Below are positions 1 through 64,000 of a stretch of DNA of 64,000 nucleotides, piece after piece. The DNA comes from Sphingomonas sp. PAMC26645 (lineage in GTDB: Bacteria; Pseudomonadota; Alphaproteobacteria; Sphingomonadales; Sphingomonadaceae), in the NCBI RefSeq assembly GCF_004795835.1, contig NZ_CP039249.1, positions 1,422,501 to 1,486,500 of the forward strand. The letters run 5' to 3'. A program made the translations under genes and the position numbers. Under the pieces are notes generated by a model. The model was given only the letters and a program-made list of their open reading frames with translations, searched no databases and was not told where the DNA came from. Within the stretch, counting starts at the first letter, position 1; the number at the start of each line of letters is the position of its first letter.

Positions 1-320
1 CTCAGCTGGCTGCGCTTGATCGTGCCGGCGACGACCTTGCCGGGCTCCTTCGAACCCGACTTGAGACCAGCGGCCTCCTTGATCAGGTACGAGGCTGGCG
101 GGGTCTTCGTCTCGAACGAGAACGAGCGATCCGCATAGACCGTGATGACGGTCGGGATCGGCATGCCCTTCTTCAGTTCGCTCGTGCCGGCGTTGAACGC
201 CTTGCAGAACTCCATGATGTTCACGCCGCGCTGACCCAGCGCAGGTCCGATCGGCGGCGCGGGCTTTGCCTCGCCTGCAGGGACCTGCAGCTTGATGTAT
301 CCGGTAATCTTTTTAGCCAT
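1..320 (-). CDS. rplK: 50S ribosomal protein L11, N-terminal part (cut by window edge)
   Basis: About 106 N-terminal residues are visible, starting [20 protein letters not shown] and containing the conserved [22 protein letters not shown] block of L11, which lies in the GTPase-associated centre of the 50S subunit and binds 23S rRNA. The ATG at 318-320 gives the usual family N-terminus. The gene runs off the left edge. In most bacteria it directly follows nusG; here nusG lies 5 kb away on the same strand, so rplK must have its own promoter in or near 321-490. Confidence 0.97.
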
Positions 321-491
321 GTCACTCTCTTTATGTGAGCCTAGCGGTGATGGCGGCCGTCTCGCGACAGCCTCCCGCAAATTCCATCAATGAAGGTGGA
401 AGCCGGCGCGCATAGCCGAAAACGCGGGGCGCGGCAACCGGCGTTCGCGTCGTCGCGCGCGGGCCTGGGAGGCTGCGCGATCGACCGCGGT

Positions 492-776
492 TTATTCGAA
501 GACGTCGACTGGCCAGGCGATCTGCTTGGCTGCGGCGTAACAGGCCGACCGCGTGGCGTATCCATCGGAATAGCTGATCAGCCCGCCAGCTTCGTGGAAC
601 AACAACCAGGCCCAGGCACCCGCGAGCACGAGGGGTGGCGAAAGGTCGAGCCCCTCGACCTCGCGGAGTTCGAGCCGCATCGAGGGCCGCTCACCTTCGA
701 CCGGGTTCGTGGCGACGGGCTCAGCCTCGTCGAGCGTCCGGCCTATGAAGCGGCCGAACCTGTTGTCAGGCACCAT
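492..776 (-). CDS. small hypothetical protein overlapping the EAL gene
   Basis: A 94-residue reading frame begins MVPDNRFGRFIGRTLDEAEP and overlaps the 3' end of the EAL gene by 11 bp, an arrangement typical of translational coupling. It has a moderately hydrophobic patch (LVLAGAWAWLLFHEAGGLI, roughly residues 52-70) and ends WPVDVFE. The C-terminal part, with SDGYATRSACYAAAKQ, resembles small DUF1508/YegP-like or signal-linked proteins only loosely, so no function is claimed. A longer in-frame start at 842 lies wholly inside the EAL gene and is less likely. Confidence 0.5.
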   Translation of the reverse strand: MVPDNRFGRFIGRTLDEAEPVATNPVEGERPSMRLELREVEGLDLSPPLVLAGAWAWLLFHEAGGLISYSDGYATRSACYAAAKQIAWPVDVFE

Positions 777-2007
777 GACGGGGTACGATCGATTCAATCG
801 GCACGGGTTTCCCCCAGTAAAAGCCTTGCCCACAGTCGGCACCGAGCGATTTCGCCAGGACGAGATCGTCGGCGGTCTCGATGCCCTCGATCACGGTTCC
901 GATCGACCGGCTTCGGCAATAATCGATGATTTCCTTCAGCAGCGACGGCGGGAACTCGCCCTTGCGGCACTTCTGGAAGATCTTCCGGTCGATCTTGACC
1001 TCGGACACCGGGAGGTCGGAAATGCGATCGAAGTTGGTCGCGCCCTTGCCGAAATCGTCGAGCGAGATGGGTATTCCCATCGTTCCAAGCTCCCGCATGT
1101 TTTCCAGCAGGCGACCGTCGAGTCCTGAATAACTGATCTCGGTGAGTTCGATCCCGAGCATGCCGGGGGCGACGTTGTGGCGTCGCAGCAGGATCGGCAT
1201 CGCGGCGAGGAAATCCGGATGCGCGAGCACGGCGGCGCTGCAGTTCACCGCGATAGGCACTGGCCTGCCCTCGACCTCCAGCGCCGCGAGCAGGCGGGCA
1301 GCCGCTTCCACTGCAAGCGACGTCGCGGCGACCTCCAGCGAGAGGATCGTCGACGGGGCGAAGATGTGCTCGGGGTTGAGCGACGGCCGATTGCGCAACC
1401 GCGTGAGTGTTTCGTAGCCGGCGATGCCGTCGTCGTGCAGGCTGCGTTTCTCATGGAATTCATGCGTGAGATTGGGCAGCAACCGGCCTTGCTGGATCAG
1501 CCATGACAGGAAATGACGGTCGCCGGTGTCGCCGTCATGCGGTTGTCGGGCGATATGAGCCAGGCGGTCGACAATGTCCTGCGCGCTATAGGGCGCATCG
1601 AGCCAGTCGACGTGATCGATCCCGGACTGTTCCGCCAGGGCGATCGCATCCCGGAAATGCACGCTGGGCCGCAACAGCGTTAGTGTCCCGGAAAACTGTT
1701 CTTTGTCCAACAAGGCGATGAACGCATGACGATTGCCGATCGAGGCCTCAGGGTTGATCACAATCAGGTCTGGTTGAAACACCAGCCCGGCGCGTTCTTC
1801 GCTGGCCAAGCCGATCCACGCGGTTTTGTGGCCCATCTCTTCGAGTTCACGACGAACACCGTTGGCGGCTGCATTCTCAAGGTCGAGGAACAAGATACGA
1901 TGACCGGCGTCTTTTGAATCCGGGGACGGGCGAGCCGTCGCAATCCCTGAACGCAAGTGATCGCCATGCTCGAGCGATTTCTTTAAGGCCGTGGTCGTCA
2001 GGGGCAT
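766..2007 (-). CDS. EAL-domain protein with degenerate receiver domain (probable c-di-GMP phosphodiesterase)
   Basis: The 413-residue protein has an N-terminal receiver-like fold (about residues 35-155) in which the expected phospho-acceptor Asp is missing (DLIVINPEAS), followed by an EAL domain (about 175-410). EAL motif residues are mostly present: Glu199 in YETL, Asn255, Glu287 in ELTE, Asp317-Asp318 in DDFG, Lys338, Glu374 in EG and Gln394 in GQG. The signature is therefore ETL rather than EAL, but the metal and base residues look intact, so hydrolysis of cyclic di-GMP is plausible. The ATG at 2005-2007 is preceded by AGGAAA. No membrane segment is visible, so it is likely cytosolic. Substrate activity is an inference. 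Confidence 0.85.
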   Translation of the reverse strand: MPLTTTALKKSLEHGDHLRSGIATARPSPDSKDAGHRILFLDLENAAANGVRRELEEMGHKTAWIGLASEERAGLVFQPDLIVINPEASIGNRHAFIALLDKEQFSGTLTLLRPSVHFRDAIALAEQSGIDHVDWLDAPYSAQDIVDRLAHIARQPHDGDTGDRHFLSWLIQQGRLLPNLTHEFHEKRSLHDDGIAGYETLTRLRNRPSLNPEHIFAPSTILSLEVAATSLAVEAAARLLAALEVEGRPVPIAVNCSAAVLAHPDFLAAMPILLRRHNVAPGMLGIELTEISYSGLDGRLLENMRELGTMGIPISLDDFGKGATNFDRISDLPVSEVKIDRKIFQKCRKGEFPPSLLKEIIDYCRSRSIGTVIEGIETADDLVLAKSLGADCGQGFYWGKPVPIESIVPRHGA

Positions 2008-2569
2008 CAGTCATTTCCTGTAGGCGGATCGCTGAATACGGTTGCATGCGTGTCGAGCTGGTCATGGGGTACATAGAGTTTACCGATAACGCCGGACGTC
2101 ATATTCGTTTGGCGTATTGGTAACTACGCAACGTCTTGTACGCGGATGTCCTACAAATGTTAGCGCAATATAACTAGTTATGGTTAACCAAACGTAAAAT
2201 AAATATGGTATCGTTTCGGGTGTAGGAGGTATGCAGGTCAACCCGATGATAATGAACAAATCTATGCCATTTCGACCAATAGTTATTGCGCCTCGCGAGT
2301 GAAATATATTTTGATTCGCCGAATGATATTGCGGCGCAAGTAAAGGTATCGATCCGGTACTCTTCTTCGAAGCGACATATATGGCTGGTAGGCGAACATT
2401 TTTATCCGCCCGAGTAAACAGGTCGAGCCGGCCATGATGCACAGAGCAAGAGTTTGGCCCTTGGAGGTCGGAAAGCACTCGTTTTGAACTAAATAATTCT
2501 CGGACGATGGGCTGCTCCGGCTCTAATATGCCCTGGATCGGATGGGGGCATCCGGGAACAGGGGTGGGT
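2008..2569. other. 562-bp non-coding stretch with an AT-rich core
   Basis: No convincing gene is present. The part from about 2120 to 2430 is markedly AT-rich compared with the surrounding DNA. It separates the divergent EAL gene (minus) from the exported-protein set (plus), so it must carry both promoters. The frame that crosses it on the minus strand lacks the codon bias of the neighbouring genes and is treated as spurious. Confidence 0.5.
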
Positions 2570-3334
2570 ATGATCATTTTGTGCCGTGCGACGCTGGTCG
2601 CGCTGATGCTTGCGGTTACGGCGATCGCGCCCGCGTATGCGCAGGAGAAGACTGGGCTGAAGCCTGGTTTCGTCCTGGCGCCCGGTACGGCGCGGATCGT
2701 GTTGATGCGGCCGTCGATCCGGGTCGGCGCGCAGTCGACTGGCGGGATGTACGAGCCGAACGCCGACTGGACGGATCAGGCGAAGGAGAACATCGCCACC
2801 GCGCTCGCCAAGGCCCAGACCGGTCTCGGCAACAGCGTCGTCGGGTATGTCGAGCCGGTCGGTGCGGGTTCGGCGAAGGTCGCGGAATATCAGGAATTGT
2901 TCGGGGCGGTCGCGTCGTCGGTGATCGAGTATCAGTTCTTCAAGGGCAATCGCCTGCCTACCAAGAAGCGCAAGGACCAGTTCGAATGGGGGCTTGGCCC
3001 CGACGTCCGCACGCTGCCTGGGCTCGATAAAGCGGACTACGCGCTGTTCATCACGACGGAGGATCATTTCGGTTCGACCGGCCGAAAGATGCTGCAAGTC
3101 TTTGCGGCGATGGCACGCGTTCCGATCACCGCGGGCGTCCACAAGGGCTTTGCCGGGCTTGTCGATCTTCGCACCGGTGAACTCGTCTGGCTGAACGCCG
3201 ACATGCAGATGGGCGGGGATGTCCGCGACGCGGAGGGCGCCGACAAGCGCGTGAGGCAGTTGCTGGAAGGCTTTCCGGGGAAACCGATCGAGGCTCCGAT
3301 CGCCGCCGCGCCCGCCATCGCTTCGGCGCACTGA
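2570..3334 (+). CDS. exported hypothetical protein upstream of M48 protease
   Basis: The 254-residue product starts MIILCRATLVALMLAVTAIA and has a clear signal peptide with an AYA-Q cleavage site near residue 24. The mature part carries PGTARIVLMRPSIRVG and later ends in an Ala-rich tail. Its gene stops 1 bp before the M48 protease gene, so the two are co-transcribed, and a third exported protein follows. A start at 2507 would put 21 non-hydrophobic residues before the signal peptide, so the ATG at 2570 with the upstream GGGGTGGG is preferred. I do not recognise a named family; a periplasmic or outer-membrane role linked to the protease is inferred from context. Confidence 0.75.
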   Translation: MIILCRATLVALMLAVTAIAPAYAQEKTGLKPGFVLAPGTARIVLMRPSIRVGAQSTGGMYEPNADWTDQAKENIATALAKAQTGLGNSVVGYVEPVGAGSAKVAEYQELFGAVASSVIEYQFFKGNRLPTKKRKDQFEWGLGPDVRTLPGLDKADYALFITTEDHFGSTGRKMLQVFAAMARVPITAGVHKGFAGLVDLRTGELVWLNADMQMGGDVRDAEGADKRVRQLLEGFPGKPIEAPIAAAPAIASAH

Positions 3335-3335
3335 C

Positions 3336-4493
3336 ATGCGGATCCCCGTGGTCGGCCTTCTGCTAGCGACCGCGATCGGTACGTCTGCTGTCGCCGCCGA
3401 CAAGCGCCCGCCGCTTCCGACCTATATGCAGGCCTACACCCCGACGACGGTCGACGAGCGCGGGATATGGATGGAGGCGGACGAACGCGAGCGGGTGCAG
3501 CGCGACTCCCGGTCGCTGGTCAAGGATCCGGCGCTCAATGCCTATGTCCGCGGCGTGCTGTGCCGGACCGTCGGCGAGGACCGGTGTCGATCGGTCCGGC
3601 TCTATATCGACGAGGTGCCGGCGTTCAACGCATACATGACACCCAATGGCGCGATGGTCGTCTGGACCGGACTGTTGCTTCGTGTCCGGAGCGAAGCCGA
3701 GCTGGGGGCGATCCTCGGCCACGAGTTCGGCCATTTCGAGCTTCGGCATTCGCTCAAGGACTTCAAGAGCCACCGCACCGGCACCGACGTTATGGCGTGG
3801 GCGTCGATCCTCATCCGCAACAGTGCCAACATCCAATACTCCGTGGTGGGCCAGATGTACGCCTTCAGCCGCGACCAGGAACGCGAGGCCGACATGACGG
3901 GCTTCCAGTATCTCGCACGTTCGCAATACCCGTCATCGGCCGCCGCGGACGTCTGGGAGCACGTCATGGGCGAAGCCGATGCGACCGCGATCGGTCGCAG
4001 GGGCAGGGCGCAACACAAATACGTCGCCGGTGTCTTCGCCACGCATCCGACCGATCTCGCGCGCGCCACGTATCTGCGCGCCGCGTCGATCGAGGCGCAC
4101 GACGTCAAGCGTGCGGTCGTCGACACGCATCAGGCGGCGATGGCGAAATGGCTGCCGGTCTTCCTCAACGACCAGATCAAGCTCAACGACTTCGGCGGCA
4201 GCGAGTATCTGCTCGCCAATCTGGCGGACGGTACCGGATGGTCGACACCGTTGCTGTGTGCCCGCGGCGACCTGTACCGCGAGCGCGGCAATCCGCGCGA
4301 CCTCGTCAGCGCAGCGCAATTCTACCAGGAGGCGATCGGCAAGGGCGACGCGCCGCCCGAGGCGTATCGCGGCCTCGGGCTGGCGTTGCTCCGCAGCCAG
4401 CAGGTTGCCGAAGGCCAGGCCGCGCTCGCGACGTATCTCCGTCTCAAGCCGGCCGCGACCGACGCCACGCTCATCGCCACGCTGATTTCGTAA
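3336..4493 (+). CDS. exported M48-family zinc metalloprotease
   Basis: The 385-residue protein has a signal peptide (cleavage near VAAD, residue 21) and a peptidase M48 domain with the zinc motif HEFGH at about 129-133 and the third-ligand helix EREAD at about 182-186. The C-terminal quarter (YRERGNPRDLVSAAQFYQEA onward) looks like a tetratricopeptide pair, as in BepA-type periplasmic proteases. It probably degrades or assists folding of envelope proteins. The gene follows the upstream exported protein by 1 bp and precedes another exported protein by 11 bp, so the three form one operon. It is shorter than E. coli BepA (about 487 residues), so an exact name is not assigned. Confidence 0.88.
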   Translation: MRIPVVGLLLATAIGTSAVAADKRPPLPTYMQAYTPTTVDERGIWMEADERERVQRDSRSLVKDPALNAYVRGVLCRTVGEDRCRSVRLYIDEVPAFNAYMTPNGAMVVWTGLLLRVRSEAELGAILGHEFGHFELRHSLKDFKSHRTGTDVMAWASILIRNSANIQYSVVGQMYAFSRDQEREADMTGFQYLARSQYPSSAAADVWEHVMGEADATAIGRRGRAQHKYVAGVFATHPTDLARATYLRAASIEAHDVKRAVVDTHQAAMAKWLPVFLNDQIKLNDFGGSEYLLANLADGTGWSTPLLCARGDLYRERGNPRDLVSAAQFYQEAIGKGDAPPEAYRGLGLALLRSQQVAEGQAALATYLRLKPAATDATLIATLIS

Positions 4494-4504
4494 GGAGGAC
4501 GACC

Positions 4505-5098
4505 ATGTCCAAGAAACTCGCCCTGCTCGCCGCGGTCGCAACGCTCTCGCTCGCAGCCCCCGTCGCGGCCGGCAACAAGCTCATCTCCGCCGGCCAGCGC
4601 ACCGCGGTCGCCAAATCGGCGATGACGGTGCAGCCGGGCACGGAATGGAACAAGCTGTCCGAGCGCCCCGGTCGCAATGCCGAAACCTGGACGCAGGACG
4701 GCGACGAACTGAATGATCTGAGCTTCTATGGCGGCATCGAGTCCGGCCGGCCGCTGTTCCGCGAGGTCGACAAGAAGAACAAGCCGTTGCCGAAGGTCTC
4801 GGCGACGATGCTGATCACCGACATCCCGGTGCTACTCGAAAACAGCTACCGCATCGCGCGCGACGCATCGTCGATGGCGATCGACACGATCGCGCCGATC
4901 CAGTTCGCCGGCAGCAAGGGCGTGCGCTTCACCTACACCTTCTCGAAACAGAACGAGACGTTGCAGCGGCGTGGCGAAGCACGTGGGGCGGTGATCGGTG
5001 GGAAGCTGTATCTGGTGACGTACGAGGCGCCGAGCTTGTACTACTACGACCGTAGCGCGGCTGCTGCTCGGGTGGTGGCCGATAGCGTTCGGTTTTGA
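4505..5098 (+). CDS. exported hypothetical protein downstream of M48 protease
   Basis: The 197-residue product begins MSKKLALLAAVATLSLAAPV with a signal peptide ending near VAAG. The body contains WNKLSERPGRNAETWTQDGD and a C-terminal half rich in beta-strand-like segments (GVRFTYTF, GGKLYLVTYEAP). This looks like a small periplasmic or envelope protein. An AGGAGG ribosome site sits 6 bp before the ATG and the spacing from the protease gene is 11 bp. Similar proteins are commonly left as hypothetical in sphingomonads; no enzyme motif is visible. Confidence 0.75.
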   Translation: MSKKLALLAAVATLSLAAPVAAGNKLISAGQRTAVAKSAMTVQPGTEWNKLSERPGRNAETWTQDGDELNDLSFYGGIESGRPLFREVDKKNKPLPKVSATMLITDIPVLLENSYRIARDASSMAIDTIAPIQFAGSKGVRFTYTFSKQNETLQRRGEARGAVIGGKLYLVTYEAPSLYYYDRSAAAARVVADSVRF

Positions 5099-5167
5099 GG
5101 ACGGGCTCGGTTGGCAGTTATCCCGACCGGACATTGGCACGGTCTAGGGCGATCACTACGGCTGCGT

Positions 5168-5219
5168 TGTTCTCCCGCGAAGGCGGGAGCCCAGTCTGGA
5201 TCCCCGCCTTCGCGGGGAA
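5168..5219. repeat. interspersed GC-rich palindromic repeat, copy 1
   Basis: A segment with the inverted arms CCCGCGAAGGCGGG and CCCCGCCTTCGCGGGG joined by AGCCCAGTCTGGAT. A nearly identical copy lies at 62468-62522, differing mainly in one base of the central part and in the right flank. It lies in the intergenic region between convergent genes. Confidence 0.85.
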
Positions 5220-5256
5220 ACAAGCCTTATGTGTCGACACGAACTAAACGGTAACG

Positions 5257-5281
5257 CGACGCGGGATTAAATCCCGCGTCG
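5257..5281. terminator. perfect 10-bp hairpin after nusG
   Basis: The arms CGACGCGGGA and TCCCGCGTCG enclose a TTAAA loop. It lies about 80 bp beyond the nusG stop on the minus strand and is followed by further GGCCGG-rich symmetry (5283-5312). No long U tract follows, so it may stabilise the 3' end of the transcript or support Rho-dependent ending rather than act as a classical intrinsic terminator. Confidence 0.4.
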
Positions 5282-5360
5282 TCGGCCGGGCCGTTGGCCC
5301 GCCGGCCGGGCTGGCGACGTCTCGCGAGCAGCCCTTGGGCTAATCGCGTGCGGCTTGGCC

Positions 5361-5897
5361 TTACTTGCTTCTTTCGACCTGCTCGAACTCGAGCTCCACA
5401 GGCGTCGCACGCCCGAAGATCGACACCGAAACCTTGACGCGGCTGCGGTCGAAGTCGAGTTCTTCGACGAGACCGTTGAAGGTCGCGAACGGGCCGTCGA
5501 GGACCTTGACCTGATCGCCGATCTCGTAGTCAACCTTGACCTTCTGCTTGGGCGCAGCGGCGGCTTCTTCCTTGCTGTTGAGCATACGCGTGGCTTCCGC
5601 CTCGCTGATCGCCTGCGGCTTGCCCATGCTGCCGAGGAAGCCGGTGACCTTCGGCGTGTTCTTCACCAGGTGATACACGTCGTCGTTCATGTTCAGCTTG
5701 GCGAGCACGTAGCCCGGCATGAACTTGCGCTCGACCGCGATCTTCTTGCCGCGACGGGCTTCGGTGGTGGTTTCGGTCGGGACTTCGATCTGCTCGACGA
5801 GCTGTTCGAGACCCATCCGGGTCGCCTCGGCCATGATCGAGTCGCGGACCTTGCCCTCGAAGCCCGAATAGGCGTGAATGATGTACCAGCGCGCCAT
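5361..5897 (-). CDS. nusG: transcription termination/antitermination factor NusG
   Basis: The 178-residue protein begins MARWYIIHAYSGFEGKVRDS and carries the NGN domain (about 1-115, with FMPGYVLAKLNM) and a C-terminal KOW domain (KVLDGPFATFNGLVEELD). It binds RNA polymerase beta' and couples elongation to Rho or to ribosomes. Length and ends match the alphaproteobacterial family. It follows secE by 13 bp on the same strand, the usual pairing. The normal next gene, rplK, is displaced to the window's left end. Confidence 0.98.
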   Translation of the reverse strand: MARWYIIHAYSGFEGKVRDSIMAEATRMGLEQLVEQIEVPTETTTEARRGKKIAVERKFMPGYVLAKLNMNDDVYHLVKNTPKVTGFLGSMGKPQAISEAEATRMLNSKEEAAAAPKQKVKVDYEIGDQVKVLDGPFATFNGLVEELDFDRSRVKVSVSIFGRATPVELEFEQVERSK

Positions 5898-5910
5898 GAC
5901 GGAACCTTGC

Positions 5911-6108
5911 TTACTGAGCGAGTTTGAGGAGGGCGGAGACGATCGCTTGCAGGATCGAGTCGACGCCCAGGAAGAACAGCGCGAGGATCGTCGTCATGAT
6001 CACCACCATCACGCCGGTCATGACCGTCTCGCGACGCGTCGGCCACGTGACCTTCGCGGTCTCGTTGCGGACCTGCTGGATGAATTCGAGGGGGGACGTC
6101 TTCGCCAC
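5911..6108 (-). CDS. secE: preprotein translocase subunit SecE
   Basis: A short single-span membrane protein with the SecE signature QQVRNETAKVTWPTRRET followed by a hydrophobic helix (MTGVMVVIMTTILALFFLGV). It joins SecY in the translocon. The GTG at 6106-6108 gives VAKTSPLEFIQQ, matching the MAKTSP start usual in sphingomonads and a 65-residue length typical of alphaproteobacteria. An in-frame ATG at 6151-6153 would add 15 residues (MPRISVSQSAGSKNI) that the family does not normally have; it cannot be excluded. It lies just upstream of nusG. Confidence 0.93.
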   Translation of the reverse strand: MAKTSPLEFIQQVRNETAKVTWPTRRETVMTGVMVVIMTTILALFFLGVDSILQAIVSALLKLAQ

Positions 6109-6153
6109 GATGTTCTTCGAACCCGCTGATTGAGAAACTGAGATGCGAGGCAT

Positions 6154-6485
6154 AGACCCACTAGCCGCTCCCTGTGAAGGGGCGCGGCGGCAGGTCCGTC
6201 CTCGCTGTCGGAAGCGCGGCAGATAGCTGCCGTCACAGGTGAAAGCAAGTGCGCGGCAGGAGAGGCGCAGGGCGGCTGCCGGAAGAGAGGAGGGGGCGGG
6301 CAGACAAGTGGCGACCGGAGAAGTGGCGTATGGGCCAGAGAAGTGGCGGGGGAGAGCGCTTGGGTCACTCGATCCCCCGCACGATCGTCTTGCCGGTGCC
6401 GGTTTGACCGGCGGCTCCGCTCCCACGGTTTCTATTTATCGTTCGGCTTGACGACGGCACCCGAGGTGTACGCCGAACGCGGACG
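6154..6485. other. non-coding leader between tRNA-Trp and secE
   Basis: About 330 bp without a gene. The stretch 6280-6365 is purine-rich on the plus strand with short repeats of AGAAGTGGCG. It should contain the promoter for secE-nusG on the minus strand, but no convincing -35/-10 pair stands out. Confidence 0.4.
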
Positions 6486-6512
6486 AAAAAAAAGGCCGGT
6501 ACAAGACCGGCC
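6486..6512 (-). terminator. intrinsic terminator downstream of tRNA-Trp
   Basis: On the minus strand the arms GGCCGGT and ACCGGCC enclose CTTGT and are followed directly by nine T residues, a textbook Rho-independent terminator. It lies about 170 bp after the tRNA-Trp 3' end and 330 bp before secE, so it separates the tRNA transcript from secE-nusG. Confidence 0.85.
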
Positions 6513-6681
6513 GTGAAAGTTTTTAGGAGAGGATGCCTGAAAGGCCTGATCGTTGTGCATCGCAGCACATCATAGATCAATTGCGAAAATTGCATTATGA
6601 AATGCAATTTCTGCAATCGTGATGGACGCGCTAAAGCGGCGAGCGCAATCCCCGCGATTTTTGCCAAGAATTTAAAGGGGG

Positions 6682-6758
6682 TGGCAGGAGTGCTCGGATT
6701 CGAACCGAGGGCCTTCGGTTTTGGAGACCGACGCTCTAACCAACTGAGCTACACTCCT
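6682..6758 (-). tRNA. tRNA-Trp (anticodon CCA)
   Basis: The minus-strand sequence folds as a full cloverleaf: acceptor AGGAGTG/CACTCCT, D arm GCTC..GAGC, anticodon stem TCGGT/ACCGA with loop CTCCAAA (anticodon CCA), and T arm CTCGG-TTCGAAT-CCGAG. Discriminator G is followed by an encoded CCA. tRNA-Trp next to secE-nusG is a widespread bacterial arrangement. Confidence 0.97.
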
Positions 6759-6924
6759 ACACGGACGCGCCCCTTACCCAGCGTTTTCGCGAAGGGCAAG
6801 CGTCTCGCGTGCAATTCGTCCCGCGAGCATCTCTAGCGATCATCGTAAGGATGATGCGTTGCGCGATGTGTGATTTGCTCGTTAACCTTAAAGCCGTCTC
6901 GTTGGATGTGGGAAGCGTAATACT

Positions 6925-7938
6925 ATGAGGGCGGGATTGATGATGCTGGCGCTGCCGGTCGCGGCGTTGCTCATGGGGGCGGGGCCAGTTCCGCAGGTGC
7001 CGGACCTCGGGCCGCAGCTCGAACGCTTCACCTATCCGTGGCCCGTTCAGACGATGGAAGTCGATATCGTCGGCACGTCGGCGCAAATGGCGTTCATGGA
7101 TATCGCGCCACAGCGACCCAATGGCCGCACGGTCGTCCTGCTCCATGGCAAGAATTTCTGCGGCGCGACCTGGGGCAGCACCGCACGGGCGCTGAGCGAG
7201 GTCGGCTACCGGGTGATCGTCCCCGACCAGATCGGCTTCTGCAAATCGTCCAAGCCCCGCGCGGCACAGTATAGCTTCGAGATGCTGGCGACGTTCACCA
7301 AGCGGCTGCTCGAGTCGCGTGGCATCACGAGGGCCACGTTCGTCGGGCATTCGATGGGCGGCATGCTCGCGATGCGGTACGCCATCCTCTATCCGGCGTC
7401 GGTCGAGAAGCTGGTGCTCGTCAATCCGCTCGGCCTGAAGGATCGCGGCGAGGAGGGCGTGCCCTATACCGACGTCGACACGCTGTGGGCGAACGAGAAG
7501 AAGACGAGCTACGCGTCGATCAAGGCGTATCAGCTCGAGAACTATTATCACGGTGTGTGGAAGCCATCCTATGATCGTTGGGTCTGGATGCAGGCGGGCA
7601 TGTACCAAGGGGCAGGGCGCGACACCGTGGCGCTCGCGCAGGCCAAGACGAGCGAGATGATCAAGACGCAATCGGTCGCGCATGAGCTGTACCGGATCAC
7701 GCCGTCGACTACCTTGATCGTCGGGACGCTGGACAAGACCGCGTTCGGCCGGGCGCAGGCGCCGGCGAACTTGCGCAAGTTCCTCGAGCCGGTGCCGAAG
7801 GTGGCGCCGCGCGCGGTGAAGCAGATGCCGAATGCGAATCTGGTGATGCTCGAGGGGTTGGGTCACTCGCCGCAGGTCGAGGACCCCGCGCGATTCGAGA
7901 AGACGCTGCTGGCGGTGCTCGGGACGCGTTCGCGGTAG
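6925..7938 (+). CDS. exported alpha/beta hydrolase
   Basis: The 337-residue protein starts with a signal peptide (MRAGLMMLALPVAALLMGAG). It then shows the alpha/beta-hydrolase features: oxyanion region VLLHGKNFCGATWG, nucleophile elbow GHSMGG with Ser at about 143, an acidic region near GTLDKTAFG, and the catalytic His in LGHSPQVED at about 314. The fold is certain; the substrate (ester, lactone or epoxide) is not readable. It stands alone between tRNA-Trp and the str operon and is followed by a repeat pair. Confidence 0.9.
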   Translation: MRAGLMMLALPVAALLMGAGPVPQVPDLGPQLERFTYPWPVQTMEVDIVGTSAQMAFMDIAPQRPNGRTVVLLHGKNFCGATWGSTARALSEVGYRVIVPDQIGFCKSSKPRAAQYSFEMLATFTKRLLESRGITRATFVGHSMGGMLAMRYAILYPASVEKLVLVNPLGLKDRGEEGVPYTDVDTLWANEKKTSYASIKAYQLENYYHGVWKPSYDRWVWMQAGMYQGAGRDTVALAQAKTSEMIKTQSVAHELYRITPSTTLIVGTLDKTAFGRAQAPANLRKFLEPVPKVAPRAVKQMPNANLVMLEGLGHSPQVEDPARFEKTLLAVLGTRSR

Positions 7939-7950
7939 AGGAGGTGCTGC

Positions 7951-8078
7951 GATCCTCCCCCGCCAGGGGGAGGTGGCTGGCTCTTGCCAGACGGAGGGGG
8001 AGGAAAGGGCAGTAGTCGTTGCGTGTTCCTCCCCCTCCGTCACCTTCGGTGCCACCTCCCCCTTGCGGGGGAGGATTA
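7951..8078. repeat. inverted repeat pair of the CCTCCCCC family, empty form
   Basis: Left half begins GATCCTCCCCCGCCAGGGGG and ends CGGAGGGGGAGGAAA; right half begins TCCTCCCCCTCCGTCACC and ends GCGGGGGAGGATT. The halves are inverted copies of one another with about 20 bp between them (8006-8026). The same two halves frame the DUF559 gene at 13561-14048, and another empty pair is at 29343-29464. Confidence 0.88.
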
Positions 8079-8162
8079 GTAAGGGCCATCGACGGTGTCA
8101 GGTCGGCGTTCGTGTCCACCCGAACTCAATAACCTACCCGCACCCAAACCGATTCCGCCCCG

Positions 8163-8191
8163 TTGACCCGGACCCCGTCCTGACCTATAGG
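8163..8191 (+). promoter_or_regulatory. probable sigma-70 promoter of the str operon
   Basis: TTGACC at 8163-8168 and TATAGG at 8186-8191 are separated by 17 bp. They lie about 160 bp before rpsL, leaving a leader RNA of roughly 150 nt. This is the best promoter match upstream of rpsL; start site unknown. Confidence 0.55.
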
Positions 8192-8351
8192 CGCGGCCTG
8201 TTCTTCGGGAGTGTTTCCCGCCGGGCATGCTTGAACATTGCTGGATGCATTCCAGGACCTGAGGGGCGCTCCCGCGTTCCTATGGTTCTTTTTGTATTCT
8301 CAGGCGCCTCATGGCTCCAGCAAAGTAACCACTTGAAAGGTGAAGGCTTCA

Positions 8352-8723
8352 ATGCCGACGATCAACCAGCTGGTCCGCAAGGGCCGCGATCCGCAGAAGG
8401 CCAAGTCGAAGGTCCCTGCGATGGAAGCAAATCCGCAGAAGCGTGGCGTTTGCACGCGCGTCTACACGACGACCCCGAAGAAGCCGAACTCGGCTCTGCG
8501 CAAGGTGGCCAAGGTTCGCCTGACCAACCAGCGCGAAGTCATCAGCTACATCCCGGGCGAGGGCCACAATCTTCAGGAGCATTCGGTTGTCCTGATCCGT
8601 GGCGGTCGTGTCCGCGATCTTCCCGGTGTTCGCTATCACGTCCTGCGCGGCGTGCTCGATACACAGGGTGTGAAGGACCGGCGTCAGTCGCGTTCCAAGT
8701 ACGGCGCCAAGCGTCCGAAGTGA
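8352..8723 (+). CDS. rpsL: 30S ribosomal protein S12
   Basis: The 123-residue protein starts [20 protein letters not shown] and contains the universally conserved [19 protein letters not shown] and [20 protein letters not shown] segments. S12 sits at the decoding centre; Lys at the PKKPNSA site is the classical streptomycin position and is the sensitive-type Lys here. An in-frame ATG 12 bp upstream adds MKAS, which the family lacks, so 8352 is used. First gene of the rpsL-rpsG-fusA-tuf operon. Confidence 0.98.
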
Positions 8724-8780
8724 TCATGCCGGGGGCATGATCATCCCGGAAAGATCTCTCTAGGCGATCTTATCCGGGAT
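8721..8780 (+). promoter_or_regulatory. two consecutive hairpins between rpsL and rpsG
   Basis: The first is a perfect 10-bp stem, TGATCATGCC-GGG-GGCATGATCA, beginning at the rpsL stop codon. The second (8743-8780) pairs ATCCCGGAAAGATC with GATCTTATCCGGGAT, with one bulge. In E. coli the S12-S7 spacer is the binding site where free S7 represses the operon; these structures are candidates for the same role here. That role is inferred from position only. Confidence 0.5.
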
Positions 8781-8857
8781 CCACGCCTCGGAAGTTACGA
8801 AGCTTAGTAAGCCCCGGACGTGTTCCGGAACCGGCTGAAGTCTACAAGGAAATTGAA

Positions 8858-9328
8858 ATGGCACGTCGTCGTCGTCCCGAAAAGCGGGTCATCCTGCCTG
8901 ATCCCAAGTTCGGGGATGAGGTTCTGTCGAAGTTCATGAACAGCGTCATGCTAGACGGCAAGAAGTCCGTCGCAGAGCTGATCGTGTACGGTGCATTCGA
9001 AACCGTCGAGAGCCGCGCCAAGCGCGATCCGATCGGCGTTTTCCACGATGCGCTGAACAACGTGAAGCCGGGCATCGAAGTCCGTTCGCGCCGCGTCGGT
9101 GGTGCAACGTACCAGGTGCCGGTCGAGGTTCGTCCCGAGCGTGCACAGGCGCTGGCGATTCGCTGGCTGATCGGTGCGGCGCGTTCGCGCAGCGAGAACA
9201 CGATGGCCGCACGGCTGTCGGGTGAGCTGATGGATGCCGCCAACAACCGTGGCAACGCGGTCAAGAAGCGTGAAGATACGCACCGGATGGCGGAAGCCAA
9301 CCGTGCATTCTCGCACTACCGCTGGTAA
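8858..9328 (+). CDS. rpsG: 30S ribosomal protein S7
   Basis: The 156-residue protein begins [20 protein letters not shown] and has the S7 core with [14 protein letters not shown] and [20 protein letters not shown]. It binds the 16S 3' major domain and initiates head assembly. Length is the usual 156. The 3' end and stop codon are part of a 24-bp-period tandem duplication (9319-9362). Confidence 0.98.
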
Positions 9329-9362
9329 CAGCGGGCTTCCTGCCGCTGGTAACAGCGGGCTT
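9319..9362 (+). repeat. short tandem duplication at the rpsG stop codon
   Basis: The 20-mer CCGCTGGTAACAGCGGGCTT occurs at 9319-9338 and again at 9343-9362. The first copy contains the last codons and TAA stop of rpsG. Each copy can itself form a small CCGCTG-GTAA-CAGCGG hairpin. Confidence 0.9.
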
Positions 9363-9428
9363 TGAAGCCTAGCATTGCTATCCGTGTGACGGGCGGTCTT
9401 TCGCCTGTCACGCAAACACCTATATATT

Positions 9429-9453
9429 GGGGAGCCGGCACGTTCGGCTCCCC
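9429..9453 (+). promoter_or_regulatory. hairpin just upstream of fusA
   Basis: GGGGAGCCG and CGGCTCCCC pair around a GCACGTT loop, ending about 22 bp before the fusA ATG and just ahead of its AAGGAAG ribosome site. A preceding weaker stem (GTGACGGGCG/CGCCTGTCAC, 9386-9411) makes the spacer highly structured. Confidence 0.45.
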
Positions 9454-9475
9454 ATATCCTTAAGGAAGCACGATC

Positions 9476-11572
<2,097 letters not shown>

Positions 11573-11584
11573 GCCCGAGGCGCA

Positions 11585-11678
11585 CCGAGCCAGGTTTTTC
11601 TGGCTCGGAGACGCCGACGGGCCGGCCGGCTTCGGTCAGCGACCGAAGTTCGACGACGCGGAATTCACTTCCGCGTCG
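11585..11678 (+). promoter_or_regulatory. three hairpins in the fusA-tuf spacer
   Basis: Three stems follow one another: CCGAGCCA/TGGCTCGG (11585-11608), a perfect CTTCGGTC-AGC-GACCGAAG (11630-11648) and a perfect CGACGCGGAA-TTCAC-TTCCGCGTCG (11654-11678). They lie in the 213-bp fusA-tuf spacer and may reduce read-through, stabilise the tuf mRNA or mark processing sites. No U tract follows any of them. Confidence 0.5.
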
Positions 11679-11785
11679 GCCTCTCCCCAAGCAGGGGCTG
11701 GCGCAACGCTTTAACAGCCGCTATTGGGCCGCGTTCGCGCGGTTCCCGGGGTGGCACCGGAATACGAATCAGAAGGTAGGAAACA

Positions 11786-12979
11786 ATGGCCAAGGCAAAA
11801 TTTGAGCGGAACAAGCCGCATCTCAACATCGGCACCATCGGTCACGTCGATCATGGCAAGACGTCGCTCACCGCTGCGATCACGAAGGTTCTGGCAGAGA
11901 CGACCGGCGGTACCGCCGTCGACTTCGCCAACATCGACAAGGCTCCCGAGGAGCGCGAGCGCGGCATCACGATCTCGACCGCACACGTCGAGTACGAGAC
12001 GGCCAACCGTCACTACGCGCACGTCGATTGCCCGGGCCACGCCGATTATGTGAAGAACATGATCACCGGCGCAGCCCAGATGGACGGCGCGATCCTCGTC
12101 GTTTCGGCGACCGATGGCCCGATGCCACAGACCCGTGAGCACATCCTGCTCGCACGCCAGGTCGGCGTGCCCGCCATGGTCGTGTTCATGAACAAGGTCG
12201 ATCTGGTCGACGACGAGGAAATCCTCGAGCTGGTCGAGATGGAAATCCGCGAGCTGCTCAGCTCGTACGACTTCCCGGGCGACGACATCCCCGTCATCAA
12301 GGGTTCGGCTACCTGCGCACTGTCGGGTTCGAATCAGAAGCTCGGCGCCGACGCCGTCACCGAGCTGATGCAGGCTGTCGACGAGTACATCCCGCAGCCA
12401 GAGCGTCCGCTCGATAAGCCGTTCATGATGCCGATCGAGGACGTGTTCTCGATCTCGGGTCGTGGTACGGTCGTCACCGGCCGCGTCGAGACCGGCATCG
12501 TCAAGGTTGGCGAGGAAGTCGAGATCGTCGGCATCCACCCGACCGTCCGCAAGACCACGGTCACGGGCGTCGAGATGTTCCGCAAGCTGCTCGACCAAGG
12601 CCAGGCTGGCGATAACGTCGGCGCACTGATCCGCGGCGTTGCACGCGACGAAGTCGAGCGTGGCCAGGTGCTCTGCAAGCCAGGCACGATCAAGCCGCAC
12701 ACCGACTTCAACTCGGAAGTGTACGTGCTGTCGAAGGAAGAGGGTGGCCGTCACACGCCGTTCTTCGCCAACTACCGCCCGCAGTTCTACTTCCGTACGA
12801 CGGACGTGACCGGCACCGTCGAGCTGCCTGAGGGCACCGAGATGGTCATGCCAGGCGACAACGTGTCGCTCGGCATCAAGCTGATCGCACCGATCGCCAT
12901 GGACGTGGGCCAGCGCTTCACGATCCGCGAAGGCGGCCGTACCGTCGGTGCAGGCGTCGTCAGCCAGATCGACAAGTAA
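11786..12979 (+). CDS. tuf: translation elongation factor Tu
   Basis: The 397-residue protein begins [20 protein letters not shown] and has the GTPase motifs [21 protein letters not shown] and the switch region [16 protein letters not shown], followed by the two beta-barrel domains. It delivers aminoacyl-tRNA to the ribosome. GAAGGTAGGAAACA precedes the ATG. A strong terminator follows at 13009-13042, so the str operon ends here and rpsJ is transcribed separately. Confidence 0.98.
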
Positions 12980-13008
12980 GCATCCTCTCCCTCAGGAGTT
13001 GATCGAAG

Positions 13009-13042
13009 AGCCCGGCTTCTCGCGAGAGAGGCCGGGCTTTTT
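13009..13042 (+). terminator. intrinsic terminator of tuf
   Basis: AGCCCGGC and GCCGGGCT pair across a 14-nt loop and are followed by TTTTT. It lies 30 bp after the tuf stop and ends the str operon. Confidence 0.88.
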
Positions 13043-13140
13043 CGTGTTTGATTAGGCGGGACGCAAAGTGGCTCGGCAGCGTGATCGACGTGGTCCGCTT
13101 CCGCCCAATGGCGGACATCCCCACTTTGGCATGAGGGCCT

Positions 13141-13527
13141 ATGGCAACTCGCAAATCTTTATCGATCGCACTGGTGCTTGTCATCGTAGCTGCGTGGATC
13201 ATCATTCTCTCGACTGATGAGTCACGATTGCCTGCAACCAGTGCAGATGGGATTTATTACAATCCCTGCTGTGGCGTTTTGGCCCTGCAAGGTGGGGAAT
13301 TGCGGGGCGGGAACGAAGCTGTCTCCTATGTTATCGAGCGGGATAAGGGCGGCGTTTACGTCCTGCCAAAAGCCCTTGTAAGCGTCGCCAGCAACCGGCT
13401 CGATATCGATCGCAGTGCATATCCGCTCAAGTTACGACTTGATCGGGAGCGCGATCCGTCCAGCATTGAGGTGATGGATCGAAGCAACGCACCATCCTAC
13501 ACTTTCGTACGCCGTAACCTCCGCTAA
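13141..13527 (+). CDS. hypothetical membrane-anchored protein between tuf and rpsJ
   Basis: The 128-residue product has one N-terminal hydrophobic segment (IALVLVIVAAWIIILS, about residues 9-24), which is either an uncleaved signal anchor or a signal peptide, followed by a small domain containing YYNPCCGVLALQGGEL. It ends in FVRRNLR. Base composition is clearly lower in GC than the flanking ribosomal genes, suggesting a later arrival. GAGGG precedes the ATG. Family not recognised. Confidence 0.65.
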   Translation: MATRKSLSIALVLVIVAAWIIILSTDESRLPATSADGIYYNPCCGVLALQGGELRGGNEAVSYVIERDKGGVYVLPKALVSVASNRLDIDRSAYPLKLRLDRERDPSSIEVMDRSNAPSYTFVRRNLR

Positions 13528-13560
13528 TTTCTCCAACCCGGCCATTCAGCTTCCAGCTCA

Positions 13561-13611
13561 ATCCTCCCCCGCTAGGGGGAGGTGGCGCCGGAGGCGTCGG
13601 AGGGGGAGGGG
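13561..13611. repeat. left half of CCTCCCCC repeat flanking the DUF559 gene
   Basis: ATCCTCCCCCGCTAGGGGGA followed by GGTGGCGCC and ending GTCGGAGGGGGAGGG. It matches the left half of the pair at 7951-8078. The DUF559 stop codon lies 5 bp beyond its end. Confidence 0.88.
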
Positions 13612-13615
13612 GCGA

Positions 13616-13990
13616 TTAGCTCTCGAAGATGGTTCGGCGTTGGAGTGCGATGGACGTGACCTGGCGAACGACGTCGTCGAGGTTTGCCAGCATTTCGCGG
13701 GCTGGGTAGCGGAGGACTTGGATGTTCTGGGCGACTAGCCAGGCGTCGCGCGTTGCGTCTCGTTCGGGGCGGTTGCCGTGGTTGTGGGCTTCGCCGTCGA
13801 CTTCGACTGCGAGTCGGGCTGGGGCGCAGTAGAAGTCCAGGACGTACGGGCCTGCTGCATGTTGTCTTCGGAACCGTAGGCCTTCTTCGTTACCTCGGAG
13901 CGCCAGCCAGAGGGCGATCTCCGGTGGGGTCATCTGTTTTCGCAAGCGCTTGGCGTTGCTGTGGTCGTGTAGGGATCCTTCGAGCCGCAT
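13616..13990 (-). CDS. DUF559-domain (Vsr-like fold) protein framed by inverted repeats
   Basis: The 124-residue protein has DUF559 features: LRKQMTPPEIALWLALR, LRFRRQHAAGPYVLDFYC, then LAVEVDGEAHN and a C-terminal VLRYPAREML. The order Asp (LDFYC) - Glu-x-Asp (VEVDG) fits the catalytic layout of the PD-(D/E)XK/Vsr-related nuclease fold. Function of the family is not established. The gene exactly fills the space between two inverted repeat halves (13561-13611 and 13995-14048). The GGAGG ribosome site, 6 bp before its ATG, is part of the right-hand repeat. It interrupts the tuf-rpsJ spacer and is antisense to the ribosomal genes. Confidence 0.88.
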   Translation of the reverse strand: MRLEGSLHDHSNAKRLRKQMTPPEIALWLALRGNEEGLRFRRQHAAGPYVLDFYCAPARLAVEVDGEAHNHGNRPERDATRDAWLVAQNIQVLRYPAREMLANLDDVVRQVTSIALQRRTIFES

Positions 13991-13994
13991 CGCT

Positions 13995-14048
13995 TTCCTC
14001 CCCCTCCGTCACGCTTCGCGTGCCACCTCCCCCTGGCGGGGGAGGATT
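13995..14048. repeat. right half of CCTCCCCC repeat flanking the DUF559 gene
   Basis: TTCCTCCCCCTCCGTCACGC to CTGGCGGGGGAGGATT, inverted relative to 13561-13611. Read on the minus strand it provides GGGGGAGGAAAGCG directly ahead of the DUF559 ATG. Confidence 0.88.
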
Positions 14049-14201
14049 GATGAGTAGCATCGCGGGCGGACGAACTGAGCCCGAAAACCCGCTCCCCCCG
14101 GTTGCATTTCGCCCGACTATCCCGTAATGGCCCGCCTTCGGTTTAAACATCAACCAGCAAGAGCCCGGAAACGGGCCCGCTCTTTCGCATCGGTAGGGAC
14201 T

Positions 14202-14510
14202 ATGGACAGCAATATCCGCATTCGTCTGAAGGCGTTCGATCACCGTGTGCTCGATCAGGCCACTGGCGACATCGCCGACACCGCACGCCGCACCGGCGCG
14301 CTCATCCGCGGTCCGATTCCCCTTCCGACGCGCATCGAAAAGTTCACCGTGAACCGCGGCCCGCACATCGACAAGAAGTCGCGCGAGCAGTTCGAGGTGC
14401 GCACGTACAAGCGTATGCTGGATATCGTCCAGCCGACGCCGCAGACGGTCGATGCGCTCATGAAGCTCGACCTCGCAGCAGGGGTGGACGTCGAGATCAA
14501 GCTGGCCTAA
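14202..14510 (+). CDS. rpsJ: 30S ribosomal protein S10 / NusE
   Basis: The 102-residue protein starts [20 protein letters not shown] and includes [20 protein letters not shown] and the loop motif [20 protein letters not shown]10 serves in the 30S head and, with NusB, in antitermination. The ATG at 14202 gives the standard length; an upstream in-frame ATG at 14127 would add 25 non-family residues. It opens the S10 operon. Confidence 0.97.
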
Positions 14511-14798
14511 GGGCTGGCGCGGCGCGGTTGACCAGCAATGGTCCCGCGCCGCTCTACATTGGGATACCGCCGTCGGTGAAAACCGACGGGGCAGCGTCCC
14601 CCGTCACGCTTCCGCACTCGCGGGAGCACCAGCCCGGGACGGGGGCACGTTTCGTATTTACCGGGTTGAACCGACTCCATTCAGGGCTTTTGCCGGGGAT
14701 GGGGTCAGGTGGACGCATCATGGAGCTCGCTCCGGACATGGTCCGCAAGCCCCCGAGGAATAGTCCGACGGGGCCTCTGTCTAGGAAGGGACAAGATC
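14511..14798 (+). promoter_or_regulatory. structured spacer between rpsJ and rplC
   Basis: This 288-bp gap has no gene but has strong symmetry. A perfect 8-bp stem CCGTCGGT-GAAA-ACCGACGG with a GNRA loop is at 14570-14589, and GCGGCGCGG (about 14518-14526) can pair with CCGCGCCGC (about 14543-14552). The AAGGAAGGG-like ribosome site of rplC follows. Most bacteria have only a few bases here. The region could hold an S10-operon control element or an internal promoter; that is inference. Confidence 0.45.
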
Positions 14799-15545
14799 AT
14801 GCGTACTGGCGTGATCGCGAAGAAGATGGGGATGACCCGCCTGTTCCAGGAAGATGGTCGGCACGTGCCGGTCACTGTTCTGGCGCTCGAAGGCAATCAG
14901 GTCGTTTCCGTTCGCGAAATGGATCGTGACGGCTACACTGCCGTCCAGCTTGGTGCAGGTGTCGCCAAGTCGAAGAATGTCGCAAAGCCGCAGCGCGGCC
15001 ATTTCGGCAAGGCCGAAGTGGAGCCCAAGGCTGTCGTCCATGAGTTCCGTGTGAACGCAGACGGCTTGCTCGACGTCGGCGCCGAGATCTCGGCCGACCA
15101 TTACGTCGCAGGCCAGATCGTCGATATCCAGGGCAAGACCCAGGGTAAGGGCTTCCAGGGCGGCATGAAGCGTTGGGGCTTCGGCGGTCTGCGGGCAACC
15201 CACGGCGTGTCGGTCTCGCACCGTTCGCTCGGTTCGACCGGTCAGCGCCAGGATCCGGGCAAGGTCTTCAAGAACAAGAAGATGGCCGGCCACATGGGCG
15301 ACAAGTATCGCACCCAGCAGAACCTCGAGATCGTATCGACGGACGTCGAGCGTGGTCTCCTGTTCGTCAAGGGTTCGGTTCCTGGCTCCAAGGGCGGCTG
15401 GCTCTTCGTCAAGGACTCGGTGAAGGTCGCGCGCCACGCCGACGCACCGTTCCCCGCCGGTCTCAAGACCGCAAACAGCAACACCGCAGCAGACACGCCG
15501 GCCGAAACGACCGACGCACTTGCAGCCGACGGCCAGGAGGGCTGA
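14799..15545 (+). CDS. rplC: 50S ribosomal protein L3
   Basis: The 248-residue protein begins [20 protein letters not shown] and has the L3 core [20 protein letters not shown] and [20 protein letters not shown]. It is longer than E. coli L3 (209) because of an Ala/Thr/Asp-rich C-terminal tail (about 25 residues). AGGAAGGG lies 9 bp before the ATG at 14799. It overlaps or abuts rplD within 3 bp. Confidence 0.97.
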
Positions 15546-15547
15546 GC

Positions 15548-16174
15548 GTGAAGATCAAGGTTTCATCTTTCGCCGGCACTGACGCAGCGGACATCGAGCT
15601 CAACGACGAGGTCTTCGGTCTCGATCCGCGCGCCGACATCCTGCACCGTGTCGTCACCTGGCAGCTCGAGAAGCGTCGCGAGACGGCTCGTGGCACCCGT
15701 GAGCGCGCAGACGTCGCACGCACCGGCAAGAAGTTCGGTCGCCAGAAGGGCGGCGGTACGGCTCGTCATGGCGATCGTCGCGCACCTGTGTTCATCGGTG
15801 GTGGTAAGGCACACGGCGCACGCGTCCGTGACTTCAACCCGTCGCTGAACAAGAAGGTTCGCTCGCTCGGCCTGCGCATGGCTCTCAGCAGCCACGCGAA
15901 GGCGGGTTCGCTGGTCATCATGGACAGCCTGGCTGTCGAGGGTGGCAAGACCAAGACGCTGCAGGGCGATCTCGCAAAGCTCGGCTTCGGCAAGCGTGCG
16001 CTCGTCATCGACGGCGACATGGTCGACACCAGCTTCGCATTCGCTGCGGGCAACCTGTACGAAGTGAACGTCATGCCGGCCGCCGGCGCGAACGTTTACG
16101 ACATCCTGAAGCATGACACGCTGGTGCTGACGCGCGCCGCTGTCGAAAAGCTGGAGGCGCGCTTCCATGGCTAA
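15548..16174 (+). CDS. rplD: 50S ribosomal protein L4
   Basis: The 208-residue protein starts at a GTG ([20 protein letters not shown]) two bases after the rplC stop and contains the L4 extended loop [21 protein letters not shown]4 lines the exit tunnel and in E. coli autoregulates the S10 operon. It overlaps the start of rplW by 8 bp. Confidence 0.97.
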
Positions 16175-16481
16175 GAAGCAGAAGGCGGGCATCGATAATC
16201 GTCATTACGACGTTATCCTGGCCCCGCACATCACCGAGAAGACGACGACCCTGTCGGAGTTCAACGCGGTTGTGTTCAAGGTATCGAACGATGCCACGAA
16301 GCCCGAGATCAAGGCGGCCGTCGAGGCGCTGTTCGACGTGAACGTCGTCGGCGTGAACACGCTCGTCCAGAAGGGCAAGACCAAGAAGTGGAAGGGCACG
16401 AACTACTCGCGCTCCGACATGAAAAAGGCAATCGTGACGTTGAAGGACGGTCAGTCCATCGACGTGACGACGGGGATCTGA
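16167..16481 (+). CDS. rplW: 50S ribosomal protein L23
   Basis: The 104-residue protein has the L23 signature [20 protein letters not shown] and the basic loop KGKTKKWKG. It sits at the tunnel exit and docks trigger factor and SRP. Overlaps rplD by 8 bp and precedes rplB by 4 bp. Confidence 0.97.
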
Positions 16482-16485
16482 GGCC

Positions 16486-17325
16486 ATGGCACTCAAGCAT
16501 TATAATCCGACATCGCCGGCACGCCGTGGTCTCATCCTGGTCGACAAGTCGTCGCTCTGGAAGGGTCGCCCCGTCAAGGCGCTGACCGAAGGTAAGCACA
16601 AGACCGGCGGTCGTAACAACAAGGGCCATGTGACCTCGCGCGGCATCGCCGGCGGTCACAAGCAGAAGTACCGCTACATCGACTTCAAGCGTCGCAAGTG
16701 GGACGTCGAAGGCACTGTCGAGCGGATCGAGTATGATCCCAACCGCACCGCGTTCATCGCCCTGGTCAAGTACCCGGACGAGGAACTCGCCTACATCCTG
16801 GCGCCGCAGCGTCTGGCCGTCGGCGACAAGGTCCTCGCGGCCAAGAAGACCGACGTGAAGCCAGGCAATGCCATGGAACTCGGTCAGATGCCGGTCGGCA
16901 CCATCGTCCACAACGTGGAGATGAAGCCGATGAAGGGTGGCCAGATCGCCCGTTCGGCCGGCACGTACGTGCAGGTCGTCGGTCGCGACAAGGGCATGGT
17001 GATGGTCCGCCTGAACTCGGGCGAGCAGCGCTACATCCGTAGCGATTGCATGGCGACGGTTGGCGCGGTTTCGAACCCCGACAACCAGAACCAGAACCTG
17101 GGCAAGGCAGGCCGTTCGCGCTGGATGGGTATCCGTCCTCTGACGCGCGGCGTCGCCAAGAACCCGGTCGACCATCCGCACGGCGGTGGTGAAGGCCGGA
17201 CCTCGGGTGGCCGTCATCCGGTTACGCCTTGGGGCAAGCCGACGAAGGGTGCGCGCACGCGTCATAACAAGTCGACCGACAAGATGATCATCCGGTCGCG
17301 TCATTCGACGAAGAGGAAGGGCTAA
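16486..17325 (+). CDS. rplB: 50S ribosomal protein L2
   Basis: The 279-residue protein begins [20 protein letters not shown] and shows the L2 core [13 protein letters not shown] segment [20 protein letters not shown] and the highly conserved [20 protein letters not shown] near the peptidyl-transferase centre. Standard length; next gene rpsS begins 1 bp later. Confidence 0.98.
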
Positions 17326-17326
17326 C

Positions 17327-17602
17327 ATGGCTCGTTCAGTCTGGAAGGGCCCCTTCGTGGACCTTCATCTGCTCAAGAAGGCAGAAACCGCCCAGGACAC
17401 CAACGCGCGTTCGCCGATCAAGACCTGGTCGCGTCGCTCGACGATCCTGCCGTCGTTCGTGGGTCTCACGTTCAACGTCTATAACGGCCGCAAGTTCGTG
17501 CCCGTCTCGGTCAACGAAGACATGGTCGGCATGAAGCTCGGTGAGTTCGCGCCCACGCGCTACTTCCCCGGCCACTCCGCCGACAAGAAGGGCAAGCGCT
17601 GA
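17327..17602 (+). CDS. rpsS: 30S ribosomal protein S19
   Basis: The 91-residue protein starts [20 protein letters not shown] and contains [20 protein letters not shown] and the C-terminal [10 protein letters not shown]. It lies in the 30S head. The stop overlaps the rplV start by 1 bp. Confidence 0.97.
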
Positions 17603-17979
17603 TGTCTAAGCAAGTCAGCCCGCGCAAGGTCGCGGACAACGAGGCGCTTTCGGTCGGTACGCAGATTCGTGGTTCCGCGCAGAAGCTCGGCCTCGTGGCT
17701 GCGCTGATCCGTGGCAAGAAGGTCGGCGATGCGATGAACATCCTCGCCTTCTCGACCAGGGGCATGGCGATCGAAGCGCGCAAGGTGCTGGCCTCGGCCA
17801 TCGCCAACGCCGAGAACAACCATAACCTCGACGTCGACGCTCTCGTCGTCGCCGAAGCTTCGGTCGGCAAGTCGATCACGATGAAGCGCTTCGCTACCCG
17901 CGGCCGCGGCAAGTCGACCCGCATTCTCAAGCCATTCAGCCGTCTGCGCATCGTCGTGCGCGAGCAGGAAGAAGCATAA
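17602..17979 (+). CDS. rplV: 50S ribosomal protein L22
   Basis: The 125-residue protein contains [20 protein letters not shown] and the tunnel beta-hairpin region ending [21 protein letters not shown]22 lines the exit tunnel. It overlaps both neighbours by 1 bp. Confidence 0.97.
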
Positions 17980-18686
17980 TGGGTCAGAAGAGCAACCCCA
18001 TCGGTCTGCGTCTGCAGATCAACCGTACCTGGGATAGCCGCTGGTACGCCGAAGGCGCCGACTATGGTCGGCTCCTGCTCGAGGATCTCAAGATCCGCGC
18101 ATTCATCATGAAGACGCTGCCGCAGGCCGCGATCTCCAAGGTGGTCATCGAGCGTCCGGCCAAGCTGGCCCGCATCTCCATCTTCGCTGCACGCCCCGGC
18201 GTGATCATCGGCAAGAAGGGTGCGGACATCGAGAAGCTGCGTTCGACGATCGGCAAGATGACGTCGTCGACCGTGTCGCTGAACATCGTCGAGATCCGCA
18301 AGCCGGAAGTCGATGCGCGTCTCGTCGCGCAGGGCATCGCCGATCAGCTCGAGCGTCGTATCGCCTTCCGTCGCGCCATGAAGCGTGCGGTCCAGTCGGC
18401 GATGCGTCTCGGTGCCGAGGGCATCCGGGTGAACTGCGGTGGCCGTCTCGGCGGTGCCGAGATCGCACGGTCGGAGAGCTATCGTGAGGGTCGGGTTCCG
18501 TTGCACACGCTGCGCGCGAACATCGATTATGCCGAGGCTACGGCGCACACGTCCTACGGCGTGTGCGGCGTGAAGGTCTGGGTCTTCAAGGGCGAGATTC
18601 TCGGCAACGATCCGACGTCGTACGACCGCATCATGATGGAGGCTCAGACCTCCGGCGTGCGGCCGCAGCGCGACGATCGTCGCTAA
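17979..18686 (+). CDS. rpsC: 30S ribosomal protein S3
   Basis: The 235-residue protein begins [20 protein letters not shown] and carries the KH domain ([16 protein letters not shown]) and the C-terminal S3 domain ([20 protein letters not shown]). S3 forms part of the mRNA entry channel. Confidence 0.97.
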
Positions 18687-18701
18687 GGGGCAGGAACAGA
18701 C

Positions 18702-19136
18702 ATGCTGCAACCAAAAAAGACCAAGTTCCGGAAGGCCTTCAAGGGCAAGATTTCGGGCGACGCCAAGAGTGGCTTCTCGCTCAATTTCGGCTCCTACGGC
18801 CTGAAGGCTATGGAACCCGACCGGATCACCGCACGCCAGATCGAGGCGGCCCGCCGCGCGATCACGCGTCACATGAAGCGCCAGGGGCGTTTGTGGATCC
18901 GCATTTTCCCAGACCTTCCGGTCTCGGGGAAGCCAGCCGAAGTCCGCATGGGTAAGGGCAAGGGCGCGCCGGAATACTGGGCCGCTCGCGTCAAGCCGGG
19001 TCGGATCCTGTTCGAGCTCGACGGCGTCGACGGCAAGATCGCCGCCGAGGCGTTCGAGCGGGCGGCCATGAAGCTGCCGATCAAGGTAAAGGTCGTTGCC
19101 CGCCTGGGCGACACCTCGCATCTGGGAGGCGAGTAA
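18702..19136 (+). CDS. rplP: 50S ribosomal protein L16
   Basis: The 144-residue protein begins [20 protein letters not shown] and contains [20 protein letters not shown] and [21 protein letters not shown]16 positions tRNA at the A site. AGGGGCAGGAACAG precedes the ATG. Confidence 0.97.
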
Positions 19137-19140
19137 GATC

Positions 19141-19347
19141 ATGGCTCGTATCGACGACATGAAGACCAAGAGCGACGACCAGTTGTCGGAGTCGCTCGGC
19201 GAACTGAAGCGCGAGCAGTTCAACCTGCGCTTCCAGGCCGCCACGAACCAGCTCGAAAAGCCGAGCCGCGTTCGTGAGGTCCGCCGCGACATCGCTCGCA
19301 TCAAGACCCTGCAGGCTCAGCGCACCAGCGCTGAAGCCGCGAAGTAA
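19141..19347 (+). CDS. rpmC: 50S ribosomal protein L29
   Basis: The 68-residue protein [20 protein letters not shown] has the L29 two-helix hairpin with [20 protein letters not shown] and [13 protein letters not shown]. The ATG at 19141 follows the rplP stop by 4 bp and gives the family length. Confidence 0.96.
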
Positions 19348-19357
19348 GGAACGTATC

Positions 19358-19630
19358 ATGCCGAAGCGCGTGCTGACCGGTCTGGTCGTGTCCGACAAGG
19401 GCGACAAGACGGTGGTCGTGAACGTCGAGCGTAAGGTGAAGCACCCGCTCTACGGGAAGATCATCCGTCGCTCGAAGAAGTATCATGCTCATGACGAGAG
19501 CAACGAGTTCAAGCAGGGCGAGACCGTGCGGATCGAAGAGACCGCACCGATCTCCAAGCTGAAGACCTGGAAGGTGATCGAGCGGGTCAACACCCACGCG
19601 ACGCCGGAGCGGGCTTCGGCCGAGGGCTGA
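19358..19630 (+). CDS. rpsQ: 30S ribosomal protein S17
   Basis: The 90-residue OB-fold protein starts [20 protein letters not shown] and includes [20 protein letters not shown] and the motif [19 protein letters not shown]. It is the last gene of the classical S10 operon and is followed by two candidate terminators. Confidence 0.97.
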
Positions 19631-19634
19631 ATCA

Positions 19635-19677
19635 AACACGAGGGCAGGGGGGCAACTCCCTGCGCTCTTGTTTTCGT
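19635..19677 (+). terminator. candidate terminator after rpsQ (first)
   Basis: ACACGAGGGCAGGG and CCCTGCGCTCTTGT pair with two mismatches around GGGCAACT and are followed by TTTT. It lies directly after rpsQ, at the S10/spc operon boundary. Confidence 0.5.
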
Positions 19678-19705
19678 AAACTGGAACGGCTAAGCGGCCG
19701 CTCCT

Positions 19706-19741
19706 CCCCGCTGCGGTTCGTCCGTGGCGGGGTGATTTTTT
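19706..19741 (+). terminator. candidate terminator before rplN (second)
   Basis: CCCCGC and GCGGGG pair, with an inner CGG-TTCGT-CCG stem, and are followed by TGATTTTTT. It lies about 50 bp before the rplN start; it may attenuate read-through into the spc genes. Confidence 0.5.
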
Positions 19742-19793
19742 AGGCGGGGTTCGGTCGGTATCGACCCCAGAGACAGAGAAGGGATACGGATCC

Positions 19794-20162
19794 ATGATCC
19801 AGATGCAGTCCAATCTCGACGTCGCTGACAACAGCGGCGCGAAGCGGGTGCAGTGCATCAAGGTGCTTGGGGGTTCCAAGCGTCGTGTTGCAGGCGTTGG
19901 CGACATCATCGTCGTCAGCATCAAGGAAGCGCAGCCACGTGGCCGTGTGAAGAAGGGCGACGTTCACCGCGCGGTGATCGTGCGTACCGCCAAGGATATC
20001 CGCCGTGCAGACGGTACGGTCATCCGCTTCGACGGCAACGCCGCGGTGCTGGTCAACAAGAACGAGGAGCCGATCGGCACCCGTATCTTCGGCCCAGTCG
20101 TTCGCGAGCTGCGCGGCAAGAAGCACATGAAGATCATCAGCCTTGCGCCGGAGGTGCTGTAA
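19794..20162 (+). CDS. rplN: 50S ribosomal protein L14
   Basis: The 122-residue protein begins [20 protein letters not shown] and contains [20 protein letters not shown] and the C-terminal [20 protein letters not shown]. It forms part of an intersubunit bridge. First gene of the spc operon; AGAAGGGATACGG precedes the ATG. Its stop overlaps rplX by 1 bp. Confidence 0.97.
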
Positions 20163-20479
20163 TGGCGTCGCAGCGTATCAAGAAGGGTGACAAGGTCATC
20201 GTCCTGTCCGGCAAGGACAAGGGCAAGACCGGTGAAGTCACCGTCTCCATGCCGAAGACCGATAAGGTCGTCGTATCGGGCGTCAACATCGCCGTGCGCC
20301 ACACCAAGCCGACTCAGGGTGACCCGCAGGGTGGCCTGATCCGCAAGGAAGCACCGATGCACGTTTCGAAGGTTGCGCACGTGACCGCCGACGGCAAGCC
20401 GACCCGCGTCCGCTTCGAGGAGCAGGACGGCAAGAAGGTCCGCGTCGCCGTCAAGACCGGGGAGAAGATCAATGGTTGA
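20162..20479 (+). CDS. rplX: 50S ribosomal protein L24
   Basis: The 105-residue protein begins [20 protein letters not shown] with the KOW motif [19 protein letters not shown], then [20 protein letters not shown]. It initiates 50S assembly. Overlaps rplN by 1 bp and rplE by 8 bp. Confidence 0.97.
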
Positions 20480-21095
20480 TCAGGACACTGGCGCTGAGAA
20501 CACCGGCACCGAGGCCGTCTACGTTGCGCGCATGCGCAAGCTGTACGACGAGACGATCATCAAGGCGATGACCGAGAAGTTCGGTTACAAGAACGTCATG
20601 GAGATCCCGCGGCTCGACAAGATCGTGCTGAACATGGGCGTCGGCGAAGCCACGCAGGACAAGAAGAAGGTCGACCAGGCTGCTTCCGAAATGGAGCTGA
20701 TCGCCGGCCAGAAGCCTGTCGTGACGAAGGCCAAGAAGTCGATCGCGCAGTTCAAGCTGCGTGAAGGCATGCCGATCGGCGTGAAGGTCACCCTTCGCCG
20801 CGAGCGCATGTACGAGTTTCTCGACCGTTTCATCACGATCGCTCTTCCCCGCGTCCGCGATTTCCGCGGGCTCAACCCGAAGAGCTTCGATGGCCGTGGC
20901 AACTATGCCTGCGGTATCAAGGAGCAGATCGTGTTCCCAGAAATCAGCTATGACCGGGTCGACAAGGTCCGCGGCATGGATGTGATCGTGACGACGACCG
21001 CAAAGACCGACGACGAGGCTCGCGAGCTTCTTCGTCTGTTCGGTTTCCCGTTCCCGATCGAAGACGACGCTGCCGACGAGAAGAAGGCAGCTTAA
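20472..21095 (+). CDS. rplE: 50S ribosomal protein L5
   Basis: The 207-residue protein contains the L5 core [20 protein letters not shown] and [20 protein letters not shown] and the [21 protein letters not shown] end. It binds 5S rRNA. The ATG at 20472 adds about 20 acidic/threonine residues and 8 C-terminal ones relative to E. coli L5 (179); an in-frame ATG at 20532 would give a length closer to other bacteria, but its ribosome site is no better. Confidence 0.95.
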
Positions 21096-21160
21096 CTACC
21101 AACCGCCGCCCCTGACCTCGTGTCACGGGCGGCGCTTCAGGAAAGAAAGAACTTAAGTCG

Positions 21161-21466
21161 ATGGCGAAACTGAGTTCAGTCAACAAGAACGAGCGCCGCA
21201 AGCGCATGGTCAAGCAGTATGCCCCGAAGTACGCGGCACTGAAGGCAATCGCAGCGGACAAGACGCTCGACGACGGTGAGCGTCTGATCGCTCGCCTCAA
21301 GATGGCGGCACTGCCGCGCAACGCGAACCCGACCCGCATCCGTAACCGGTGCGAGCTGACCGGTCGCCCGCGCGCCTATTACCGCAAGTTCCGGCTCTGC
21401 CGTATTCAGCTGCGCGATCTGGCCAACAAGGGCCTCATCCCCGGCGTCACGAAGTCGAGCTGGTAA
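21161..21466 (+). CDS. rpsN: 30S ribosomal protein S14
   Basis: The 101-residue protein begins [20 protein letters not shown] and ends with [20 protein letters not shown] and PGVTKSSW. Only isolated cysteines are present, so this is the long zinc-free S14 type. AGGAAAGAAAG precedes the ATG. Confidence 0.97.
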
Positions 21467-21476
21467 GGACTAAATC

Positions 21477-21872
21477 ATGGCAGTGACCGATCCCCTGGGT
21501 GATTTGCTCACCCGTATCCGTAATGGCCAGCGCGCGAAGAAGGACTCCGTCCTGACGCCGGCGTCGAAGCTGCGCGTCCGCGTGCTCGACGTTCTGCAGC
21601 GCGAAGGCTATATCCGTGGCTATAGCGAAGAGCAGATGGGCCCCGCGGCCGGCCTTCGCATCGAGCTGAAGTATTTCGAGGGCCAGCCTGCGATCAAGCA
21701 TGTCGCGCGTGTCTCGAAGCCCGGCCGTCGCGTCTATTCCGGCTCGCAGGAACTCCCGCGCGTCCGTAACGGCCTCGGCATCACCATCGTCTCGACGCCC
21801 CGCGGCGTGCTTTCGGATTCCGAAGCACGCGAGCAGAACGTCGGCGGCGAAGTCCTCGCGGAGGTGTTCTGA
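21477..21872 (+). CDS. rpsH: 30S ribosomal protein S8
   Basis: The 131-residue protein begins [20 protein letters not shown] and ends with the S8 C-terminal signature [20 protein letters not shown]. In E. coli S8 represses the spc operon by binding near rplE. Overlaps rplF by 1 bp. Confidence 0.97.
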
Positions 21873-22405
21873 TGAGCCGCATTGGTAAGAAGCCGGTCAC
21901 CGTACCGGCAGGCATCACGCCGACCATCGAGAACAAGCAGCTGACGATGAAGGGTCCCAAGGGTACCCTCAAAATGCCGCTTCGCGACGAGATCAGCTAC
22001 ACGATCGAAGACGGCGGCATTTCGGTGCAGCCGGCCAACGACACCAAGCGCGCTCGCGCGTTCTGGGGCATGCAGCGGACCATGGTGCAGAACCTGGTCA
22101 CCGGCGTGTCGGAAGGCTTCACCAAGAAGCTGCTGATCACCGGCGTCGGCTATCGTGCCGCAGCACAGGGTCGCAACCTCAAGCTGCAGCTCGGCTACAG
22201 CCATGACGTCAACATCGACGTGCCGGAGGGGATCGAAGTCAAGACCCCCGACAACACGACGATCGAGATCTCGGGTTCGGACAAGCAGATGGTCGGTCAG
22301 CTGGCCGCGGAAATTCGTCAGTGGCGCAAGCCTGAGCCTTACAAGGGCAAGGGTATCAAGTACGACGGCGAGTTCATCTTCCGCAAGGAAGGGAAGAAGA
22401 AGTAA
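21872..22405 (+). CDS. rplF: 50S ribosomal protein L6
   Basis: The 177-residue protein begins [20 protein letters not shown] and contains [20 protein letters not shown] and the terminal [23 protein letters not shown] segment. It lies near the sarcin-ricin loop. Single-base overlaps with rpsH and rplR. Confidence 0.97.
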
Positions 22406-22761
22406 TGACCAAGGGACTTTCTCTTTTCGCCAAGCGGCGTCGCCGCAACCGTACCGCGCTCCGCGCACGTGCAGGCACCCGTCCGCGGTTGTCGGTGCAT
22501 CGCTCGGGCAAGCACATCTATGCTCAGGTGATCGACGATGCCGCCGGCACGACGGTCGCATCGGCCTCGACGCTGGAGAAGGACGTGCGCGGCACGTCCG
22601 GCGCCAACATCGACGCGGCGACTTCGGTCGGCAAGCGCGTCGCCGAGGCTGCCAAGGCAGCGGGCGTGACCCAGGTCGTGTTCGATCGCGGCGGCTTCCT
22701 CTACCACGGTCGCGTGAAGGCTCTTGCCGATGCCGCGCGCGAAGCCGGATTGGAGTTCTAA
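22405..22761 (+). CDS. rplR: 50S ribosomal protein L18
   Basis: The 118-residue protein contains [20 protein letters not shown] and the C-terminal [20 protein letters not shown]. It binds 5S rRNA with L5. Begins at the last base of rplF. Confidence 0.97.
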
Positions 22762-22764
22762 GAC

Positions 22765-23559
22765 ATGGCTGACGAAAACAACACGCCGGCAGTAATCGCT
22801 CCCGAGACGACCGCCCAGGACGTCACGGCTCAGAATGTCCCGCAGAGCACTGGCTACCAGGGCAACAACGGTGGCGGTCGCGGTCGCGGCGGTCCCGGTG
22901 GCGGCGGCGGCGGTGGTCGTGGTGGCCCCGGCGGCAACCGCAGCGGTGGCCCAGGCGGCAACCGCGGTGGTCGCGACGGCGGTCGCGGTCGCGACAATCG
23001 TGGCGGTCGTCCCGGTGCGGACGATGGCGGCGAAGAGCTGATCGAGAAGCTGGTGCACATCAACCGCGTCTCGAAGACGGTCAAGGGCGGTAAGCGCTTC
23101 GGCTTCGCGGCGCTCGTCGTCGTCGGCGACGGCAAGGGTCGTGCAGGCTTCGGTCATGGCAAGGCACGCGAAGTGCCGGAAGCCATCTCGAAGGCGACGG
23201 CTGCTGCCAAGAAGAAGATGGTTCGCGTTCCGTTGAAGGACGGTCGCACGCTGCATCATGACGGCAACGGTCACTTCGGTGCCGGCAAGGTCACGCTGCG
23301 GTCCGCGCCTCAGGGTACGGGCATCATCGCCGGTGGCCCGATGCGCGCAGTCTTCGAATCGCTGGGCGTTGCGGACGTTGTGACCAAGTCGGTCGGCACG
23401 TCGAACCCCTACAACATGATCCGCGCCACGTTCGAGGCCCTTGGCGAGCAGACCTCGCCCAAGGCCGTCGCACAGCGTCGCGGCAAGAAGATCGCCGACC
23501 TGCTCGGCCATGGTGGTTCGAAGACCGCCGAGGCCGATGCAGCTGCGATCACGGAGTAA
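22765..23559 (+). CDS. rpsE: 30S ribosomal protein S5 with a Gly/Arg-rich N-terminal extension
   Basis: At 264 residues it is about 100 longer than E. coli S5 (167). Residues 90-260 are the canonical S5: [34 protein letters not shown] and the C-terminal [15 protein letters not shown]. Residues 1-30 are acidic/Gln-rich, and about 31-88 are RGG/GGN-type low complexity (repeated GGRGRGG, GGNRSGG, GGNRGG). The codons there follow the genome's bias, so it is not an assembly artefact by that test. S5 guards decoding accuracy and mRNA unwinding at the entry channel; the extension may add RNA binding. Confidence 0.96.
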
Positions 23560-23565
23560 GCGATC

Positions 23566-23742
23566 ATGGCAACCATCAAGATTACGCAGACCGGTTCGCC
23601 GATCCGCCGCGAGAAGGACCAGCGCGCAACGCTGATCGGTCTCGGTCTCAACAAGATGCACAAGACCCGCGAGCTGGAAGACAGCCCAGAGGTCCGCGGC
23701 ATGATCCGCAAGGTGCAGCACATGGTGTCGGTCGAAGGCTGA
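23566..23742 (+). CDS. rpmD: 50S ribosomal protein L30
   Basis: A 58-residue protein starting [20 protein letters not shown] with the L30 signature [20 protein letters not shown] and ending in QHMVSVEG. It begins 6 bp after rpsE and is in the expected place between rpsE and rplO. It is short and easily missed. Confidence 0.97.
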
Positions 23743-23862
23743 GCCTTCTCGCTACCTAGTGACAAATACCGGGAAGGGGGCTAACGGCCCCCTTCCTCAT
23801 TTCCGGATTCGAACCCGGCGATTTCAAACCAGCGCGTAACAAGCGAAAGCGAGTGCATTACC

Positions 23863-24405
23863 ATGAAGCTCAACGAACTCCGCGATAACGAAGGTGCCCG
23901 TAAGTCCAAGATGCGCGTCGGACGCGGCATCGGCTCGGGCAAGGGCAAGACCGCAGGCCGCGGCCAGAAGGGCCAGAAGAGCCGCGAGGGCGTCTCCATC
24001 GCCGGCTTCGAAGGCGGCCAGATGCCACTGCACATGCGTCTGCCTAAGCGCGGCTTCAACAACATCTTCCGCAAGGACTTCGCAGAGGTCAACCTCGGCG
24101 CGATCCAGCTCGCGGTCGACGCCGGCAAGATCGAGGCTAACGCCACGCTCGACCACGACGCGCTGAAGGCCGCTGGCCTGGCACGCGGCGGCAAGGACGG
24201 CGTCCGCCTCCTCGCCAAGGGCGAGCTGACCACGGTCCTCTCGTTCACCGTCGACGGCGCGTCGAAGGGCGCGATCGAGGCGGTCGAGAAGATCGGCGGC
24301 AAGGTCGAGGTGATCCACTTCGTCCCCGCAGCCGAGAAGGCTGCCGCCAAGAAGGGCGTGAAGTACAAGGAGCGTGCGGCGCACAAGGCGTCGTTCAAGG
24401 CTTAA
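23863..24405 (+). CDS. rplO: 50S ribosomal protein L15
   Basis: The 180-residue protein begins [20 protein letters not shown] with the Gly-rich [20 protein letters not shown] segment. It ends with an extra basic/Ala tail ([20 protein letters not shown]) that makes it longer than E. coli L15 (144). A strong terminator follows. Confidence 0.97.
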
Positions 24406-24413
24406 GCCGGACT

Positions 24414-24449
24414 AAAGGGGGCGGGTGCTGATGCACCCGCCCCCTTTTT
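24414..24449 (+). terminator. intrinsic terminator of the spc operon after rplO
   Basis: A perfect 15-bp stem, AAAGGGGGCGGGTGC with GCACCCGCCCCCTTT, closes a TGAT loop and runs into TTTTT. It separates rplO from secY, which therefore has its own promoter. Confidence 0.9.
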
Positions 24450-24486
24450 GTTTGCCCGGAGTGCTCCTCTCTTCCGTTCGCTCTTC

Positions 24487-24690
24487 GCGTAGTCGAAGTG
24501 TACCTCCTTCGGGGCACTATCCTCCGACTTCGCTCACGACGAACGGGTAGGGGCGACCCTCATCCCCGTTCGTCCTGAGTAGGGGCTGAGCGAAGCCGAA
24601 GACCCGTATCGAAGGATCTGTCCCAAGCGAGCGGGTCCTTCGATACGCCGCTTCGACAAGCTCAGCGTCTACTCAGGACGAACGGAGTGG
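24487..24690. repeat. interspersed inverted repeat between rplO and secY
   Basis: GTTCGTCCTGAGTAGGGGCT (from 24568) and its inverted partner CAGCGTCTACTCAGGACGAAC (to about 24685) flank two opposed ATCGAAGGA/TCCTTCGAT motifs. A decayed partial copy (24487-24545) precedes it. This is the CTTCGACAAGCTCAG type of repeat common in sphingomonads. Confidence 0.75.
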
Positions 24691-24711
24691 GCACTTAGGC
24701 CACCTAGCCAT

Positions 24712-24739
24712 TAGACAAGCGCGCCCGTGCGCCTATATG
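24712..24739 (+). promoter_or_regulatory. probable promoter of secY-adk
   Basis: TAGACA (24712-24717, five of six to TTGACA) and TATATG (24734-24739) are 16 bp apart, about 58 bp before secY. It lies just outside the repeat, consistent with a separate secY transcript. Confidence 0.5.
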
Positions 24740-24797
24740 AGCGGCGGGGGCGGTCACAACGCATCCCGCCTTCTTTGTTTCCAGGACGATCACACGC

Positions 24798-26162
24798 ATG
24801 GCATCCGCAGCCGACCAGATGGCGCAAAGCATCAGCCTTTCGAAATTCGCGAAGGCGACCGACCTCAAGAAGCGGTTGTGGTTCACGATCGGTGCGCTGA
24901 TCATTTTCCGCCTGCTCAGCTATGTCCCGCTGCCGGGTGTCGACCCGACCGCGCTCGGCCTGCTCTCGCAGCAGACGCAGGGCGGCGTGCTCGATTTCTT
25001 CAACACCTTCTCGGGTGGCTCGCTCAGCCGCATGTCGCTGATCGCGCTCGGCGTGATGCCCTACATCACCGCCTCGATCGTGGTGCAGCTCGCGACGTCG
25101 CTGTCGCCGACGCTCGCCGCCATCAAGAAGGACGGCGAATCGGGCCGCAAGCGCCTCAACCAGTACACGCGCTACGGCACCGTCGGTCTGACCGCGGTGC
25201 AGGGCTATTTCATCGCCGTCGGCCTTGAGACGCTCGGTGCCGCACAGGGCATCCAGGCGGTCATCGAGCCCGGCATGATGTTCCGCGTCGCCGCGGTCAT
25301 CTCGCTGATCGGCGGTACGATGTTCCTGATGTGGCTCGGCGAGCAGATCACCAGCCGCGGTATCGGCAACGGTGTCTCGCTGATCATCATGGCCGGCATC
25401 GTCGCGCATCTGCCCGTCACGCTCGTCAACCTGCTCGAAGGCGGCCGCTCGGGCTCGCTCGATCCGATCAAGCTGATCGGCATCGTCGTCGCGGTGGTCG
25501 TGCTGATCCTCTTCATCTGCTTCATGGAGCGCGCGCAGCGCCGCATCCTGATCCAGTATCCCAAGCGTCAAACGCAGCGCGGCATGCAGGCCGATCGCAG
25601 CCATCTGCCGCTGAAGATCAACACCGCCGGCGTCATCCCGCCGATTTTCGCGTCGTCGCTGCTGCTGATGCCGCTGACGATCTCGCAGTTCGCCGGTCAG
25701 CGCGTCGCGGGCGAGTCGAAGTGGGGTGACTTCATCATCACCCTCAACCAGTACCTGCAGCACGGTAGCCCTGTGTACATGCTGCTGTACGGCGCCGGCA
25801 TCATCTTCTTCTCGTTCTTCTACACCGCGGTCGTCTTCAACCCCGAGGAAACCGCCGACAACCTGAAGCGCAATGGCGGGTTCATCCCCGGCATCCGCCC
25901 GGGCAAGAACACCGAGAATTACTTCGATTACGTGCTGACGCGCATCACCGTCATCGGCGCGGCGTATCTGACGATCATCTGCCTGTTGCCCGAATATCTG
26001 GTGACCGCGTTGCAGATCCCGTTCTACCTCGGTGGCACCAGCCTGCTGATCGTCGTCAACGTGACGATGGACACGGTGACGCAGATCCAGTCGCACCTGC
26101 TGGCGCACCAGTATGGCGACCTGATCAAGAAGGCGAAGCTCAAGGGCAATCGACTTCGCTAA
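24798..26162 (+). CDS. secY: preprotein translocase subunit SecY
   Basis: The 454-residue protein has ten expected membrane helices, with SecY signatures LSYVPLPGVDPTAL, PYITASIVVQLATSL and the C-terminal HQYGDLIKKAKLKGNR. With SecE and SecG it forms the inner-membrane translocation channel. It follows the rplO terminator after a promoter and repeats, and is followed by adk after 52 bp, as in other alphaproteobacteria. Confidence 0.97.
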   Translation: MASAADQMAQSISLSKFAKATDLKKRLWFTIGALIIFRLLSYVPLPGVDPTALGLLSQQTQGGVLDFFNTFSGGSLSRMSLIALGVMPYITASIVVQLATSLSPTLAAIKKDGESGRKRLNQYTRYGTVGLTAVQGYFIAVGLETLGAAQGIQAVIEPGMMFRVAAVISLIGGTMFLMWLGEQITSRGIGNGVSLIIMAGIVAHLPVTLVNLLEGGRSGSLDPIKLIGIVVAVVVLILFICFMERAQRRILIQYPKRQTQRGMQADRSHLPLKINTAGVIPPIFASSLLLMPLTISQFAGQRVAGESKWGDFIITLNQYLQHGSPVYMLLYGAGIIFFSFFYTAVVFNPEETADNLKRNGGFIPGIRPGKNTENYFDYVLTRITVIGAAYLTIICLLPEYLVTALQIPFYLGGTSLLIVVNVTMDTVTQIQSHLLAHQYGDLIKKAKLKGNRLR

Positions 26163-26214
26163 GCCGCGCGTCTAACGCGGTAAAAATCCTGCACGAACGA
26201 GGGGAGTGCGTTTC

Positions 26215-26865
26215 GTGAATATCATCCTTCTTGGACCGCCCGGCGCGGGCAAGGGCACGCAAGCCGCCACGCTCGTCAACGAGCGTGGCATGGTCCAGCT
26301 TTCGACCGGCGACATGCTGCGCGCAGCGGTCGCCGCCGGAACGCCGGTCGGCCTTCAGGCGAAGTCCGTCATGGAATCGGGCGGTCTCGTGTCTGATGAG
26401 ATCGTGTCAGGCATCATCGGCGAGCGTCTCAACCAGCCGGACACGGCCAACGGCGTCATCTTCGACGGCTATCCGCGCACCGCGGCACAGGCGGAAGCGC
26501 TCGACGGTCTGCTCGCCGATCGTGGCCGGACCCTCGATTATGTCATCGAACTCGGCGTCGACGAAGCCGCGCTGATCGACCGCGTCGTCGGCCGCTACAC
26601 CTGCGCCAAATGCGGCACTGGCTATCACGATCGCTACAAGAAGCCGGCCGTGGCCGGCGTCTGCGACGTATGCGGCTCGACCGAGTTCAAGCGCCGTCCC
26701 GACGACAATGCGGAAACGGTCCACAACCGCATGGCCGAATACCGCGCTAAGACGGCGCCGATCCTGCCGATCTACGACGCACGGGGCCTGGTCCACCGTG
26801 TCGACGGCATGGCCGACATCGCGCATGTGGGCGCCGCAATCGCAGCGATCCTCGACGAGAAGTAA
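26215..26865 (+). CDS. adk: adenylate kinase
   Basis: The 216-residue protein has the P-loop GPPGAGKGTQAA (about residues 7-18), the NMP-binding and LID domains, and the LID carries four cysteines (CAKCG and CDVCG) that would bind zinc or structural metal. It equilibrates ATP, ADP and AMP. The GTG at 26215 gives VNIILLGPPGAGKG, the usual N-terminus, with AGGGGAG at the right distance; a GTG at 26206 lies too close to that ribosome site. Confidence 0.95.
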   Translation: MNIILLGPPGAGKGTQAATLVNERGMVQLSTGDMLRAAVAAGTPVGLQAKSVMESGGLVSDEIVSGIIGERLNQPDTANGVIFDGYPRTAAQAEALDGLLADRGRTLDYVIELGVDEAALIDRVVGRYTCAKCGTGYHDRYKKPAVAGVCDVCGSTEFKRRPDDNAETVHNRMAEYRAKTAPILPIYDARGLVHRVDGMADIAHVGAAIAAILDEK

Positions 26866-26922
26866 GTGTGTTCCGCCGCGGAAGCGGGGCCCCAGTTATG
26901 GGCCGCGCCCTCGCCCCCTCAT

Positions 26923-27030
26923 CCGTCATCCCGGCGAACGCCGGGACCCACGGATACGGTGGACCAAGCGAGAGCGTGCTACCACCCCCCACTCCGCAAC
27001 CATGGGTCCAGGCGTTCGCCGGGATGACGG
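26923..27030. repeat. inverted repeat downstream of adk
   Basis: CCGTCATCCCGGCGAACGCC (26923) and GGCGTTCGCCGGGATGACGG (27011-27030) are inverted copies about 60 bp apart. Another sphingomonad-type repeat pair, unrelated in sequence to the CCTCCCCC family. Confidence 0.85.
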
Positions 27031-27268
27031 GGTAGGGGTGGGGTAGATTTCTCGGACGGTTTCGTATCGAGCCCCACAACAACCATTAACATGACGAAAT
27101 TGTCACCCCTCGGTCATCGCCCTGACCCCCGCCCGATCCTAGAACCAACACGTGGCCAGCAACGGCCGCATGAGTTTCCAGAGATCGGTGCCCGTCACTC
27201 CCGGGGGTACCGTGGGGGCCGGCGGGAAGGGTTCTTTCCGCCGGCCTTTCCGTTTATAAGGGCAGGAG

Positions 27269-28000
27269 ATGGTGACCGAAATCGGTGGCAGGGAAGGTGA
27301 TACCGCGTTGAGCCGCAAGATCCTGATCGTCGAGGACGACGCCTCGACATCCGCCTATCTTGCCAAGGGCTTGGCCGAGGCCGGCCATGCAATCGAAGCG
27401 TGTGCAGACGGCCGCGACGGCCTGTTCCTCGCCAGCGAAGGCATTTTCGATCTCATCATCGCAGACCGCATGCTGCCGGGCCTCGACGGCCTGTCGATGG
27501 TCAGCGCGATCCGCGCCGCGGGCATCGCGACGCCGGTCCTGATCCTGTCCGCACTCGCCGCCGTCGACGACCGGGTCGATGGCCTCAAGGCCGGCGCCGA
27601 CGACTATCTGTGCAAGCCCTTCTCGTTCGCCGAACTCTCGGCGCGGATCGAGGCCATGCTCCGTCGCTCCGACCGTGCCGCGACCGAGCCGCAGAAGACC
27701 AAGCTCTCGGTCGGTGACCTCGAGATCGACCTGCTCGCTCGCGCCGTCTCCCGCGCCGGCCGCTCGATCCCGCTCGGCGCCCGCGAGTTCAACCTGCTCG
27801 AATTCCTCGCCCGCCATGCCGGCCAGGTCGTGACGCGGACGATGATGCTCGAGAAGATCTGGAACTATCATTTCGACCCGGGCTCGAACGTTGTCGACGT
27901 CCATATCGGCCGTCTCCGCCGCAAGCTCGAGGAAGGCTTCCCGACGCCGATCCTCCACACGGTCCGCGGCGCAGGCTACCGGCTCGCCGTAGAAGGGTGA
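27269..28000 (+). CDS. OmpR-family response regulator
   Basis: The 243-residue protein has a receiver domain with Asp-Asp at about 23-24, phospho-acceptor Asp66 (IADRMLPGLDG), and Lys116 in CKPFSF. Its C-terminal winged-helix domain shows LGAREFNLLEFLARHAGQ, SNVVDVHIGRLRRKLEEG and TVRGAGYRL. It overlaps the following kinase gene by 4 bp (GTGA), so the pair is a two-component system. GCAGGAG precedes the ATG; a TTG at 27308 (LSRKILIVED) is a shorter alternative. Target genes cannot be read from the sequence. Confidence 0.93.
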   Translation: MVTEIGGREGDTALSRKILIVEDDASTSAYLAKGLAEAGHAIEACADGRDGLFLASEGIFDLIIADRMLPGLDGLSMVSAIRAAGIATPVLILSALAAVDDRVDGLKAGADDYLCKPFSFAELSARIEAMLRRSDRAATEPQKTKLSVGDLEIDLLARAVSRAGRSIPLGAREFNLLEFLARHAGQVVTRTMMLEKIWNYHFDPGSNVVDVHIGRLRRKLEEGFPTPILHTVRGAGYRLAVEG

Positions 28001-29343
28001 TTCGCCTTTCGGTAACAGCCCGAATCGCGCTGCTCTCGATCGCGCTGGCGCTGATCTCCAACCTCGCGCTGGTCGGTTTCGTCTGGAAGACCACCAGCGC
28101 GGACGCGATCGACGCGATCCGGCGCGAGACCACCGAACAATCCGAAGCCCTGCGCGCGGTCTGGCGTAACGGTGGCCTCCCCGCGATCCGTCAGGCGATC
28201 GACAGCGCAGTCGTCCCCGGCGACGTCTCGCTCGTCCTCGCGGTAGTCGACCCGAAGGGCAGGGCAGTCGTCGGCATCGCGCCCGAGCGCCTCGCAGTCC
28301 CGCTCCGCATCACGCAGTTTCGCATCGCGCGACTCGGAGCAGACGAACTTTGGTCCGCACGCGAGACGGGGTACGCGCTCCATCCGCTAGGCAGCTACTG
28401 GCTCCTGACCGGTCGAAATCTCGACCTGATCGCCGCGGAGGAGCGCGCGATCGAACGTGCGCTCGCGGTCGCCGTTTTCCTGTCGCTGGCGCTCGGTGTG
28501 GTCGGCGGGCTGGTCCTCACGCGATACGTTAGCCGCCGTCTCGACGGCATCGCCAAGGCGATCGAGGCGGCTGGCGAAGGCGACCTGTCGCGCCGCGTCG
28601 ACATGATCGCGGGCGGAGGCGACGCGTTCGACCGCCTCGCCGCACGGCTCAACGTCATGCTGGGCAAGCTCGAAGGCGTGATGGCCGAACTGCGGATCGT
28701 TACCGACAGCCTCGCACACGACCTCCGCTCCCCGCTCGCACGCCTGCGCACCAAGACCGAGCAGGCGGTCCTGATCGCCGACCCCGACGCTCGGGAAGCG
28801 GCGCTGGGTGGCCTGCTGGTCGAGACCGACCTCGTCATGCGAATGCTGACGATGGTGATCGAGATCAGCCGTTCGGGCTCGGTATCGCGCGATCGCTTCA
28901 TCGAGGTCTCGCCCGCGAACCTGCTCGAAGAGATCGGCGAACTCTACGCGCCCGTCGCAGAGGATGCCGGCCTCGTCTTCACGATCGCGATCGACGACCG
29001 CCCACCGCCGATGAAGCTGCACCGCGAACTCATCAGCCAAGCGATCACCAACCTGATCGACAACGCGCTACGCCACGGCGCTGGCGGTGGCGAAGTCACA
29101 CTGCGGATCGTCCACCGCACCGACGGCGTCGCGATTCAGGTCGAGGACCGCGGCCCCGGTATCGCCGCCTCCGACCGTGCCCAGGCGTTGAAGCGCTTCG
29201 GCCGCCTCGACAGCGCGCGGTCCACCCCCGGTGCCGGCCTCGGCATGGCGCTGATCGAAGCGGTAGCGCGGCTCCACGATGGCCACTTCGAACTCGCCGA
29301 TAACGCGCCGGGCTTGGTCGCACGCATAGTCCTCCCAGTCTGA
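27997..29343 (+). CDS. sensor histidine kinase
   Basis: The 448-residue protein starts at a GTG overlapping the regulator. It has two membrane helices (about 8-30 and 155-175), a short periplasmic sensor region, a HAMP linker (about 176-230), a HisKA domain with phospho-acceptor His241 in LAHDLRSPLARL, and a HATPase domain with N box Asn355 (LIDNALRHG), G1 EDRGPGIA and G2 GAGLGMAL. It is an inner-membrane partner of the preceding OmpR-type regulator. The stimulus is unknown. Confidence 0.93.
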   Translation: MIRLSVTARIALLSIALALISNLALVGFVWKTTSADAIDAIRRETTEQSEALRAVWRNGGLPAIRQAIDSAVVPGDVSLVLAVVDPKGRAVVGIAPERLAVPLRITQFRIARLGADELWSARETGYALHPLGSYWLLTGRNLDLIAAEERAIERALAVAVFLSLALGVVGGLVLTRYVSRRLDGIAKAIEAAGEGDLSRRVDMIAGGGDAFDRLAARLNVMLGKLEGVMAELRIVTDSLAHDLRSPLARLRTKTEQAVLIADPDAREAALGGLLVETDLVMRMLTMVIEISRSGSVSRDRFIEVSPANLLEEIGELYAPVAEDAGLVFTIAIDDRPPPMKLHRELISQAITNLIDNALRHGAGGGEVTLRIVHRTDGVAIQVEDRGPGIAASDRAQALKRFGRLDSARSTPGAGLGMALIEAVARLHDGHFELADNAPGLVARIVLPV

Positions 29344-29464
29344 TCCTCCCCCGCAAGGGGGAGGTGGCTGGCGCTTGCCAGACGGAGGGGAGGAGAGGGT
29401 AACCCCGGTCGGGTGTCCTCCCCCTCCGTCGCTACGCGCCACCTCCCCCTGGCGGGGGAGGATT
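29343..29464. repeat. inverted repeat pair of the CCTCCCCC family, empty form (second)
   Basis: Begins at the sensor-kinase stop codon: ATCCTCCCCCGCAAGGGGGA to CGGAGGGGAGGAGAGGG, about 16-20 bp, then TCCTCCCCCTCCGTCGC to GGCGGGGGAGGATT. It has the same two halves as the pair around the DUF559 gene. Confidence 0.88.
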
Positions 29465-29514
29465 GTAAGCCGCAATCGGTTGACCCCGAGGACGACCGCG
29501 GCGAGACCGTATCC

Positions 29515-30774
29515 ATGACGACGCTCGCTTCCCACCGCCGCATCCTCGCCGCCAGCCTGGTCGGCACCGCGGTCGAGTTCTACGATTTCTATATCTACGC
29601 GACCGCCGCGGCACTGGTGTTCGGGCCGCTGTTCTTTTCGGGCCAGTCCGCGTCGGCGCAGTTGCTGCTGAGCTATGCGACGTTCGGCTTGGCCTTCGTT
29701 GCGCGCCCGGTCGGCGCGATCGTGTTCGGGCATTTCGGCGACCGGATCGGGCGCAAGTCCACGCTCGTTGCGTCGCTGTTGCTGATGGGCGGATCGACCG
29801 TCGGGATTGCCTTCCTTCCCACTTATGCGCAGGTCGGCTGGATAGCCCCCGCGCTGCTGTGCCTGATGCGGCTGGGGCAGGGGCTCGGGCTTGGCGGCGA
29901 ATGGGGCGGGGCGGCCTTGCTGGCGGTCGAGAACGCGCCGCCGCACCGCAAGAACACCTGGGGCATGTTCCCGCCGCTCGGTGCGCCCGTCGGCTTCCTG
30001 GCCGCGAACGGGCTGTTCCTGATCATCGGCCTCGTGCTCGACGAGGCGCAGTTCATCGCCTGGGGCTGGCGCATCCCGTTCCTGCTCAGCGCGATCCTGG
30101 TCGGGCTTGGCCTGTGGGTGCGGCTCAAGCTGACCGAGACGCCAGCGTTCCTGGAAGCGGAGGCTACCGAGGCACTGCCCAAGGTGCCGATCGCGACGTT
30201 GCTGACGCAGCACCTCCGCGCGACGCTGGCGGGCACGTTCGGTGTGATCGCATGCTTCGCGCTGTTCTATCTCGCGACCGCCTTCGCGCTTGGCTACGGC
30301 ACCAAGACGCTCGGCTATTCACGCGAGGCTTTCCTCGGCGTTGAACTCGTCGCGATCTGGTTCTTGGCGGGCGGCGTGATCGTCGCGAGCGTGCTCGCGG
30401 ACCGGCATTCAGCAGCACGGATGCTCGCGATCGGGTTTGCCGGGTGCATCGGTGTCGGCGCGCTGATGGGGCCGATGCTGGGCTCGGGATCGCTGTTCAC
30501 GGTGTGGCTGTGGCTGTCGGGCGCGCTGTTCGTGATGGGGTTCGCCTACGGCCCGCTCGGTGGCTGGCTGCCAAGCCTGTTTCCGGCGGGGGTGCGCTAC
30601 ACCGGCGTGTCGATGACGTTCAACCTTGGCGGCGTGCTGGGCGGTGCGCTGGCGCCGATCGTCGCGGAGGCACTGGCCCCGCATGGGTTGTGGCTGGTCG
30701 GTGGGTATCTGATGGCGGCCGGGGTGCTGAGCCTTGGCGGGCTGTTGATCCTCGGCCGCACGACCGACAAATAG
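29515..30774 (+). CDS. MFS transporter, MHS (metabolite:H+ symporter) type
   Basis: The 419-residue protein has about twelve membrane helices and the MHS-type N-terminus LVGTAVEFYDFYIYATAAAL with the MFS loop GHFGDRIGRKSTLV and the GLGLGGEWGGAALLAVE segment typical of ShiA/ProP-like proton symporters. Substrate is likely a small organic acid or osmolyte but cannot be fixed. The ATG at 29515 is preferred over an upstream in-frame start that runs into the repeat. A bidirectional terminator follows. Confidence 0.88.
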   Translation: MTTLASHRRILAASLVGTAVEFYDFYIYATAAALVFGPLFFSGQSASAQLLLSYATFGLAFVARPVGAIVFGHFGDRIGRKSTLVASLLLMGGSTVGIAFLPTYAQVGWIAPALLCLMRLGQGLGLGGEWGGAALLAVENAPPHRKNTWGMFPPLGAPVGFLAANGLFLIIGLVLDEAQFIAWGWRIPFLLSAILVGLGLWVRLKLTETPAFLEAEATEALPKVPIATLLTQHLRATLAGTFGVIACFALFYLATAFALGYGTKTLGYSREAFLGVELVAIWFLAGGVIVASVLADRHSAARMLAIGFAGCIGVGALMGPMLGSGSLFTVWLWLSGALFVMGFAYGPLGGWLPSLFPAGVRYTGVSMTFNLGGVLGGALAPIVAEALAPHGLWLVGGYLMAAGVLSLGGLLILGRTTDK

Positions 30775-30806
30775 AATGCTCTCCCGCTTCTGCGGGAGAG
30801 CATTCT
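30773..30806. terminator. bidirectional intrinsic terminator
   Basis: A perfect 15-bp stem, AGAATGCTCTCCCGC with GCGGGAGAGCATTCT, around a TTCT loop, with a T run on the plus strand. It lies between the converging MFS and rsmD genes and would serve both. Confidence 0.9.
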
Positions 30807-30807
30807 T

Positions 30808-31350
30808 TTACGCGGAGACTGGCCGCAAGAGCGTCAGCCGCGCCTTGCCGTGCACGCGCGTGGCGTCGATCTCGAAGCCGGCCAGTTCGACGACCTCGGC
30901 CTTCGCCGTCTCCAGGCTGATCCACGTCGCCGGCCCGACCCAACCCAGTCGCGACAGCTTGTCGAGCGCGACCAGTCCGGCACCGGTGCTGTACGGCGGG
31001 TCCATCAGGATCACGTCGAGCGGCGCCGGCGCGGGCCCGAGCGCCATTACCGACGTCGCGCGGACATCCCCGCGGATCTCGAGCTTGGCGAGGTTCGCCT
31101 TTAACGCATCGACCGCCAGCTTGTCCGACTCCACGAACATGCACGTCGCCGCACCGCGCGAGAGTGCCTCGATCCCAAGCGCGCCCGAGCCGGCGAAGAG
31201 ATCGGCGACCGCCAATCCCTCGAAGCTTCCGACCCGACTGGTCAGCATCGAGAACAACGTCTCGCGCATCCGGTCGGCGGTCGGACGGGTGGTGTCACCC
31301 TTCGGTGCGGCGATCTGACGGCCGCGGTACAGTCCTGCGATGATCCGCAT
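30808..31350 (-). CDS. rsmD: 16S rRNA (guanine-966 N2)-methyltransferase RsmD
   Basis: The 180-residue protein begins MRIIAGLYRGRQIAAPKGDT and has the SAM-binding DLFAGSGALGIEALSRGA and the catalytic DPPY at about 117-120. It modifies G966 of 16S rRNA. Its start overlaps the rluB stop by 1 bp, so the two rRNA-modification genes are coupled. Confidence 0.95.
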   Translation of the reverse strand: MRIIAGLYRGRQIAAPKGDTTRPTADRMRETLFSMLTSRVGSFEGLAVADLFAGSGALGIEALSRGAATCMFVESDKLAVDALKANLAKLEIRGDVRATSVMALGPAPAPLDVILMDPPYSTGAGLVALDKLSRLGWVGPATWISLETAKAEVVELAGFEIDATRVHGKARLTLLRPVSA

Positions 31351-32930
31351 CAGCGCTTCCCTCCACGTGGTGCACGGGGCGGATGACCGCGCCCTCCCGA
31401 CGGACCCTTGCCCGGTGCCGTAGGACGACTGCCGCGTTCAGGCCGCGCCGGACCCTCCGAGCGTACGGGCCGTGGCTCCGCACCCGGACGCCCGGTGGCA
31501 CTCCGCGCCGCACGCTTGTCGAGCGAGCTGCGTCCCCGCGTATCGTCGGCCTGCGGACGGAAGCCCCGCGGTTGCTCCTGACGCTGCACGGTAGCGCCCG
31601 CGCCGACGCGCGACGGCGCAGCGCGCTCCCGCGGTGGCTTTGCGGCGCGGAAATGCTTGATCTTCGGGCTCGTGCTCAGTTCCTCGCCGCGGTCCGCACG
31701 CTCCTGCCGCACATAGGGCTTGGACATCTCGCCACTCGTCGGCCGGGCGTGATGCGTCCCGCTCGGCCGCGCCGCGTTGCGTGTGTCGGGCCGAGCCCAG
31801 GGATCGTTGACGTCGCCGCGCTGCATCGCCGCGGTCGGACGGATCCGCTCGGGCCGTGCCGGTCGCGAAGGCCGATCGGTCGGTACCGCGCCGTTCGAAA
31901 AGCCAGAGCTTGCAGGTGCCGCGTACGGACTGCGAACCGGCGTACGCGCACCAACAGCAGGCCGCGCACCCGAAACCGGACGCGCACCCGGCGCCGGCCG
32001 CGTCGTCGGAGCAGGTCGCGGCGCATTGCTGCCCCGCTGGCTAGAGCGCGCGCCGATCCCGGCCCCCGCACCGGCACTCGCGCTGATCCCGATGTTCGCA
32101 CGCGCACCCGGACCCTCGGGCTTGCCTTTCGCCAGCTCCTTCTGGAACGCGACGACATCGTGCTGCAGCACCTCGCCGATCTGCCCCGGTGCGAGATCGC
32201 CGAGCACGAACGGGCCATAGCGCGTCCGGATCAGCCGCGAGACCTGCAACCCGAGATGCTCCAGCACGCGGCGGACTTCGCGGTTCTTGCCCTCGGTCAG
32301 GATCATCTCGATCCATACGTTGGCACCAGTGCGCCGCTCGATATTCGCATTGATCGAGCCGTAGCGCACGCCCTCGATCTCGATCCCCTCAATCAGTTCC
32401 TCGAGCTGCGGCTGCGTGATGTTGCCGTATGCGCGTGCGCGATAGGCGCGCTCGACACCCGTTGCGGGCAGTTCGAGCTGGCGCTTGAGACCGCCATCGG
32501 TGGTCATCAGCAACAGCCCCTCGGTGTTAAGATCGAGCCGTCCGACCGGCACCAGCCGCGGCAGTTCGCGCGGCAGGCGGTCGTAGATCGTCGTGCGCCC
32601 GGCGGGATCGCGCTCGGTGACGAGCAGCCCGGTCGGCTTGTGATACAGGAACAGCCGAGCCGAACTGGGTGCCTCGACCGGGTCGCCGTCGACCGTCACG
32701 CCGTTGAGGTTGCGCAGGATCGTCGCCGGCGTGTCGAGAATGCTGCCGTTGAGCGCGACGCGGCCCTCGGCGATCATCCGCTCGATATCGCGGCGCGAGG
32801 CGATCCCGGCGCGTGCGAGCAGCTTGGCGATACGGTCGCCCTTGATCGGTGCGGCGGGCGTTTCGGGGGAGGTTGCGGGCGCGTCGTTCGACGGGCTGGC
32901 AGTCGGGTTATCGTCTTTTGAAGTCGTCAT
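31350..32930 (-). CDS. rluB: 23S rRNA pseudouridine synthase (RluB type) with long disordered C-terminus
   Basis: The 526-residue protein has an S4 RNA-binding domain (about 30-80) and an RsuA-family synthase domain with VGRLDLNTEGLLLMTTDG (catalytic Asp at about 133), YRARAYGNIT and GKNREVRRVLEHLGL. That is the RluB pattern for U2605 of 23S rRNA. Residues from about 275 to 526 are a low-complexity tail rich in Arg, Pro, Ala and Gly (for example RPAPTTRPAPGARPV repeats). The family is usually about 290 residues, so the tail nearly doubles it. It is coupled to rsmD by overlap. Confidence 0.9.
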   Translation of the reverse strand: MTTSKDDNPTASPSNDAPATSPETPAAPIKGDRIAKLLARAGIASRRDIERMIAEGRVALNGSILDTPATILRNLNGVTVDGDPVEAPSSARLFLYHKPTGLLVTERDPAGRTTIYDRLPRELPRLVPVGRLDLNTEGLLLMTTDGGLKRQLELPATGVERAYRARAYGNITQPQLEELIEGIEIEGVRYGSINANIERRTGANVWIEMILTEGKNREVRRVLEHLGLQVSRLIRTRYGPFVLGDLAPGQIGEVLQHDVVAFQKELAKGKPEGPGARANIGISASAGAGAGIGARSSQRGSNAPRPAPTTRPAPGARPVSGARPAVGARTPVRSPYAAPASSGFSNGAVPTDRPSRPARPERIRPTAAMQRGDVNDPWARPDTRNAARPSGTHHARPTSGEMSKPYVRQERADRGEELSTSPKIKHFRAAKPPRERAAPSRVGAGATVQRQEQPRGFRPQADDTRGRSSLDKRAARSATGRPGAEPRPVRSEGPARPERGSRPTAPGKGPSGGRGHPPRAPRGGKR

Positions 32931-33050
32931 GGCGCGGCTGATACTATGGATCGGCGTCCAGCGCGAAAATATTTGCGACCGTTCGTGCGGCGGTGCGTTA
33001 GAACTCGCGAGCGTAACGACCTTTCGTTCGCGTCCGGGGGTCTTTCGGCG

Positions 33051-33482
33051 ATGTTGTTCGGGAAGAAGAAGCGGCAGATCGTCCGGCTCCTCGTGGTCGA
33101 GGACGAACCGCTGGTCGCGTTCGACACCGAATATTTCCTGACCGACGCGAAGTTCACGATCGTCGCAACGATCGACCGGGTCGCTGAGGCCTTGCCGATC
33201 CTGGCGAGCGACACGGTGATCGATCTGGTGCTGGTCGACGTGAACCTCGCGGACGGTTCGGGCATCGATGTCGCACGCGCGGCACAGGCCCGTGGCGTGC
33301 CGGTGATGTTCGTGACGGGAAGCTGCCCGGTCGAAGCGACCACGCTCGCCGCCGGCTGCATGGCCAAGCCGTACATGCCGCGCGACCTGATTGCGGCGAT
33401 CGAGGCGATCGAGGCTATGCTTGGCGGTGGTAAGCCGACGCGCGTGCCGTCTGGCTTCACGTTGTTTCCGCGGACGGCGTGA
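33051..33482 (+). CDS. single-domain response regulator (receiver)
   Basis: The 143-residue product begins MLFGKKKRQIVRLLVVEDEP and is a lone receiver: acidic pair VVEDEP, phospho-acceptor Asp63 in LVLVDVNLADGSG, Thr/Ser at FVTGS and Lys106 in MAKPYMP. There is no output domain, so it may act by protein contact. Longer in-frame starts upstream code for an Arg-rich stretch without conservation; the ATG at 33051 is chosen. No kinase is adjacent. Confidence 0.85.
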   Translation: MLFGKKKRQIVRLLVVEDEPLVAFDTEYFLTDAKFTIVATIDRVAEALPILASDTVIDLVLVDVNLADGSGIDVARAAQARGVPVMFVTGSCPVEATTLAAGCMAKPYMPRDLIAAIEAIEAMLGGGKPTRVPSGFTLFPRTA

Positions 33483-33534
33483 CGTTGATCGGCTAACGTC
33501 TTCCCTCGCCCGGACAGCGCGCTATGGTCGGCGC

Positions 33535-34905
33535 ATGTCCACCGATACCGTAGCCCCCGATCCTGTCGAACGCCGCTCCGTTCTGGCCACGCTCGCACCA
33601 TATCTTCGGCCGAGGCCGATCGCCGCGTTGCTGCTCGGCATATCGAGCGGCTTTCCGCTGGCCTTGCTGCTCGGGACGATGGGCTATTGGCTGTCGAAGG
33701 TCGGTATCGACAAGAAGACGATCGGGTTCGCGATCGGCCTGACCACCCCGTACACGTTGAAGTTCCTGTGGGCGCCGTTCATCGACCGGTTCGAGATCCC
33801 GATCCTGACGCGGCTGGTTGGACAGCGCCGCGCATGGCTGTTCGTGGTCCAGGCGCTGTTGTTCGGATCGGTCTGGATGCTCGGGTTCAGCGCGCCGCAG
33901 GAGCATCTCGGCGTCTTCGCGTTCTGGGCGATCGTCACCGCGTTCCTCGGCGCGACCCAGGACATCGTCATCGACGCCTATCGCATCGAGATCCTGCCGG
34001 AGGACGAACTGCCGCACGGCACCGCCAACAACCAGTTCGGCTACCGCCTCGGAAATCTGGCCGCAGGCGTCGGCACGATCGCGATCGCGTCGTCCGAAGG
34101 CCTGGGGCTGGGCTGGGCACTCGGCTACGGCCTGACCGCGTTCTGCGTCATTCCTGGCGCGCTTGCCGCTCTTTGGGCCGGGCGAGGCCTCCACGATCGC
34201 GTGCTGGCCAAGCAGCCGCACGAGACCGGCGGGCGCTGGCTCGAAGATACCATCATCGGCCCGTTCCGCGAATTCTTCCAGCGGCGCGGTGCGGTGCTGA
34301 TCCTGCTGTTCGTGCTGATCTACAAGCTCGGCGACGCGATGGGGCAGGGGATGCTGAACCCGATGATCGTCGAGCTCGGGTTCAGTGACACCGAGTTCAT
34401 CGCGATCAACAAGCTGGTCGGTTTCTGGGGGCTGATCGTCGGTACCGCGCTTGGCGCGCCGTTCATGGCGTGGCTCGGTCTCGGCCGCGCGCTGTTCGTC
34501 TCGGGCGTGCTGATGATGCTGAGCAACTTCACCTTCGTGATCCTCGCCTGGCACGGCCATTCGAACACGTGGCTGACGATCGCGGTGGCGACGGAGCAGG
34601 TGACCAGCGGGATCGGCCTGACCGTGTTCGTGACGTATCTATCGGGTCTGTCGAACCTCGCCTACACAGCGACCCAGTTCGCGCTGCTGTCCTCGTTCGC
34701 CGCGGTCGGGCGGACGTGGCTGGCGGCCCCTGCCGGCTATGCGGCCACCGCGCTCGGGTGGCCGGGGTTCTGGATGCTGACGATGGTCGTCGCGATCCCC
34801 GGCCTCGTGCTGCTGTGGATCTTGTGGCGGCAAGGGTTCGTGGTCGAGAGCGTCCGCCGGGCGCGCGCAGACGAAACCCCGGGCGCCCCCGCCGCTACAC
34901 CGTGA
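33535..34905 (+). CDS. AmpG-like muropeptide MFS permease
   Basis: The 456-residue protein has about twelve to fourteen membrane helices and the AmpG-type features GISSGFPLALLLGTMGYWLS, TLKFLWAPFIDR and GATQDIVIDAYRIEILPEDE. AmpG imports GlcNAc-anhydroMurNAc peptides for murein recycling. The family assignment is good, but many sphingomonads carry several AmpG-like paralogues, so the substrate is an inference. The ATG at 33535 follows the receiver gene by 52 bp. Confidence 0.85.
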   Translation: MSTDTVAPDPVERRSVLATLAPYLRPRPIAALLLGISSGFPLALLLGTMGYWLSKVGIDKKTIGFAIGLTTPYTLKFLWAPFIDRFEIPILTRLVGQRRAWLFVVQALLFGSVWMLGFSAPQEHLGVFAFWAIVTAFLGATQDIVIDAYRIEILPEDELPHGTANNQFGYRLGNLAAGVGTIAIASSEGLGLGWALGYGLTAFCVIPGALAALWAGRGLHDRVLAKQPHETGGRWLEDTIIGPFREFFQRRGAVLILLFVLIYKLGDAMGQGMLNPMIVELGFSDTEFIAINKLVGFWGLIVGTALGAPFMAWLGLGRALFVSGVLMMLSNFTFVILAWHGHSNTWLTIAVATEQVTSGIGLTVFVTYLSGLSNLAYTATQFALLSSFAAVGRTWLAAPAGYAATALGWPGFWMLTMVVAIPGLVLLWILWRQGFVVESVRRARADETPGAPAATP

Positions 34906-35371
34906 TCGGGCGACCCTCGTCGGCGAAGGCTGCGGCGACCGCGGCGGCGCTGGCGAGGACGCCATCGATGCGGCGGACGCCGAGCAGGTCGGCCATCAGA
35001 TAGCGTGCGGTCTCGGGCGCGGTCTCGACGCGCGCGAGTACCGACAGCATCGCCGATTCCGCCGGCGTCATCCGCGCGCAGCAGCATGGGGCTATCGCGA
35101 TCGTACCCGCCGAGGTGCCGGCAAGGTCCGCCATCAGTGCCCTGAGCAGAACCAGCGGGCGACGGAAGCCTTGCCCGAACGCGGTGAACATCGTGTGCGA
35201 GGCACGGGCATCGGCGAGGCCGTGCGCGCCCATCCGCCGCATCGCGAACAAGGCGATTCGCGCGTTTTCACAAGGCGGTAGCGCGTGGGGCAGCAGCGAG
35301 GTCGCGCTGGCGATGGTCTGTGTCGAGGCGGCCGTCGAGTTGGTCGTCGAATTGGGGCGGGTATCGGTCAT
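34895..35371 (-). CDS. small hypothetical protein, possibly DUF6628
   Basis: The 158-residue product overlaps the AmpG 3' end by 11 bp in opposite orientation. After a Thr/Ser-rich head come LPHALPPCENARIALFAMRR, AFGQGFRRPLVLLRALMADL and IAIAPCCCARMTPAE, a pattern I associate with DUF6628 proteins of sphingomonads; that is from memory and moderately sure. No enzyme motif, signal peptide or membrane span is clear. Function unknown. Confidence 0.7.
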   Translation of the reverse strand: MTDTRPNSTTNSTAASTQTIASATSLLPHALPPCENARIALFAMRRMGAHGLADARASHTMFTAFGQGFRRPLVLLRALMADLAGTSAGTIAIAPCCCARMTPAESAMLSVLARVETAPETARYLMADLLGVRRIDGVLASAAAVAAAFADEGRPITV

Positions 35372-35439
35372 TCACGCGACTCCGTGGTGGTGGCCACAAA
35401 CTCGCCCGTTGGTTATTGATAGTCAATAGCAATAAGAAC

Positions 35440-36759
35440 TCAGTCCGGCGGTTGGTCGTTTGCAGCGAGCACTTCACCGGCAAGGTAGAGCGAGCCGGCG
35501 ATCAGCACGAGTTGCGGTTGGTCGGTTTGCGCGGCGATCGAGGCTAGCGCTTCACTGGGACTCGCGGCTATTCCAGCGGTCTTTCCGAACGATCGTGCGA
35601 GCGTCGTAAGTGCCTCGGGCGCATGATGGGCGTGGCCGGGGACGGGGATGGCGATGACGTGGCCGACCGAAGGCGACAGGATGCGGATCACGGCGTCCGC
35701 ATCCTTGTTCGCGAGCATGCCGAGGATCAACGTAGCCGGGCGGCCCTTGGCTAGCGTCCTCAGCGCGCGCGCGACCGGTTGCGCGGCGTTGGGATTATGT
35801 GCGCCGTCGAGCCATAGCTCGCTGCCCTTGGGCAATCGCGCGAGAAGCGAGCCATCCGACAATCGCTGCATCCGCGCGGGCCAGTGCGCCCAGTCGGCGG
35901 CGGCGCGCATCGCTGCTTCGGGAACGTGCAGCGCGCCCTGGTGACGGAGCATCGCGATCGCGAGCGCGAGGTTGCGGGACTGGTGCGCGCCGACGAGGCG
36001 GGGGCGGTTGGTGACGACCGAAAAGCCGGTGTCCTCGTAGCGGACGGTCGATCGCGCGGTTTCGCTGGTCCAGGCGGTGCCGCGGGCGAACACCGGTGCG
36101 CCAACGGCATCGGCGACGGCGGCGATCTTCGCGCGGAGGGCCTTGGGATAGTCCATCGTGACCAGCGGCACGCCGGGCTTGGCGATGCCTGCCTTCTCGC
36201 CGGCGATCTCTAGCAACGTGTCGCCGAGGAACGACTGGTGGTCGATGCCGAGCGCGGCGATGCCGGTGACGACTGGGTTGGGGATGACGTTGGTCGCGTC
36301 GAGCCTGCCGCCCAGGCCGACCTCGACGATCGTCGCGGCAGCCGGCGTGCGCGCGAAGGCGAGGAACGCGGCGGCGGTGGTGACTTCGAAGAAGCTGGCT
36401 TGCAGGTCTGAGGCTTGGTCGAGAACTTCGGCCAGCAACGCGGCGAGCAGGTCGTCTTCGATCAGGTTGCCCGCGAGGCGGATGCGTTCGTTGAAGCGGA
36501 CGAGGTGGGGCGAGGAATAGACGTGGACGCTGTGCCCGGCAGCCTCGATCGCGGCGCGGAGGAAGGCACAGGTCGAGCCCTTGCCGTTGGTGCCGGCTAC
36601 GTGAAACACCGGGGGAAGGTTGAGATGCGGGTCGCCGAGGCGGCTCAGGAGCGCGGTGATGCGCTCGAGGCCGAGGATGTCGGCGCCGGGCGACAGCGCG
36701 GTAAGGCGGTCGAGCTGGGCCTGAACTGCGGGGGACGAGGACGTCGCGTGGTCGGGCAT
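35440..36759 (-). CDS. folC: bifunctional dihydrofolate/folylpolyglutamate synthase
   Basis: The 439-residue Mur-ligase-family protein has the P-loop FHVAGTNGKGSTCAFLRAAI (about residues 52-71), YSSPHLVRFNERIRLAG, and the C-terminal ELWLDGAHNPNAAQPV. It adds glutamate to dihydropteroate and to folates. It is the last gene of the minus-strand trp/accD run, separated from accD by a repeat. Confidence 0.95.
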   Translation of the reverse strand: MPDHATSSSPAVQAQLDRLTALSPGADILGLERITALLSRLGDPHLNLPPVFHVAGTNGKGSTCAFLRAAIEAAGHSVHVYSSPHLVRFNERIRLAGNLIEDDLLAALLAEVLDQASDLQASFFEVTTAAAFLAFARTPAAATIVEVGLGGRLDATNVIPNPVVTGIAALGIDHQSFLGDTLLEIAGEKAGIAKPGVPLVTMDYPKALRAKIAAVADAVGAPVFARGTAWTSETARSTVRYEDTGFSVVTNRPRLVGAHQSRNLALAIAMLRHQGALHVPEAAMRAAADWAHWPARMQRLSDGSLLARLPKGSELWLDGAHNPNAAQPVARALRTLAKGRPATLILGMLANKDADAVIRILSPSVGHVIAIPVPGHAHHAPEALTTLARSFGKTAGIAASPSEALASIAAQTDQPQLVLIAGSLYLAGEVLAANDQPPD

Positions 36760-36769
36760 TCTTCTAGGC

Positions 36770-36873
36770 TCCCTCTCCCCTCCGGGGAGAGGGCTGGGGT
36801 GAGGGGCTATACCGGGGCATGCGCTGCTGGGCTGCCCCTCACCCCGACCCTCTCCCCGGAGGGGAGAGGGAGT
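36770..36873. repeat. inverted repeat between accD and folC
   Basis: CTCCCTCTCCCCTCCGGGGAG and CTCCCCGGAGGGGAGAGGGAG are inverted, each followed inward by GGGTGAGGGG/CCCCTCACCC, with about 30 bp between. It fills the accD-folC spacer. Confidence 0.88.
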
Positions 36874-36876
36874 GCG

Positions 36877-37728
36877 TTACGCGGCCTCGCGCGCGCTGAG
36901 ATACCCGATGACCGTGCCGAGTTGCTCGCGCAGGTCCTTCCGGTGGACGACCATGTCGATCAGCCCATGCTCTAGATAATATTCGCTCGTCTGAAAATCC
37001 TCGGGCAGCTTCTCGCGGATCGTGCTCTCGATCACGCGGCGACCGGTAAACGCCAGCGTCGCCTTCGGCTCCGCAATCTGGACGTCGCCGAGCATAGCAT
37101 AGGCCGCCATCACGCCGCCCGATGTCGGATCGGTCAGCACGACGATGTACGGCAAGCCCGCATCGTGCAGCATCTGGATCGCAACCGTGCTGCGCGGCAT
37201 CTGCATCAGGCTGAGGATGCCTTCCTGCATGCGCGCGCCACCACTCGCGGTGAAGATCACGTAGGGTACGCGGTCCTCGATCGCCGCCTCGACGCCGCGC
37301 ACGAAGGCCTCGCCGACAGCCAGGCCCATCGAGCCGCCCATGAAGCCGAAGTCCTGCACGCCGACTACGACACGGTGGCCATCGATCGCCCCGCGTGCGT
37401 TGATCAGCGCATCCTGCTCGCTGTTATCCGTCCGTGCCGCCTTAAGGCGATCGGTGTAGCGCTTCTGGTCGCGAAACTTGAGTGGATCCTCGGGGACCTT
37501 AGGCGCCGGCAGTTCCGAACAGCTGCCCTCGTCGAAGAGCTGCGCAAAGCGGATCTTCGGCCCGATGCGGTCGTGGTGATCGCATTTCGGGCAGACGTAG
37601 AGATTGTCCTCAAGCTCCTTGGTGAAGACCATCTGCCCGCAGCCCTTGCACTTGTGCCAGAGATTCTCGGGCGTCTCGCGCTTCGCGACGAAGGGCAAGA
37701 CGTTGCGGACGCTGTTGAGCCAGCTCAT
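36877..37728 (-). CDS. accD: acetyl-CoA carboxylase carboxyltransferase subunit beta
   Basis: The 283-residue protein begins [20 protein letters not shown] and has the Cys4 zinc finger (Cys27, Cys30, Cys46, Cys49: CKGCG..CPKCD), then the carboxyltransferase fold with [20 protein letters not shown] and [16 protein letters not shown]. With AccA it makes malonyl-CoA. Its ATG overlaps the trpA stop by 3 bp. Confidence 0.97.
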
Positions 37729-38537
37729 GCGGGGACCTTTCGTGCGCTCGCGACGGCGTCGGCGAGAGACTTGATATAGGCGCGGACCGGCTCGGCCGCA
37801 GCGGCGCCGTGTTGTGCGACCAGTTCGACGATCGCCGAGCCGACGACGACGCCGTCGGCGACGCGGGCGACGTTGGCGGCCTGCTCAGGCGTGCGGATGC
37901 CGAAGCCGACCGCGATCGGGATGTCGGTCTGTGCCTTCAGGCGGGCGACGGCGTCCTCGATCGAAGATTGCTGCGCCTGCTGGAGTCCGGTGATGCCGGC
38001 GACCGAGACGTAATAGAGGAACCCGCTCGCACCATCGAGCACGGTCGGCAGGCGGGCGGCATCGGTGGTGGGGGTGGCGAGGCGGATCAGGTCGATCCCG
38101 GCGGCGCGCAGTTGCGGGCCGAGCGCGTCGTCCTCCTCGGGCGGCACGTCGACGCAGATCACGCCGTCGACGCCGGCGTTGGCAGCTGCCTCGGCGAACC
38201 AGTCGGCACCACGCCGGAGCATCGGGTTGCCATAGCCCATCAGGACCAGCGGCACGTCCGGGTGGCGCGCGCGGAACGCGGTGGCGGTGGCGAGGATGTC
38301 CGCGGTGCGGGTCCCTTGCGCGAGGCTGCGGATGTTCGCCGCCTGGATCGCGGGGCCGTCGGCCATCGGATCGGTGAACGGCATGCCAAGCTCGATCGCA
38401 TCCGCCCCGCCCGCGACGAGCGCGTCGAGGATCGGGCCGGTCGCCTCGGTGGTCGGATCACCCGCGGTAACGAACGCGACAAGCGCGGCGCGCCCGGCGG
38501 CGGCGGTGCGCGCGAAAGTGGCGGCGAGGCGGCTCAC
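37725..38537 (-). CDS. trpA: tryptophan synthase alpha chain
   Basis: The 270-residue protein (from the GTG at 38535-38537) has the TIM-barrel features [20 protein letters not shown], catalytic Glu49 ([10 protein letters not shown]) and Asp60, plus [12 protein letters not shown] and [11 protein letters not shown]. It cleaves indole-3-glycerol phosphate. An in-frame ATG at 38580-38582 adds 15 residues (MPAPPPTPPASGRGA) that are encoded entirely by the adjacent repeat and not found in the family. The GTG is preceded by GGGAGGGGAGCT, the Shine-Dalgarno sequence coming from that repeat. Confidence 0.95.
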
Positions 38538-38539
38538 AG

Positions 38540-38651
38540 CTCCCCTCCCGCTTGCGGGAGGGGTTGGGGGAGGGGCTGGCATAGCCGCACACCCAAGGTC
38601 TGAGGAGCGAACAGGCCCTCCCCTGACCCCTCCCGCAAGCGGGAGGGGAGC
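38540..38651. repeat. inverted repeat between trpB and trpA
   Basis: CTCCCCTCCCGCTTGCGGGA and TCCCGCAAGCGGGAGGGGAG are inverted copies with AGGGGTTGGGGGAGGGG-type extensions and about 35 bp between. It fills the trpB-trpA spacer and ends 3 bp from the trpA start. Confidence 0.9.
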
Positions 38652-38661
38652 AGAAGCGAAG

Positions 38662-39903
<1,242 letters not shown>

Positions 39904-39956
39904 GACTGGGCGTTTAGCACTTCGTAAATCGCTGTCACCCCTTCCGTTTCCGCTAC

Positions 39957-40062
39957 TACCACCCCGGCGGAGGCCGGGGCCCAATTGGGAAAGGCTTTTT
40001 GGCGAGCCGGATACTCCGTTACCTCGACCTTTCCAATTGGGCCCCGGCCTTCGCCGGGGTGG
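39957..40062. repeat. inverted repeat between trpF and trpB, CCCGGCGGAGGCCGGGG family
   Basis: CCACCCCGGCGGAGGCCGGG GCCCAATTGGG and its inverted partner CCCAATTGGGCCCCGGCCTT CGCCGGGGTGG enclose about 40 bp. A second copy of this family is at 62557-62661. Confidence 0.88.
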
Positions 40063-40064
40063 TG

Positions 40065-40700
40065 CTAGCGCGTGGCGACTGCTTTCAGGAACGCCGCGAT
40101 CTTGGCCTCATCCTTGGTGCCCGGTTCGCTTTCCACGCCCGAGGACACGTCGACCAGTTCCGCCCCGGTCCGCCGGATCGCCTCCGCGACATTCGTCGGA
40201 TCGAGCCCGCCCGATAGCGCCCAGGGCAGCGGATGCCGGAACCCGTCGAGCAAGTCCCAGTCAAACCGCAAGCCCATCCCACCGGGCAGCGCCGCCGAGT
40301 CCGGCGTCTTCGCATCGTACAGGATGCGGTCGGCGACTCCGACGAAGCCGTGTGCGGCATCGAGATCGCCGCGCGTGCGAACCGCGACTGCGACCCAGGT
40401 CTCGATCCCGAACTTCGCGCGGATCGCGGCGACGCGTGGCGGAGACACCTTGTGGAGTTGCAACACGTCGAGCGCCGCCGAGCCGACCGCCTGTTCGAGC
40501 ATGTCGTCCTCGGGATCGACGAACACGCCGACCTTCGCGACGTGGCGCGGTACGCGAGCGGCGAGTTCGGCGGCTTTCGCGAACGTCACGTGACGCGGGG
40601 AGGCGGGGAAGAACACGAACCCGACATGGCTCGCCCCGTGCTTGATCGCGGCGTCGAGCGTGGCGGGAGTGGATAGGCCACAGATCTTGGCGGTGGTCAT
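40065..40700 (-). CDS. trpF: phosphoribosylanthranilate isomerase
   Basis: The 211-residue TIM-barrel protein begins [20 protein letters not shown] with catalytic Cys7 in KICGL, then [16 protein letters not shown] and the C-terminal [20 protein letters not shown] and [15 protein letters not shown]. It converts phosphoribosyl anthranilate in tryptophan synthesis. An in-frame start at 40724 is less likely. Confidence 0.96.
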
Positions 40701-40764
40701 TCGGGTTCCTTGGGGGAGCAACACGCCCCGTCATCCTGACGAAAATCAGGGTGACGGAGCAGGC

Positions 40765-41439
40765 TTATAGCGTCGCGCCGATCGCGCGGGCCGCGATGTC
40801 TGGGTCTTCGGCCTGGGTGATCGGGCGGCCGACTACCAGGATCGAGGCGCCGGCGTCCATCGCTTGGCGCGGGGTGACGACGCGCTTCTGGTCGCCGATA
40901 TGGCCATCGGGAAGGCGCACGCCCGGCACCACGAAGAACCCCTTCGGCCAGATCGCCTTGGCCGCGGCAACCTCCGCGCCCGAGCAGACGATGCCGTCGA
41001 CCCCCGCCTCGCAGGCGAGTTCGGTGAGCCGCGAAACCTGATCGTGTGCGTTGCCGATGACGCCCGTCGCGGCGAGATCGGTCGCGTCGAGGCTCGTCAG
41101 CATCGTCACCGCGATCACCTTCGTGCCGAGCGGGGCAGCCGCCTTCGCGTCCTCCAACATCGCCCGCCCGCCACTCGCATGCACGGTCAGGATCGCCGGC
41201 TTCAGCGCGCCCAAGGCCTGCACCGCCTTGGCCACCGTGTTCGGAATGTCGTGGAGTTTGAGGTCGAGAAAGATCGGCAGGCCGAGTTCCGCCATCGCAT
41301 GCACGCCGGACTGGCCGTGCGCGCAGAAGAATTCGAGCCCCAGCTTGATCCCGCCGACATGGTGGCGAACGCGCGTCGCCATTGCCTTCGCGCGGGCAAG
41401 GTCCGGCGTGTCGAGTGCAACGTAGATACGGTTGCTCAC
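40765..41439 (-). CDS. pyrF: orotidine-5'-phosphate decarboxylase
   Basis: The 224-residue protein starts at a GTG (VSNRIYVALDTPDLARAKAM) overlapping the lapA stop by 4 bp. It carries the OMP decarboxylase motif IFLDLKLHDIPNTVAKAV with its Asp-x-Lys-x-x-Asp, and the C-terminal phosphate loop VVGRPITQAEDP. It makes UMP. Confidence 0.96.
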   Translation of the reverse strand: MSNRIYVALDTPDLARAKAMATRVRHHVGGIKLGLEFFCAHGQSGVHAMAELGLPIFLDLKLHDIPNTVAKAVQALGALKPAILTVHASGGRAMLEDAKAAAPLGTKVIAVTMLTSLDATDLAATGVIGNAHDQVSRLTELACEAGVDGIVCSGAEVAAAKAIWPKGFFVVPGVRLPDGHIGDQKRVVTPRQAMDAGASILVVGRPITQAEDPDIAARAIGATL

Positions 41440-41783
41440 AGGAGCGACCCCGGCGGCGTAGCGGTCGGCACAACAGTCGGTGCGATCGTTGCGGGAGTCT
41501 CGGCGGGTACGAACGCCACTGGCTCCGGCCGCGGCGTGCGCAGGTCCAGCAACTCGCGCTCGCACGTCGACAGCCGCTGGCGCAGCCGCCATCGGATCGC
41601 ATGATTGTAGAGCATCGTCGGCACGAACCCGATCAGGAACGTCACGAAGAGCAGCAGCGGCAGGTTCACGTCCGCGATCAGCCCGCCCCAGAGCTGGATC
41701 TGGACGGCGTTCCAGTTGCTGATGGTGAAGACCGCGGCGATGAACGCCAGCAGGCACCAGAACAGGATTTTCAGGAACTGCAT
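41436..41783 (-). CDS. lapA: LapA-domain (DUF1049) membrane protein
   Basis: The 115-residue product begins MQFLKILFWCLLAFIAAVFT with two membrane spans (about 1-20 and 45-62) and the ISNWNAVQIQLWGG region typical of LapA/YciS proteins, then a cytoplasmic coiled and Pro/Thr-rich tail. E. coli LapA works with LapB in regulating LPS synthesis. lapA-pyrF-trpF order is usual in alphaproteobacteria. An ATG at 41801 (MIKGRR extension) is the alternative start. The gene is often followed upstream by ihfB, which here is 18 kb away. Confidence 0.85.
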   Translation of the reverse strand: MQFLKILFWCLLAFIAAVFTISNWNAVQIQLWGGLIADVNLPLLLFVTFLIGFVPTMLYNHAIRWRLRQRLSTCERELLDLRTPRPEPVAFVPAETPATIAPTVVPTATPPGSLL

Positions 41784-41888
41784 GCGGCGACCCTTTATCA
41801 TACCCCCATCGCGTCGAAACGCGGTTGGAAACGCAGAGCTACCGCCACATCCGCCTTTTGGCCAGTCTTCTACCTAGCGAGAGGGGCT

Positions 41889-44177
41889 TTAGCCGATCTC
41901 AGTCCGTAGCTGCGCGATCAGCGGCAGGATCGCGGTCAGCCGTGGCTCCTCCTCGTCGAGGATCGCGAGGAACGCGGCGCGCTTGATTGCCGCGACGCGA
42001 CCCGGCTTCATCCGCACGGTCGACGGCAGCGTCGAGACGGTGATGTCGATCATCCGCTCCGACCCGTGCAGCCGCCCCCAAAGATAGTCGTTCTCGCGGT
42101 AGGCACGGCTGAAGAACGCGCCGAACGTGCCGAACTGGATTCCCTTCAACGTCGCCTCCGCACCCCCCGAGCGGATCGAGGTCGCATCGTCGGGCGCAAT
42201 CCGGTCGACCTTGATCGGATCGAACTCGTCGAGCCCTTCGCCCTGCAACAGCGGCAGCGTCGCGGTGTCGAAATACGGGAAGCCGAGATACGCCAGCAAC
42301 AGCGTGCGCCGCGTCGGCTTGGCGAGCGCGGCGAATGCCTCGGCCAGCCGCTGGTCGGTCTCCGCATCGAGGCGCTCCAGGTCGAACGTCCGGCCGAGCG
42401 TCTCCAGCACCGCGGTCGCATCGCCGCGCATCGCCCGCACCGCATCGTGCAGCCCGGCGTGCAGCTCGGCGCGCAACCGATCGAGATACGGCGACAGCGA
42501 TTCGTAAATCGCGTCGCGCATCGGCCCCAGTTCCGGCTCGTCGGCGGCGGTCTCAACTTCCGACAGGCGCCGCGCCATCAGCCGCAGCCGGCGGATGCGG
42601 AAGCCGATGTCGAAGGTCCGCAGGAACGCGATCGACGCCGCACTGGCCCCGCCCGCATGCCCCGACCCGAGCTGGTCCGCACCCGAAGCGGTGACATGCG
42701 CGACAATCGCCGCTCGAATCTGCGCAAGCCGGCGCGGCCGGTGGTGCTCCCCCGCGTCGAACAACAGCAATGCCAGTGTCTCGATCACGGCGCTGCGCTT
42801 CAAATGGCCGTACGCGACGAAGCCATAGCCCGAGCTCGTCGCTGCCGCCTTCTGCGCGCGCCGCCGCCACGCGATCAGCCGCGGTGCGGTCGGCCGGTCG
42901 AGGAACAATGTGTGGCCAAACAACGATTCGACATCGGCTTCCACCTCGGGACGGATCGCGGTGAGGATACCGCGCATCCGATCGATTCTCGCGGAACGTT
43001 CGGCGATCGCCTCCAGATTGTCGCGGATCGGTTGCTGCCGGGGAATGTCGCTGATCGCGCCGATGATCGTCTGGAAGAAGCCGGGCGTCCCGCCACCGCG
43101 GTTGAGCCGCAGCTTGATGTCGGGGGAGGGGTCTATGTAAATGAAGCGCCGGTCGATCTGACGCCGCGCCGGTCGCTCCTTGAGCGCGTCGAGCGCGGGC
43201 CGGAACGGCGCGTTGGCGAGCACCGATCCGTCGATCAGCACCGCGCTTTCCGCTGCGTTGGCGGCCGTATGTCGCGGCAGGACGCGCGCGAGGAACGCGG
43301 GACGTTCCGGCCAATCGATCGTGCGATCCTTAAGCACGCCGTCCAGTTCGGCGACGGTGAACGGTGGGAACGCGCCGGGAAAGCTCGACGTCGCACGCGC
43401 CGCGAACGCCAGTTCCGCAGGTGGCGCGAGCGTATCGCACGCCCCGCCATTGTCGGTGAAGTCGACCACCAGGCGATGCTCGGTCTCGACCACTTCCGCC
43501 GGTGAATTGAGCTGTAACCGCTCCGGATGCCCGGAGAAGTCCGTGACCGTCACGAACAGGTCGAGCGGCTGGCCCGGCGGCAACAGGCGCGGCCCGCGTT
43601 CGCTCGCCGCCATCGCATCGAACGCATCGAGCAGCAGGTTGGTGAAGGTCTTCCCCCCGAACGGCGGCTCGAACCAGCGCGAGCGGATGAAATGCGACAG
43701 CTTGGTGCGCACCTCCTCACGCGTGGGATCGTCGAGCGCGTCGACCTTGTCGGTGCTGCGCCCCGCCGCCATCCACGCTAGCGGCATCGCCCACGCCTTC
43801 GAGAATCGCGATTTCGGTGCCGCCTCGGTGTCGATCAGCGCCTCGACGTCCGCCGACGTCATCCAGAGGTCGGTCAGCGGGTCGAGGCTCTGCCCGGTCG
43901 CGATCGCCTGTGCGAGGAAGATGCCATTGATCCCGCCCGCGCTGGCGCCCGCGATGATGTCGGCGAGGACGCGGACGCGGATCGCGCCATGCGCCTCGAT
44001 CTCCTGAAGCAGCGTGTGATAGACGCCCTCGCTGCCGCCCTTCGGCGTGTCGCCGTCATGGAAGGCGCGGCTGGCGCAGACGAGGCGCCAGATCTCCTTG
44101 GTGATGCCGTGCATGTAGACCGCAAGGCTGATCCCGCCATAGCAGACGAGCGCCAGTCGCAGTTCCTTCTCGCGCAT
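41889..44177 (-). CDS. patatin-like protein with DUF3376 domain
   Basis: The 762-residue protein starts MREKELRLALVCYGGISLAV. It has the patatin nucleophile GASAGGINGI (Ser at about 79) and the second catalytic-site segment VLIDGSVLANAPF with Asp in the middle third, then a long C-terminal DUF3376-type region. These are serine lipases or acyl hydrolases. No signal peptide is present, so a cytosolic or membrane-associated role is likely. It is in the same orientation as the following EEP gene, with a 35-bp gap. Confidence 0.88.
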   Translation of the reverse strand: MREKELRLALVCYGGISLAVYMHGITKEIWRLVCASRAFHDGDTPKGGSEGVYHTLLQEIEAHGAIRVRVLADIIAGASAGGINGIFLAQAIATGQSLDPLTDLWMTSADVEALIDTEAAPKSRFSKAWAMPLAWMAAGRSTDKVDALDDPTREEVRTKLSHFIRSRWFEPPFGGKTFTNLLLDAFDAMAASERGPRLLPPGQPLDLFVTVTDFSGHPERLQLNSPAEVVETEHRLVVDFTDNGGACDTLAPPAELAFAARATSSFPGAFPPFTVAELDGVLKDRTIDWPERPAFLARVLPRHTAANAAESAVLIDGSVLANAPFRPALDALKERPARRQIDRRFIYIDPSPDIKLRLNRGGGTPGFFQTIIGAISDIPRQQPIRDNLEAIAERSARIDRMRGILTAIRPEVEADVESLFGHTLFLDRPTAPRLIAWRRRAQKAAATSSGYGFVAYGHLKRSAVIETLALLLFDAGEHHRPRRLAQIRAAIVAHVTASGADQLGSGHAGGASAASIAFLRTFDIGFRIRRLRLMARRLSEVETAADEPELGPMRDAIYESLSPYLDRLRAELHAGLHDAVRAMRGDATAVLETLGRTFDLERLDAETDQRLAEAFAALAKPTRRTLLLAYLGFPYFDTATLPLLQGEGLDEFDPIKVDRIAPDDATSIRSGGAEATLKGIQFGTFGAFFSRAYRENDYLWGRLHGSERMIDITVSTLPSTVRMKPGRVAAIKRAAFLAILDEEEPRLTAILPLIAQLRTEIG

Positions 44178-44212
44178 TCTACATCCTCATGCCGACGGTA
44201 TCGCTCGGGGTT

Positions 44213-44938
44213 TTATCCGGTGACCCCGGTTCGGTTCGTCGGTGTCTTTGTTTCTAGAATAGCCCAGATCGGCAGGTGATCCGAGGCTTTCCGCGCCGCC
44301 GGGCTCGCATGCACGCCGCACTCGACCACGTTCAAGTCCGACGACACCATGATCCGGTCGAGCCGAGCGACCGCGCGCCGCGAATGGAAGCTCGCTCCCG
44401 TCTCGGCGAACGCATAGTCGCGGCTGAAATCGCGCAGGCACCCGGCGCCCGCGCTCCATTCGTTGAGGTCGCCCATCATCACCGTCGGATGCCCCTGCGC
44501 GCAGGTATCGACGTGGTTCATGATCGCGGCGGCCTGCTTGCGCCGCCACAGTCCGGACAGATCGAGATGCATGCCGAGCACGCGTAACATGCCGCCCGCG
44601 AACTGGACGTCGGCCATCACCGCACCGCGTGGTTCGAGCGAGGGGAGGTGGAGCGGTTCGCTATCGACCACCCGCGCCGACTTGCGAACGAGGATGACAT
44701 TGCCGTGCCAGCCCATGCTGAGCGCGCGCAGGCCGAAGTCGACCGGCTTCCAGTCGCTATGCTCCTCCAGCAGGTGATGCGGCAGCACGCAGGCCTTGGC
44801 CCCGAAGCGTCGGTCCGCTTCCTGCAGCGCGATCACGTCGGCATCGATCTCGCGCAGTACCTCGACCACGCGTTCGGGATTGCGCCGACGGTCGAGCCCG
44901 ATGCCCTTGTGGATATTGTAGCTGGCGACCTTGATCAT
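44213..44938 (-). CDS. endonuclease/exonuclease/phosphatase-family hydrolase
   Basis: The 241-residue EEP-fold protein begins MIKVASYNIHKGIGLDRRRN, with IALQEADRRFG (metal Glu), GMHLDLSG, MMGDLNEWSAG and the terminal SDHLPIWAIL. These supply the metal- and phosphate-binding residues of the family. Substrate could be a phospholipid headgroup, sugar phosphate or nucleic acid. It lies 35 bp upstream of the patatin gene, which suggests a lipid link, but that is inference. Confidence 0.9.
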   Translation of the reverse strand: MIKVASYNIHKGIGLDRRRNPERVVEVLREIDADVIALQEADRRFGAKACVLPHHLLEEHSDWKPVDFGLRALSMGWHGNVILVRKSARVVDSEPLHLPSLEPRGAVMADVQFAGGMLRVLGMHLDLSGLWRRKQAAAIMNHVDTCAQGHPTVMMGDLNEWSAGAGCLRDFSRDYAFAETGASFHSRRAVARLDRIMVSSDLNVVECGVHASPAARKASDHLPIWAILETKTPTNRTGVTG

Positions 44939-45108
44939 GCGTGGCCCCTATAACGCGACGGGCGCGATCCGGGTTGCAGAATGACGGTGCGTGACATGCA
45001 AAAGGCACGGGCGGTCGATCTTGTGGAAGAATTACGTCTCCGCTCCTCCGTCGTGGAGCGGAGACCGACACCCGAGCGTTGTATGTCCAGATTGTGGGGG
45101 AATTGCTG

Positions 45109-46563
45109 GTGCGTCTTGGTTTGATCGGTGCATCGCTGCTGGCGATGACGTGTGCACTCTCGGCGTGCGAGGTGAAGACGACGACCGCCTCGAACACGCA
45201 GCAGCCCGCTGCGGCGGCGGCTCCGGCGGCTGCGTCGACCGGGTGGACCACGACCACCGCCGGGCAGTTGCGTAAGGCGATCGCGGCCCGCGGCGCTCAC
45301 GGCCTCGACCGGATGAGCTTCGATGCGAGCGCGCAGCCCGGTGCCGGCGACGACGCGTTGACCAAGGCTGCGCTGGCATATGGCAAGGCGCTGTCGCAGG
45401 GCGCGACCGATCCGACCAAGTTGTTCGACGTCTACACCGTACCGCGCCCGCAGGTCGATCTCGGCCGTGGCCTCGCCGCGGCGCTCCAAGCGGGCGACAT
45501 TGGCAAGTGGCTCGCCGGACTGGCACCGCAGGACGAGAATTACGCGCGCCTGTCGACGGCCTATCTCGCGACGCCGAAATGGGAGCAGACTCCGGCGTCC
45601 GCGATCCCCGACACCGGCAAGCCGATCAAGCCGGGCGAAGCCGATCCGCGCGTCCCTGCGATCGCGCACCAGCTCGTCGCGTTCGATTATCTCGACAAGG
45701 TGGCGGCGCAGGGCGATCGCCTGACCCCCGCGATGATCCTCGCGATCAAGAAGATGCAGGCGGACTACGGGATCAAGCCGGACGGCATGATCGGCAGCGC
45801 AGCGCTCGGCATCCTCAACCTGTCCGACGCGGACCGCGCGCGCGCGATCGCGGTCAACATGGAGCGGCTCCGTTGGCTCGATCGCAATGCGCCCACCACG
45901 CGGATCGACGTCAATCTCGCGGCGGCACGGCTGAGTTACTGGCGCGACGGCAAGCTGGTCGACAGCCGCAAGGTGGTGGTTGGCGAGCCCGACAAGGAAA
46001 CGCCGCAGCTCGGGTCGCCGATCTTCCGGCTCGTCGCCAATCCGACCTGGACGGTGCCGCGCTCGGTCGAGAAGAAGGAGATGGCGGGCAAGGGCGCCGG
46101 GTATCTGCGCGCCAACAACCTGGCGTGGAAGAACGGCTGGCTGGTCCAGCAATCGGGGCCGAAGAACTCGCTGGGCCTCGTCAAGTTCGACATGTCCAAC
46201 GAGCACGCGATCTACCTGCACGACACGCCCGCGAAGCAGCTGTTCGCCGAGATCCAGCGCCAGCGTAGCCATGGCTGCGTCCGCGTCGAGGATGCGCTCG
46301 GGTTCGCCGAGCTGCTCGCGAAGGACGAGGGCGTGACCGATCAGTGGCATGCCGCCCGCGCGACCGGCAAGGAGACGTTCGTCAAGTTGCCGAAGGAAAT
46401 ACCGGTGCGGCTGTTGTACCAGACCGTGCTGTTCGACGACGCCGGCGAGCCCGTCATCCGTGCCGATCCCTATGGCTGGAACGACCGCGTCGCGGTCGCG
46501 CTGGGGCTTGGGACAAGTGCGAGCTACAAGCCCGCGGCGCGCGATGCCGACGTCGGGCCGTAA
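45109..46563 (+). CDS. L,D-transpeptidase lipoprotein (YcbB/LdtD-like)
   Basis: From the GTG at 45109 the protein is 484 residues, with a lipoprotein signal MRLGLIGASLLAMTCALSAC (lipobox Cys about residue 20). It contains a peptidoglycan-binding segment (KKMQADYGIKPDGMIGSAAL) and a YkuD-type L,D-transpeptidase domain with the active site SHGCVRVEDA. It likely makes 3-3 crosslinks or attaches lipoproteins to murein. In-frame TTG (45079) and GTG (45094) starts are less good because GGGGGAA lies before 45109. Confidence 0.9.
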   Translation: MRLGLIGASLLAMTCALSACEVKTTTASNTQQPAAAAAPAAASTGWTTTTAGQLRKAIAARGAHGLDRMSFDASAQPGAGDDALTKAALAYGKALSQGATDPTKLFDVYTVPRPQVDLGRGLAAALQAGDIGKWLAGLAPQDENYARLSTAYLATPKWEQTPASAIPDTGKPIKPGEADPRVPAIAHQLVAFDYLDKVAAQGDRLTPAMILAIKKMQADYGIKPDGMIGSAALGILNLSDADRARAIAVNMERLRWLDRNAPTTRIDVNLAAARLSYWRDGKLVDSRKVVVGEPDKETPQLGSPIFRLVANPTWTVPRSVEKKEMAGKGAGYLRANNLAWKNGWLVQQSGPKNSLGLVKFDMSNEHAIYLHDTPAKQLFAEIQRQRSHGCVRVEDALGFAELLAKDEGVTDQWHAARATGKETFVKLPKEIPVRLLYQTVLFDDAGEPVIRADPYGWNDRVAVALGLGTSASYKPAARDADVGP

Positions 46564-46591
46564 TAGCCTGACCTAATCTATGCCTTTGGTA

Positions 46592-46684
46592 GTCATCCCC
46601 GCGCAGGCGGGGATCCATACCGGCTGATATTCGGGGTCATTCGTGCAGTCAGCCAGTATGGGTTCCCGCCTCCGCGGGAGTGAC
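46592..46684. repeat. imperfect inverted repeat
   Basis: GTCATCCCCGCGCAGGCGGG GATCCATAC and the inverted GTATGGGTTCCCGCCTCCGC GGGAGTGAC form arms of about 35 bp with mismatches, around 20 bp apart. It fills the gap between the converging L,D-transpeptidase and DUF4112 genes. Confidence 0.8.
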
Positions 46685-46698
46685 CCGTATAGAGTGTC

Positions 46699-47124
46699 TT
46701 ACCCCTGAAGCGTCGTCGTCGACGGATAATGCTTGTCGAGATGGCGCTTGATAATCCGCAGGTTGCACGTGTTCGAGCGGAAGAAAAAATCCGGGATCGC
46801 GCCGACGAACGGGATCATCCCGAACGCCCAGTCGATCCCGACATTGCCGAACATCCGCGCCATCTGGATCTTCGACATGCCGATGTTGCGCGCTTCCCAT
46901 GCCATCCACGCGCCGACCGCCGCCGCGATCGTGCTGCCTGCGAACGGGATCAGGTCGAGCACGACGTCCATGCCGACCTTGCGGTTGGTGCCGGGGATGA
47001 CGAACAACCCCTCCATCACGCGCTCCATCGCCTCGACGCGGCGGCGCACCGATAGCGCGTCCTTGCCGAGCGGCAGCGTCTGGAAGATCTCGCCGGGGGC
47101 GATGCGGGTGGTGCGCGGGTTCAT
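46699..47124 (-). CDS. DUF4112-domain membrane protein
   Basis: The 141-residue product begins MNPRTTRIAPGEIFQTLPLG and contains the DUF4112 hallmark LIPFAGSTIAAAVGAWMAWE and GIDWAFGMIPFVGAIPDFFF, two or three hydrophobic stretches that likely make it an inner-membrane protein. The function of the family is unknown. It begins 5 bp after the solute-binding protein gene, so they share an mRNA. Confidence 0.88.
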   Translation of the reverse strand: MNPRTTRIAPGEIFQTLPLGKDALSVRRRVEAMERVMEGLFVIPGTNRKVGMDVVLDLIPFAGSTIAAAVGAWMAWEARNIGMSKIQMARMFGNVGIDWAFGMIPFVGAIPDFFFRSNTCNLRIIKRHLDKHYPSTTTLQG

Positions 47125-47129
47125 CGACC

Positions 47130-48707
47130 TTAGTTGGTATCGGCGCGCAACCGGTTCAACGGGTGCCACGCGCGGGTGTTCGCCTGCCACTGGCTGAGGC
47201 GAGTAGAGACCAGCGACCAGCGCAAGGGTCGCGCCAGCGGGATGAACGCCACGTCTTCGTTCATCGCGGCATCGGCGGCGGCGATTCTGGCACCGCGTTC
47301 GGCGAGCGTCGGCGCCTCGCGTGCCTCTTCGAGTGCCGTCCATGCCGCATCGCCGCACGCGACGCAGGCCACCGCCAGATACCAGCGGGCACTGTCATAG
47401 GGCGCGACCGCATCGACCAGTTTCAGTTCGGCCGTGTCGTCGATCCCGACTCGCCGGGGGACGATACCGATCGCCATCAGCGACGCCGCGACCTGCGCAT
47501 ACAGCAACGTCGCCCCCGGCCCGGCGGGCAGCGCGATCCGCAATTCGATCGGTCCCGGAATCTGCTGCTTCCAGCTCGCGACCCGCTGGCGCGCGGCAGC
47601 GCGACGTTCGTCCTGCGTCAACAGCGTCCATGCCGGCACCTGCGGCAGCGAGGCGGAGTCGAGGATATCTGGCAGGATGCGATCCGCCGCGTCCCAGTTC
47701 GGCGCAACCGCCCCCGTCACCGCCGACCGGTCGATCGCCTCCGACACCGCGGCGCGGTTGGCGGCATCGGTCAGGAACCCGTCGCGCCGGACGATCGCCA
47801 GGCCGAACAGCCCCACCGCCGGATCGACGCGGATGTTCGCCGGCGCGATACTGGTCACCGCCAGCAACGGCCAGTCGACGAAACTGCCGCCGCTCACCAG
47901 ATCGGAGTCGCGATTGGCGAAGCGCGCGATCGCCCGCGCCGCACGCTCGCCGATCAGCCGGACGTCCTCCTGCGGCTTTGCCTCGCGCTGGTCGTCGGGA
48001 TCGGCCTGACCCGGATCGAACGCCGGGCGCAGCAACGGTGCACGACCGCGATGTGCCACGCGGAACGGTCCGGTCCCGCCGGTCGGTCGAAGCCGCAGCA
48101 ACGCGAGTTCGGGTTGCGCGAACAGCTTGAGCAGGTCGGGGCGCGGCCGCGACAGCCGCACCTCGATCACCTGCGGCGTCATCACGACGATCTCGTCGAT
48201 CGCGGTCAGGAACGGCGCGAGCGGATTGCGTGCGCCCGCCGCTGCCCGTGCGGTATCGGGGCCGCCGATCTGTCGCCGGAGCATCGTCACCACCTGTTCG
48301 GCGGTCACCGGCGTACCATCGCCCCAGTCGCCCTCGCGCAGGCGGAAGATGTAGCTCATCCCGCCGTCGATCACGATCCAGCGTTCGGCGATCCCCGGCT
48401 CGATCTGTCCGGCGGCATCGAACCGCACCAGCCCTTGCGCCGTCGAGTCCATCAGCAGGCGGGCAGGGGTGTCGAGCGCGACCCGGCTCGCATCGGCGAC
48501 GTGCGGGACTCCGCCGATCGCACTGACGACCACCGCGCCGGTATCCGGCCGCCGATCGCATCCGGCGAGCGCCGCGCACCCGGCGAATAGCGCGACGCTC
48601 GCCGTAAGCCGCAAGCGTCGTCTGCGTTCAGCGCCCGGTTGCAAACCGGGTCGACCGCCTGAATCCGATCGCAGCACAAGAATCTGGTGGATCGTCGACG
48701 TCAGCAT
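47130..48707 (-). CDS. ABC-type peptide/nickel solute-binding lipoprotein (SBP family 5)
   Basis: From the ATG at 48707 the protein has 525 residues; a later start is possible because the lipoprotein signal (RRLRLTASVALFAGCAALAG with lipobox Cys) begins only about 30 residues in. The mature part has the SBP_bac_5 layout with IAERWIVIDGGMSYIFRLRE and a C-terminal IPLARPLRWSLVS. No ABC permease or ATPase is nearby, so it may serve a distant transporter or a non-transport role. It also lacks the usual long conserved peptide-binding motif, so the family call is moderate. Confidence 0.75.
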   Translation of the reverse strand: MLTSTIHQILVLRSDSGGRPGLQPGAERRRRLRLTASVALFAGCAALAGCDRRPDTGAVVVSAIGGVPHVADASRVALDTPARLLMDSTAQGLVRFDAAGQIEPGIAERWIVIDGGMSYIFRLREGDWGDGTPVTAEQVVTMLRRQIGGPDTARAAAGARNPLAPFLTAIDEIVVMTPQVIEVRLSRPRPDLLKLFAQPELALLRLRPTGGTGPFRVAHRGRAPLLRPAFDPGQADPDDQREAKPQEDVRLIGERAARAIARFANRDSDLVSGGSFVDWPLLAVTSIAPANIRVDPAVGLFGLAIVRRDGFLTDAANRAAVSEAIDRSAVTGAVAPNWDAADRILPDILDSASLPQVPAWTLLTQDERRAAARQRVASWKQQIPGPIELRIALPAGPGATLLYAQVAASLMAIGIVPRRVGIDDTAELKLVDAVAPYDSARWYLAVACVACGDAAWTALEEAREAPTLAERGARIAAADAAMNEDVAFIPLARPLRWSLVSTRLSQWQANTRAWHPLNRLRADTN

Positions 48708-48785
48708 CCTCGACGGTGTAGGCCCGGACGTCCCGCGGGGCAACGCAGAGGGCACCGCGCACCACCCGATAAACGCCTCGCAACG

Positions 48786-49178
48786 TTACCGGCCGCCTCG
48801 AAATTCGAAGGTGAAGCGATAGGCGCCGTCCTTTGCGGGACGAGCATCCACCCGCCGCACCGGGCTGGCCGCGACCAGGGTCAGCGCGCCGTCCGCGACG
48901 TTGACGGGGATGCCGACCGTCAGATCGATCTGCCTGGACCAGCCGCCGCCCATGACGGTCGCGCGCACCACGAGCCGCCCCGCCCAGACGCACTGCGCAT
49001 CAGTTGGGCAGCGACTGTCTTCGATGACCCGGTCCGCGCGCACTTTCGGTCCGTTGACGAACGCGGTCTGGCCAAGCGTTATCGGACCTTCGACCGGGAC
49101 ATGCGCCGTGCAACCCGTGATGAACGTCCCGGCCAATGCCAAGATTGCCGCCCGCCTCAAGACTGCGCGCTCAACCAC
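48786..49178 (-). CDS. small lipoprotein with CPxxxxCVWAG motif
   Basis: The 130-residue product starts at a GTG (MVERAVLRRAAILALAGTFI) with a lipobox TGC (about residues 21-23). Its mature part has EDSRCPTDAQCVWAGRLVVR, a cysteine pair plus tryptophan common in small bacterial lipoproteins, and a beta-rich tail. The function is unknown. Its start overlaps the I78-type lipoprotein stop by 8 bp, so the two are coupled. Confidence 0.8.
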   Translation of the reverse strand: MVERAVLRRAAILALAGTFITGCTAHVPVEGPITLGQTAFVNGPKVRADRVIEDSRCPTDAQCVWAGRLVVRATVMGGGWSRQIDLTVGIPVNVADGALTLVAASPVRRVDARPAKDGAYRFTFEFRGGR

Positions 49179-49461
49179 AGGATGCGGAAACTACCCGGCC
49201 GTCCGCGACGACGACGGTCACGCGCTCCTGCCGGTAATCGCGCGTCATCGGATCGCCCGGCGCGAGCCGACGGACCACGGCGCTTCCCGTCCGGCGAAGA
49301 ATATCCGTGTCGCTAGGCGCGGTCTGCCCGGCAAGCGCCGCGGCGGCATCGGCGCGGCATCGTCCCGTACTTAGCCGGTCGTTCGTGCCGGTCGAGGCGC
49401 AGGCTCCGAGGCACGCCAGCCCAAGCATTGACACCAGCATGCTTCCCTTGATCGTCGTCAT
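49171..49461 (-). CDS. I78-family peptidase-inhibitor-like lipoprotein
   Basis: The 96-residue product starts MTTIKGSMLVSMLGLACLGA with lipobox Cys21. The mature part contains a Cys, then the I78 pattern: a segment ending LAGQ, TGSAVVRRLAPGDPMTRDYR and the final VVVADGRVVSASCG with a second cysteine. The MEROPS I78 family inhibits serine proteases; here that activity is inferred from pattern only. It is 8 bp overlapped by the next lipoprotein gene. Confidence 0.78.
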   Translation of the reverse strand: MTTIKGSMLVSMLGLACLGACASTGTNDRLSTGRCRADAAAALAGQTAPSDTDILRRTGSAVVRRLAPGDPMTRDYRQERVTVVVADGRVVSASCG

Positions 49462-49628
49462 CGTCACATCCCCGTCACCGTAAGCCACGCCCTGATTAGC
49501 GAGCCGAACCTGAACGGTAGACGGTGCCGACGGCGGATAGCCTTGATCGAACGGGCGGGGGCGTGCCCCGGTATCCAGTGCAACGGCGTGCAAGGCCGAC
49601 CGTCCGCGGAAGGCCTTGCACCGCCCGG

Positions 49629-51065
49629 TCAGCTGATATGAACGGCCTTCGTGACCAGATGCGCGGCAATGCCCTCGGGGCCGTCCTCGGAACCATGCCC
49701 GCTTTCCTTCACGCCGCCGAACGGGCTGTCGGGATAGCTCAGCCGGACGTTGTTGATCGCGATCATTCCCGCCTCGATCGCGTCGCCGAGCATGTTCTGG
49801 CGACGGCCATTCTCGGTGAAGCAATACGCCGCCAGACCGAACGGCAGGCGGTTGGCTTCGGTCACCGCGTCCTCGTCCGTCGCGAACCGGCTCAGCAGGG
49901 CGACCGGGCCGAACGGCTCCTCGTTCATCGCGCGCGCCGACAGGGGTACGTCGGCCAGCACGGTCGGCTGGAAGAAGAACCCGCCCTGGCCGCCATAGTC
50001 GCCGCCGGCGAGCAGCTTGGCGCCGTGCCCGGTCGCATCGCCGACCAGCTCGGCGATCGCATCGGGACGGCGGGCGTTGGCCATCGGGCCCATCTGGCTC
50101 GCCGCATCCATGCCGTCGCCGATCTTCAGCGCGCGCGTTCGCTCGGCGAAACCGGCGGCAAACCGGTCATAGATGCCGTCCTGTACGTGGAAGCGCGTCG
50201 GCGCGACGCAGACCTGGCCGGCATTGCGAAACTTGTGCGCGACCAGCGTATCGAGCGTCTTCTCCAGGTCGCAATCGTCGAACACCAGCACCGGGCCGTG
50301 CCCGCCCAGCTCCATCGTCGTCCGCATCATCGTATCGGCGGCCAGCTTCATCAGCGCCTTGCCGACCGGCACAGATCCGGTGAAGCTCAGTTTCCGCGTG
50401 ATCGGCGAGGCGAGCAGGTGGCGCGACACCATGTCGGGCACGCCGAACACGCATTGCGCGACGTCACCGGGCAATCCGGCGTCCTGGAAGCAGCGCATGA
50501 CCTCGACCGCGCTACCCGCGGTTTCCTCGGATGGCTTGATGATGATCGAGCAGCCGGCCGCGACCGCTGGCGCGATCTTGCGCACGACGTTCATGATCGG
50601 GAAGTTCCATGCGCAGAACGCCGCCACCGGGCCAACCGGCTGGTGCAGGACCAGGCTGCGCGTACCCGATGGGCGAGGCAGCACGCGGCCATAGACGCGC
50701 AGGCCCTCGGCGGCATGGAAATCGAGCAGCGCGGCGGCAAACGCGACCTCGCCCTTCGCCTCGGCCTGGATCTTGCCCTGCTCGAGCGTAGCGATGCGCG
50801 CGATGTGATCGCCGCGCTCGCGCAGCAGTTGCGCGGTCCGGACCAGGATCGCGGCGCGCTTTTCCGGCGGGGTCGCACGCCATGCGATAAAGCCGCGCTG
50901 CGTCGCTTCCAGCGCCCGATCGAGGTCCGCGGCGTTGGCGAGCGGCAGTGCCGCCTGTCCCGCACCGGTCGCCGGGTTCAGCACGTCGCGAGTCTCGCGA
51001 CCGTCGCCGCTCAGCCATTCGCCGGCGATGTAGAGCCCGAGCTTGGTGTCATAGGCGGTGGTCAT
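49629..51065 (-). CDS. NAD(P)-dependent aldehyde dehydrogenase, succinate-semialdehyde type
   Basis: The 478-residue protein starts MTTAYDTKLGLYIAGEWLSG. It shows the ALDH motifs FCAWNFPIMNVVRKIAPAVA, TMELGGHGPVLVFDDCDLEK (catalytic Glu) and NAGQVCVAPTRF (catalytic Cys), and ends YPDSPFGGVKESGHGSEDGP. It resembles the GabD/SSADH branch; exact aldehyde unclear. GGAGACGATT precedes the ATG at 51065; an in-frame start at 51107 is a longer alternative. Confidence 0.92.
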   Translation of the reverse strand: MTTAYDTKLGLYIAGEWLSGDGRETRDVLNPATGAGQAALPLANAADLDRALEATQRGFIAWRATPPEKRAAILVRTAQLLRERGDHIARIATLEQGKIQAEAKGEVAFAAALLDFHAAEGLRVYGRVLPRPSGTRSLVLHQPVGPVAAFCAWNFPIMNVVRKIAPAVAAGCSIIIKPSEETAGSAVEVMRCFQDAGLPGDVAQCVFGVPDMVSRHLLASPITRKLSFTGSVPVGKALMKLAADTMMRTTMELGGHGPVLVFDDCDLEKTLDTLVAHKFRNAGQVCVAPTRFHVQDGIYDRFAAGFAERTRALKIGDGMDAASQMGPMANARRPDAIAELVGDATGHGAKLLAGGDYGGQGGFFFQPTVLADVPLSARAMNEEPFGPVALLSRFATDEDAVTEANRLPFGLAAYCFTENGRRQNMLGDAIEAGMIAINNVRLSYPDSPFGGVKESGHGSEDGPEGIAAHLVTKAVHIS

Positions 51066-51414
51066 AATCGTCTCCGTTGTTGGCGTCGCGTCCGGCTGAA
51101 CCGTCATGTCGTCGTCGATCGTCGCCGCGGTAAGACCCAAGGCGCGATCGAGGGATCGTACGTGGCAATCGCCGGGTCGATCGAGCGAAATGCTGGGGTC
51201 GCCCGGCATGGCGACCGCAGCATATGGCAGCGGGTCCGCAGGCTCAACTGGAGCGATGCGATCGTCGTGCCCATCATCGGTGCGGACGTCCCGCCCCGCG
51301 CGACGCCTCGTGTCGCGGACATGACACGCATCGGGCATACGGAGCAGGCGCGCAGTACCTTGTGCGATCCCGCGCGTTTGCGGATCGTGCGCGTTAATCA
51401 TTCGGATCGTGGCC
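51066..51414. other. divergent intergenic region between aldehyde dehydrogenase and phospholipase C
   Basis: 349 bp with no gene. It must hold promoters for both the minus-strand dehydrogenase and the plus-strand phospholipase. No operator or hairpin stands out. Confidence 0.4.
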
Positions 51415-53514
51415 ATGACAGAAGTTTCTCGTCGCACGCTGCTCGCCGCCGGCCTGTCCGGTGCGACGCTGTCCGCGTTTCCCGCGGCGATCGCGCGGGC
51501 GGCGGCGATCGCACCCGACGTGAAGACGGGCTCGATCATGGATGTCGAGCACGTCGTCATCCTGATGCAGGAGAATCGCGGCTTCGATCATTATTTCGGG
51601 TCGCTGCGCGGCGTCCGCGGGTTTGCGGACCGGTTGCCGATCCCCGTCCCGTCCGAGGCCGACGCGACGAAGCCGGCGCCGGTCTGGTACCAGGGCGATC
51701 GAACCGCCCCCGGCGGCGCGCGGACGGTCCTGCCGTTCCACCTCGCCACGCGGACGAATTTCGATCTGATGCGGATGGAGGGCACGCCGCATAGCTGGCC
51801 CGATGCGCAACGTGGCTGGGACGAGGGGCGGATGGCGCACTGGCCCGAAGCGAAGAGCCAGCGCGCGATGGGGCATTATCGACGCGAGGACATCCCGTTC
51901 CAGTTCGCGCTCGCGGAGGCGTTCACGGTATGCGACGCGTATCATTGCTCGGTCCAGACCGGGACTAACACAAACCGCCTGTTCCTGTGGAGCGGCACCA
52001 ACGATCCCGGCGGCACGCTGGGCGGTCCTGCGATCGGCAATTCGCACGACAGTTTTCCCGCGGACGGCGGCGCTGCCGATCCGTATCGCTGGACGACGGT
52101 GGTCGAGCGGTTGCAGGCGAAGGGTGTCGACTGGCGCATCTACCAGGACATGGCCGACAATTTCACCGACAACCCGCTGGTCGGCTTCGCCGCGTTCCGG
52201 GACGCGCACCGGGGTGATGGGGATCCTGCATTACGAGAGCGCGCGCTAACGACCCGCGGGCTCGACGTCTTGCGCGCCGACGTGCTCGCCGGGCGACTGC
52301 CGCAAGTGTCCTACGTCATCGCCACCGCGAAAGGCTCCGAGCATCCCGGTCCGTCGAGCCCTGCGCAAGGCGCCGCCTATACCGCCGACGTACTCGACGC
52401 GCTGACCGCGGACCCCAAGGTTTGGGCGCGAACCGTGCTGCTCGTGATGTTCGACGAGAATGACGGCTTCTTCGATCACGTCCCGCCGCCGGCGCCACCC
52501 TCGCACGCCGCCGACGGCACGCTGCTCGGCGGATCGACGGTCGATCTCCATGGCAGCTATCACCTCCACCCGAGCAAAAGCGATGCCGCGCTCGATCTGC
52601 CCGCCTATCGCGGCCGGGCGTATGGGCTGGGCCCGCGCGTGCCGATGTACGTCGTCTCGCCGTGGAGCCGGGGCGGGTGGGTCAACTCGCAGGTATTCGA
52701 TCACACTTCGGTAATCCGCTTCCTCGAACGCCGGTTCGACTTCCACGAACCCAACATCGCGCCGTGGCGCCGCGCGGTCTGCGGCGATCTGACGTCCGCG
52801 TTCGACTTCACCGCGGCCGACCCTGCGCCGTTCGCCGCGATGCCCGATCCACGGCCCGATGCCGTCCGGGCCGCGGCGATCCCCAAGCAGATAAGCCCTC
52901 AAGCGCCAGCCGGGTCACAGCACCCATGGCAGGAACCCGGCATCCGCCGCGCTCGTCCGCTGCCCTATGTCTTGGCCGTCGGCGAGAGGATCGCGGATGG
53001 CGCGCTCCATCTACGCTTTGAAACGGAAGGGACGCAGGCGGCGGTGTTCCACGTCTACGACCGCACCGCCCTGGCCCAAGCGCCGCGCCGCTTCACCGTC
53101 GAACCCGGACACGCGTTGGACGGGCGTTGGTCGTTCGACGACGCGGGCCTTTACGATCTATGGGTGCTCGGCCCGAACGGCTTCCACCGCCATTTCGCCG
53201 GCAGCGGAAACGATCCAGCGCACCTGTACCGGATGCAGTGGATCACCACCGCGGACGATCTCGTTCTGCGACTGCCTGGCAGCCAGCGCGATCATGGTCT
53301 GGTGGCGAGCGTTGCGGCGATCGGCATGCCACCCAAGGTGATACCATTGGCCGACACACGCTATCGCTGGCCTCTCCGCGACAGTTTCGGCTGGTACGAC
53401 GTCACGGTGTCCACAGCGACGGCTCCCCGATTTCGGCGTCGCGTGTCCGATCGCGTCGATGCGCCGGGCCGGATCACGTGCAGCGATCCATTTCCGCCTG
53501 ACGCGCACGCATAG
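51415..53514 (+). CDS. Tat-exported phosphocholine-specific phospholipase C
   Basis: The 699-residue protein has a twin-arginine signal (SRRTLLAAGLSGATLSAFPA). It continues with VEHVVILMQENRGFDHYFGS, TGTNTNRLFLWSGTNDPGG and VMFDENDGFFDHVPPPAPP, the family motifs of PlcH/PlcN-type enzymes, with two C-terminal DUF756-like repeats (from about 490). It would hydrolyse phosphatidylcholine or sphingolipid-type headgroups outside the cell membrane. The ATG at 51415 is preferred over a GTG at 51409. Sphingomonads make sphingolipids, so self-membrane remodelling is conceivable. Confidence 0.93.
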   Translation: MTEVSRRTLLAAGLSGATLSAFPAAIARAAAIAPDVKTGSIMDVEHVVILMQENRGFDHYFGSLRGVRGFADRLPIPVPSEADATKPAPVWYQGDRTAPGGARTVLPFHLATRTNFDLMRMEGTPHSWPDAQRGWDEGRMAHWPEAKSQRAMGHYRREDIPFQFALAEAFTVCDAYHCSVQTGTNTNRLFLWSGTNDPGGTLGGPAIGNSHDSFPADGGAADPYRWTTVVERLQAKGVDWRIYQDMADNFTDNPLVGFAAFRDAHRGDGDPALRERALTTRGLDVLRADVLAGRLPQVSYVIATAKGSEHPGPSSPAQGAAYTADVLDALTADPKVWARTVLLVMFDENDGFFDHVPPPAPPSHAADGTLLGGSTVDLHGSYHLHPSKSDAALDLPAYRGRAYGLGPRVPMYVVSPWSRGGWVNSQVFDHTSVIRFLERRFDFHEPNIAPWRRAVCGDLTSAFDFTAADPAPFAAMPDPRPDAVRAAAIPKQISPQAPAGSQHPWQEPGIRRARPLPYVLAVGERIADGALHLRFETEGTQAAVFHVYDRTALAQAPRRFTVEPGHALDGRWSFDDAGLYDLWVLGPNGFHRHFAGSGNDPAHLYRMQWITTADDLVLRLPGSQRDHGLVASVAAIGMPPKVIPLADTRYRWPLRDSFGWYDVTVSTATAPRFRRRVSDRVDAPGRITCSDPFPPDAHA

Positions 53515-53562
53515 ACCTGATCGGTCCAGCGAGGCCAACGCGACCGCACAGCCGCAAACGCG

Positions 53563-53814
53563 TCATCCGGCGGGAGACTTCCGATCGGCGTCTTCCTCGC
53601 GCAGGAACTGGAGAAGCTCCTCGATCTCGTCCGACCCATAGCGCAACGCCATGTCGTCCACCTCAATCTCTACCGTAGCGCGATCCTCCGACGACCAACC
53701 GGCGAGGATGTCGGCACAATCGGCCAAAGACCCGCGCGCAACGCTCTTCCGCTCCCCACCCGATTTGTCGGTGCGATAGATCGTAGCTGGCTCGCTCAGC
53801 GGATAGGTCGTCAT
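53563..53814 (-). CDS. small acidic hypothetical protein
   Basis: An 83-residue product starting MTTYPLSEPATIYRTDKSGG with an acidic, likely helical second half (ATVEIEVDDMALRYGSDEIE, EELLQFLREEDADRKS). No family recognised. It begins 74 bp downstream of the DUF892 gene, same strand, and may belong to the same stress-linked run. Confidence 0.6.
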   Translation of the reverse strand: MTTYPLSEPATIYRTDKSGGERKSVARGSLADCADILAGWSSEDRATVEIEVDDMALRYGSDEIEELLQFLREEDADRKSPAG

Positions 53815-53888
53815 GGAATTCGTCTCTTCCGTCCAGCACTGTATGGGATGTGGATGCCCGCCGACTGCATGCCGGCGGGCATTCGACG

Positions 53889-54398
53889 TCATTCGTCTTC
53901 GTCTTCGGCGTCGATGTTGACGGTCGTCTCGGCGAGCTTGGTCATATATTCGTCGCCACCATAGATGTCCTTGGTGGCCGCGCTCAGCTTCTTGTGGTCG
54001 TCCTTGAGACCCAGCGCCTTGGCGTACGCCGTCGCCGTACCGAACCCGGCGATCCCGTAATGCGTCATCCGCTGATACTGCGCGATGATCATCACATCGA
54101 GCAGCGGACCCTTCTCCGGACCTTCTTCAAGCACATGCTTGGTAGCTTCGACGACAAGGCCTTCCATGCCCTTGCAATGCTCCTTCGAGACCTTCTCGTC
54201 GTTCGACGCGATCAGGTCCTTGAGCAGGTCGGTATGCTTCTCGATATCCGCCTGCGACTTGGTCAACATCTCCTTCAGCGATGCATCGCTCGCCTTCGAC
54301 GTGATCTTCTTGAGGACCTTCTTCATCTGGTCGTTTGCGGACCACAGATCCTTCAGCTCGTCGGTGTAGATTTCCTGGAGATCTTCGGGTGCAGACAT
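53889..54398 (-). CDS. DUF892 (YciF-like) ferritin-like protein
   Basis: The 169-residue helical protein begins MSAPEDLQEIYTDELKDLWS and contains SQADIEKHTDLLKDLIASND and MIIAQYQRMTHYGIAGFGTA, which carry Glu/His/Gln positions of the ferritin-like DUF892 fold. Such proteins are induced by general stress in alphaproteobacteria. It lies between two small proteins and upstream neighbours include a Zn-ADH. The metal activity is not established. Confidence 0.88.
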   Translation of the reverse strand: MSAPEDLQEIYTDELKDLWSANDQMKKVLKKITSKASDASLKEMLTKSQADIEKHTDLLKDLIASNDEKVSKEHCKGMEGLVVEATKHVLEEGPEKGPLLDVMIIAQYQRMTHYGIAGFGTATAYAKALGLKDDHKKLSAATKDIYGGDEYMTKLAETTVNIDAEDEDE

Positions 54399-54484
54399 CG
54401 GATCATCCTTATGGGCTCACCGGCGGAATGCGCGGCGGCTGGTTTTGAATTTATTCGGGAGATGCGGATCGGAGCGCGGCGACC

Positions 54485-54943
54485 TCAGCCGGCGCCGGGC
54501 TGCTTCTGCTCGTCCTCGTAGTCGGCATCGGTACCGATCTTGCCGTTGGCCTCGGCTTCGGCGATGCCCGACGTCTCGACCACTTCGATCGTCCTACCTT
54601 CGGCAGCGATCGCATGCGGCTCGCGGTCCGCATCCGGGTCGGCGGCGATCGTTGTGCGGTCACCGCCGTCCGAGCCTGCGACACCGTTTCCGGCATCGCC
54701 GCCGTCTTCCCCCGCTTGGCCGCCGCCGTGATAGGCGATGTCGGTCTGGCCGCCATGCGCCATGAAACCGGTGTTCGTCTCGGTCTTGCCGGCATGCGGG
54801 TTGGGATAGGACCCGCCGCCACTTTCGCCGCCTTCGCTGCGGCCGTGAACATCGTCGTTGCCGCGGGGCGAGTCCGAAACGCCGTCCGGCGCGCCCTTGC
54901 TGCCGGGATTACCGGGAACGGGGGTATGAACCTTGTCACTCAT
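54485..54943 (-). CDS. low-complexity acidic/Gly-rich hypothetical protein
   Basis: The 152-residue product begins MSDKVHTPVPGNPGSKGAPD and is rich in Gly, Asp, Glu and Asn (DSPRGNDDVHGRSEGGESGG, HGGGQAGEDGGDAGNG), with no hydrophobic core. It is probably disordered. AAGGACG precedes the ATG at 54943. Resembles stress-related hydrophilic proteins only in composition; no function claimed. Confidence 0.65.
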   Translation of the reverse strand: MSDKVHTPVPGNPGSKGAPDGVSDSPRGNDDVHGRSEGGESGGGSYPNPHAGKTETNTGFMAHGGQTDIAYHGGGQAGEDGGDAGNGVAGSDGGDRTTIAADPDADREPHAIAAEGRTIEVVETSGIAEAEANGKIGTDADYEDEQKQPGAG

Positions 54944-55023
54944 CGGTACGTCCTTCTGAATGTAGCGGATCAAAACAAATCGGCCCGATCCGCTCGTCAG
55001 GAGCGAACCGGGTCGGGGAGGGG

Positions 55024-56196
55024 TTACGGCCGCAGCACGACCTTGATGACGCCGTCCTGCTTGTCGCGGAACTTCTGGTACATTTCGGGCGCATCCTCGA
55101 GGCTGGCCGGGTGCGTCACGACGAAGCTCGGATCGATGTCGCCCGCCTCGATCCGTGCGAGCAGCGGCTTGGTATAGGCCTGGACGTGCGTCTGGCCGGT
55201 CTTGATCGTCAGCCCCTTGTTCATCATCGCGCCGATCGGGATCTTGTCGCCCATCCCGACATAGACGCCGGGGATCGAGACCGTGCCGCCCATCCGGCAG
55301 CTCATGATCGCCTCGCGCAGCACGTGCACGCGGTCGGTGGCGAGGAACGTCGCCGCCTTCACCTTGTCGATCACCGCATCCATTGCGCCATGCCCCGAAG
55401 CCTCTGCACCGACCGCGTCGATGCAGCTATCGGGGCCCCGGCCCTTGGTCCGGAACTGGAGCTCGTCATAGACGCTGTCGACCTCGGTGAAATTGATCGT
55501 CTCCGCACCGCCAGCCTCGGCCATCGCCAGTCGCTCGGGCACCTCGTCGATCGCGATCACGCGGCCCGCGCCGAGCATCAGCGCCGATCGGATCGCGAAC
55601 TGGCCGACCGGACCGCAGCCCCAGATCGCCACGGTGTCGCCCGGCTCGATCTGCGCATTCTCGGCGGCCATGTAGCCGGTCGGGAAGATGTCGGAGAGGA
55701 ACAGCGCCTGCTCGTCGGTGACGCTGTCGGGCACCTTGATCGGGCCGATATCCGCCATCGGCACGCGCAGATACTCGGCCTGGCCACCGCAATAACCGCC
55801 CAGCATGTGGCTGAACCCAAACAGGCCGGCGGGCGAATGGCCCATCGCCTTGATCGCCATCTCAGAGTTCGGATTGGTCCGCTCGCACGCGGAGAACAGC
55901 CCCTTGCGACAGAAGAAACAATCACCGCAGCTGATCGTGAACGGCACGACGACACGGTCGCCGATCTTCAGGTTGGTGACTTCAGAGCCGAGCGCGACGA
56001 CTACGCCCATGTTCTCGTGTCCGAGGATGTCGCCCGCCTGCATCGTCGACTGGTATCCGTCGAGCAGATGAAGGTCGGACCCGCAGATCGCGCAGGCCGT
56101 GACCTTGATGATCGCATCGCGCGGATGCTTGATCTCGGGATCTGCAACAGTATCGACCCGAACATCGCCTTTTCCATGCCAAACAAGTGCGCGCAT
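55024..56196 (-). CDS. zinc-dependent alcohol dehydrogenase (formaldehyde dehydrogenase-like MDR)
   Basis: The 390-residue protein starts [20 protein letters not shown]. Catalytic zinc ligands are Cys38 ([13 protein letters not shown]) and His60-Glu61 (GHENMG); the structural zinc motif is [15 protein letters not shown] (Cys90, 93, 96, 104). The NAD site is [20 protein letters not shown]. This matches glutathione-independent formaldehyde dehydrogenase-like ADHs. An upstream in-frame start at 56244 is less likely. Same strand as the DUF892 set, so possibly a stress gene. Confidence 0.92.
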
Positions 56197-56744
56197 CAGA
56201 AGATCTCCGTCATAGAATTGCAGCCTAGTGCTCACGCACGACACGACATCGCGTCAGACATGACTCGGCAATGGCGCAAACGCCGCCTGATCATCATCGA
56301 CACCATGCACTGTCGCCACGAAGTCTCGGTCGCGACGTTTCCGCGTCGCCGCCGTCAGCGTGAACATATCCTGGGGAGTATAGCGATCAAAGTGGCGTCA
56401 TCGTTCCTGAGTCACGCCAATATCCGCAGTTAAAATTTCATGTTGATTGCGATCAATATCGATGAACTTAAACTAAATCGAGATACTCCAATGAAAATCC
56501 ATAGATCGTAAGGACTTGTCGAGCCTGATCGCTCTGCGACATCGTTGCGGTTGCGACATTGATGCTGCGGCTTCCTCTGCGCAACGGCGATTGCCTTACC
56601 AAGTTTGCGGACGCCGGGGCCAATTCGGAGTGTGGACCGTTAGGACGCTATCGCAGTCTGCCGACGCCGTTCGTCCGCCACGCCTTGCACGGCGTTGCGG
56701 CGTTCCGACGGGCGGGTGCACGATTTCAGGCCCGGGATAACCTC
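56197..56744. other. 548-bp non-coding region upstream of the alcohol dehydrogenase and HAD operon
   Basis: No gene. The segment about 56420-56520 is clearly AT-richer than its surroundings and likely holds a promoter for one or both divergent genes (alcohol dehydrogenase minus, HAD plus). No GGAAC/CGTT EcfG-type pair was found by eye. Confidence 0.4.
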
Positions 56745-57410
56745 ATGCAGCTCAAAGCCATTCTCTTCGATATCGACGGTACGCTGGTCGACACCAACGA
56801 CATGCACGTCCTCGCCTGGGAGGAGGCGTTCGCGACCGTCGGCGCGTCGTTCGACCGCCAGGCGATCCACGACCAGATCGGCAAGGGGACCGACATGCTC
56901 GTGCCGACGCTGCTGCCAGACGCGGACGAGGATCAGCAGGAAAAGCTCGGCGACACGCACGGCGCGATCTTCAAGGCAAAATACCTGGAGACCGCCAAGC
57001 CGTTCGCGCAGGCGCACGACCTGCTGGCCCACGCGCATGGTCTCGGGCAGCAGGTCGTACTGGCATCGTCCGCCTCCGAGGCAGAACTCGACCATTACAT
57101 AGACTTGCTCGACGCCCGCGACCTGATCGCCGCGACGACGAGCAGCGACGACGTCGAGAAGACCAAGCCCGCACCCGACATCTTCGCGACCGCGCTCAAG
57201 AAGCTGCCGGGGATCGACCCCGCCGAGGTGATCGTCGTCGGCGACACGCCTTATGATATCGAGGCTGCGGCCAAATGCGGGATCGCCGCCGTCGCCGTCC
57301 GATCGGGCAAGTTCAACGACGAGCAACTGCACGCGGCAGGCGCGATCGCGATCTACGACGACGTGGCGGCCTTGCTCGCCGGCTACGCAACCTCGCCACT
57401 GGGGCGCTGA
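56745..57410 (+). CDS. HAD-superfamily phosphatase (phosphoglycolate/beta-phosphoglucomutase-like)
   Basis: The 221-residue protein begins MQLKAILFDIDGTLVDTNDM (nucleophile Asp9, acid Asp11), with VVLASSASEAELDHYIDLLD (motif II Ser) and KTKPAPDIFATALKKL then VGDTPYDIEAAAKCG. Substrate not readable. It opens a run with the SDR gene 5 bp downstream and then a patatin gene; upstream in-frame starts are in non-coding sequence. Confidence 0.88.
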   Translation: MQLKAILFDIDGTLVDTNDMHVLAWEEAFATVGASFDRQAIHDQIGKGTDMLVPTLLPDADEDQQEKLGDTHGAIFKAKYLETAKPFAQAHDLLAHAHGLGQQVVLASSASEAELDHYIDLLDARDLIAATTSSDDVEKTKPAPDIFATALKKLPGIDPAEVIVVGDTPYDIEAAAKCGIAAVAVRSGKFNDEQLHAAGAIAIYDDVAALLAGYATSPLGR

Positions 57411-57415
57411 TCGCC

Positions 57416-58432
57416 ATGGCCATCACCCTGAAACCCCTCCGCGATCAGATCATCGTCGTCACCGGCGCAACCAGCGGCAATGGTCTCGCCATAGTCGAGG
57501 AAGCCGTGCGCCGCGGTGTCGCCGTCGTCGCGACCGCGCGTAACGAAGCGGCGCTTGAGGCGCTGCGCGATCGCCTCTCAGCCGATGGCGGACGCATCGC
57601 GATCTGCGTCGCCGACGTCAGCGACATGGCCGCGGTCGAGCGTGTCGCCGCCGTCGCGATCGAAGCGTTCGGTGGGTTCGACAGCTGGGTCAACAACGCC
57701 GGGACCGGGACCTACGGCACGCTCGAGCAGGTTCCCGTTGCCGACCACCGCCGGGTATTCGACGTCAATTACTTCGGCGTACTGCACGGATCGCTGGTCG
57801 CCGCGCGGCATCTGCGCGGCCGCGGCGGCGGCGCCATCATCAACGTCGGCTCGATCCTCAGCGACCGCGCGATCGTCGAGCAGGGGCCGTATTGCGCGAC
57901 CAAGCATGCGGTGCAGGCGCTGACCGACACGCTGCGGATGGAACTGGAGCAGGAGGGCGCGGGCATTTCGGTCACGCTGATCAAGCCCGGCGCGATCGAT
58001 ACGCCATTCCCCGAGCATGCGCGCAACTTCATGGACCAGCCGCCCCGCCTGCCGCCGCCGCTCTACGCACCGTCGGTCGTCGCCGACGCGGTGCTGTTCG
58101 CCTGCGGAACGCCGCGACGCACGCTGTATGCAGGCGGCGGGGGGCTGCTGTCCTCGCTCCTTTCGCGCGCCGCGCCACGGTTGAGCGACAAGATCATGGA
58201 ACTGGTCGGCACCGTCGCGCAGCAAAAGCCGGAAGATCCCGGTGACCCGGCGCGCCGCGATAACCTCTATGCGCCGAGGGTCGACGCGTTGCGCGGAAGC
58301 CAGGACGTCCATGCGCGGAAATCGAGCAATGTATTGCAGGCACAGAAACTCCACCCCGCCATCTTGGTGCTCGGTGTCGTCGGAGCCGGAATCTCGGTTG
58401 CCCTAAGCTGGCCGAAGGATACCAGCCGGTGA
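57416..58432 (+). CDS. short-chain dehydrogenase/reductase with C-terminal membrane anchor
   Basis: The 338-residue protein begins MAITLKPLRDQIIVVTGATS, with nucleotide loop TGATSGNG (16-23), NNAG near 93, and catalytic Tyr159-Lys163 (YCATKHAVQAL). The C-terminus has a hydrophobic stretch (HPAILVLGVVGAGISVALSW) expected to be a membrane anchor or span, unusual for a soluble SDR. Substrate unknown. It overlaps the patatin gene by 4 bp (GTGA). Confidence 0.88.
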   Translation: MAITLKPLRDQIIVVTGATSGNGLAIVEEAVRRGVAVVATARNEAALEALRDRLSADGGRIAICVADVSDMAAVERVAAVAIEAFGGFDSWVNNAGTGTYGTLEQVPVADHRRVFDVNYFGVLHGSLVAARHLRGRGGGAIINVGSILSDRAIVEQGPYCATKHAVQALTDTLRMELEQEGAGISVTLIKPGAIDTPFPEHARNFMDQPPRLPPPLYAPSVVADAVLFACGTPRRTLYAGGGGLLSSLLSRAAPRLSDKIMELVGTVAQQKPEDPGDPARRDNLYAPRVDALRGSQDVHARKSSNVLQAQKLHPAILVLGVVGAGISVALSWPKDTSR

Positions 58433-59481
58433 CACCGGACGCCGAACGGGCAGGGGCCTTGCGCGACTTCGACGTCGCGCTCGTCCTCAGCGGCGGCAAC
58501 GCGCTCGGCGCATTCGAAGCCGGCGCCTACGAAGCGCTGCACGCGCACGGCCTCCAGCCCGACTGGATCATCGGCGCCTCGATCGGCGCGATCAACGGGG
58601 CCCTCATCGCTGGTTCCGCACCCGATCGCCGGATCGAGACGTTGCGAACGTTCTGGCGACCCACACCGTCCGGCGCCCCGGCGTTTCCGTGGCTAGGTGC
58701 GCTCGAAACCAGCCGCCGTACGAACGCAGTCGGCTGGTCCGCAACACTCGGCCGCCCCGGTATTTTCGGCCCCATGCTCTCCGCCTTGACACTGTGGACC
58801 GACAGCCGGCCGTCGATCTTCGAAACCAATCAACTTGGCACGACACTGGAAACGCTGGTCGACTTCGAGCGCCTCAATGCCGGCCCGTGCCGCTACACCG
58901 CGACTGCGGTCGATCTCGAAACCGGCGACGATGTCGTATTCGACAGCGCGGCGATGCAGATCGGACCCGATCACGTCCGCGCCAGCGCCGCACTGCCGGT
59001 CGCCTTCCCGCCGGTCGAGATCGACGGCCGCTGGCTGGTCGACGGCGGCTTGTCCGCAAACCTGCCGCTCGACCCGGTCCTTAGCGATCCGCCAAAGCGA
59101 CCGACGCTGTGCATCGCGGTCGACCTGTTGCCGCTCCACGGTCCACGCCCGACGACGTTGGGCGAGGCGACGAGCCGCATGCAGGACCTGATCTTCGCCG
59201 CGCAATCCCGCCGCACGATCGAACGGTGGCAAGCCGCGCACGCCGGCTGCCAGGACTTCGCGCTGGCGCTGGTCCGACTCGCCTATACCGAGCAGGCCGA
59301 TGAAGTCGCCGGCAAGGCGCTCGACTTTTCAGGGCCCACGATCGAACAGCGCTGGTCGGCAGGTCGTCGCGCCGGGATGCTGGCCGTCGAAGGCGTAAAG
59401 GCCGGAACGCTGGCGATCGGCGTCCCTGGCTTCAACATCGCCACGCTGGATTCCCGACGACCCGGCGGCGCCAACCGATGA
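58429..59481 (+). CDS. patatin-like phospholipase
   Basis: The 350-residue protein starts at a GTG overlapping the SDR stop. It has LVLSGGNALGAFEAGAYEAL, GASIGAING (Ser at about 51) and DGGLSANLPLDP for the catalytic Asp. It is a likely acyl hydrolase. The HAD-SDR-patatin order with overlaps points to one operon in lipid or cell-envelope metabolism; that is inference. Confidence 0.88.
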   Translation: MTPDAERAGALRDFDVALVLSGGNALGAFEAGAYEALHAHGLQPDWIIGASIGAINGALIAGSAPDRRIETLRTFWRPTPSGAPAFPWLGALETSRRTNAVGWSATLGRPGIFGPMLSALTLWTDSRPSIFETNQLGTTLETLVDFERLNAGPCRYTATAVDLETGDDVVFDSAAMQIGPDHVRASAALPVAFPPVEIDGRWLVDGGLSANLPLDPVLSDPPKRPTLCIAVDLLPLHGPRPTTLGEATSRMQDLIFAAQSRRTIERWQAAHAGCQDFALALVRLAYTEQADEVAGKALDFSGPTIEQRWSAGRRAGMLAVEGVKAGTLAIGVPGFNIATLDSRRPGGANR

Positions 59482-59514
59482 GCGGTCAGGCAGGTCCGGT
59501 GAGATAGACAGGAT

Positions 59515-59598
59515 TGGTGCGGACGGCGGGACTCGAACCCGCACTCCTAGGGAGGGAGATTTTAAGTCTCCTGCGTCTACCGGTTTCGCCACGTCCGC
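59515..59598 (-). tRNA. tRNA-Leu (anticodon TAA)
   Basis: The minus-strand sequence folds with acceptor GCGGACG/CGTCCGC, anticodon stem GGAGA/TCTCC, loop CTTAAAA (anticodon TAA), a long variable arm, and T arm CGGG-TTCGAGT-CCCG. The 3' CCA is encoded. It lies between the patatin gene and ihfB. Confidence 0.96.
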
Positions 59599-59698
59599 AC
59601 ACGCGCCCAACAAGACGAGGTCGCGCGCAGCGTCAACCCATCTTGCCAGGCCGGCAGCATATTCTTCGACTGTCTACGGTTCCGCGCAGTGGTACCGC

Positions 59699-59977
59699 TC
59701 ACACGTTCAGGCGTGAGCGCATTTCCTTGCCCGGCTTGAAATAGGGCACGCGCTTGGCCTCGACCTCGACGACTTCGCCGGTACGCGGGTTGCGGCCAGT
59801 CCGGGCATCGCGCGCACGCGTGGAGAATGCACCGAAACCGCGCAGTTCGACCCGACCGTCGGCGGCCAGTCGCTTGGATATCTCATCGAAGAAGGTGCTG
59901 ACGATCAGCTCCACTTCGTTAGGCTGTAGGTCCGGATGCGCCTCGGCGATCTTAAGGACCAGTTCAGATCGGATCAT
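59699..59977 (-). CDS. ihfB: integration host factor subunit beta
   Basis: The 92-residue HU/IHF-fold protein begins [20 protein letters not shown] and contains [27 protein letters not shown] and the terminal [16 protein letters not shown]. It bends DNA as a heterodimer with IhfA. It follows rpsA as in other alphaproteobacteria, but the usual downstream lapA is absent here. Confidence 0.95.
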
Positions 59978-60084
59978 TCGAGCCCCCGCCCATCTAAAAA
60001 AACGCGTACAGATTGATACAGGTCAACCTGCGAGGCATTAGCACTTATTACCGAACAGTCAAAAACCAAAGTGGATCTGACAAC

Positions 60085-60116
60085 AAAAAGCCCGACATGT
60101 TCGAGACATGCCGGGC
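60085..60116 (-). terminator. intrinsic terminator of rpsA
   Basis: On the minus strand GCCCGGCATG and CATGTCGGGC pair with a mismatch around TCTCGAA and are followed by TTTTT. It lies between the rpsA stop and ihfB. Confidence 0.82.
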
Positions 60117-60152
60117 GTTTTCATCGATAAGCCGTTAGGCTTTTCTTAACAC

Positions 60153-61871
60153 TTACTTCTTCTCGGCATCCGTGCGGGCCTTGAGAGCCTCGCCCAGAAT
60201 GTTGCCCAGAGTCGCGCCGGAGTCCGACGAACCGTACTGAGCGACAGCCTGCTTCTCTTCCGAGATCTGCATAGCCTTGATCGAGAAGGTCGGCTTCTTC
60301 GAACGATCGAAACCGGTGACCATCGCGTCGAACTTCTGGCCGACCTGGAAACGCTCCGGACGCTGCTCGTCGCGATCGCGACCCAGATCCGTGCGCTTGA
60401 TGAAGCCGGTCGCGCCATCGTCGCCCTGCTGTACTTCGAGGCCCGCATCGCGGACTTCGAGAACGGTCACGGTAACGATCGCGTTCTTGTTCAGCTTGTC
60501 GCCTGCTGCTGCGATGCCGCCGGCCGATGGCCCGCCGCGCTCGAGCTGCTTCATGCCGAGCGAGATGCGCTCCTTCTCGGCGTCGATGTCGAGCACGACG
60601 GCCTCGACGGTCTCACCCTTGCGATGCAGGTTGAGCGCGTCCTCGCCCGAAACACCCCAGGCGATGTCGGACATGTGGACCATGCCGTCGACGTCGTTGT
60701 CGAGGCCGATGAATAGACCGAACTCGGTCGCGTTCTTGACTTCGCCTTCGACGGTCGAACCGATCGGATGAGCGGCAGCGAATGCCTCCCAAGGATTGGC
60801 CTGAGCCTGCTTGAGGCCGAGCGAGATGCGACGCTTCTCGGAATCGACTTCGAGGACCATGACGTCGACTTCCTGCGAGGTCGACACGATCTTGCCCGGA
60901 TGGACGTTCTTCTTGGTCCAGGACATTTCCGACACGTGGACGAGGCCTTCGATGCCCGCTTCCAGCTCGACGAACGCACCATATTCGGTGATGTTCGTGA
61001 CGCGGCCGGTGAGCTTCGCGCCGACCGGATACTTGACCATCGCGCCATCCCAGGGATCGCTCTCCAGCTGCTTCATGCCGAGGCTGATGCGCTGGGTGTC
61101 CTTGTTGATGCGGATGATCTGCACCTTGACGGTGTCGCCGATGTTCAGGACTTCGCTCGGGTGACCGACGCGCTTGTAGCTGAGATCGGTGACGTGCAGC
61201 AGGCCATCGATGCCGCCGAGATCAACGAACGCACCGTAATCGGTGATGTTCTTGACGACGCCGTCGATGATCTGGCCCTCGGCCAGGCTGAGGATCAGGC
61301 CCGAACGCTGCTCTGCGCGCGTCTCTTCGAGAACGGCACGACGCGATACGACGATGTTGCCGCGCTTGCGGTCCATCTTCAGGATCTGGAACGGCTGGGG
61401 GATGTCCATCAGCGGGGTGACATCGCGCACGGGGCGGATATCGACCTGCGAACCGGGCAGGAACGCGACGGCGCCGTTCAGGTCGACGGTGAAGCCACCC
61501 TTCACGCGGCCGAAGATGACGCCTTCGACGCGGGTCGTCTTGGAGAATTCGGTTTCCAGCTTGTCCCATGCGGCTTCGCGACGGGCGCGATCGCGGCTGA
61601 GCATCGCTTCGCCGTGGACGTTCTCGACGCGGTCGACATAGACTTCGACTTCGTCGCCGACCTTGAGGTCAGCCTTCTGGCCCGGCGCTGCGAATTCGCG
61701 AAGCGGCACGCGGCCTTCCGACTTCAGACCGACGTCGATGACGGCCATGTCGTTCTCGATGCCGGTCACGGTGCCATGCACCACGCGGCCCTCGAAGCTG
61801 TCGGCGTCGCCGAGCGTTTCGTTCAGCATCGCCGCGAAATCGTCGCGGGTCGGCATTACCTGGGTTGCCAT
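60153..61871 (-). CDS. rpsA: 30S ribosomal protein S1
   Basis: The 572-residue protein begins MATQVMPTRDDFAAMLNETL and has repeated S1 domains (for example DYGAFVDLGGIDGLLHVTDL, EYGAFVELEAGIEGLVHVSE, EFGLFIGLDNDVDGMVHMSD). It mediates mRNA binding. The ATG at 61871 matches the family; an in-frame extension to 62054 is not conserved. It precedes ihfB and follows cmk, the classical alphaproteobacterial order, but a divergent gene now lies in between. Confidence 0.97.
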   Translation of the reverse strand: MATQVMPTRDDFAAMLNETLGDADSFEGRVVHGTVTGIENDMAVIDVGLKSEGRVPLREFAAPGQKADLKVGDEVEVYVDRVENVHGEAMLSRDRARREAAWDKLETEFSKTTRVEGVIFGRVKGGFTVDLNGAVAFLPGSQVDIRPVRDVTPLMDIPQPFQILKMDRKRGNIVVSRRAVLEETRAEQRSGLILSLAEGQIIDGVVKNITDYGAFVDLGGIDGLLHVTDLSYKRVGHPSEVLNIGDTVKVQIIRINKDTQRISLGMKQLESDPWDGAMVKYPVGAKLTGRVTNITEYGAFVELEAGIEGLVHVSEMSWTKKNVHPGKIVSTSQEVDVMVLEVDSEKRRISLGLKQAQANPWEAFAAAHPIGSTVEGEVKNATEFGLFIGLDNDVDGMVHMSDIAWGVSGEDALNLHRKGETVEAVVLDIDAEKERISLGMKQLERGGPSAGGIAAAGDKLNKNAIVTVTVLEVRDAGLEVQQGDDGATGFIKRTDLGRDRDEQRPERFQVGQKFDAMVTGFDRSKKPTFSIKAMQISEEKQAVAQYGSSDSGATLGNILGEALKARTDAEKK

Positions 61872-62146
61872 AGAATTCAGTAATCCTAGTCTGTTTCCGG
61901 CCAAGCGGTTGGGTCCGCTGGTCTTGGCCTTCGTTGCCGCGACGACCGAACGCCGGCGCGGCATCCGGACGGCACGAGGCGCGGAGGACGTAGACGCTGA
62001 ATGCGAAAACGGCGCGTGAGACTCGAGGGTCTCCGCGCCTTCCTCCACGAGCATCGCTCGCCGGACGGCTCCGTATAGCCGAAACCGGGTCTCGGAGCAA
62101 GTTCGCCGCTGCTTCGTTAGGGGCCGCTCACAACAGGAGCGAAGAT

Positions 62147-62404
62147 TTGAACGAACGCGGCATTCTCGTGCTGGGCTGGGTCGCCACCGTGACGGCGATC
62201 GTGATGTACCTGTCGTACATCGACCAGATCATGCTGAACCTTTCAGGTCAGAAGGGATCGGTGGTCCAGCCGTTCGCGACGATGGTGAATTGCGCGCTGT
62301 GGGTGGGGTATGGGTTTTTGAAGAGCAAGCGGGACTGGCCGATCGTCGTGGCGAACTTCCCGGGGGTGGTGTTCGGGGCGGTAGCGCTGGTTACTGCGCT
62401 TTAG
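62147..62404 (+). CDS. SemiSWEET-family small sugar transporter
   Basis: The 85-residue protein starts at a TTG with an AGGAGCGAAGA ribosome site. It has three predicted membrane helices and the SemiSWEET layout VLGWVATVTAIVMYLSYIDQ then VVQPFATMVNCALWVGYGF. The family's usual Pro-Gln motif appears as Asp-Gln here. SemiSWEETs form dimers that move sugars by facilitated diffusion. It is divergent from rpsA and faces toward cmk. Confidence 0.82.
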   Translation: MNERGILVLGWVATVTAIVMYLSYIDQIMLNLSGQKGSVVQPFATMVNCALWVGYGFLKSKRDWPIVVANFPGVVFGAVALVTAL

Positions 62405-62467
62405 GGCAGGGGGGGGTAACTGAGTTGTAGGCGGGGGGATTATGGCGGGCGGCAACCCCCGCTTGCT

Positions 62468-62522
62468 TGTTCTCCCGCGAAGGCGGGAGCCCAGTCTGGG
62501 TCCCCGCCTTCGCGGGAGAACA
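62468..62522. repeat. interspersed GC-rich palindromic repeat, copy 2
   Basis: TGTTCTCCCGCGAAGGCGGG AGCCCAGTCTGGGT and CCCCGCCTTCGCGGGAGAAC A are inverted arms. Nearly identical to 5168-5219, and here the palindrome is more complete. Confidence 0.87.
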
Positions 62523-62556
62523 GTATTGGTTCACGTTAGCTTACCCCAACAGGGCA

Positions 62557-62661
62557 ACCACCCCGGCGAAGGCCGGGGCCCAGTTGGAAAGGTCGCAGTA
62601 ACTTAGCGCTGCCCTCAGTTAGCAACGTCCCCCAACTGGGCCCCGGCCTCCGCCGGGGTGG
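62557..62661. repeat. inverted repeat of the CCCGGCGAAGGCCGGGG family, copy 2
   Basis: CCACCCCGGCGAAGGCCGGGGCCCAGTTGG-type arm and the inverted CCAACTGGGCCCCGGCCTCCGCCGGGGTGG-type arm enclose about 45 bp. Related to 39957-40062. It lies 27 bp before the end of cmk. Confidence 0.83.
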
Positions 62662-62687
62662 CACAGCTTTTCTGGAAGGCGAAAGGC

Positions 62688-63323
62688 TTAAACCGAAACC
62701 TTCTTCGCCCGCTGCGCCTCAACCAACGCAACAGCCCGCTGCACCGAAGCCTCGATCGACAAAAAACTAGTATCCAGCAACGCAGCATCCGCCGCCATCA
62801 CCAGCGGCGCGGTAGACCGCCCACTATCCCGAGCATCCCGAGCCCGGATATCCGCCAGAACCCGATCCTTGCTCGCCGTCCCACCCCGAGCCTGCAACTC
62901 CGCATGCCGCCGCTGCGCCCGGATATTCGGCGTAGCCTTCACGAACAGCTTCGCATCAGCATCCGGCGCGATCACGGTACCGATGTCGCGTCCATCGAGG
63001 ATCGCGCCACCCTCCTGCGCCGCAAACCGCTTCTGCCGGTGCAGCAATGCCGCCCGAACCAGCGGATGCGCCGACACCACCGACGCGAGCGCGCCGATCT
63101 CGTCGTCGCGCAACGCCGGATCGCTCAACAGCGCATCGCTGAAATCGCACGCCGCGACCGCGTCGGCCTCGGTCTCCGGATCGAGTCCCATCCGCGCCAC
63201 GCTCAACGCGACCGCACGGTAGAGCAGCCCGGTATCGAGATACGGCAGCTTGTAATGCTTGGCCAAGGCGCGCGCGATCGTGCCCTTGCCCGATGCTGCC
63301 GGACCGTCGACTGCGATGATCAT
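62688..63323 (-). CDS. cmk: cytidylate kinase
   Basis: The 211-residue protein begins MIIAVDGPAASGKGTIARAL with the P-loop GPAASGKG, then LPYLDTGLLYRAVAL and GRDIGTVIAPDADAKLFVKA. It phosphorylates CMP and dCMP. The ATG at 63321-63323 is 1 bp from the aroA stop codon, so aroA-cmk are co-transcribed. Confidence 0.96.
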   Translation of the reverse strand: MIIAVDGPAASGKGTIARALAKHYKLPYLDTGLLYRAVALSVARMGLDPETEADAVAACDFSDALLSDPALRDDEIGALASVVSAHPLVRAALLHRQKRFAAQEGGAILDGRDIGTVIAPDADAKLFVKATPNIRAQRRHAELQARGGTASKDRVLADIRARDARDSGRSTAPLVMAADAALLDTSFLSIEASVQRAVALVEAQRAKKVSV

Positions 63324-63324
63324 C

Positions 63325-64000
63325 TTAATTCCCCCGGCCGGTAAGCGCGTCGAGCGACCGGAAGAACACGGGATAGCTCGTCGCCACCGGCGATACATCA
63401 TCGATCGTGACGGGCTGAACGGCGCCAAGTCCAGCCACGACCATGCTCATTGCGATGCGGTGGTCGAGTTTCGAGGCCACCCGAGCGCCACCGCGAATCG
63501 CCGCGCCGCCCGAGCCGGTGATCGCCATGCCGTCCTCATACTCTTCGCACACCACGCCGCACGCTTCGAGCGCGATCCGCATCGTCGTGATCCGGTCCGA
63601 TTCCTTGACGCGCAACTCATGCGCGCCACGCGCGATCGTCGTACCGGTCGCGAAAGCCGCGGCGACGAACAGCACGGGATATTCGTCGATCATGCTCGGC
63701 GCGAGATCGGCAGGCACTTCGATCGCGGTCAGGGGCGCGTGGCGGACGCGCAGATCGGCGACCGGCTCGCCACCGACGGTGCGCGGGTCGAGCTCGGTAA
63801 TATCCGCGCCCATCATGCGCAGAGCCGTGACGATCCCGATCCGCGTCGGGTTCAGCCCGACATTGCGCACGACGATATCCGACCCCGGCACGATCGACGC
63901 CGCGACGAGCCAGAATGCCGACGACGACGGATCGCCCGGCACGACGATATCCTGCGGCTTCAGGTCCGCTTCGCCGGTGATCGAGATGATGCGGCCCTGG
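63325..64000 (-). CDS. aroA: 3-phosphoshikimate 1-carboxyvinyltransferase, C-terminal part (cut by window edge)
   Basis: About 225 C-terminal residues of EPSP synthase are visible, with DIVVPGDPSSSAFWLVAASI, HELRVKESDRITTMRIALEA and SKLDHRIAMSMVVAGLGA, which supply phosphoenolpyruvate and shikimate-3-phosphate binding residues. It performs the sixth step of the shikimate pathway. The 5' part lies beyond the right edge. cmk starts 1 bp after it. Confidence 0.95.
   Translation of the reverse strand, partial: QGRIISITGEADLKPQDIVVPGDPSSSAFWLVAASIVPGSDIVVRNVGLNPTRIGIVTALRMMGADITELDPRTVGGEPVADLRVRHAPLTAIEVPADLAPSMIDEYPVLFVAAAFATGTTIARGAHELRVKESDRITTMRIALEACGVVCEEYEDGMAITGSGGAAIRGGARVASKLDHRIAMSMVVAGLGAVQPVTIDDVSPVATSYPVFFRSLDALTGRGN

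Follow-up and report, generated by a model that had tools for sequence, protein, structure and literature searches.

DUF559 nuclease genes as candidate partners of palindromic repeat families in Alphaproteobacteria

What brings a small nuclease-like gene to lie exactly between the two inverted halves of a palindromic repeat, and is such a gene a passenger of the repeat or its partner enzyme? The question is raised by a gene in the window, by which we mean the whole 64,000-nt stretch of DNA analysed here. The window belongs to a 4.28-Mb genome (G000) assembled as one contig, and the named sequences closest to the gene come from Sphingomonas.

A nuclease gene between two repeat halves

The gene (13616..13990, minus strand, stop codon TAA, read directly) encodes a 124-residue protein that matches DUF559 (Pfam PF04480, E 1.4e-26) and is the candidate partner of the surrounding repeat, here called type A. 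The left half of the repeat (13560..13609, plus strand) lies 6 bp from the stop codon and the right half (13996..14048, minus strand) 5 bp from the ATG. Around the gene, 40-nt arms are 88% complementary over a span of 413 nt. A GGAGG inside the right half (13997..14001, minus strand) resembles a ribosome-binding site and precedes the ATG by 6 nt. Two gene-free type-A inverted doublets, with about 20 bp between their halves, occur elsewhere in the window, and the gene stands where the short spacer of such a doublet would be. An earlier note on this DNA had described the gene between inverted halves, the GGAGG contributed by the right half and the two further copies, and direct reading bore out all three.

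Both gene-free doublets are predicted to fold into long hairpins. The REPIN-like doublet at 7952..8077 has a predicted DNA fold of -60.3 kcal/mol (z -10.8), and the same place is occupied in genomes G018, G024 and G034; the doublet at 29343..29464 (fold z -8.7) is kept in G034 and G024, and G018 has one short hairpin there. The sequence TCCTCCCCC has 10 copies in the window against 0.41 expected (0 of 100 shuffles reached 10), and genome-wide the type-A half-pattern TCCTCCCCCGCNAGGGGGAGGTGGC is found at 105 sites, with 0 occurrences of the reversed control. Pairing of half-copies is also common in G016, which has 73 copies in total: by eye, 38 of 65 half-copies among the matches listed form plus/minus pairs about 100 bp apart. 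A third gene-free doublet in the window, of type F (38539..38652; cluster c14), has its own DUF559 gene at G000:1678532. The repeats are of CCTCCC or CCTCTCC type, and by reading, the halves carry no GTAG tag at their ends. Assignment of the repeat to an Rfam RNA family was rejected, as the search returned microRNA matches only, far below the cut-offs. The window also contains a doublet at 26915-27039 with CCGTCATCCCGGCGAACGCCGGGACCCA, which is a CGTC-type REP pair whose sequence is unrelated to the DUF559-linked families.

The genome has seven DUF559 matches, six of them stand-alone genes. Five of these six lie between inverted repeats belonging to five different palindromic families (c12, c14, c5, c16 and c1, the last being type A), so that the arrangement is broader than the earlier note supposed, with several families in one genome. 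The sixth stand-alone gene (L003) has a complete repeat on its upstream side only; the second half may have been lost, or the gene may have become fixed in place. The seventh match (L007, G000:2160677-2160925) is a weak one to a domain within a long open frame of 1517 residues, presumably a helicase fusion, with no flanking repeats in the printed stretch.

PF04480 is described solely as a domain of unknown function. Pfam and NCBIfam scans of the window protein found no transposase domain. Ten residues, including E24, D52, E63, D65 and H69, are invariant across 19 diverse members of the family. A structure model (mean pLDDT 87) matched the Neisseria structure 3hrl best (E 6e-6), and also matched the I-Bth0305I homing-endonuclease domain (3r3p; E 5e-5, TM 0.60/0.75) and Vsr (E 1.2e-2). 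As modelled, the fold is Vsr/EDxHD-homing-like, that of a PD-(D/E)XK-type nuclease. The median dN/dS was 0.14 and all pairs were below 1 (151 pairs among 19 close type-A genes, commonest length only), which indicates that the gene is under purifying selection. In Caulobacter, according to the accessible part of one study, loss of the methyltransferase ScmA leads to a DNA-damage response that depends on the DUF559 protein VsrA, and the authors interpret this protein as a Vsr-like repair enzyme; the word 'repeat' there denotes a LexA site (PMC12907096). A member of the DUF559 family therefore appears, from that part of the study, to be active on DNA in the cell.

Inverted flanks, repeat families and copy number across genomes

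To score flanks, the 260 bp preceding a gene and the reverse complement of the 260 bp following it were aligned locally, with a cut-off of 30. The order-level sample comprised 61 genomes (our own, 36 of the same genus and 24 of the order), at least 45 of them with DUF559, and gave at least 129 near-full-length stand-alone DUF559 genes from 41 genomes; one lacking a flank was dropped, leaving 128 to be scored. The earlier note had proposed a comparison with random genes, and the excess was very large: 118 of the 128 genes reached the cut-off, compared with 37 of 4798 intervals drawn at random from the same stretches, and at a score of at least 35 the counts were 115 of 128 and 5 of 4798. In a first pass, 90/96 genes and 12/2115 random intervals reached the cut-off, and pairs of flanks taken from different genes reached it in 474/1955 cases. 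Comparison of the true with the cross-paired flanks indicates that the two flanks of one gene match each other specifically.

The same held in wider sets. Class-wide, 97 of 289 genomes had a PF04480 match, and 45 of 70 genes (all 70 scored) reached 30 compared with 17 of 1736 intervals. Among 80 named relatives of the window protein that were kept, including some from Sphingomonas, Caulobacter, Asticcacaulis, Phenylobacterium and Novosphingobium, 67 of the 77 scored did so, the remaining 3 loci being too short. Given the excess in the first-pass, order-level, class-wide and named-relative sets, we reject coincidence. The genes without clear inverted flanks (10/128 order-level, 25/70 class-wide and 10/77 named relatives) count against the reading favoured below, and the three sets together indicate that the link is class-wide and not universal. 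Five of ten low scorers (L003, L035, L054, L055 and one of L048) share a clade with c9 genes. In L003, L035 and L048 (minus-strand gene) we observed a c9-clade DUF559 lineage with weak inverted-flank scores. DUF559 genes on other records gave 208 (Sinorhizobium meliloti) and 50 (Azospirillum), and a gonococcal gene scored 31, at long distance. The E. coli DUF559 gene examined scored 18 and has a similar half-repeat on a single side, which counts against the link.

When genes were called by a simple ORF rule, 26/64 DUF559 genes reached 30, a low proportion that counts against the association and is probably due to called ORFs overrunning the palindromes; the corresponding figure for other called genes was 9/763. 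That other genes are seldom so flanked speaks against the reading in which the nuclease works elsewhere, for example in Vsr-like mismatch repair, and the repeats are mere terminators or expression control of the gene. The supply of a ribosome-binding site by the repeat suits such a role, as does the tie of VsrA to DNA damage upon ScmA loss in the available part of the Caulobacter study (PMC12907096). We nevertheless regard it as highly unlikely, since it predicts neither one repeat family per nuclease clade nor a copy number that tracks the cognate nuclease, both of which are taken up below.

Protein sequences played no part in the clustering of the half-repeats. The largest clusters were c12 (16 genes in 15 genomes), c5 (15 in 14), c14 (13 in 13), c16 (13 in 11), c9 (13 in 13), c15 (13 in 13) and c1, the type A of the window (12 in 12), with nine smaller clusters besides; there is roughly one DUF559 gene per repeat family per genome. 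The gene-to-repeat offset is identical in 14 of the 15 c5 genes and more variable in other families. We placed the families of at least 3 genes, covering 111 of the 118 repeat-bearing genes, on a protein tree (101 columns, many weak forks). The 11 families required 16 changes, against a least possible number of 10 and a shuffled mean of 80, and 0 of 200 shuffles were as low. Four families (c16, c15, c11 and c8) each make up one side of a single branch; the others required 7 changes (c12), 4 (c5 and c3), 3 (c9) or 2 (c14, c1 and c4). The splitting of c12, c5 and c3 on the nuclease tree counts against the reading favoured below.

Copy number was assessed with one exact pattern per family for five families (A, B, D, E and F) in the 61 genomes, so that divergent copies are missed. 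All five patterns gave 0 copies in the 24 other-genus genomes, and the reversed control gave 0. Across the 37 same-genus genomes, type A had 490 copies in the 12 genomes with the cognate gene compared with 19 in the 25 without (p 4.7e-6; this and the following p values are from one-sided Mann-Whitney tests that ignore kinship). The effect of the cognate gene was likewise seen for E (p 1.1e-5), D (2.6e-5), F (3.9e-4) and B (7.8e-4). In all five rows the smallest p belonged to the family's own nuclease, the best non-cognate pairing reaching 2.3e-3. Copy number tracked the cognate gene in all five families, kinship being ignored. Same-genus genome G006, with no DUF559 among the matches listed, has none of the five repeat patterns. 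Also counting against the favoured reading, some genomes contain many copies and no detected cognate gene (90 copies of E in G018, 45 of B in G025, 28 of F in G031 and 23 of D in G004), and some cluster members have the gene and few or no exact copies (0 for the A pattern in G029 and G032 and for the B pattern in G035).

The subfamily-specific pairing suggests that the enzyme acts on the repeats and may spread them. Because the pairing is family-specific both on the protein tree and in copy number, we favour a functional partner over a passenger; of the two options left open by the earlier note, the partner enzyme gains support and the passenger is disfavoured.

Loci compared between genomes and the favoured explanation

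At the tuf-rpsJ place, G000, G024 and G034 each carry the type-A gene. G018 has a broken version of it there, between repeats that have likewise decayed, and its genome contains 13 type-A copies only. A close gene-less relative of this place was not found among the 13 of the other 26 loci that were parsed, whose gaps measure 153-285 bp, with one of 541 bp. In G000 (read) and G034 (from coordinates), the type-E gene adjoins a gene that we take to be a thiolase; at that place G018 and G024 have one half-repeat and no gene, with the gene-less junction at ACCCACCCCC. The arrangement fits insertion of the gene beside a half-repeat as well as its removal by recombination between direct halves. The type-E gene of G024 lies elsewhere, at a place where G000 and G018 have two other-family doublets and G034 has one with a different right flank. 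At the type-B gene place of G000, G024 has small genes instead, presumably hicA/hicB, and no repeat (L173, about 960-1500).

Gene-free slots also differ in content. In the syntenic region, the slot at about 21098-21141 holds an unrelated short hairpin in G000; G018 has a type-F doublet at this position, and G034 and G024 have a doublet of another family. At a further slot, G024 has a type-A doublet where G000 has a CGTC-type hairpin. By eye, no target duplication was seen in the few slots compared. Judged from this small number of slots, one family seems to replace another as intergenic slots are re-used. By their neighbours, the 40 nearest named loci that were scored can be sorted into 17 contexts; one place accounts for 16 of these loci.

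These observations bear on the possibility that the repeats are the ends of a simple DUF559-encoding transposon, with the gene-free doublets as MITE-like internal-deletion derivatives. A gene between inverted ends, the 17 neighbour contexts and the halves shared by gene-free doublets are what such an element would leave. Yet the protein has no transposase domain in the two databases scanned and the few slots compared show no target-site duplication, on which grounds we give this reading very low odds; the gene is also not multiplied within genomes.

The main rival, which we consider unlikely, is that the gene is a free-standing homing-type endonuclease gene, parasitic on existing repeats: it would cut the loop of a doublet and be copied in, the repeats spreading by other means. 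The closeness of the fold to the I-Bth0305I domain, the position of the gene in the doublet loop, the orthologous gene-less place with a half-repeat and the occurrence of repeats without the gene all agree with such a parasite. It is harder to reconcile with a count of roughly one gene for each family in a genome, despite tens to more than 100 targets. Most genomes that lack the gene also have few or no repeats, an outcome that parasitism would not require.

We favour the reading, at a probability of about two in three, that the DUF559 gene encodes a dedicated nuclease of one repeat family, an enzyme that cuts the hairpins of that family and, through repair, spreads the family or maintains it; cutting and movement are the parts that we infer. 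Support comes from the excess of inverted flanks, the fit of the families to the nuclease tree, the link of copy number to the cognate gene, the constant offset in c5, the decayed repeats beside the broken type-A gene, the lack of the five patterns in G006, the low dN/dS, the fold and the succession of families in slots. Gene and repeat would form one system of REPtron-like build, in which the repeats are REPIN-like inverted doublets able to fold into long hairpins or cruciforms. The target that the nuclease recognizes and cuts would be the cognate hairpin, formed on single-stranded or cruciform DNA, or alternatively the palindromic intergenic slots that house such elements; another copy of the repeat would then serve as the template for mending the break. 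Repair of this kind would place repeat copies in slots by replacing what is there, leave no target duplication and keep the members of a family alike.

Comparison with known systems

CGTC-REPs, reported by Di Nocera and co-workers in 2013, are alphaproteobacterial palindromes too, mostly inverted dimers, and also occur in the window; in sequence they differ from the DUF559-linked repeats. As far as the accessible text of that paper goes, they seem to be without a dedicated transposase (PMC3733652). In our gene-called control, one small nuclease gene (L070, 10827-11160, minus strand) proved to lie between CGTC-REPs. We take this nuclease to be a GIY-YIG enzyme, and several plasmid relatives of it are named GIY-YIG in their records. 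From 33 records with a relative, 15 were picked by hand against near-duplicates and scored with flanks of 300 or 350 bp: 13 of the 15 had inverted flanks of at least 30 (exceptions L345 and L351), and 11 (L070 and L346-L358 are among the set) had a CGTC-REP-like motif on both sides. Flanks cross-paired between genes reached 30 in 43 of 132 cases, a high value that reflects the resemblance of CGTC-REPs to each other. On these sequence comparisons, the GIY-YIG nuclease may be a partner of CGTC-REPs. In the class sample, three DUF559 genes (L232, L236 and L240, in G111 and G292) are flanked by CCTTCTCCCC..GGATGAGGGG repeats, which to us resemble rhizobial RIME1. Among the recombination hotspots named in the accessible part of a Legionella paper are segments with transposase/DUF559, and GIY-YIG genes. 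Pairing of DUF559 or GIY-YIG genes with palindromic repeats was not found in the open-access literature searched, as far as its texts were accessible, most subscription papers lying outside that search.

To our knowledge, the spread of palindromic repeats in alphaproteobacteria has so far had no explanation. We tentatively propose, at somewhat less than an even chance, that nuclease-driven repeat populations have arisen convergently, DUF559 with CCTCCC-type REPINs and GIY-YIG with CGTC-REPs, beside RAYT with GTAG repeats: a homing-type nuclease without a transposase would spread and maintain repeats by cutting palindromic slots, repair copying a repeat in. If true, this would explain how orphan alphaproteobacterial REP families move. 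Pairing a repeat family with a nuclease clade gives PF04480 a testable function, would show that repeat-enzyme partnerships arise with unrelated enzymes, and offers many natural nuclease/hairpin pairs for studies of DNA-hairpin recognition.

The EDxHD/Vsr-like nucleases (I-Bth0305I, E. coli Vsr and Caulobacter VsrA) share with the window protein the fold and the positions of the conserved acidic residues and the histidine; in the accessible parts of the literature examined, they have no link to repeat families. In build, the closest likeness is to REPIN-RAYT systems, in which, as far as the accessible parts of the literature go, there are likewise short extragenic palindromes, inverted doublets and a single-copy partner that flanking repeats accompany and that is repeat-specific. 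RAYTs are described there as single-copy and vertically inherited, with repeat-specific REPtrons in species that have several families (PMC8049555, PMC3116915, PMC3733652). Their repeats carry a GTAG tag, whereas those described here are of CCTCCC/CCTCTCC type without it, and the chromosomal position of the DUF559 gene, unlike that of a RAYT, can vary. The partner in REPIN-RAYT systems is an HUH/Y1 tyrosine transposase; here it is a PF04480 nuclease. Since the defining enzyme differs, we reject membership of the RAYT family and class the DUF559 genes and their repeats apart from RAYT systems, though the two are built alike.
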